The position numbers and the translations under genes are program-made. Below are positions 1 to 26,941 of a DNA stretch of 26,941 nt, piece by piece. The DNA comes from a virus. The stretch lies in the IMG/VR virus record IMGVR_UViG_3300048136_000080, positions 1 through 26,941 of that record. The stretch is one strand, 5' to 3'. The notes beneath the pieces were generated by a model, which searched no databases, was not told the origin of the DNA, and saw only the letters and a program-made list of their open reading frames with translations. The first letter of the stretch is position 1; each line of letters starts with the position of its first letter.

Positions 1-237
1 AAGAAACAGAAAGCCAAAGCACAAGAAAAGATCAACGAAATAACTAGAGCCTATGCTCGTACCTTCAACACAGAGGACGGGCAAAAGGTTTTAGAGGATC
101 TGACACGGCGCTTTCTCTTCGATAACTCCACATCCTTATCTAGCCAGAACGTCGCGTATGAAGCGGCGTACCACAATGGCGAAGCGGGCGTTATCCGCAT
201 GATTATCCACTACATACAGCAAGCGGAGAAACTATGA
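1..237 (+). CDS. Bbp19-like phage protein, 5' truncated
   Basis: An open frame runs from the first base to a TGA at 235-237, giving 78 visible residues; the start lies outside the window. The visible part is helical and polar, with motifs such as GQKVLEDL, ARTF and YHNGEAGVIRMI. This pattern (a Gly/Asn-x-Gly segment followed by R-x-I-x-x-I) resembles the small phage family typified by Bordetella phage Bbp19, which lies between portal and capsid genes in BPP-1-type podoviruses. The molecular role of that family is not known. The stop overlaps the next start as ATGA, so the two genes are probably translationally coupled. The family call is from memory and moderately sure. Confidence 0.7.
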   Translation, partial: KKQKAKAQEKINEITRAYARTFNTEDGQKVLEDLTRRFLFDNSTSLSSQNVAYEAAYHNGEAGVIRMIIHYIQQAEKL

Positions 238-551
238 GCGAAGAGCCTAAGAAGCGAACGCGCAAAGCAAAGCCCAAATATGAGGTTATTTGCGAGCATA
301 CCGATCACCTTGACTCTATCGGCTGTCAGTTGAGCTGGCTTGACAAACTACATGAGCGATATGGCTTTGAACGATTCGAGTACATCCACAAGTTCCGCGC
401 CTTTCGGTGCTATTTAGACGGGCAGCACGTTGATTGGGTAGACGTTAATGACCTTGCTCTGATCAATGGACACCGGAGGCTGGAAAACATCCTGTTACGA
501 CACGTACAGGTAGACGTTAAACGATCAGTAATCAAATATCCTTGGAGATAA
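234..551 (+). CDS. hypothetical phage protein (105 aa)
   Basis: I do not recognise this family. The protein has a short Lys/Arg-rich N-terminus (residues 4-15) followed by a mixed, aromatic-rich body. It has no signal peptide, membrane segment or catalytic motif that I can see. It starts in an ATGA overlap with the upstream Bbp19-like gene and ends within the Shine-Dalgarno region of the scaffold gene. It therefore sits inside the head-morphogenesis cluster, and a structural or assembly role is an inference from position only. Being a real gene is likely from the tight packing and the absence of other good frames. Confidence 0.75.
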   Translation: MSEEPKKRTRKAKPKYEVICEHTDHLDSIGCQLSWLDKLHERYGFERFEYIHKFRAFRCYLDGQHVDWVDVNDLALINGHRRLENILLRHVQVDVKRSVIKYPWR

Positions 552-553
552 TC

Positions 554-1288
554 ATGGAAGAACAGGCCGTAGAAAGTAACGATACCCTGACATCATTAGT
601 AGATGCCGCTGAACCTACACTAGGTGAGGGCGAATACTTTCTGAGTGAGGGAATCAAGGGCGTTGGCGACTTGCCTGAGTGGTACAAAGCCGACAAATAC
701 AAGTCAATCGCAGAGCAAGCCAAGGCATACACCGAACTAGAAAAGAAGTTTGGCGGATTCACTGGCGCACCAAAGGATGGTTATTCAATTGCTGAAGGTG
801 TTGAGGCTGAAGACGCGCTTTGGCAGGAGCTTGTTCAGTTTGGCGAACGTACCAATATGTCTCAGGCCGCACTGAATGACGCATGGGGTATTCTCTCAGC
901 GCAAGAGCAAGCGGTGGAAGAAGTCTCGATGGAGATGGAGCTTCAGAAGTTAGGCGATAACGGTGTTGAGCGCATTAAGGTTGTTGAGCAGTTTATGAAG
1001 AACAATCTCGATGGCGATACATACGAGCGTCTGCGCTATGCCGTGAACAGTGCTGAGGCTGTCGAGCTGGTTGAGGCGCTGGTTAAGTCTACGGCACCCG
1101 CCAAGCTGCCGATTGATGGCTATATTGAGCCGGGTGGTATTACGTGGGAAGACATCGAAGCAGAAATGTTTAAGAAGCACGAGAGCGGCCAGATGCTTCG
1201 CTCAGTCGATCCTAATCACGAGCGTAAGATTCAGCGCATGATGAAGGAATTTGGCGGTGATAAGCCTTACGATCGCATTGTTGGCTAA
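554..1288 (+). CDS. capsid assembly scaffolding protein
   Basis: A 244-residue acidic, helix-rich protein lying immediately before the major capsid gene, where T7-like and BPP-1-like phages keep the scaffold. The N-terminal part carries a segment common to phage scaffold-like proteins (LPEWYKADKYKS, EQAKAYTELEKKFGGF, GAPKDGY). The C-terminus (EMFKKHESGQM, RMMKEFGG) is amphipathic and basic, as expected of a scaffold tail that contacts capsid protein. The frame is also open from a TTG at 542, but that codon lies in the GGAG Shine-Dalgarno; ATG 554 with GGAGATAATC before it is the sensible start. Known role of the family: it guides procapsid assembly and is removed before DNA packaging. Confidence 0.8.
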   Translation: MEEQAVESNDTLTSLVDAAEPTLGEGEYFLSEGIKGVGDLPEWYKADKYKSIAEQAKAYTELEKKFGGFTGAPKDGYSIAEGVEAEDALWQELVQFGERTNMSQAALNDAWGILSAQEQAVEEVSMEMELQKLGDNGVERIKVVEQFMKNNLDGDTYERLRYAVNSAEAVELVEALVKSTAPAKLPIDGYIEPGGITWEDIEAEMFKKHESGQMLRSVDPNHERKIQRMMKEFGGDKPYDRIVG

Positions 1289-1433
1289 CACACAGTCTGT
1301 GGTATCATAGAGAGATCGGATACCCCTTTCACAAGGCCCGGTAGTTTTAGGTTGAACGACTGACCGACTGCCGGGTACTCAGTCTAAAACCTCTTAATCA
1401 TTGTTATACATTTGACATAGAGGAGACTGAATC
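1289..1433 (+). promoter_or_regulatory. structured leader and candidate promoter of the capsid gene
   Basis: A 145-nt gap between scaffold and capsid, long for this genome. It holds a perfect palindrome CACAG-T-CTGTG at 1291-1301. Two interleaved inverted repeats follow: CCCGGTAG (1337-1344) with CTGCCGGG (1368-1375, one G-T pair), and GTTTTAG (1344-1350) with CTAAAAC (1384-1390). The order A-B-A'-B' is that of an H-type pseudoknot. An alternative nested fold pairs GTTTTA/TAAAAC and GACTGA (1358-1363)/TCAGTC (1379-1384). An extended -10-like TGTTATACA lies at 1402-1410, but the -35 is poor. AGGAG precedes the capsid ATG. The promoter call is inference. Confidence 0.45.
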
Positions 1434-2267
1434 ATGTCAATTAATCTCTCCGCAGTAGCGGTAACTGAATTTGACAGCATGGTAAAGCACGCTTATGCGA
1501 ACGCTGGCTTGCTAAAGAACGCTGTCACACTCCGAAACAACGTAGTAGGTGACACCTACAAGTTCCGTCGTATGGGCAAAGGTCTTGCAAACCAGAAGAC
1601 TAGCTCCGCTGATGTTGATCCAATGGACGTAGGACACGCATTCAAGACTGCGACTCTCGCAAACTGGAATGCTCCTGAGTACACCGACATCTTTGACCAG
1701 CAAGACGTAAACTTTGACGAGAAGCAAGAGCTGGCGACTACTATCGCTGGTGCCTTGGGTCGTCGTTGTGATCAGCTTGTCATCGACGCTATGGACGCTT
1801 CTACTCCACTGACCACTGCTGTAGCGGCTGGTGGCACTAACTTGACTATCGCTAAGGTAAACTCAGCGCAGGTTGAGCTACGTGATCAGGGCGTTCCTAA
1901 CACTGAGTTGTTTGCTGTCATCGAAGCTGGCGGTCTTGGCGGTCTTTTGAGCGACGAGAAAGCTACTTCTTCTGACTACCAAGCAGTCAAGGCTCTTGTA
2001 TCTGGTGAGATCAACACTCTCGTTGGCTTCCAGTTCATCATCCTTGAAACTCGTGCGGAAGGCGGCTTGACTGAAGCGTCTAATGTTGTTGATTCTTGGT
2101 TCTTCCAGCGTCCTGCTGTCGGCTTGGCCGTCGGCATCGACATGAAGACCGAAATCAACTATGTACCACAGAAAACTTCTTTCCTTACCAACGGTATGCT
2201 GAAAGCTGGTTCTGTTGTACGTGACGAAGGCGGTTTGGTTAAAGTCCAGTACGACAAGACTGCATAA
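1434..2267 (+). CDS. major capsid protein
   Basis: A 277-residue protein placed after the scaffold and before the tail adaptor, the standard position for the major head protein. The sequence has the look of the compact HK97-fold-type capsids of BPP-1-like podoviruses: an N-terminal VKHAYANAG and VTLRNNV segment, the GDTYKFRRMGKG patch, then a central ANWNAPEYTDIFDQ and a C-terminal GLAVGIDMKTEINYVP. It is not obviously a T7 gp10 homologue. Codon use favours GCT, GTA and CGT more than its neighbours, as often seen in very highly expressed phage genes. It has a strong AGGAG ribosome site, a private leader upstream and a hairpin terminator downstream, consistent with heavy expression. Confidence 0.87.
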   Translation: MSINLSAVAVTEFDSMVKHAYANAGLLKNAVTLRNNVVGDTYKFRRMGKGLANQKTSSADVDPMDVGHAFKTATLANWNAPEYTDIFDQQDVNFDEKQELATTIAGALGRRCDQLVIDAMDASTPLTTAVAAGGTNLTIAKVNSAQVELRDQGVPNTELFAVIEAGGLGGLLSDEKATSSDYQAVKALVSGEINTLVGFQFIILETRAEGGLTEASNVVDSWFFQRPAVGLAVGIDMKTEINYVPQKTSFLTNGMLKAGSVVRDEGGLVKVQYDKTA

Positions 2268-2276
2268 GTCTTATCC

Positions 2277-2292
2277 GGCCCCTTCGGGGGCC
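2277..2292 (+). terminator. rho-independent-type terminator after capsid gene
   Basis: GGCCCC-TTCG-GGGGCC forms a perfect six-pair stem closed by a UUCG tetraloop, starting ten bases after the capsid stop and followed by a moderately T-rich ATTCTATTT. The stem is very stable and the tail is weaker than an ideal U-run, so it may be a partial terminator or a 3'-end stabiliser that makes capsid messages more abundant than downstream tail messages. Confidence 0.8.
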
Positions 2293-2312
2293 ATTCTATT
2301 TCCGGGTGGGTT

Positions 2313-2873
2313 ATGGCGAGCAAGATCGACTTAATTAGCAATGCACTGATTCTGATCGGTGATACTCCTATTAACTCACTGACAGGCGGGTCACGGCGCG
2401 AGACTGTTGCTAACAATCTGTACGACAACATCGTCCAAAACGAGCTAACCAAGCATCGCTGGGGCTTTGCACGTAAGCAAGAGCAGATATCTCGCTTGAC
2501 GGACACTCCTGTAGATACAACACGCTGGAAGACTGTCTACCAGCTGCCCACTGATATGCTGTTTTTGATCACTGTTTCACCAGACTCCAACTATCAGGTG
2601 TACGGCGACAAGGTTTACAGCAATTCCAAGCAAGCATTATTCGCTGACTACATTTACAACGTGCCAGAAGATGAGTGGCCCGTGTACTTTGCGAAGATGA
2701 TTGAGTACGCACTGGCTATGGACTTCGCTGCGAGCATTAGAGACAGCTCAGCGGCTAGAGGTGAGATGGCGGCGGCCTATGTCAATGCGTCCCGTATGGC
2801 GCGATTCACGGACTCTCAGCAGTACCCAACAGAGCAAGTGAGAAGTAACCCATTCGTTAACGTGAGGTACTAA
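2313..2873 (+). CDS. head-to-tail adaptor / tail tubular protein A (T7 gp11-like)
   Basis: A 186-residue protein matching the usual length of T7 gp11-type adaptors. The N-terminus has the family pattern (KIDLISNALILIGD, then a Gly/Ser-rich turn, then AVANNLYD-like RRETVANNLYDNI). This is followed by the conserved HRWGFARKQ, the W-x-x-x-Y-x-L-P turn, and a late DEWPVYFAKMIEYALA helix. Known role: gp11 forms the ring that joins portal to nozzle. It is followed directly by the nozzle gene with a TAATG overlap, the same pair order as in T7. The start ATG 2313 follows a GGGTGGG site. Confidence 0.87.
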   Translation: MASKIDLISNALILIGDTPINSLTGGSRRETVANNLYDNIVQNELTKHRWGFARKQEQISRLTDTPVDTTRWKTVYQLPTDMLFLITVSPDSNYQVYGDKVYSNSKQALFADYIYNVPEDEWPVYFAKMIEYALAMDFAASIRDSSAARGEMAAAYVNASRMARFTDSQQYPTEQVRSNPFVNVRY

Positions 2874-5380
2874 TGGCTAAGACTAGATTCATTCAGTCTA
2901 GCTTCGTGAGTGGCGAGCTATCTCCGCTTCTCAAGGGTCGCATTGATATTAATCAGTACTATCAGGCGGTAGAGACTGCCGATAACGTCGTTATTGTCCC
3001 TCAAGGCGGTATGCGGCGGCGTCCGGGCACTGAGTTTATCGGTGAGTGCGTCAAAGGTATTTCGAAGATGTCGCCCACGTACACGATGCCCAATGGCGGT
3101 ACGTCATCGGTACTTAATGACGGTGACGACACAACAACGACTTCGACCACTACTACCATTGGTACGACTGATCCCTATGTCGTGGCAAAGATGGACCTTC
3201 TGTCTGCCCAACAAATTGAGTTTGTGGATCTTAGGCAGATCAGTCTATCTAGCGGCACAAGCTCGCAGTTTAAGGTTCAGTATTCAACGGATGACGTTAC
3301 ATATACAGACGCCGCATCCGTACCACTGCTTGGCTCTAACCCGCAGAACTTCCGATTATTGGTTAATCAGACAGCTAGATACTGGCGTCTTGCTCGTATT
3401 GGCTCGACTGACTTGGGTGCTGCTACGGTAACGCTTGCAGGGCTTTCGCTATACCAAGAGTCTGCAATTCTAAGCACTCCCCGCCTAGTAGATATGAGTG
3501 TTGAGGATGATCGCCATTACTTGGTTGAGTTCACGCGAGACAACATCCGCATTTATCGCACCCCGAATACAAGAGTTGCAGACATCAAGCCCACATATAG
3601 CGGTCTGACGTCGGCTGAGATAGAAAATATCCGAGTTGCTCAGGTTGAAAACGTGATGCTAATTGTTGGCGACTTTGCGCCAATGCGATTGGTAAACCTT
3701 GGCACCGATGATGACTGGGTGATCGACAACATCCCATTCTTGAACGTCCCTCAATACGACTTTGACGACGATCAAAGCCCTACCCCTGTTAATGAGATAC
3801 AGGTAATGACTCTAGGCCATACTGGTTCGGGTCAATGGAAGAAAGGCGACCGTTTTGAGGTAGACATTGAAGGCATCCTTTCCAAGTCTATTAGCTATGC
3901 TGGCGACGACGACTTGGATGAGCAATCAGCGACCGTATTTAACATCCAGAAAAACCTGCAAGAAATGCCTGTCTTCGGTGAAACGGGCGTAGCAGTTGCA
4001 AGGACTGGCGCGGATCAATACACAATTACTATCTCTGGGGAATCCACCAAAGATTTTGAGCTTTTTTCTGCTTATGTAACCGAAGGCTCTGCTAACCACG
4101 AGATTACATTTACCAAGACGCAATCAGGCTCCCCACGTAAAGAGGATGTTTGGTCTGATACCCGTGGATATCCGAACAGCATTTGTTTTTATGAGGGTCG
4201 CTTAGTATTAGGCGGCACTGAGTCCAAGCCCCAATCAATCTTTATGTCCAAGACAGGATCATTCTTTGACTTTGACATTGATGATGGTGACGACGATGAG
4301 GCTATCTTTGCGACTATCTCTTCACGCAAGCTGAATGACATTGTTGACGTGTACCCCGGTCGTAACCTGCAAATCTTTACGTCTGGCGCGGAATTTGCAG
4401 TGACAAGCAAGCCTGTTACGCCTAGCTCTATTAGTATTGCACCCCAAACAGCGCACGGCGCGAACAAGGTTGAGGTCCAAGACGTAGACGGCTCGACCCT
4501 ATTTGTGGACCGGCACGGCAAGTCCATCCTGAGCTTCCTGTATTCGTTCAACGAGGACGCTTACACCACTGATGATAGGTCGGTACTAGCTTCGCATTTG
4601 ATTAATCAGCCGGTCGATATGGCGCTCCTAGCGGGTACTGCGAGTGATGACGCTAACTGGCTGTTCATTGTAAACAGTGACGGGTCGGCGACTATCTTAA
4701 ACACGCTCAGAAGTCAGGACATCAACGGCTACACCAGATGGAACACTGACGGCGATATCAAGAGCGTCTGCGTTGTCGATGATGAGCTTTATATCTCAGT
4801 AGAGCGCACGATAAACCTAGTGACTAGGCTGTTTGTTGAGCGTTGGGACTTCGATTATATGCTCGATTGCTCTACTAAAGCGGCGCGCACTGGCTCCAAC
4901 ATCACGGGCTTGAGCCATCTTGAGGCGGAAGAGGTGCAAGTTCTTGTTGAAACTCAAAACTATGTACTAGATCCCCGTTCGGTGTCTTCTGGGCAGATAA
5001 CCCTAGACACTAACGAAGAGTATTCCAGCGATTATGAGGTTGGATTGCTGTTTGTTCCGACTATCAAGCCGATGCCACTGAATACAAACATCGGATCAGG
5101 TCAGAATCAGATGCGGCTGAAGAAGATCGTACGCATGAACGTACGTGTCTATGAGTCTTCTGGCATACAGATTGACGGCATCCCTGTACCTATCAGGGCG
5201 TTTGGCCCTGCTGGGGATGAATCGCCATTGAGTCCCGAGTCTATTGTCCCAACAAGTGGCATAATAGAGGATGTTTACGATATTAACGGCTGGGGGAGAG
5301 AGGTCATACCGACTATTACGTGTCCTGATCCCACTCCCATGCACATACAGATGATTGAATACGAGGTCGAAGGTAACTGA
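2873..5380 (+). CDS. tail nozzle / tail tubular protein B (T7 gp12-like) with inserted discoidin-like domain
   Basis: An 835-residue protein. Its first 60 residues carry the nozzle hallmark (SSFVSGELSPLL, GRIDINQYYQA, PQGGMRRRPGT). A later block has the other hallmark (SDTRGYPNSICFYEGRLVLGG, residues near 425-445). Known role of the family: it forms the distal tail tube through which DNA leaves, and holds the fibres. Between residues about 70 and 192 lies a separate module with Thr/Asp-rich edges, FKVQYSTDDVTYT and ARYWRLARIG, which reads like an F5/8 type C (discoidin) carbohydrate-binding domain. It starts in a TAATG overlap after GAGG and ends in TGATG overlapping the next gene. Confidence 0.88.
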   Translation: MAKTRFIQSSFVSGELSPLLKGRIDINQYYQAVETADNVVIVPQGGMRRRPGTEFIGECVKGISKMSPTYTMPNGGTSSVLNDGDDTTTTSTTTTIGTTDPYVVAKMDLLSAQQIEFVDLRQISLSSGTSSQFKVQYSTDDVTYTDAASVPLLGSNPQNFRLLVNQTARYWRLARIGSTDLGAATVTLAGLSLYQESAILSTPRLVDMSVEDDRHYLVEFTRDNIRIYRTPNTRVADIKPTYSGLTSAEIENIRVAQVENVMLIVGDFAPMRLVNLGTDDDWVIDNIPFLNVPQYDFDDDQSPTPVNEIQVMTLGHTGSGQWKKGDRFEVDIEGILSKSISYAGDDDLDEQSATVFNIQKNLQEMPVFGETGVAVARTGADQYTITISGESTKDFELFSAYVTEGSANHEITFTKTQSGSPRKEDVWSDTRGYPNSICFYEGRLVLGGTESKPQSIFMSKTGSFFDFDIDDGDDDEAIFATISSRKLNDIVDVYPGRNLQIFTSGAEFAVTSKPVTPSSISIAPQTAHGANKVEVQDVDGSTLFVDRHGKSILSFLYSFNEDAYTTDDRSVLASHLINQPVDMALLAGTASDDANWLFIVNSDGSATILNTLRSQDINGYTRWNTDGDIKSVCVVDDELYISVERTINLVTRLFVERWDFDYMLDCSTKAARTGSNITGLSHLEAEEVQVLVETQNYVLDPRSVSSGQITLDTNEEYSSDYEVGLLFVPTIKPMPLNTNIGSGQNQMRLKKIVRMNVRVYESSGIQIDGIPVPIRAFGPAGDESPLSPESIVPTSGIIEDVYDINGWGREVIPTITCPDPTPMHIQMIEYEVEGN

Positions 5381-5811
5381 TGGCTCTCCCAATATTTGCA
5401 ATATTAGCGGGCTTAAGCGCAGGCGTATCAGCCTACGGTCAAGTACAAGCTGGCAAAGCCCAGAAAGTCGCATTAAAAGAGCAAGCTAAGCAAGAAGAGC
5501 TGGCAGCAGAAAGTCAAGAGCTGGCGCGGCGGCAAGAGCTTAATCGAGCATTGGCGGCTAACGTCGCAGCGCTCTCGACGGCAGGAATATCTGGGGAAGG
5601 TACGCCAGCAAGTCTGGCATTGGAAAGCGCAAAGCAAGCAGGTCTTAGCGAGATGACTATTGACCTATCAGAACGCCTAAGAAGGGCGTCATTAGAGCGC
5701 CAAGCAAAACAAGCAACTCAAATAGCAGGAATCACAGCGGCAAGTACGCTACTTAGTGGCGCTGAAAGGGCTGGCGAGCTTGGTCTATTTGATAAGGAAA
5801 GCTACAAGTAA
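5380..5811 (+). CDS. small internal virion protein (T7 gp14-like)
   Basis: A 143-residue Ala-rich, helical protein directly after the nozzle gene, the position of T7 gp14. The N-terminus is hydrophobic (residues 4-19, FAILAGLSAGVSAYG) and is followed by a long charged helix with EEL and RRQEL heptads, and then the common family turn AALSTAGISGEGTP. Known role in T7: gp14 is ejected and forms the outer-membrane part of the DNA conduit. The hydrophobic start fits this. Start and stop are both in four- to five-base overlaps with the neighbours. Homology is by pattern and gene order, not by alignment. Confidence 0.78.
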   Translation: MALPIFAILAGLSAGVSAYGQVQAGKAQKVALKEQAKQEELAAESQELARRQELNRALAANVAALSTAGISGEGTPASLALESAKQAGLSEMTIDLSERLRRASLERQAKQATQIAGITAASTLLSGAERAGELGLFDKESYK

Positions 5812-7397
5812 TGGCTCAGAAGCGCATTGATTACTACGGCAGGTTCACACCAACAGGTGTAGATACGTCTCAGGCTAAACGCTTGCAGGCTCTTTCTGGC
5901 TTGGCTGAACAGGTCGGTGGTCTTGCGTATGAAGTCGGTGCAGGCATTCAAGAGCGCAGAGGATTACAAGCTGGTCTTGCAGCTGGACAACAAGCGGCAG
6001 AGAAAGGCGAGATCATCGAGACGCAGAAAGGCTTTCTGTCTCAGATATCTATATTTGATCAGGCGTACAACAATGCGCTGACTAAAGCCTACGTTGCTGG
6101 CGTCGATAACGATGCACGAGAGAACATTAACCGACTGCTGACTGATAATCCGGATGACATTGAGGCATTTAAAACGGCAGTAGGTAAGTATCGTAAAGGC
6201 GTAACAGACAACATAGCCGATGAGTTCAAGCCACTGATTGAGCAGTCAATGGATCAGATGATCTCTAGCGCCCAGTCTCAGGTACATCAAGCGCAGACAG
6301 CCAAGAACCTCAAGAACGCAGACGACACACTAATCCGCTCTAGTCAAATAGCAACCGAAGCGGCATTGAAGGCGGCACGTATTGGTGATGATGAGTCGGC
6401 AATGATTGGTCGTATGAATGCGTTTTCATCTTTTGATGCGCGTGTTGAGGCTGGGACAATGACTCCAGCGGCGGCTGAAACTGCAAAGCAGAACCTTGTA
6501 GTAGCCACCGAAGGCGAGAAGGCTCGTGGTGGACTGCAAGCTATTATTAAGAATCGTGGTGCGTATGCGGCGGTTGAGTTTATCAATGCGGTAGCTGAGA
6601 CGCCTGTTAGTAACTTCACGCTCGAACAGCAGGAAAATCTTGCAGATGTCCTACGTGCTGACTTGAATGAGTACATATCACTAACCAATATCCAAGAGAA
6701 GCAGGCTGAGGACGCACTGAAGGCCCGTCAAGGCGAGAACTTCACTAGCTTGTACGTTGGCTTGATTAACGGCGAAACGGACAGAGGCGACATTACACGC
6801 ACTGCTATGGCTGGCAATCTTACGCAGTCACAACTGACTACACTGACCAATGTGATGAACACTCGCGGTCAAGGTATTGATGACTTCGATCTGATCTATG
6901 ACATCCAGACACAGATGTATCAGAACCCAGAAGCGGCACGTAACCTGATCATTGCCAACACTGGTACCCGGCTGACCGGATCTAGGGCGCAATCCCTACT
7001 GTCTGCTCTTGGCGAAGAGCCTATCTTGAACACGCCAAAGGCTACACGCTATCGCAAGTATGTCAGTACGAACGTGGGCATTGTTGACCCGATCACAGGT
7101 CGCTTTACTGGCGCAGGTACTAAGGAACGTGCGGCTGACTTGATGCTGGCGTTTGATGAGAAGGTACTGGCTGGTGAAGATCCTGCTGTTGTCGCTGAGC
7201 AGTTGTTAGATATCAACGACATTCCACCTCAGTTCACTAGTGAGGGCGATGTAAACAAGGCGCTTGAGAGGCTAGAGGGACAAGTCGCAACTATGGATGC
7301 GGCTGAATACAATGAACAAGAGCAACTTCTACAGCAGTATTTGGTCCGGATTAGGAACTTCCAGAACATGATGGCTGATATTAAGAGAGGGCAATAA
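5811..7397 (+). CDS. internal virion protein, gp15-like position
   Basis: A 528-residue, almost wholly helical protein with no membrane segment. The opening (KRIDYYGRFTPTGVD, then AKRLQALSGLAEQVGGLAYEVG) matches the start of middle-sized internal virion proteins in podoviruses, where a short virion-binding peptide precedes a helical body. In T7 the equivalent gp15 lines the periplasmic part of the ejection conduit together with gp16. It lies between the gp14-like and gp16-like genes and shares TAATG overlaps with both, so the three are likely made and packaged together. No enzymatic motif is visible. The assignment is mainly from order and composition. Confidence 0.72.
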   Translation: MAQKRIDYYGRFTPTGVDTSQAKRLQALSGLAEQVGGLAYEVGAGIQERRGLQAGLAAGQQAAEKGEIIETQKGFLSQISIFDQAYNNALTKAYVAGVDNDARENINRLLTDNPDDIEAFKTAVGKYRKGVTDNIADEFKPLIEQSMDQMISSAQSQVHQAQTAKNLKNADDTLIRSSQIATEAALKAARIGDDESAMIGRMNAFSSFDARVEAGTMTPAAAETAKQNLVVATEGEKARGGLQAIIKNRGAYAAVEFINAVAETPVSNFTLEQQENLADVLRADLNEYISLTNIQEKQAEDALKARQGENFTSLYVGLINGETDRGDITRTAMAGNLTQSQLTTLTNVMNTRGQGIDDFDLIYDIQTQMYQNPEAARNLIIANTGTRLTGSRAQSLLSALGEEPILNTPKATRYRKYVSTNVGIVDPITGRFTGAGTKERAADLMLAFDEKVLAGEDPAVVAEQLLDINDIPPQFTSEGDVNKALERLEGQVATMDAAEYNEQEQLLQQYLVRIRNFQNMMADIKRGQ

Positions 7398-10300
7398 TGT
7401 CTCGAGCAAAACTAATTGAACTCTCTCGACGTGCGTTAGATGGCGATGAAGCGGCTGTTGCTTCGCTACGCACTGAAGACGTAGACGTGCCAGATGAGGC
7501 TTTACTGAACCGCGCACAGAACCGCATCAACAAGATTGAGCGAGATGCTTTCCGCGTGCCTTATGAGAAGCCCAAGGCTGGTTTCAAGGCTTATCACGCT
7601 AGTCCATATAGATTCACAGCATTTGATAACGAAAAAATTGGTCGCGGCGAAGGCGCTCAGGCGTACGGAGAAGGATCTTATTTAACAGAAACCACAGATT
7701 CCGCACGACCTTTTAGAAGAAATATCAATAGAGATCGCCTCGAAGGCATTAATGATCGTCTTAGCGAAATCTCAAAAGAGCTACCCAAGTACGAAATTGC
7801 TGGAATGTATAGGGAATTCAACGACCCAAAAGGATTTGAGCTTGCTGGTGAATATGATCGGCTAATTGATGAAAGGTCTGGCCTAAGCGATTTTAATATT
7901 ACTATTGCCAATCGAGATATCAATGATGTTTATAGCGATCTAACTGGCGCTAGAGCTACTGATCTTGACTATCAAAAGGCTGAAATCATTGAGCAGATAA
8001 TGATTGATGGCGATACGTTGGGAGTTGTACAGCGTCAAGAGGAATACGATGCATATCCCGAAGGCGTATATAAGTGGTTTAAGGAAACGATACAGCCAAA
8101 CTTTGATGCTCCAGGCGCTCTTTATGAAGTAACCATAAAAGCCGACAAGTCAGAGCTGTTAGATTGGAATAAGCCTGTTTCTGAGCAACCCCCTGCTATC
8201 CGCGATGCGCTACTTGCTAAAGGCATAAAGGAGACAACTGCGGGGCAAAACGCTTATTACCAATTAGCAAAAGATGCCAAAGGTCCAGATGCTCAGAAGA
8301 AGGCAAGCGAAGCCGCTGAAAAGCTAGGTATAAAGGGCATTCAGTATGAAGATCCGTATGCTAAAGCTGGCGCAAAAAACTTTGTCATCTTTGACCCTCG
8401 AACATTAGACATCGCTACGCGCTACGGAATAGCGTTGCCGATGGCTGGCCTTATGTTGGCGAACCAAGACGCACAAGCCGCTGAGTCTATGAGCTTGACG
8501 ACTGAGCCGCGTCCACCAATGCGTATGCCTACGTTTGAAAACGATGACGCTACCGGCAAGGTGCTTGATGCACGACAAAGCGCAGACCTATCGCCATACG
8601 ACCGAGCCATGATGAAGGCTCAGGTTGATCAAGAGCCGATGACACCATTCGAGGCTATACCTGCAAGGGCTGAACGCTTTGCTCGCGAGGTCACAATACC
8701 TGCGATTAGTGATATTGCTGGTGGATTGATCGAAGCGCCACGTCAGGCGGTTGCTGGTTTCTTGGATGCGACTGCTGAAGCGGCTCGTATGATGGAGTCC
8801 ATTATTCCGCTAGGCACTATTAGCGGAGCAGAACCTGAGTATCTTGAGATTGAAGCCGATCCTCGCACCGTAACGGGGGCAGGTGTACGTGCTATCAGTC
8901 AGTTCCTAACTGGCTTTATCCCAGCATTACGCGGCGTTAAGGCTCTTGGTGTTACAGGTGTTGCGGCTCCAGCAACGGCAGGTGCTATTGCTGACGCTAC
9001 AGTGTTCGATCCGCAAGAAGAGCGACTGTCTAACCTTATCCAAGACGTACCCTCTTTACAGAACCCAATCACGGAATACCTTGCGGCTGGCCCAGAAGAT
9101 ACAGACGCCGAGGGGCGCTTTAAAAACGCCGTGGAAGGACTTGCTCTTGGCGGGGCCGCAGATAGCTTGATACAAGGTGTTCGCCTTGTGAAGAGCCGCA
9201 GGGTGCTTGTAGAGGCGGCTGAAGCGGAAGGTAAGCCAGTCGAGCAGATGATCGAAGAGGCTATGGCTACCATGAAGGGTGGAATGCCAACCCCTCGTGA
9301 AATGCCGCCCGGTCAAGAGTACATTCCGTTTGATGAGGCGGCTGAAGCTGTACAGCCTACTATTCGCGTACCTGAGTTTAAGATGGGTGCCACAGATGCG
9401 GAACCAGAAGCGGCTCGCAATATCAATCTTGCTAACCTCAATACCACTGAGGATGTATCAACACTTATTGACGAGGTAGCTAGGGCTGACGCGCCAAATA
9501 TCAACGATGCGCGTCGTCAAAAGATTACCAATCAAGACCTTCCAAAGTTAGCCGACGACCTTGGCATGACTGTCGAAGATTTGTTAGCACGTCGGCAGGG
9601 TTCAGCATTCAACGCGGAACAGATCCTAGCCGCTCGCAAGATCCTCGTAGCGTCTGGTGAGAACCTAGTCAAGTTGGCTGGTGCGGCTAAAAACGGTAGT
9701 GAGATGGACCTTGCACTATTCCGCAGGGCTATGGGTCAACACCGGGCCATTCAAGCGCAAGTTTCAGGCATGACGGCTGAGGCTGGTCGTGCATTGCAGT
9801 CATTTAGAGTTGTGGCGGCAAGCTCACGAGAGCAAGAGCGCATGATTAAAGAGGCGCTTCAGACTACAGGCGGCGAAGCTGTATCGCGTGACATGGCGGC
9901 TATGCTGTCAGAGCTAGATGACCCAGCTCAGATTGGTCGCTTTGTTAAGGATGCGAACAAAGCCACTACCAAAGACCAGCTTTACGAGGTGTGGATTAAC
10001 GGCTTGCTGTCGTCACCTACGACTCACATGGTCAACATACTATCTAACGTCATGGTCGTTGGACTTACTGTTGGTGAGAGAAAGATCGCAAGCATGATTG
10101 GTGGAAACATACCGCCCGGCGAAACGTCTGCACAACTTAAAGGTGTGGTCGATGGTGCGCGTGATGGGTTCCGATTGGCATGGAATGTGCTGAAGACCGG
10201 CGAGCCTACCGATCCATTGCAGAAGGTAGAGGCTGAGAAGTTCCGAGCTGTAACCTCTGAGAACCTTAACATTGCTGGCCCTGCTGGGCGCTTTGCTGAT

Positions 10301-11695
10301 TATATGGGTGAAGCGATACGTGTCCCCGGTCGCTTACTAACAGCGGGAGATGAGTTCTTTAAGGCTGTCGGCTACCGTATGGAGTTGTATTCGCAAGCCT
10401 ACCGCCAGACATTTAACGAAGGTTTACGCGATGAGGCGGCGGCAAAGCGTGTTATTGAGATTATCGAGAACCCGCCCGAGAACATTAAGCAAGCGGCAGT
10501 CGATGCGTCACGTTATCAGACCTTTACTAATCAGCTAGGCAAGACTGGTAAAGCTGTTGAGCAAGTTCGTAATAACATTCCATACGCTCGTGTGGTCATG
10601 CCGTTTGTACGGACGCCCGTGAATATCATGTCGTATACCTTTGAGCGCACACCATTAGCTCCGCTGTCTAGCGCATTTCGCGAAGAGATTTCGGCAGGTG
10701 GCGCACGTCGCGACTTAGCATTGGGCAAGTTGATTTCTGGCTCGATGTTAATGGCTGTATCTGCTGATCTCGTATTGAGCGGATCGGTAACAGGTGCGGG
10801 GCCAACCAATCCTAAAATGCGAAACATCATGCGAGCTACTGGCTGGCAACCCTACTCGATCAAAGTTGGTGACAAGTATTACGCATACAACCGACTTGAC
10901 CCTGTTGGCGCGCTGTTAGGTTTGTCGGCTGACGTGACTGAGATTATCGGACAAACAGACGAGGCTGAAGCGTCACAGCTTGCTACTGCGGCGGCACTGT
11001 CGGTTGCACAGAACATGGCAAGCAAGACGTATATGTCTGGTGTAACTGACTTCTTCGATGCGTTCTTTGGCGCAAGCACAGACCCCGAAGCCAAAAACTA
11101 CAAGCTGGATCGCTATTTACAGCGCATGGTCAGCTCCGCTGTTCCTTCATTTGTTGCAAACATTGAGCGCAATTTAAGCCCAGAGATGAGTGCTACATAC
11201 GGTTATATTGATCGTATTAAATCACGCTTACCGGGATACTCAGACGACTTGCCACCACGTCGCAACATCTTTGGCGAGCCCATTGTATTAGAAGGCGGTA
11301 TTGGCCCCGATATTATGTCGCCTATCTACACCTCTACAGCAAAGGATGATCCTATCGCAGATGAGATGGTGCGCCAGCAGGTAGCCGTGGGTATGCCGCG
11401 CAGACAGATCCAAGGCATTGAGTTGGATGCTCAGCAGTATGATCGTTATATTCTTTTGTATAGCGGTATCGAAGCCCCGACTTCTTTAAAGGATCAGCTT
11501 CGCACCATGTTCAATACAAGAGAATACAAAAATGCCTCAGATGGGCCTGAAGGTGGCAAGGCTTTGATGATAAAATCGGTATTCACAGCATACAGAGACA
11601 TGGCGCAAGCGCAGATGTTGGCTGAAGATGACCAACTAACCAATCAGATCACGCTCGCACAAGAGCAAAGAGTAGAGAAATTACTGGGACGCTGA
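7397..11695 (+). CDS. giant internal virion protein with N-terminal ADP-ribosyltransferase-like domain
   Basis: A 1432-residue protein in the T7 gp16 position. Residues about 62-340 form a domain recognisable as the ADP-ribosyltransferase-like module of polyvalent phage proteins. It has AYHASPYRF (His67), IGRGEGAQAYGEGSYLTE (Tyr95), ALYEVTIK near 240, KPVSEQPPAI, LGIKGIQYED near 311 and a closing NFVIFDPRTLDI. After this comes a hydrophobic patch (ALPMAGLMLA), a disordered stretch, a helical middle and a conserved C-terminal region with WINGLLSSPTTHMVNILSN. No lysozyme motif of the T7 gp16 type is seen. Inferred role: it is ejected into the cell, forms part of the conduit and delivers the transferase. 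Activity is unproven. Confidence 0.8.
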   Translation: MSRAKLIELSRRALDGDEAAVASLRTEDVDVPDEALLNRAQNRINKIERDAFRVPYEKPKAGFKAYHASPYRFTAFDNEKIGRGEGAQAYGEGSYLTETTDSARPFRRNINRDRLEGINDRLSEISKELPKYEIAGMYREFNDPKGFELAGEYDRLIDERSGLSDFNITIANRDINDVYSDLTGARATDLDYQKAEIIEQIMIDGDTLGVVQRQEEYDAYPEGVYKWFKETIQPNFDAPGALYEVTIKADKSELLDWNKPVSEQPPAIRDALLAKGIKETTAGQNAYYQLAKDAKGPDAQKKASEAAEKLGIKGIQYEDPYAKAGAKNFVIFDPRTLDIATRYGIALPMAGLMLANQDAQAAESMSLTTEPRPPMRMPTFENDDATGKVLDARQSADLSPYDRAMMKAQVDQEPMTPFEAIPARAERFAREVTIPAISDIAGGLIEAPRQAVAGFLDATAEAARMMESIIPLGTISGAEPEYLEIEADPRTVTGAGVRAISQFLTGFIPALRGVKALGVTGVAAPATAGAIADATVFDPQEERLSNLIQDVPSLQNPITEYLAAGPEDTDAEGRFKNAVEGLALGGAADSLIQGVRLVKSRRVLVEAAEAEGKPVEQMIEEAMATMKGGMPTPREMPPGQEYIPFDEAAEAVQPTIRVPEFKMGATDAEPEAARNINLANLNTTEDVSTLIDEVARADAPNINDARRQKITNQDLPKLADDLGMTVEDLLARRQGSAFNAEQILAARKILVASGENLVKLAGAAKNGSEMDLALFRRAMGQHRAIQAQVSGMTAEAGRALQSFRVVAASSREQERMIKEALQTTGGEAVSRDMAAMLSELDDPAQIGRFVKDANKATTKDQLYEVWINGLLSSPTTHMVNILSNVMVVGLTVGERKIASMIGGNIPPGETSAQLKGVVDGARDGFRLAWNVLKTGEPTDPLQKVEAEKFRAVTSENLNIAGPAGRFADYMGEAIRVPGRLLTAGDEFFKAVGYRMELYSQAYRQTFNEGLRDEAAAKRVIEIIENPPENIKQAAVDASRYQTFTNQLGKTGKAVEQVRNNIPYARVVMPFVRTPVNIMSYTFERTPLAPLSSAFREEISAGGARRDLALGKLISGSMLMAVSADLVLSGSVTGAGPTNPKMRNIMRATGWQPYSIKVGDKYYAYNRLDPVGALLGLSADVTEIIGQTDEAEASQLATAAALSVAQNMASKTYMSGVTDFFDAFFGASTDPEAKNYKLDRYLQRMVSSAVPSFVANIERNLSPEMSATYGYIDRIKSRLPGYSDDLPPRRNIFGEPIVLEGGIGPDIMSPIYTSTAKDDPIADEMVRQQVAVGMPRRQIQGIELDAQQYDRYILLYSGIEAPTSLKDQLRTMFNTREYKNASDGPEGGKALMIKSVFTAYRDMAQAQMLAEDDQLTNQITLAQEQRVEKLLGR

Positions 11696-11696
11696 T

Positions 11697-14600
11697 ATGA
11701 CCGTAGCAGACAACACAAGCCGTAACCAATACACAGCGACATCTGGACAGACAGTATTCGCTTATACGTTTGAGATCGTAGACAAGGATCACATCGTTGT
11801 CCTACAGAATGGTACGGTCTTATCAGAGGGCACTGACTACGCGGTATCCAATGTCGGCAATGACAATGGCGGTAACGTCACGCTGACAACTGGTGCAACT
11901 GCCGATGACATCATCACGCTCTACCGTGATATGCCTTACTCTCGCACTCAGAACTACACAAACTCAGGTGACTTCCTTGCTTCAGAAGTTAATGCTGACT
12001 TTGATGAGTTGTGGTTAGCGGGCGAGCAGACTGATCGCTCTTTCTCTCAGTCTATCCGTAAGCCTATCACCGACTCTGACTCTATCTCTATGGAGCTGCC
12101 AGACGCAGCAACTCGTGCGGATAAGTTTGTGAAGTTCGATGCTACTGGTGCCGTTAGTGTTGCTGGCGCTACTACAAGCCTTTCTGCCGACTCGGTAACT
12201 ATTGAAGATGCTGGCGACTATTACGACTCAGACAATGTTGAGGGCGCACTTCAAGAGATTGGCGCTGAGTTAGAAACAATCCCGGAAGACTTGGAAAGCA
12301 TTGTCCATATTAATGCGTACATTAACCCGTCAGATGGCAGCGGCCCGGTCTCTGATTCTGTTGCTCTTACAAACGCTTGTAATGCCGCTGAGGTCATTTT
12401 GTTTGGCGGCACTACTATGGACATTGATGCAGATTGGACGTTCCCAGTCGGCGGTATAGCGCGTCGATGGATGTTTCAAGGCAACACGTGGAACCTAACT
12501 AACAACGCACAGATTGTTTTGGACAATGTTACTGACTTTGCGATCGTTGGTGACGGTGCAACTGTTGACGGTAACTGGAAGGTTGCGCGTGTAAATGGGG
12601 CTACTGCTTCACAGCCAACAACTATCACAGTTGACTCAGGCCACAACTTCGCTGTTGATGACATCGTTTCATCTAGCTGGTCGCTAAATTATCTGCCTAA
12701 CTCAGCATCTCGTGCGGCTGCGCCTCTTGGCGGCGACTTTAACCGTGTAGCGTCAACCACAGCGACAACGATTACGCTTGATCACCAAGTTGTCTCAACA
12801 ACAACTGTACCGTCTTCTGACAACAAGCTGGCAGGTGGCACATACCTAATCAACGCTGTATTCAGCAAGTCTGGTATTGAGTTTGAAGGGACTGGTCACT
12901 TCCATGTGGAAGGCGTCACGTTCCAGAATATGCCAAACGCCTATGCCATTAACGTCAATGACACTACGGAAGCGGCAAAGGCAAGCATCATAAACTGTGA
13001 GATTAACGGTATTGCTCTGGATGCGATCAACTTCCGGGGTGACACGCTCTATATGCGCGACTTCAAGGTACGCGATATACGAGATATCGCTAAGCAGGTA
13101 CTTGTCTGGAGCAACCAAACCAAGAAAGGCCGACTCTACGGCGAGAGCTGTGACTGGGCGCACAATAACCAAGACGCATTCTTCTACACAAACGTGTCAG
13201 AGACGGATGCACTGGCTTATGCACCCGACATGGTATGGATTAACTGTGTCTTTGATGGCGCAAACGATGACGACTTTACTCCACGACAAGCCAAGCAAGG
13301 CAACTGTCTAAACTGGCAGTCTCGTGGCGGCGCGTCACACATCATTGCGGGCAAAGTTGAGTTCATCAACTGTAACTTCTTCAATGTTAAGCGTCACATT
13401 CTAGGTACAACGTACACCGGGATTGAGGTCTACACGCAAGACAAGATCACATTCCAAAACTGTAATATGGATGCGGAAGGTGTGTACGTCGAAGGCGCTG
13501 GTATCAGCCGCTTAACTGTCGCTCCGATCATTTACGATAACTGTAATATGCGGGCGTCGAACTACCGACTACACATCGGCGTAGGCGAGGTTCACTATCG
13601 TAACTCTGTCATCCAAGAGAAAGGCGCAACCAACATTGCGTACTTCGTGCGTGGCGATGAGCAGGAAGAGACATCGACAACAACGACTCGCGTGTACCAC
13701 CAAGGCGAGTACGTCATCAACACTGGCTCAGGCTTGGTATATGAGGCCACACCCGGCTCAAGCAATAGCTTTGTAACAACCAGCGGTGACGCGCTCACTG
13801 GCTCTAAGTTCACTGAGGTTGCTCGCATCTACTATGTAGAGGCTGGCAGCACTACGACATCGGCATACGTGCGCGGTGACTTTGTTAAGAACGCAGCAAC
13901 CAACAAGATTTACGAGTGTGTTACGGGCGGCGCAGATCAGTACGAAGCCCCATCCGGCACGTCACTAGGCAACACAACACACTTTGAAATCAACGAAGTA
14001 GATGTCCCTAACGGACACTTCGAGAACACTCGCATCATCGGTAACTTTGATTTTGTTAGTAGCTCTGACACTGTATTCGACAACTTGTTACTGCCCTATC
14101 GTAGCGGCTTGGTTGTTCCCCACTTCGAGCGTATCTATCAAGAGAACCTTGATAACAAGATTGTACTTGAGGGTGCGACACCAACTGACGCAACTGCGAT
14201 CAACACAGAGGATTGGTTCACTAACGGCACCAGCATTCCTGACGTGCCAAGCCTGTCAATTAAGATTGCAGGAACCGATGCTATTGGAGAGTTTGGTGCG
14301 GATGAATCTTCACTGCGAGAGCTACACTTCAAGCTAAAGGCTAAACGCTTTGACTCAACCGTAGGCCCAACGTCTCCGCTTCCAATGAAGGGTGCATTCC
14401 TTGTTGACCCATTAGAGAACAGCTTGGTCTTTGCTACCCGTCGTCCGGGTGATGTGCAGCGCATTACAGGAACGCATTCGGCAGATGTAAATGCAAGTGC
14501 CTCAGCAGGTGCAAGCAGCGTTGTGATCACTAACGTCGCAAGTTCAGCGGTTCCTGTTGTTGGCGATTGGGTGTCGCTAAACAATAACGGCGACTCAGAT

Positions 14601-17600
14601 GTGTACTTCCATGAGATTACAGCGGTCAGTGGTACTAGCCCCTACACGCTGACAATCACGCCAACACTGACAGAGGCTATCACTACCAGCACAAACTCCT
14701 ATCTAATCAAGCACGAATACATTTATGTGCACATTGATGACAATGGTGAGGTGCCTATTGGCTTAACGGTAAATGGTGACATCACTACGGTAAATGGTGA
14801 CATCACTATTACTGAAGGCTCTTTTGAAGTTAAGAAAGAGGACCAAACAAACGGCGCAATAATAGATATTACAAATAGCTTTGATGGAGGTGGCTGGACT
14901 AGCGGCGACGTTGTTGGAACCGTCAACTTCAATACAAGCGACGGCTCTACTTCAGAGCCAATCAGGGGCCAGATTAAAGTCTTTGATGATTTTTCTAGCA
15001 GCACGACATTTCCCTCTTACAGCGCAATGTCATTTAGCACTGCTAGGGGTAACACATTACACGAGAGACTCGTCATTGACAGTGACGGCAATCTCAACGT
15101 CGCTGAAGCCATTAAATTTAGTGATGGAACGTCGATGAACACTGCGCCAAGTGGTAGCGGTGGCCTAGATGGGTTTGATGTATCTAGCTATAACGCCTCA
15201 ACCAGCAATGGTATTTTTGAATATAACATTTCGCCGGGAAATCAGATTCGGCATTTGTATTCACTAAACAATGCAGTCGCTCCTACATCGTATGACACCG
15301 GACTTGAACACCAAGTAACTTGGACAATATCTAGTCTCCAGCAGTTTGGTTTTGCGGATACTGGAGGAAGCAGAACAACAGTCCGCGCTCGTGCGGCTGC
15401 AACAACCGCAAGTACCGGTTTGGTTTTAGAGGGAGAAACTTATAATAACAGCGGTGTTGAAATTATTGGAAACTTAAAGCTGTCTAGTTTGCCGACTTCA
15501 GACCCATCTGAAACAGGCCTACTTTGGAACGACGGTGGCATTCCAGTGTTCTCAGGATCAACTGCGCCATCTGGCGGCGGTCTAGCTGCTGTTGTAGATG
15601 ACACTACGCCACAGCTAGGAGGTAATCTTGACCTTAACGGCAACGATATTACTGGCACAGGCAACATCGACGTAACGGGGAGTGTGACTGCTGACGGTTT
15701 GACTGTTAGCAATACTACTGCTTTGGTAGATATTACTGCCACTACAGCAGACACCTTAGATAGAGGCGTAACATTATCTTTTGGCGGTTCTGTTTATGGC
15801 AAATTTGCAACAAACTACAACACAGGGCAGACAGTATTAGAATCTGGTCGTTCAGGGACGTCAGGTTATTTTTTAGACTTTAATACTGACGGCAAATTAC
15901 GACAAAAAATTGCCAACAGTGGCGACATCAGTTTCTACAACGACGCAGGCTCATCACAAGACCTCTACTGGGACGCAAGCACTTCACGGTTAGGTCTGGG
16001 AATTACGTCGCCTAGTGCAACATTAACCGTCGGCAGTCCAAATGCCTCAGCCATTGGTTTTGTAAGTAACGGCGTTGCAAGTTTAGCTGGTGGAATAGCG
16101 TTTGATGCGGGTTCTGGTAATGACATTCAATTAATCAATTACAGAACATCTAACATGCAGTTTGGCAACGGCGGAAGTGCTGATGTAACCATAGACAGCT
16201 CTGGCAATGTCAAAATTAATGACGGCTATTTAGAGGTAGACACTGAAACATCCGCCGCCGCTGTAGTTCGTATTGACTACAACTCAACAGACAGTATCAG
16301 ACGAATACACGCTTTAGAAACTGGTGGTGGAAACGCTAGACCACTGCAAATTCAAGCGCAAGACGTCAGATTCAGAGATGATACAACAGAGCGTATGCGT
16401 ATCGACAGCTCTGGCAATGTCGGTATAGGAACTTCGTCGCCTAGTTCTGCGCTCCACGTACAAGACACAAACTCTATCGTCTACTCAGAAGGTACTGGTG
16501 GTTATGGTTCGTTCTACGCCAAAGGCAGTGGCACTAATGCGGCTTACCTATTTATGGGCAATGGTGGCGGCGAAAAAGGCAGAATACAGACCGAAGACGA
16601 CGGCACCATTGTGTTTAGTAATACCACTTCTGCCACACCACGTATGCGTATCGACAGCTCTGGCAATGTCGGTATAAACAACTCGAACCCCGACACTAGC
16701 TTACACATCGGAGACATTAGCGCCACCAACGCAACAGGTCAGGGCCGAATTAAAATCGAAGACACCAGCACGGCACTTTCAAGCCCCGGCGGCTTAGAAT
16801 TTGTTACGTCTGCTTTTAGTTCTGGTTATGGTTGGAAAGTTAACTCCATTGATTCTGGCGGCGGCGTTCATTTAGCTTTTGGTACACGTCAAAACTCTAC
16901 AACGTGGTCTGAGAAAGCAAGGCTTGACGCGTCTGGCAACTTGCTGGTTGGTAAGACATCTGCAAACAACACATCGCAAGGCGTAACTATATACGGCTCT
17001 ACTGCGCCTGGTGCCGCTTCGTTTGTTCGAGACTCTGGCAATACGTTAGTTCTTAATCGCCTTACAACCGATGGCGAAATTGTAGCTCTTCGCAAAAACG
17101 GCACCACAGTCGGTAGTATTGGATGCTTCGGTGGTTACGCTTACGTCGGCAGTGCAACAACCTCCGACACTTTCATTGCTTTTGTTAATAGCGCAATAAG
17201 ACCATCTACTAGCGCTGGTGCAGGTAGGGATAACGCTATTGATTTAGGGCAGTCAGGTAACCGCTTTAAAGACATTTACGCTACTAACAGCACCATCCAA
17301 ACCTCTGACCGCAACGAAAAGCAAGACATCGAAGAGCTATCAGAAGCAGAGCAACGTGTGGCTGTAGCGTGTAAAGGTCTATTGCGTAAGTTCCGCTGGA
17401 AGTCTGCCGTAGAAGAGAAAGGCGACGATGCTCGTATCCACTTCGGCATCATTGCTCAAGACCTACAGGATGCGTTTACTGCTGAGGGCTTGGACGCTGG
17501 ACGTTACGGTATGTTCATCAACTCGACATGGACTGACGAAGAAACTGGTGAAGAGCGATCACGCATGGGCGTGCGATACTCTGAGCTTCTCGCATTTATT

Positions 17601-17615
17601 ATTTCGGCTATTTAA
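11697..17615 (+). CDS. tail fibre/spike with T7-fibre N-terminus, beta-helix and S74 chaperone
   Basis: A 1972-residue adhesin. Residues 1-150 are the T7-fibre anchoring type (QTVFAYTFEI, ITLYRDMPYSRTQNY). Residues about 245-640 show right-handed beta-helix character with repeated short strands and IINCEI, FINCNFF and FQNCNM turns. Residues about 655-765 hold two small modules (YHQGEYVINTGSGLVYEA; YVRGDFVKNAATNKIYEC) like chitin-type carbohydrate-binding repeats. A long shaft with MRIDSSGNVGI beads follows. The last 103 residues are a peptidase S74 intramolecular chaperone starting SDRNEK; Ser1870 and Lys1875 keep the Ser-Lys spacing of the endosialidase chaperone, so self-cleavage before Ser1870 is expected. 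Confidence 0.87.
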   Translation: MTVADNTSRNQYTATSGQTVFAYTFEIVDKDHIVVLQNGTVLSEGTDYAVSNVGNDNGGNVTLTTGATADDIITLYRDMPYSRTQNYTNSGDFLASEVNADFDELWLAGEQTDRSFSQSIRKPITDSDSISMELPDAATRADKFVKFDATGAVSVAGATTSLSADSVTIEDAGDYYDSDNVEGALQEIGAELETIPEDLESIVHINAYINPSDGSGPVSDSVALTNACNAAEVILFGGTTMDIDADWTFPVGGIARRWMFQGNTWNLTNNAQIVLDNVTDFAIVGDGATVDGNWKVARVNGATASQPTTITVDSGHNFAVDDIVSSSWSLNYLPNSASRAAAPLGGDFNRVASTTATTITLDHQVVSTTTVPSSDNKLAGGTYLINAVFSKSGIEFEGTGHFHVEGVTFQNMPNAYAINVNDTTEAAKASIINCEINGIALDAINFRGDTLYMRDFKVRDIRDIAKQVLVWSNQTKKGRLYGESCDWAHNNQDAFFYTNVSETDALAYAPDMVWINCVFDGANDDDFTPRQAKQGNCLNWQSRGGASHIIAGKVEFINCNFFNVKRHILGTTYTGIEVYTQDKITFQNCNMDAEGVYVEGAGISRLTVAPIIYDNCNMRASNYRLHIGVGEVHYRNSVIQEKGATNIAYFVRGDEQEETSTTTTRVYHQGEYVINTGSGLVYEATPGSSNSFVTTSGDALTGSKFTEVARIYYVEAGSTTTSAYVRGDFVKNAATNKIYECVTGGADQYEAPSGTSLGNTTHFEINEVDVPNGHFENTRIIGNFDFVSSSDTVFDNLLLPYRSGLVVPHFERIYQENLDNKIVLEGATPTDATAINTEDWFTNGTSIPDVPSLSIKIAGTDAIGEFGADESSLRELHFKLKAKRFDSTVGPTSPLPMKGAFLVDPLENSLVFATRRPGDVQRITGTHSADVNASASAGASSVVITNVASSAVPVVGDWVSLNNNGDSDVYFHEITAVSGTSPYTLTITPTLTEAITTSTNSYLIKHEYIYVHIDDNGEVPIGLTVNGDITTVNGDITITEGSFEVKKEDQTNGAIIDITNSFDGGGWTSGDVVGTVNFNTSDGSTSEPIRGQIKVFDDFSSSTTFPSYSAMSFSTARGNTLHERLVIDSDGNLNVAEAIKFSDGTSMNTAPSGSGGLDGFDVSSYNASTSNGIFEYNISPGNQIRHLYSLNNAVAPTSYDTGLEHQVTWTISSLQQFGFADTGGSRTTVRARAAATTASTGLVLEGETYNNSGVEIIGNLKLSSLPTSDPSETGLLWNDGGIPVFSGSTAPSGGGLAAVVDDTTPQLGGNLDLNGNDITGTGNIDVTGSVTADGLTVSNTTALVDITATTADTLDRGVTLSFGGSVYGKFATNYNTGQTVLESGRSGTSGYFLDFNTDGKLRQKIANSGDISFYNDAGSSQDLYWDASTSRLGLGITSPSATLTVGSPNASAIGFVSNGVASLAGGIAFDAGSGNDIQLINYRTSNMQFGNGGSADVTIDSSGNVKINDGYLEVDTETSAAAVVRIDYNSTDSIRRIHALETGGGNARPLQIQAQDVRFRDDTTERMRIDSSGNVGIGTSSPSSALHVQDTNSIVYSEGTGGYGSFYAKGSGTNAAYLFMGNGGGEKGRIQTEDDGTIVFSNTTSATPRMRIDSSGNVGINNSNPDTSLHIGDISATNATGQGRIKIEDTSTALSSPGGLEFVTSAFSSGYGWKVNSIDSGGGVHLAFGTRQNSTTWSEKARLDASGNLLVGKTSANNTSQGVTIYGSTAPGAASFVRDSGNTLVLNRLTTDGEIVALRKNGTTVGSIGCFGGYAYVGSATTSDTFIAFVNSAIRPSTSAGAGRDNAIDLGQSGNRFKDIYATNSTIQTSDRNEKQDIEELSEAEQRVAVACKGLLRKFRWKSAVEEKGDDARIHFGIIAQDLQDAFTAEGLDAGRYGMFINSTWTDEETGEERSRMGVRYSELLAFIISAI
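14766..14807. repeat. tandem 21-nt duplication in fibre gene
   Basis: Two perfect head-to-tail copies of a 21-nt unit (14766-14786 and 14787-14807) encode the heptapeptide TVNGDIT twice. Identity at every wobble base implies a recent duplication, probably by slippage. It sits where globular modules give way to the repetitive shaft. Confidence 0.95.
16392..16676. repeat. 36-nt exact direct repeat in fibre shaft
   Basis: The same 36 bases occur at 16392-16427 and 16641-16676, encoding RMRIDSSGNVGI. A third, partly diverged copy covers 16191-16221 (IDSSGNV). Weaker protein-level copies (IDSDGNLNV near 15075, LDASGNLLV near 16922) show that this is the most recent expansion of an older shaft bead. 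Such identical blocks can recombine to lengthen or shorten the fibre. Confidence 0.9.
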
Positions 17616-17626
17616 GGAGCTAACTA

Positions 17627-17935
17627 ATGGCTACATGGATCATATCTACAATGGAACACAACGTGTCAGACGGCGGCGTTATCGTTGCTCACTGGCGTGT
17701 TACTGAAGAAGAGACTGTCGGTGACGACACTTATTATGCTCGCTCATACGGCACTTGCGGATTCGAGTACGATCCATCAAGCCCCGACTTTGTACCCTAC
17801 GCTGACCTAACCGAAGAAATGGTTTTGGGTTGGTGCTTCGCAGATGGCGTTGACAAGGATCAGATTGAAGCGGCATTGGCAGCTAACATCGCAGACCAAA
17901 AGAACCCTGTTACTGAAGATGGTGTTCCTTGGTAA
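17627..17935 (+). CDS. hypothetical protein encoded after fibre gene (102 aa)
   Basis: A small acidic protein starting WIISTMEHNVSDGGVIVAHWRV, with later TCGFEYDPSSPDFVPYADLT and WCFADGVDKDQIEAALAANI. The opening strand pattern is one I have seen in many marine and enterobacterial phages next to tail fibre genes, where it has no assigned function. Possible roles are a fibre assembly helper or a small virion protein; this is inference from position only. It has a good AGGAG site seven bases before ATG. Its TAA overlaps the ATG of the next gene (TAATG). Confidence 0.75.
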   Translation: MATWIISTMEHNVSDGGVIVAHWRVTEEETVGDDTYYARSYGTCGFEYDPSSPDFVPYADLTEEMVLGWCFADGVDKDQIEAALAANIADQKNPVTEDGVPW

Positions 17936-18333
17936 TGAACCTCCAACACTTCAACGATCACTACGCTTATAAGTACGATGTCAAAGGTCGAGACCGATGG
18001 CGCGTACTAAATAAAGATTCCATTGGAATGTTTCGCGGTGATTGTGAAGACTACTCTTTGTCCATCCTGTACCACGTTATATCGCAGGGATCATGGCTCC
18101 GCTTTTGGTTTTATCTTTTTACTTTTCAGGCGCAGCTATGCGGATGCTATACGAAGAATGGCGGAGGTCATGCTGTCTTATGGTATCGCGGGCAGTACAT
18201 TGATAACTGGACAAAGGAATGGGTTGACCGGGATCACATGGAAGGCTTGGGCCACGACTTCTGGCCTTGGTATAGGGCTTTTATCCCAACAACCGTAGCA
18301 ATCAAGATGCTACTAGCGAAGGTATACCCATAA
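17935..18333 (+). CDS. BTLCP/C93-like transglutaminase-fold cysteine protease
   Basis: A 132-residue protein with an intact Cys-His-Asp set in the order of transglutaminase-like cysteine peptidases: GDCEDYSLSI with Cys37, GGGHAVLWY with His79, and YIDNW with Asp90. The length is short for bacterial members but normal for phage ones. Residues about 54-68 (LRFWFYLFTFQAQL) are strongly hydrophobic and could be a membrane-dipping or core helix. It lies between fibre and lysis genes. The substrate is unknown; processing of a virion protein or action at the cell envelope are both possible. The frame extends upstream to a TTG at 17929, but ATG 17935 in a TAATG overlap is the better start. Confidence 0.75.
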   Translation: MNLQHFNDHYAYKYDVKGRDRWRVLNKDSIGMFRGDCEDYSLSILYHVISQGSWLRFWFYLFTFQAQLCGCYTKNGGGHAVLWYRGQYIDNWTKEWVDRDHMEGLGHDFWPWYRAFIPTTVAIKMLLAKVYP

Positions 18334-18614
18334 TGTCTAAGTCTCTGTTAGATCGAATCGGCGTCTCTGGTTATAATAAGCCAAAGAGAACACCTAATCA
18401 TCCGACGAAATCACACGTTGTTGTGGCTAAGGAAGGTGATCAGACAAGGACAATACGCTTCGGACAGCAAGGCGTATCTGGCTCCCCTGCTAGAGAGGGC
18501 GAGTCTGAAAAGGCAAGAAAGCGCAGGAAGTCATTCAAGGCGCGTCATGCAAAGAATATAGCCAAAGGCAAAATGTCTGCGGCGTTTTGGTCTAACAAGG
18601 AAAAGTGGGCATGA
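18333..18614 (+). CDS. small basic phage protein (93 aa)
   Basis: A strongly basic protein. It opens with SLLDRIGVSGYNKPKRTPNH, followed by a short beta segment (KSHVVVAKEGDQTRTIRFGQQG) and a Lys/Arg-rich tail with KARKRRKSFKARHAKNIAKGKMSAAFW. This layout is a common conserved hypothetical in podoviruses and siphoviruses. The His, Lys and Arg pattern is compatible with nucleic-acid binding. The start follows AAGG and its stop overlaps the next small gene as ATGA. The two basic genes together resemble a conserved pair seen near lysis or virion genes. No function is assigned. Confidence 0.8.
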   Translation: MSKSLLDRIGVSGYNKPKRTPNHPTKSHVVVAKEGDQTRTIRFGQQGVSGSPAREGESEKARKRRKSFKARHAKNIAKGKMSAAFWSNKEKWA

Positions 18615-18766
18615 GAAAGCCAAAGAAAGGTTTATATGCAAACATAGCGGCGAAGCGTAAGCGTATCGCTGAAGGCTCTGGCGAGCGTATGCGTAAGCCC
18701 GGCACTGCTGGTGCACCTACGGCTCAGGCATTCAAAGACGCGGCTAAGACGGCCAAGAAGAGATAA
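18611..18766 (+). CDS. very small basic phage protein (51 aa)
   Basis: A short frame starting in an ATGA overlap with the gene before it and ending in TAA at 18764-18766. The protein reads RKPKKGLYANIAAKRKR, then EGSGERMRKPG, then AGAPTAQAFKDAAKTAKKR, a pattern conserved in many unrelated phages as a roughly 50-residue hypothetical. More than a quarter of the residues are Lys or Arg. A role in DNA condensation or as a minor virion protein is plausible but not shown. Confidence 0.85.
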   Translation: MRKPKKGLYANIAAKRKRIAEGSGERMRKPGTAGAPTAQAFKDAAKTAKKR

Positions 18767-18769
18767 CCC

Positions 18770-19036
18770 GTGGACGATCGGCGGCTAGACAGGATCGAAG
18801 GAAAGCTAGATAAACTTAGTGAAGTTATCACTGCTATTGCTCGCGTTGAGGAGAAGTTGTTGGCTAGTCATAACCGCATTGATCGTTTAGAAAGTCGCGC
18901 CGACAAACACGGCAAAGAGATCGACGATCTTAAAAAGATTTCACAGTACAACCACACATACGTGAAGACTATCGAACGTCTAGCGTGGATACTGATTAGC
19001 GCAACTGTCGGATTCCTAACCTACTACCTACGATGA
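18770..19036 (+). CDS. XhlA-like coiled-coil membrane protein
   Basis: An 88-residue protein from a GTG start, with an amphipathic coiled coil over residues about 4-55 (RLDRIEGKLDKLSEVI, EEKLLASHNRIDRLES) and a single C-terminal membrane helix at about 70-86 (LAWILISATVGFLTYYL). This is the plan of XhlA-type haemolysin/holin-partner proteins, which sit beside holins and endolysins. Its stop overlaps the 3-TM holin start as ATGA, so it belongs to the lysis cassette. Likely role: holin partner or anchor. The GTG codon is the first possible start after the previous stop; no strong Shine-Dalgarno is seen, so coupling is likely. Confidence 0.7.
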   Translation: MDDRRLDRIEGKLDKLSEVITAIARVEEKLLASHNRIDRLESRADKHGKEIDDLKKISQYNHTYVKTIERLAWILISATVGFLTYYLR

Positions 19037-19428
19037 TTGACAAGCTAATAGGTCCGATATCAGCGCTGTTAGATAAGATCATTCCCGACGCGGATGAGCG
19101 CAGTAGGTTAGCGCATGAGATAGCCACACTCGCAGAGAGACAGGCGCATGAGATCGCCAAGGCTCAGATCGAAGTCAACAGAGAAGAGGCAACAAGCCAC
19201 TCTATTTTCGTTGCTGGATGGCGTCCGGCTACTGGATGGATTTGTGCTATTGGCCTTGCGACTAACTACCTGTTTGTTCCTATTTGCAATTTTGTACTTA
19301 CTCTCACTGAATCCCCTATCACCGTTCCACCCTTAGACCTTAGCGAGATGATGCCCGTACTCTTGGGTATGCTTGGTCTTGGTGGCCTACGAACCTACGA
19401 AAAAACGCAGGGCGTAGCTCGAAAGTGA
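19033..19428 (+). CDS. holin of the 3-TM superfamily
   Basis: A 131-residue protein with an amphipathic N-terminal region (LIGPISALLDKIIPDADERSR, then AHEIATLAERQAHEI), the family signature AGWRPATGWICA at about residues 61-72, and three hydrophobic stretches (about 62-76, 78-92 and 105-120). This matches the 3TM holin family first described in gene transfer agents. Known role: pore formation that lets the endolysin reach peptidoglycan. It starts in an ATGA overlap with the coiled-coil protein and ends in a GTGA overlap with the endolysin, giving a tightly coupled lysis operon. Confidence 0.88.
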   Translation: MIDKLIGPISALLDKIIPDADERSRLAHEIATLAERQAHEIAKAQIEVNREEATSHSIFVAGWRPATGWICAIGLATNYLFVPICNFVLTLTESPITVPPLDLSEMMPVLLGMLGLGGLRTYEKTQGVARK

Positions 19429-19784
19429 AATATTTTAGGCTCGAAGAGTTTAACTGTACCCATACCGGAACCGGGGGCGACAACATGGACCCCGAGTTTC
19501 TGGAGAACCTAGACCGCTTGCGTGAGATATGTGGCTTCCCCTTCCGCATAACGTCCGGCTGGAGAGATGCGACCCATCCTTACGAAGCCAAGAAAGAAAA
19601 GCCCGGCACCCACCATCAAGGTCTGGCTGCTGACATAGCCGTCTCTGGTAGCCTTGATCGGCTAACGCTTGTCCGTGAAGCTATAAAGATGGATTGCTTC
19701 CACGGAATAGGGATCGGAAAGGACTTCGTACATCTGGATGGACGCACGACCACGCCAGTTATGTGGACCTACTACCCAAAATAA
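19425..19784 (+). CDS. M15-family peptidoglycan peptidase (endolysin)
   Basis: A 119-residue protein with the M15_3 zinc-peptidase layout: KYFRLEEFNC at the start, FRITSGWRDATHP, then GTHHQGLAADI giving HxxGxAxD (His63, Asp70), and FVHLD with His103. These are the expected zinc ligands. Known role: cleavage of D-Ala or L-Ala-D-Glu bonds in peptidoglycan. No signal peptide is present, so release depends on the holin just upstream. Length is normal for single-domain phage M15 enzymes. The GTG start at 19425 overlaps the holin TGA. It is the last gene before a promoter-containing gap. Confidence 0.9.
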   Translation: MKYFRLEEFNCTHTGTGGDNMDPEFLENLDRLREICGFPFRITSGWRDATHPYEAKKEKPGTHHQGLAADIAVSGSLDRLTLVREAIKMDCFHGIGIGKDFVHLDGRTTTPVMWTYYPK

Positions 19785-19795
19785 AACAAAAAGTG

Positions 19796-19825
19796 TTTGC
19801 ATTGCCCTAAAACATAACATAATAT
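19796..19825 (+). promoter_or_regulatory. sigma-70-type promoter for the replication operon
   Basis: TTGCAT (19797-19802), a 17-base spacer and TAATAT (19820-19825) give good -35 and -10 matches in an AT-rich gap that follows the lysis genes. A start near 19832 would place transcription at the edge of the palindrome that follows and give a leader of about 34 nt to the ATG at 19866, with GGGAG as ribosome site. Confidence 0.7.
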
Positions 19826-19831
19826 GTTTGT

Positions 19832-19847
19832 TGTTCCATGTGGAACT
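19832..19847. promoter_or_regulatory. parS-like palindrome / operator
   Basis: TGTTCCATGTGGAACT contains a 14-base inverted repeat GTTCCA-TG-TGGAAC, directly downstream of the -10 element. As I recall the pseudomonad ParB site (TGTTCCACGTGGAACA), it differs by one central base and the last base. It could be a ParB-bound site, or an operator for a phage repressor placed over the start of transcription. Which one cannot be decided from sequence. Confidence 0.6.
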
Positions 19848-19865
19848 AACCAAGGGAGATGACAA

Positions 19866-20180
19866 ATGGCACGTTTTGATTTCTATGAAATCTTGATTAA
19901 CCACCCTACGTGGGAAGAAAACTATCACGATATCACTGACCCTGATATACGCCGCGAGATCATGTGCGACGTTGAAGAGATCAGCAGTGAGATCGCTCCT
20001 ACCGCAATGCAACAAACTGGAAGCGAGATCGAGTGGGTAGACCTAATCTTCAATGATGAGGTTGACCCGTCTGTTGTAGTCCAAAAAACCCGTGAACTTT
20101 TGTGGAACTACTCCGAGTCCATGATCGTTGATCTGATCGAGAGCGAAGCCGCTAAACACGCGGAGGCTTATGATGCTTGA
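19866..20180 (+). CDS. hypothetical acidic protein, first gene of the replication operon
   Basis: A 104-residue, very acidic protein with no recognised family. It begins RFDFYEILINHPTWEENYHD and has two predicted long helices (IRREIMCDVEEISSEI and KTRELLWNYSESMIVDLIE). There is no Cys pair, signal or membrane segment. It is the first gene after the promoter with the parS-like palindrome, so it is expected among the earliest and best-expressed products. Small acidic first-operon proteins are often host-takeover or DNA-mimic proteins, but that is speculation here. GGGAG precedes the ATG. Confidence 0.75.
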   Translation: MARFDFYEILINHPTWEENYHDITDPDIRREIMCDVEEISSEIAPTAMQQTGSEIEWVDLIFNDEVDPSVVVQKTRELLWNYSESMIVDLIESEAAKHAEAYDA

Positions 20181-20391
20181 TCTAAGTCAATCCGATGAGC
20201 AGTTCCTTACTGAGCGCTACAAAGACTTTCTAACAGTTGCCAGCCGTGAGTTCCGCAAGGGATTCATGGATGGTCTTGAGTGTAACTGCCAGAAGTATCC
20301 AGCTACGGATATGTACCTTTCAGGCTATGCCGATGGCTATGCCTTAACCCAGATGCGCGATGCATCACAACACGCAGGAGAAACGCTATGA
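20173..20391 (+). CDS. hypothetical protein (72 aa)
   Basis: A small protein overlapping the end of the previous gene. Two in-frame ATGs occur at 20170 and 20173; GGAGG at 20162-20166 sits three bases from the first and six from the second, so the second is preferred. The sequence has an EQFLTERYKDFL helix, then FRKGFMDGLECNCQKY with a Cys-x-Cys, and a YLSGYADGYAL end. The FxxGFxDGxxC and GYADGY patterns look like a conserved phage small protein, but I cannot name it. Its stop overlaps the annealing-protein start as ATGA. Confidence 0.7.
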   Translation: MLDLSQSDEQFLTERYKDFLTVASREFRKGFMDGLECNCQKYPATDMYLSGYADGYALTQMRDASQHAGETL

Positions 20392-20981
20392 ATGGCGTCG
20401 TAAAAATCCACGGCAAAGAATATAAAACCGTGGCACTCCGGGTCGCAGAGTTTAGAGCGGCTCACCCTGACTACACGATCTCGACTGAGCTAGTCGAAGC
20501 TAACGACGTGTTAGTCATTATGAAGGCAAGCATCTTGGATAACGAAGGCCGCTTATTGGCTACTGGTTATTCAGAAGAGGTACGTGCCGCCAGCAAGATC
20601 AATGCCACAAGTGCGCTAGAGAACGCAGAGACTTCTGCTATCGGTCGCTGTTTGTCGGCTCTTGGCTTTGGCGGTACTGAGTATGCGTCTGCCGATGAGG
20701 TAGCAAACGCTATCCAACAGCAACAAGACACCGGGCCGATACTGGCTCACAACGAAGCGCTACAGCGTAACTATGCGTCTGTGTACTTCATCAAAGAGCA
20801 CCTCGAACTAAAGGCATGGGAGGCCGTAGCAGAGGCGTGGGGCGAGATCAGTAACGACGACAAGAAAGCGTTGTGGGTTGCACCTAGCAAGGGCGGCATC
20901 TTCACAACTGCCGAGCGTAGTGATCTCAAAAGCAATGAGTTTAACGAAGCACGTAAGCTAATCTTGGGAGAGACAGCATGA
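20388..20981 (+). CDS. single-strand DNA annealing protein, Rad52/ERF-like
   Basis: A 197-residue protein with the core pattern of phage annealing proteins: an N-terminal beta region (ISTELVEANDVLVIMKASI, then GRLLATGYSEEV), followed by the near-invariant helix block KINATSALENAETSAIGRCLSALGFGG and then SADEVANAI. The AxExAETSAIGRxLxxxGxG stretch is typical of the Sak/ERF/DUF1071 superfamily. Known role: annealing of complementary single strands in phage recombination. The next gene, overlapping by ATGA, is an SSB-like protein, the usual partner. The exact subfamily is uncertain. AGGAG lies seven bases before ATG. Confidence 0.75.
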   Translation: MNGVVKIHGKEYKTVALRVAEFRAAHPDYTISTELVEANDVLVIMKASILDNEGRLLATGYSEEVRAASKINATSALENAETSAIGRCLSALGFGGTEYASADEVANAIQQQQDTGPILAHNEALQRNYASVYFIKEHLELKAWEAVAEAWGEISNDDKKALWVAPSKGGIFTTAERSDLKSNEFNEARKLILGETA

Positions 20982-21280
20982 GTAAAGAAACAGTGTTCGC
21001 GGATGGAATGATCTGCAAGCGTAAAGAGAACGCACCGGACTTTGTGGTGTGCAATCTATCAATCAAGAAGTCGGAGTTTGTTCCGTTCATTAACTCTCAG
21101 TCGGGCGACTGGGTAAACCTGCAAGTTCTTAAAGCTAAAAGCGGAGATAAGATTTATGCCAAGCTCGACACATGGGAGCCAGACCCGGCAAAAGTTCATG
21201 CAGATGGCGTTCAGCAAGTCAGAAGCACCCTCGACGCCCCAGCCCCAGCAGCCGACTTCGCAGATGACATTCCATTTTAA
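20978..21280 (+). CDS. single-stranded DNA-binding-like protein
   Basis: A 100-residue protein with a compact beta-rich body (VFADGMICKRKENAPDFVVCNLSIK, then GDWVNLQVLKAKSGDKIYAKLDTW) and a linker rich in Pro and Ala ending in an acidic-aromatic tip DFADDIPF. That tip is the hallmark of SSB proteins, which use it to recruit partner enzymes. The body is shorter than bacterial SSB and looks like a minimal OB fold. The location right after the annealing protein supports the call. The last 17 bases are shared with the start of the HTH gene. Confidence 0.75.
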   Translation: MSKETVFADGMICKRKENAPDFVVCNLSIKKSEFVPFINSQSGDWVNLQVLKAKSGDKIYAKLDTWEPDPAKVHADGVQQVRSTLDAPAPAADFADDIPF

Positions 21281-21473
21281 TATCGGCGAGTCTATACGTG
21301 CCGCGCAGAAAGAAGGCGGAGTCTCTAACCGCCAGATGGCAAAAGACTTTGAGGTGTCAGAGATGACCATCCAACGATGGCGTAACAGCGAGGACGCAAC
21401 CCTTACTCGGATTGTTGGCCTTGCTGAGTACTTTAACCACGACTTCGAGTCGTTTCTTGAACTAGGGAGATAA
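21264..21473 (+). CDS. small Cro/C1-type HTH regulator
   Basis: A 69-residue DNA-binding protein. The helix-turn-helix lies at about residues 20-45 (VSNRQMAKDFEVSEMTIQRWRN), followed by a helical LTRIVGLAEYFNHDFESFLELG dimer-type end. This is the size and layout of phage Cro-like repressors. The frame is open from further upstream (21156), but that part is a shadow of the SSB-like linker; ATG 21264, overlapping the SSB end by 17 bases, gives a clean domain. No strong ribosome site is present, so translation is probably coupled. It is a candidate to bind one of the palindromes at 19832-19847 or 25148-25164. Confidence 0.7.
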   Translation: MTFHFNIGESIRAAQKEGGVSNRQMAKDFEVSEMTIQRWRNSEDATLTRIVGLAEYFNHDFESFLELGR

Positions 21474-21474
21474 T

Positions 21475-21684
21475 ATGAGTCAGAAAGATCGGGTACTTCA
21501 GTACCTAAAGAAAGGGAACGTGTTGACCAGACTAAACGCATGGGATGAGTTGGGAGTCATTGAGACCCCGGCTCGTATCTCAGAGCTTAGGCATGAAGGT
21601 CATCCAATACAAACCAGCATGAAGCCAATCATCAATCGCTATGGCGAGACAGTGCGGATTGCAGAGTGGTACATGAAGAGGTAA
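21475..21684 (+). CDS. winged HTH-domain protein (HTH_39 type)
   Basis: A 69-residue protein with the pattern of the small phage helix-turn-helix family: KDRVLQYLKKGNVLTRLNAWDELGVIETPARISELR, then GHPIQT and a RYGETVRIAEWYM end. The 'LT-x-x-x-A-W-D-x-x-G-I-x-x-x-x-A-R-I-x-E-L-R' block is typical of the family. It is likely a DNA-binding or replication accessory protein; the target is unknown. It is the last gene before the long noncoding gap. GGGAG precedes the ATG. Confidence 0.8.
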   Translation: MSQKDRVLQYLKKGNVLTRLNAWDELGVIETPARISELRHEGHPIQTSMKPIINRYGETVRIAEWYMKR

Positions 21685-21699
21685 CGAGCCGCTTGTAAT

Positions 21700-21724
21700 A
21701 AAAAAGCCCCCTATAAAGGGGGCT
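21700..21724 (-). terminator. minus-strand rho-independent terminator
   Basis: AGCCCCC (21705-21711), a six-base loop and GGGGGCT (21718-21724) form a perfect seven-pair stem. Six A residues lie on its left at 21700-21705. Read on the minus strand, that is a GC-rich hairpin followed by T6, the classic terminator. On the plus strand the hairpin is followed by GAACTTG, with no U-run, though it could still slow plus-strand transcription after the HTH gene. No minus-strand protein gene lies nearby to use it. Confidence 0.8.
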
Positions 21725-22020
21725 GAACTTGTCCAAGGGAACGGACTCGTGTTATCTTCAAGGAGTCAAAGCAAGAAGATGTGTAGAGTATACACTAAAT
21801 AACTCGTTACAACACTCTACTACTCCTCATTACTTTGTCAGAGATTACTGGGCGTTAGGCCGAGGAACCTAAGAACCTCGGAGACGGAGTTGACCCTCTC
21901 TATGATGCGCCCCGCTGGTCGAGAGCAGATCAAGCGGATAGATGACAAGATTCGATACAGTAATCATAGCTCGTCATTATTAACTAACTAATTTGCTGGA
22001 GCTTGCTCCGGCATCAAAAG
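21725..22020. ncRNA. candidate structured RNA in 345-nt noncoding gap
   Basis: No convincing gene fills 21685-22030. Domain A: AGGAGT (21761-21766) pairs with ACTCCT (21822-21827), and inside it GTAGAGT (21783-21789) pairs with ACTCTAC (21814-21820). Domain B: GATTACTG (21843-21850) pairs with CAGTAATC (21958-21965) and encloses two hairpins, CCGAGG/CCTCGG (21860-21881) and CCGCTGGTC/GATCaAGCGG (21912-21937, seven-base loop). Together they form a three-way junction. Domain C: GCTGGAG-CTTG-CTCCGGC (21995-22012). The strand is uncertain; the terminator at 21700-21724 favours minus. An origin of replication is an alternative. Confidence 0.45.
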
Positions 22021-22030
22021 GGAAGTGTGG

Positions 22031-22255
22031 ATGAAATTAACTAATGAAATAAGACTAAGGCTAGACGCATGGGCTGGCGAAGGCGACATCCTAATATGTG
22101 ATAGCTGGGAAGAAAACGGCGCGTTATGGAGGGCTGACATTCTTAAAGATTGGATTCTTCACTTAGGCGAACTTTACAGCGATGCTTGCGAAGATATGGG
22201 TAGAGATGGCCCTACGGCAATTGAATTTGTGGAGGTTCCTCGTGATCATTCTTAA
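22031..22255 (+). CDS. hypothetical protein (74 aa)
   Basis: I do not recognise this protein. It is acidic, with three Trp residues and an alternating pattern (RLRLDAWAGEGDILICDSWEENGALW) and a helical LKDWILHLGELYSDACEDM. A GTG at 22025 is in frame, but ATG 22031 has the better-spaced GGGAAG site. It follows the structured gap directly, with the domain C hairpin ending 18 bases before the ATG, and its end covers the ribosome site of the next gene. It opens the second block of replication and recombination genes. Confidence 0.65.
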   Translation: MKLTNEIRLRLDAWAGEGDILICDSWEENGALWRADILKDWILHLGELYSDACEDMGRDGPTAIEFVEVPRDHS

Positions 22256-22625
22256 TGACGGCACTTACTACGAACCCGACGATGAATACCTGATCCAACT
22301 GCAACAGGCTTATTCAACTGTCGATGTCTTTGCCGAGCTAAATGCAATGGCTATGTGGTGCGATGCCAACCCGCAAAAGCGCAAGACGCCCCGAGGAATC
22401 AAGAAGTTTATAACCTCATGGCTCAAGCGAGCGACAGACATGGAAAAGGGCATATCACCATTTGCAGAGAAAATGCAGTCAACTTCTGGTAAAATCGGCT
22501 TAAAGAGCTGGAGCTTTGCAGACGATTGCACCCACGACTTCATGAAATCAGAAAGCTATCGGGCATATTGCCTCAAAACTTATGGGCAGTACGTCACCTT
22601 TGAAGGTGAAAGAGTGACCGCATGA
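22242..22625 (+). CDS. replication-associated protein resembling a helicase-loader C-terminus
   Basis: A 127-residue protein. The block YSTVDVFAELNAMAMWCDANPQKRKTPRGIKKFITSWLKRA (residues about 23-65) matches the pattern 'Y-x-x-V-D-V-x-x-E-L-x-x-M-x-x-W-x-x-x-N-P-x-x-R-K-T-x-x-G-x-x-x-F-I-x-x-W-L' found at the ends of phage replication initiators and helicase loaders. Here it stands almost alone, without the usual N-terminal DNA-binding part. Likely role: recruitment of the host replicative helicase; this is inference. The start is GTG 22242 with GGAGG six bases before it; the frame is open further up but without support. It overlaps the next gene by ATGA. Confidence 0.55.
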   Translation: MIILNDGTYYEPDDEYLIQLQQAYSTVDVFAELNAMAMWCDANPQKRKTPRGIKKFITSWLKRATDMEKGISPFAEKMQSTSGKIGLKSWSFADDCTHDFMKSESYRAYCLKTYGQYVTFEGERVTA

Positions 22626-23017
22626 GCGAGCGTTGGTTCGTAAACAACAAGTTTCAAGCTGATCAGTTCTGTGAATACATCCGGGCTAACCAGAACAAGG
22701 GGCACATCTACGAGATTATCCCTGTTACCCGTACCGGAAAGCAGAACGATGCTATCCATGCTTATTGCCGTGAGGTCGCTAGTGTTATGGCAGCGCATGG
22801 GATGGACATGAAGACCGTCATCAAAGACGGCGTACCTATCGAACCCACTATGTACCTGATTAAGGACTATATGTGGCGACCTATTCAAAAGGCTGTAACC
22901 GGCGTTGAGTCCACAAGGAAGATCAATCCTATGGAAGTCAACGATATTTACGAGGTCTTGAGTAGACTGCTTGTCGAAAAATACTCGATCAACGTGCCAT
23001 TTGGGAGGCGCACTTAG
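22622..23017 (+). CDS. NinB-like recombination protein
   Basis: A 131-residue protein with features of the NinB/Orf family: an N-terminal strand region, then TRTGKQNDAIHAYCREVASVMAAHG (the 'R-T-x-x-Q-N-x-x-x-H' turn), a middle TMYLIKDYMWRPIQKAV, and a C-terminal LLVEKYSINVPFGRR. Known role in lambda: Orf/NinB binds single-stranded DNA and assists annealing recombinases. Its place among recombination genes, with a NinG-like HNH protein 1.5 kb downstream, mirrors the lambda nin region. Sequence identity to lambda NinB is not evident by eye, so the family call is moderate. Confidence 0.5.
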   Translation: MSERWFVNNKFQADQFCEYIRANQNKGHIYEIIPVTRTGKQNDAIHAYCREVASVMAAHGMDMKTVIKDGVPIEPTMYLIKDYMWRPIQKAVTGVESTRKINPMEVNDIYEVLSRLLVEKYSINVPFGRRT

Positions 23018-23035
23018 ACATCTATCCGGGGGGAG

Positions 23036-24190
23036 ATGATGAGCTTACTTGAGTATTGTAATACTGAACGACAGAAACAAGTGATAGAGCTGTACGAGCA
23101 GGGCCTTGGCTACTCGAAGATCGGCCAGATGCTTCACCTTAATCGCTATGCGGCTCGCGATGCTATTCAAGCAGTGAAGGCTAGGGCGGCGGCACAAGGC
23201 TATTCACCCGAACATGACATGACCCGAACCGTCCCGGACGCGTTCACAGTCAAGGGCGTGTCCACCTACTACAATGAAGATGGCAGACCTGTTGGTCAGT
23301 GGGTGAAATCTGTCGCTGACAAAGAAGCTCAGTTCCAAATGATGATTGAGCGGATCGAGCAAGCCTGCGAAGGCATCAAGCCGTGGAAGCCAATCAAGAA
23401 ACCAAAGACCACGCAGGATGATTTGCTGTCCCTACTAGTGATTACTGATTTCCATCTTGGCTCGTACTGCTGGGGACAAGAGACCAGCGAGGACTATGAC
23501 ACCAACATGGCTCGCGATCTTTTCCTCTCAAGCATCAAAGAGATGATCGACAGTACGCCCAAATCAAAAATCGGATTACTCTGTAACCTCGGTGATTTTT
23601 TGCACTGGGATGGACTCGACCAGCTAACGCCTACCGGGAAACATTTGCTTGAGGGCGATTCAAGATACTCGCGCATTGTAGACATAGCCATGACCGTTAT
23701 GACTGAGGCTGTCCGCATGATGCTAGAGAAATACGAAAAGGTCGTGTTTGTCTGTGCTGAGGGTAATCACGATATGGCCGGGTCTATCTGGCTGCGTAAG
23801 TTCATTAGAAAGCTATACGCAAAAGAGCCACGGCTAGAGGTCATTGATAACGACTTTCCTTACTACGCTTACCTCCACGGCGAGATCATGCTGTGCTTCC
23901 ATCATGGTCACAAGGTCAAGATGGATCGGTTGCCCAAAGTATTCTCAAGCGAGCCGCGTTTCAGGGAGGATTGGGGAAGGTCTAAGGTAGCTTACATACA
24001 TTCAGGGCATTATCACTCTGAGAGGGTCCTAGAGGACGCTGGAGCGATTACAGAGCAACACCCTACCCTAGCCTCTAGGGACTCGTATGCGACCCGTCTG
24101 GGGCTTATGTCGCAGCGTGGCGCTAAAGTGATCACCTATGACGCAACCGATGGCGAAGTTGCTCGTATAACTGTAAGGCCGCAATCGTGA
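23036..24190 (+). CDS. metallophosphoesterase with N-terminal HTH
   Basis: A 384-residue two-part protein. Residues about 11-50 are a helix-turn-helix (RQKQVIELYEQGLGYSKIGQMLHLNRYAARDAIQAVK). Residues about 130-380 are a calcineurin-like phosphoesterase with the full motif set: ITDFH (Asp138, His140), GDFLHWD (186-192), GNHD (243-246), HHGHK (289-293) and SGHYHSE (323-329). It is close in layout to SbcD/Mre11-type nucleases, but phage members of this class are not well characterised. Likely role: DNA-directed nuclease or phosphatase guided by its HTH. ATGs at 23036 and 23039 follow GGGGGGAG; the second has better spacing. Confidence 0.85.
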   Translation: MMSLLEYCNTERQKQVIELYEQGLGYSKIGQMLHLNRYAARDAIQAVKARAAAQGYSPEHDMTRTVPDAFTVKGVSTYYNEDGRPVGQWVKSVADKEAQFQMMIERIEQACEGIKPWKPIKKPKTTQDDLLSLLVITDFHLGSYCWGQETSEDYDTNMARDLFLSSIKEMIDSTPKSKIGLLCNLGDFLHWDGLDQLTPTGKHLLEGDSRYSRIVDIAMTVMTEAVRMMLEKYEKVVFVCAEGNHDMAGSIWLRKFIRKLYAKEPRLEVIDNDFPYYAYLHGEIMLCFHHGHKVKMDRLPKVFSSEPRFREDWGRSKVAYIHSGHYHSERVLEDAGAITEQHPTLASRDSYATRLGLMSQRGAKVITYDATDGEVARITVRPQS

Positions 24191-24432
24191 TTCCCATAAT
24201 AAGCTGTCCGCTACCGGGCGGTGGTCAAGCACTCATCAAGACTCAGGACATTGGCGGCGCGACGACTGGAGCTAACCCTAAACACTGTGATGTGTACGTG
24301 CTAGGCTGGGCTACTAACGGGATCACAATTGATCTGAGTTTGGATGACTTTGCGGAGATATGGGTATCCGCTTTATTTGATGAGGGATCGAATGACATCG
24401 AGATCGTATTTACCCCAGATGAAGTGCACTGA
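24187..24432 (+). CDS. hypothetical protein (81 aa)
   Basis: A small acidic protein from a GTG start in a GTGA overlap with the phosphoesterase stop. It is rich in Gly, Asp and hydrophobic strands (PGGGQALIKTQDIGGATTGANP, then VYVLGWATNGITIDLSLDD). There is no recognised motif. It is probably translationally coupled to the phosphoesterase. The end overlaps the next small gene by 14 bases. It is a real gene by packing and composition, with unknown role. Confidence 0.6.
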   Translation: MIPIISCPLPGGGQALIKTQDIGGATTGANPKHCDVYVLGWATNGITIDLSLDDFAEIWVSALFDEGSNDIEIVFTPDEVH

Positions 24433-24589
24433 GTGCTACAAAATCATGGTGCCGCAGTTCAGGAAAGAGTACCCCCACAAGCTGGACGGCTGGTCATGCG
24501 ATTGCGGTAACAGCGAGAAGGCTATTCTCCGAGAACGTCAATACACGAGAGACCAAGATGGCAAAGATCAACAACGGGCCAGCGGATAA
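24419..24589 (+). CDS. small zinc-ribbon-like protein (56 aa)
   Basis: A 56-residue protein with two cysteine pairs, CTEC (3-6) and CDC (27-29), spaced like a minimal zinc ribbon: K-C-T-E-C, a helix of about 20 residues, then W-S-C-D-C-G. The frame is open further upstream to 24344, but that part lies inside the previous gene; ATG 24419, which overlaps the previous stop by 14 bases, puts the first Cys pair at the N-terminus. It may bind zinc and nucleic acid. It overlaps the HNH gene start by 32 bases. Confidence 0.6.
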   Translation: MKCTECYKIMVPQFRKEYPHKLDGWSCDCGNSEKAILRERQYTRDQDGKDQQRASG

Positions 24590-24944
24590 AGAATTTAGCA
24601 GGGCTGTAAGACTGCGCGATGGTGAGTGCTTGCACTGCCACAAGCAAGGGCGACTAGAGTGCTGTCATATTTTTGGGCGACGTAACAAGCGGTTGCGATG
24701 GGCTATGTCGAACGCAGTTTCCATGTGCCACTACTGTCATCGGTATATGACCGAACAGCCAATAATTTTCCACGAGTGGCTGAGAGAGATGTATGGGGAT
24801 GAGCGCATGGATAAGTTGCGCCTAACAAGTAATGAGATTTACAAGACTACCGAAGCGGTAAGAAAGGAAATCGCGGCACATTACCGCGATGAAGTCAGAA
24901 AAAAAGAAGCTGATCCGGATCACGATATTCAGAGCTGGAACTAA
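24558..24944 (+). CDS. HNH nuclease, NinG/Rap-like
   Basis: A 128-residue protein with a zinc-bound HNH fold: Cys24-x2-Cys27 (CLHC), then ECCHIFGRRNKRLRWAMSNAVSM with His37 and Asn52, then CHYCH with Cys57, Cys60 and His61. The pattern of CHIFGR, a basic patch and N-A-V-x-M-C-x-x-C is close to the NinG/Rap family. Known role in lambda: Rap resolves branched recombination intermediates. It lies at the end of the recombination block, together with the NinB-like gene. Its last 50 bases overlap the 3' end of the minus-strand sigma-like gene, so the two transcripts converge. Confidence 0.7.
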   Translation: MAKINNGPADKEFSRAVRLRDGECLHCHKQGRLECCHIFGRRNKRLRWAMSNAVSMCHYCHRYMTEQPIIFHEWLREMYGDERMDKLRLTSNEIYKTTEAVRKEIAAHYRDEVRKKEADPDHDIQSWN

Positions 24945-25098
24945 CGTGGTCCAAGTACTCTTGGTGTAGGGCCATGCGCTTGCGGAGCTTCTTGAGTGCG
25001 CTGGCTTCTAGTTGTCGAACCCTTACCCGGCTAATACCTAACTCGTCCGCAATCTCTTGATAGGTCATTAGGTAATCGTCATTGATTGCTCTTGTCAT
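24895..25098 (-). CDS. sigma-70 region 4-only protein
   Basis: The only minus-strand gene, 67 residues. Residues about 9-43 (YLMTYQEIADELGISRVRVRQLEASALKKLRKRM) match the sigma-70 region 4.2 signature almost residue for residue (compare the RpoD pattern with T-x-E-E-I, R-x-R-V-R-Q-I-E and A-L-R-K-L-R). No regions 1-3 exist. It could bind -35 DNA or the beta flap and redirect host polymerase, or act as a repressor. The ATG follows AAGGGGG. The start side faces a divergent promoter with a palindrome; the 3' end overlaps the HNH gene by 50 bases. Confidence 0.8.
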   Translation of the reverse strand: MTRAINDDYLMTYQEIADELGISRVRVRQLEASALKKLRKRMALHQEYLDHVSSSSEYRDPDQLLFF

Positions 25099-25175
25099 TG
25101 TTCCCCCTTGGTCGTTGTTTTAATCAATACTAACAAAAATAGTTGCAAACACACAAATTGTGTTATACTTACCGT
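25099..25175. promoter_or_regulatory. divergent promoter/operator between sigma-like gene and rightward operon
   Basis: Rightward: TTGCAA (25143-25148), a 15-base spacer and TATACT (25164-25169) preceded by TGT, an extended -10 that could offset the short spacer. Leftward: TTGTGT (25156-25151), 18 bases, then TAGTAT (25132-25127), weaker. Between the rightward elements lies the inverted repeat AACACA-CAAAT-TGTGTT (25148-25164), placed to block both promoters. The 9-mer TGCAAACAC (25144-25152) is the reverse complement of GTGTTTGCA at 19793-19801, next to the other promoter. Confidence 0.6.
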
Positions 25176-25370
25176 ATGTGTACTACTGTGAAAAGGGCTA
25201 TGTTCTGCGCTCGCAACGGTGAAAAGCACATTGAGAACCTCGATCAAGTCTGCGTACTTATCGGGCGTTTGAAAGGGCTTACAGAGTCCGAGTATCTCGA
25301 TCTATGTGCTATCAACAAGCTAGAGAATGCACGAGCGTTAGAGATGGCTAAACATTACCCCAGTCACTAA
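25176..25370 (+). CDS. hypothetical protein (64 aa)
   Basis: A small protein starting within about ten bases of the predicted promoter -10, so if ATG 25176 is used the message would be nearly leaderless. A second ATG at 25200 has AAAAGGG just before it but with only two bases between, and would give 56 residues (starting MFCARNGEKHIENLDQV). The body is helical, with two long helices (NLDQVCVLIGRLKGLTE and YLDLCAINKLENARALEMAK). No family is recognised. It is the first gene of the operon leading to the methyltransferase. Confidence 0.6.
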   Translation: MCTTVKRAMFCARNGEKHIENLDQVCVLIGRLKGLTESEYLDLCAINKLENARALEMAKHYPSH

Positions 25371-25428
25371 GCATGGGGACATAACAGGCCGAAAAGGTCG
25401 CGGGGCTTCTTGCCTCTAAAAAAAGGGA

Positions 25429-25647
25429 ATGGATATGTACGAGTTAGAGATTTTTAATAAGCATCCGGGCTTTGTAATCGGCGCGGTTATCTTATTTATC
25501 ACTGTGTTGGGCATCGTAGGTAATGCCGACATGGAAGAAGAGATTAGCCAGTACGAGTTCTACTGTGAGAACGTCGCCATGTGGATCGACTCCAATGGTG
25601 AGAACGGGCATCCAAACTTCCGAGGTGTCGATTGTGAAAGTTCTTGA
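25429..25647 (+). CDS. small single-pass membrane protein
   Basis: A 72-residue protein (70 if the in-frame ATG 25435 is used, which has the better-spaced AAAGGG site). After a short N-terminus, residues about 14-31 (GFVIGAVILFITVLGIVG) form one membrane helix, followed by an acidic ADMEEEISQYEFYCENVAMW and a C-terminal Cys (GVDCES). This 'TM-ADxEEEISQ-x-YCENV' layout is common in phage small-gene blocks but of unknown role. Its last 14 bases overlap the methyltransferase start. Confidence 0.7.
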   Translation: MDMYELEIFNKHPGFVIGAVILFITVLGIVGNADMEEEISQYEFYCENVAMWIDSNGENGHPNFRGVDCESS

Positions 25648-26344
25648 TCTATTCGCTGGGATTGGTGGCTTTACCATCGGTCTTGAGCGAGCAGGATTCG
25701 AGACAGCGGCTTTCTGTGAGATAGATCCATACGCTCAGAAAGTCTTACGCAAGAACTGGCCCGGAGTACCGATCTATGACGATGTTAGAACAATCACAGC
25801 AGAGCGACTGGCTTCAGACGGAATTGGAGTCGATGTCATTACAGGCGGCTTCCCCTGCCAAGACATCTCAGTCTCAGGAAACCAGGCAGGAATACAGGAC
25901 GGAACACGAAGCGGGTTATGGTCAGAGTGCGCCCGTCTGCTTGGGGAGCTTCGACCCCGATACGCCATCTTTGAAAACGTTACAAACCTTCTTAATGGAG
26001 AGCGGGGAGCTTGGTTTAAGCGAGTACTCTGGGACATTTCCCAGATCGGGTATGATGCGGAGTGGCACTGTATACCAGCTTCCGAACTTGGCGCGCACCA
26101 CCACAGAGATCGGATCTGGATTGTGGCCTACCCCAACAGCGCACAACGCCAAAGAGGGAGCCTATCCATCGGAGTACACAAGGAAAACGCCAACATTGTC
26201 GGCGCAAGCGGGTGGCAAACTGAACCCGGCTTGGGTCGAGTGGCTAATGGGATTCCCAATCAATCACACAGACTTAAATGTTTAGGGAACGCAGTCGTTC
26301 CACCAATACCAGAACTGATAGGGAGCGCGATACGTGAAACTTAG
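25634..26344 (+). CDS. dcm: C5-cytosine DNA methyltransferase (Dcm family)
   Basis: A 236-residue enzyme with all key C5 motifs: DLFAGIGG (5-12, AdoMet), GGFPCQDIS (71-79, catalytic Cys75), ENVTNL (114-119), GAHHHRDRIW (153-162) and LKCLGNAVVPP (214-224). The frame is open upstream, but the family's first strand begins at VKVLDLF, so GTG 25634 with GAGG eight bases before it is the start. The target-recognition region between motifs VIII and IX is very short, as in other compact phage members. No restriction partner is nearby, so it is probably an orphan enzyme that guards phage DNA. A second open frame lies wholly inside it. Confidence 0.9.
   Translation: MKVLDLFAGIGGFTIGLERAGFETAAFCEIDPYAQKVLRKNWPGVPIYDDVRTITAERLASDGIGVDVITGGFPCQDISVSGNQAGIQDGTRSGLWSECARLLGELRPRYAIFENVTNLLNGERGAWFKRVLWDISQIGYDAEWHCIPASELGAHHHRDRIWIVAYPNSAQRQRGSLSIGVHKENANIVGASGWQTEPGLGRVANGIPNQSHRLKCLGNAVVPPIPELIGSAIRET
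25776..26285 (+). CDS. overprinted protein inside the methyltransferase gene
   Basis: A 169-residue frame, shifted by +1 relative to the methyltransferase and lying fully inside it. It has its own GGAG site nine bases before ATG. The product matches a phage protein pattern I know as a stand-alone family: SPAKTSQSQE (26-35), FDPDTPSLKTLQTF (59-72), YSGTFPRSGMMRSGTVYQLPNL (84-105), LWPTPTA (116-122) and a closing LNPAWVEWLMGFPINHTDL (149-167). Members are often found next to Dcm genes and have no assigned activity. If expressed, this stretch of DNA encodes two conserved proteins. Expression is unproven. Confidence 0.6.
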   Translation: MTMLEQSQQSDWLQTELESMSLQAASPAKTSQSQETRQEYRTEHEAGYGQSAPVCLGSFDPDTPSLKTLQTFLMESGELGLSEYSGTFPRSGMMRSGTVYQLPNLARTTTEIGSGLWPTPTAHNAKEGAYPSEYTRKTPTLSAQAGGKLNPAWVEWLMGFPINHTDLNV

Positions 26345-26531
26345 TTACCGGGAAGTGAAACGGGCGGCACAGATGGAGAGTGAAGAGGGCATCAAACTCT
26401 GGGCATTAGCTGTTCTATTCAACGTACACGAGAATACGATGAGCAAATATCTACGTAATTACCGGAAGTACGGGCGTTCATACTGGTCAAACTATCCAAC
26501 AGAGGTAAATGATGGCCGACCATCGTGGTAA
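26334..26531 (+). CDS. small HTH protein (65 aa)
   Basis: A 65-residue basic protein from a GTG start that overlaps the methyltransferase stop by 11 bases. It has a homeodomain-like helix-turn-helix at about residues 20-45 (IKLWALAVLFNVHENTMSKYLRNY). The C-terminus is aromatic (YWSNYP). It is likely a DNA-binding protein; in this position, just before packaging genes, it could help terminase site recognition or regulate the late genes, but neither is shown. It overlaps the next gene by 20 bases. Confidence 0.65.
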   Translation: MKLSYREVKRAAQMESEEGIKLWALAVLFNVHENTMSKYLRNYRKYGRSYWSNYPTEVNDGRPSW

Positions 26532-26682
26532 ACTAGACAAGGAAACGCGGGATAGACATTTCCCTGAGCTGAATGGCGGGAAAGGATCATTACCACGTAA
26601 ATCAACCAAGAGCAGCAGACAGGCATACGCTGACAACTGGGATAGGATATTCGGTGGCAAAGACAAGAGCGCAACTCAATAG
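26512..26682 (+). CDS. small basic protein before terminase (56 aa)
   Basis: A short frame with two adjacent ATGs (26509 and 26512); AGAGG at 26501-26505 favours the second. The protein begins ADHRGKLDKETRDRHFPELNGGKG and continues PRKSTKSSRQAYADNWDRIFG, a pattern I associate with small conserved phage proteins found just before terminase genes. It is basic and probably largely disordered. No function is assigned. It overlaps both neighbours, the next by 29 bases. Confidence 0.65.
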   Translation: MADHRGKLDKETRDRHFPELNGGKGSLPRKSTKSSRQAYADNWDRIFGGKDKSATQ

Positions 26683-26941
26683 AGCTACTCGCCAAGAGGC
26701 TATGAGAGAGCAAATACAGGCACAGGGCTATCACACCCATGTGCTTGATGTTGTTCAAAAATTGCTTGATCCAGAGCTAGAGCTAGATGGAGCAGACATT
26801 GCAAGGCTCAAGGCTGGCGGTGATCTGTCTTACAAGATGATGAGCAAGTACATCCCAGACCTCAAATCACAAGAGATAACTGGCCCAGATGGAGGGGATT
26901 TAGTCATAGCCGTACAGCGAAAGCGCTTCGATGGCGAAGAT
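26654..26941 (+). CDS. terminase small subunit-like protein, 3' truncated by window
   Basis: The visible 96 residues run off the right edge. GTG 26654 follows AGGA by six bases. The sequence has a basic start (AKTRAQLNRATRQEAMREQ), then GYHTHVLDVVQKLLDPELELDGADIARLKAGGDLSYKMMSKYIPDLKSQEITGPDGG. The 'L-K-x-x-x-D-L-x-x-K-x-x-x-K-Y-x-P-D-L-K-S-x-E' block is a frequent end of small terminase subunits in phages of this type. Known role: it recognises the packaging start and loads the large subunit, which should follow outside the window. The call rests on this block and on position. Confidence 0.65.
   Translation, partial: MAKTRAQLNRATRQEAMREQIQAQGYHTHVLDVVQKLLDPELELDGADIARLKAGGDLSYKMMSKYIPDLKSQEITGPDGGDLVIAVQRKRFDGED

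Follow-up and report, generated by a model that had tools for sequence, protein, structure and literature searches.

To our knowledge, evolutionary support across many lineages has rarely been given for long overlaps between same-strand genes of bacteria or phages. In ordinary C5 cytosine methyltransferases, motif IX follows the variable region and precedes motif X. Reportedly, Lee, Kam and Shaw described in 1995 that the small gene of M.EcoHK31I is contained entirely within the large gene, in another frame. M.EcoHK31I (YGGCCR) is made of two polypeptides, the large one carrying motifs I-VIII and X and the small one motif IX; its recognition domain has been placed, by prediction, in the large subunit (PMC3404938). 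Enzymes of the M.AquI type also consist of two polypeptides, of which the larger carries motifs I-VIII and the small motifs IX and X (PMC3404938). A different kind of overlap is found in the ShiLan type, where an out-of-frame HNH endonuclease is hidden in a phage DNA methylase as a mobile insertion (PMC11855218). In the literature on overlapping genes in phage cytosine methyltransferases, we found only this HNH insertion paper and mentions of M.EcoHK31I.

The IMG/VR record IMGVR_UViG_3300048136_000080, analysed here over its whole length of 26,941 nt (the window), carries a C5 cytosine methyltransferase gene near its right end. We refer to the product of the methyltransferase frame as alpha and to that of the +1 frame as beta. 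With a probability that we put at a little under nine in ten, this one stretch encodes, in two overlapping frames, both subunits of a single split C5 cytosine methyltransferase. The features on which the argument draws are the following.

25634..26344, + strand: alpha, 236 aa from a GTG start; the C5 cytosine methyltransferase subunit with motifs I-VIII and X, canonical motif IX absent
25763..25766, + strand: GGAG, a Shine-Dalgarno-like box 9 nt 5' of the beta ATG, within the alpha WPGVP codons
25776..26285, + strand: beta, 169 aa, lying within alpha in the +1 frame; putative recognition module and motif IX (phrog_1008, open-frame and substitution tests)
25776..25778, + strand: ATG start of beta, formed from alpha TAT GAC (Tyr-Asp)
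25851..25868, + strand: beta SPAKTS over alpha motif IV FPCQDIS; catalytic Cys75 at 25856-25858
26105..26128, + strand: alpha motif VIII RDRIWIVA over beta GSGLWPTP; R158 and R160 invariant (alignment A2)
26127..26216, + strand: putative beta recognition module PTPTAHNAKEGAYPSEYTRKTPTLSAQAGG; alpha is variable here (substitution test)
26220..26267, + strand: putative beta motif IX LNPAWVEWLMGFPINH over alpha EPGLGRVANGIPNQ; fused relatives L146 and L325-L346 have this block in the alpha frame
26282..26302, + strand: alpha motif X LGNAVVP, at and past the end of beta; third-position changes dominate after motif IX

A beta codon starts at base 2 of an alpha codon, so that the alpha wobble base is the middle base of beta and the alpha first base is the beta wobble. 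Both neighbouring ORFs overlap the ends of alpha, which is therefore part of a tightly packed gene row: a 72-aa ORF upstream (25429-25647) ends within its first codons, and the next ORF, starting at GTG 26334 (26334-26531), overlaps its last ones. Like the large subunit of M.EcoHK31I, alpha carries motifs I-VIII and X while motif IX resides in a separate small polypeptide, here beta, and the phage pair has the nested, out-of-frame small-subunit layout that M.EcoHK31I is said to have. Unlike in M.AquI, motif X in this phage is part of alpha, and beta is fully nested.

Alpha is assigned to the C5 methyltransferases by matches to TIGR00675 (3.2e-41) and to phrog_363, the latter over its full length (6.4e-75). 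Motifs I, IV (PCQ), VI (ENV), VIII and X are all present, and an alignment of relatives gives C75, E114, N115, R158, R160, G218 and N219 as invariant. The sequence-only reading had taken this frame to be intact, with Cys75 and GNAVVP, and so it is, as the match to PF00145 (2.4e-50) also indicates. That match covers residues 1-172 only. An in-frame motif IX, sought with a regular expression, is absent from alpha in 79 of the 80 relatives found with the alpha profile. The recognition region and motif IX do not stand in one chain with motifs I-VIII in alpha, and since motif IX lies in the +1 frame, alpha alone is not classed as a complete C5 methyltransferase.

The +1 frame had been reported as open for 169 codons from ATG 25776 to 26285; it is, and all the blocks quoted from it are there. 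As a null, the synonymous codons of alpha were shuffled, with protein and codon usage kept, and +1 stops were counted over the beta span. This phage has no stop where a mean of 6.4 is expected, and none of 200 synonymous shuffles leaves the frame open. Across 56 diverse loci (less than 75% alpha identity), 20 stops are found as against 301 +/- 13 expected from the shuffles, and the frame is wholly open in 45 of the 56, compared with 0.8 expected. Because these loci were mostly found with beta, the count was repeated in an independent sample of 80 loci found with the alpha profile, which gave 58 stops versus 403 expected. The start signals of beta point the same way. A beta start with a Shine-Dalgarno-like box is present in 106 of 194 alpha genes, where synonymous shuffles predict 17.4, and 8 of these genes are devoid of any usable beta start (111 expected).

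It could be argued that the +1 frame seems conserved only through the DNA-level conservation of alpha. Part of any tblastn similarity is indeed such a shadow, since synonymous shuffles of alpha retain a median beta-HMM score of about 68-71 bits; the E-values of beta matches in the alpha-found loci are likewise partly due to DNA homology, and for this reason comparison with shuffles was used instead. By this measure, the beta-HMM score of the +1 frame exceeds all 30 shuffles in 80 of the 80 alpha-found loci, the HMM having been built without them. With stops, four-fold divergence (see below) and start signals all far from the shuffle expectation, a chance open frame is rejected and an artefact of this kind is next to impossible. 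By these open-frame, substitution and start-signal tests, the +1 frame is a genuine and conserved second gene, and the proposal of two conserved protein-coding genes in one stretch holds.

The substitution pattern tells on which protein selection acts. Among 197 distinct alpha genes, compared in pairs of 80-90% nucleotide identity, divergence at four-fold sites (d4) is 0.466 before, 0.124 inside and 0.357 after the overlap. Inside, d4 drops 3-4 fold and the changes shift away from position 3 of alpha towards its position 1, which is the wobble of beta. Suppression of synonymous sites in alpha, a check that had been suggested with the discovery of the inner frame, is thus found and is limited to the overlap. 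Motifs IV-VI show the pattern of alpha's code under restraint. In the motif IX stretch, alpha d4 is 0.010 at 80-90% identity and the changes fall at alpha position 1, almost purely the pattern of beta. On the 3' side of motif IX, third-position alpha substitutions dominate.

The variable region requires cautious comparison, since its modules differ from locus to locus. The recognition-module test was confined to one common module and, to guard against circularity, to residues that had not been used in finding it. In the shared module, substitution at alpha positions 1, 2 and 3 is 0.63, 0.27 and 0.13, and identity is 0.73 for beta versus 0.30 for alpha. In the 25 residues that follow GGFPCQDIS the corresponding values are 0.43, 0.37 and 0.66, the signature of alpha's code. 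The module PTPTAHNAKEGAYPSEYTRKTPTLSAQAGG occurs in 24 places among the loci gathered at that stage. The recognition modules follow beta's code; the residues past the catalytic Cys follow alpha's. These segment-wise patterns imply that it is the alpha protein that counts over motifs I-VIII and X, and the beta protein over the recognition region and motif IX. Unlike what has been predicted for M.EcoHK31I, the recognition region is here conserved and selected in the frame of beta, not in the large subunit. One may go further and regard beta as a dedicated specificity subunit built of exchangeable modules, 1-3 in most proteins, through which phages would swap DNA targets out of frame, alpha being in that region nearly a free passenger kept open only to reach motif X. 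We consider this extension to be evenly balanced between true and false.

What is beta? Its most conserved block is LNPxWVEWLMGFPxGWTD. It matches phrog_1008 (3.7e-24, beta residues 6-130) and has no Pfam or NCBIfam match. An HNH endonuclease insertion was considered and rejected, given that beta is without any Pfam match; no HNH match is detected in beta, which, in contrast to the ShiLan type, is read as part of the enzyme. The phrog_1008 profile also matches the beta protein of phage Diva (1.1e-73), Clarenza gp77 (1.3e-95) and the C-half of fused methyltransferases. In PHROGs v4 it is entered as 'DNA methyltransferase', a cluster without a stated role or mention of out-of-frame nesting. Sequence searches of the PDB with beta, or with a profile of the fused C-halves, found no homologue. 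The AlphaFold2 model of beta alone is poor (pLDDT 56.5), so no fold is claimed for beta by itself. By hhalign, beta and the fused C-halves are related with 97.9% probability, the alignment covering the PTP stretch only, with motif IX outside it. The block LNPDWVEWLMG is common to beta and to relatives with an in-frame motif IX. Judged by this shared block, LNPxWVEWLMGFP of beta is evidently the methyltransferase motif IX that is missing from alpha. The C-terminal half of beta is the counterpart of a recognition region and a motif IX that fused relatives carry in the alpha frame, so that the best reading of the inner gene is as the second half of one and the same enzyme.

The sequence-only reading had instead taken beta for a known stand-alone phage family born by overprinting. 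Yet none of 268 beta matches assessed across the first 261 loci is truly free-standing. The check that it had proposed, how many beta homologues are co-encoded with the methyltransferase, gives 244 of 268 wholly inside an intact alpha. Another 20 overlap alpha partially, several of them at contig ends, and one shares an ORF with an alpha broken by a frame change. The 3 matches with no overlapping alpha are two in-frame C-halves of fused enzymes and one extra piece in L260, where a paired beta is present as well. Copies in databases can look stand-alone because annotators keep one frame. In Stenotrophomonas phage SOVA965 only beta is annotated, while an intact alpha frame of 248 codons is left unannotated; in the RefSeq entry of an E. 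coli prophage only alpha is listed. Both genes are annotated in Paenibacillus phage Diva, which has the same nested architecture: beta is DIVA_50 (234 aa) inside DIVA_49, called 'g49 internal gene' and a hypothetical protein, with no proposed role. Hundreds of phages and prophages, spread over many bacterial phyla, share the nested arrangement, and its second half mostly lacks an annotation.

A protein unrelated to the methyltransferase, overprinted on a dcm gene and endowed with its own function and free-standing descendants, would account for the records that annotate beta only. It would also suit the N-terminal half of beta (SPAKTS to YQLP), which covers alpha motifs IV-VIII, on top of which it must have originated. 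However, no free-standing descendant has turned up among the 268 matches, the C-terminal half of beta corresponds to a methyltransferase recognition region and motif IX, and exactly what beta carries is missing from alpha. An unrelated protein is hence very unlikely. Overprinting as such is partly borne out, in that it fits both the N-half of beta over motifs IV-VIII and the reading of alpha through beta's recognition region; the stand-alone family is unsupported, and the C-half consists of methyltransferase parts.

Relatives in which the two halves are arranged otherwise bear on how beta is made. Some actinophage genes have motifs I-X in one frame, and others are split after motif VIII, with beta in the +1 frame. 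The fused actinophage enzymes are matched in their C-halves by the beta HMM as well as by phrog_1008. A fused homologue has a predicted fold like that of M.HhaI (E 3.5e-14), and in fused forms the Pfam match falls short of motif IX. In the partly overlapping pairs L008 gp78/gp77 and L096, alpha stops shortly past motif VIII and beta goes on in +1; this layout resembles M.AquI, L008 gp77 carrying both motifs IX and X. Such pairs, together with the existence of fused forms, could suggest ribosomal slippage near motif VIII, by which translation would pass out of alpha into beta and give one chain with motifs I-IX, with plain alpha as a second product. But the beta frame is already open and constrained far upstream of this motif, and it has kept its own start codon and ribosome-binding box (106 versus 17.4 expected); a slip near motif VIII needs neither the upstream frame nor a start of its own. 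We thus hold frameshifting to be very improbable and prefer two separately started subunits of one enzyme.

In the fused genes (L262-L319, L090, L092, L094), the beta HMM detects a beta-like +1 frame over motifs IV-VIII; in 20 of 22 genes its score exceeds that of every one of 50 synonymous shuffles. This suggests that at least these fused actinophage forms descend from an overlapping ancestor. For L294 and L094, the best segment is 98% identical to Akhila gp60, yet L294 uses two frames where Akhila uses one, which suggests that fused and split forms have interchanged recently. In L098 (Mycobacterium phage OfUltron, 1133-1892), a frame change splits alpha into two annotated genes; the near relative L097 (Bubbles123) is intact.

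A further variant is found in L146 and L325-L346. In these loci the block RLNPDWVEWLMGYPISWTD is in the alpha frame, followed by motif X, and only the recognition region is left of the nested +1 gene (124-182 codons). The reduced gene is kept open, with no +1 stops versus 84 expected, and alpha d4 in its modules is 0.081, whereas motif IX is back to an ordinary alpha-frame substitution pattern. These recognition-only forms make up one clade (support 99) among the nested ones, in a tree that is unrooted, has many weak branches and uses crude regex 'B' labels. L324 (E. coli PT62 prophage, 1058-2044) has a second, different cytosine methyltransferase with an open +1 frame containing WPTP and LNPAHSRWLMGLP; dual coding may thus reach other dcm subfamilies.

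The alignments show both frames to be under protein-level selection, the start signals of beta to be kept and the motif contents of the two products to be complementary. From this we infer that beta is translated, binds alpha and sets specificity. Alpha, with the AdoMet-binding and catalytic domain (motifs I-VIII) plus motif X, would attack the base. Beta, made from its own ATG and Shine-Dalgarno-like box, would supply the target-recognition region and motif IX and so complete the small domain. Association of the two would give an active enzyme methylating a specific sequence. Methyltransferases of this kind usually serve to protect phage DNA against host restriction, and this is probably, by assumption, the role here.

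The two-polypeptide principle is already known from M.EcoHK31I, to which the phage pair is likened by its layout. Unlike that enzyme, the pair is phage-borne and has exchangeable modules. New here are the scale, the phage setting, the recognition region in the nested gene, the exchangeable modules and the recognition-only variant.

Across hundreds of phages and prophages, selection clearly acts on both frames, whose products resemble the two halves of a single enzyme. If this reading is true, many phage entries named 'DNA cytosine methyltransferase' would describe half an enzyme, alpha cloned alone may be inactive or non-specific, and gene callers and family databases would be missing the likely specificity subunit. 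The series of fused, partly overlapping, nested and recognition-only forms illustrates how one protein may become two overlapping genes and back. Should modules indeed be swapped, these loci would be a compact and widespread dual-coding analogue, so far unrecognised in gene databases, both of the multispecific phage methyltransferases and of the exchange of specificity subunits.
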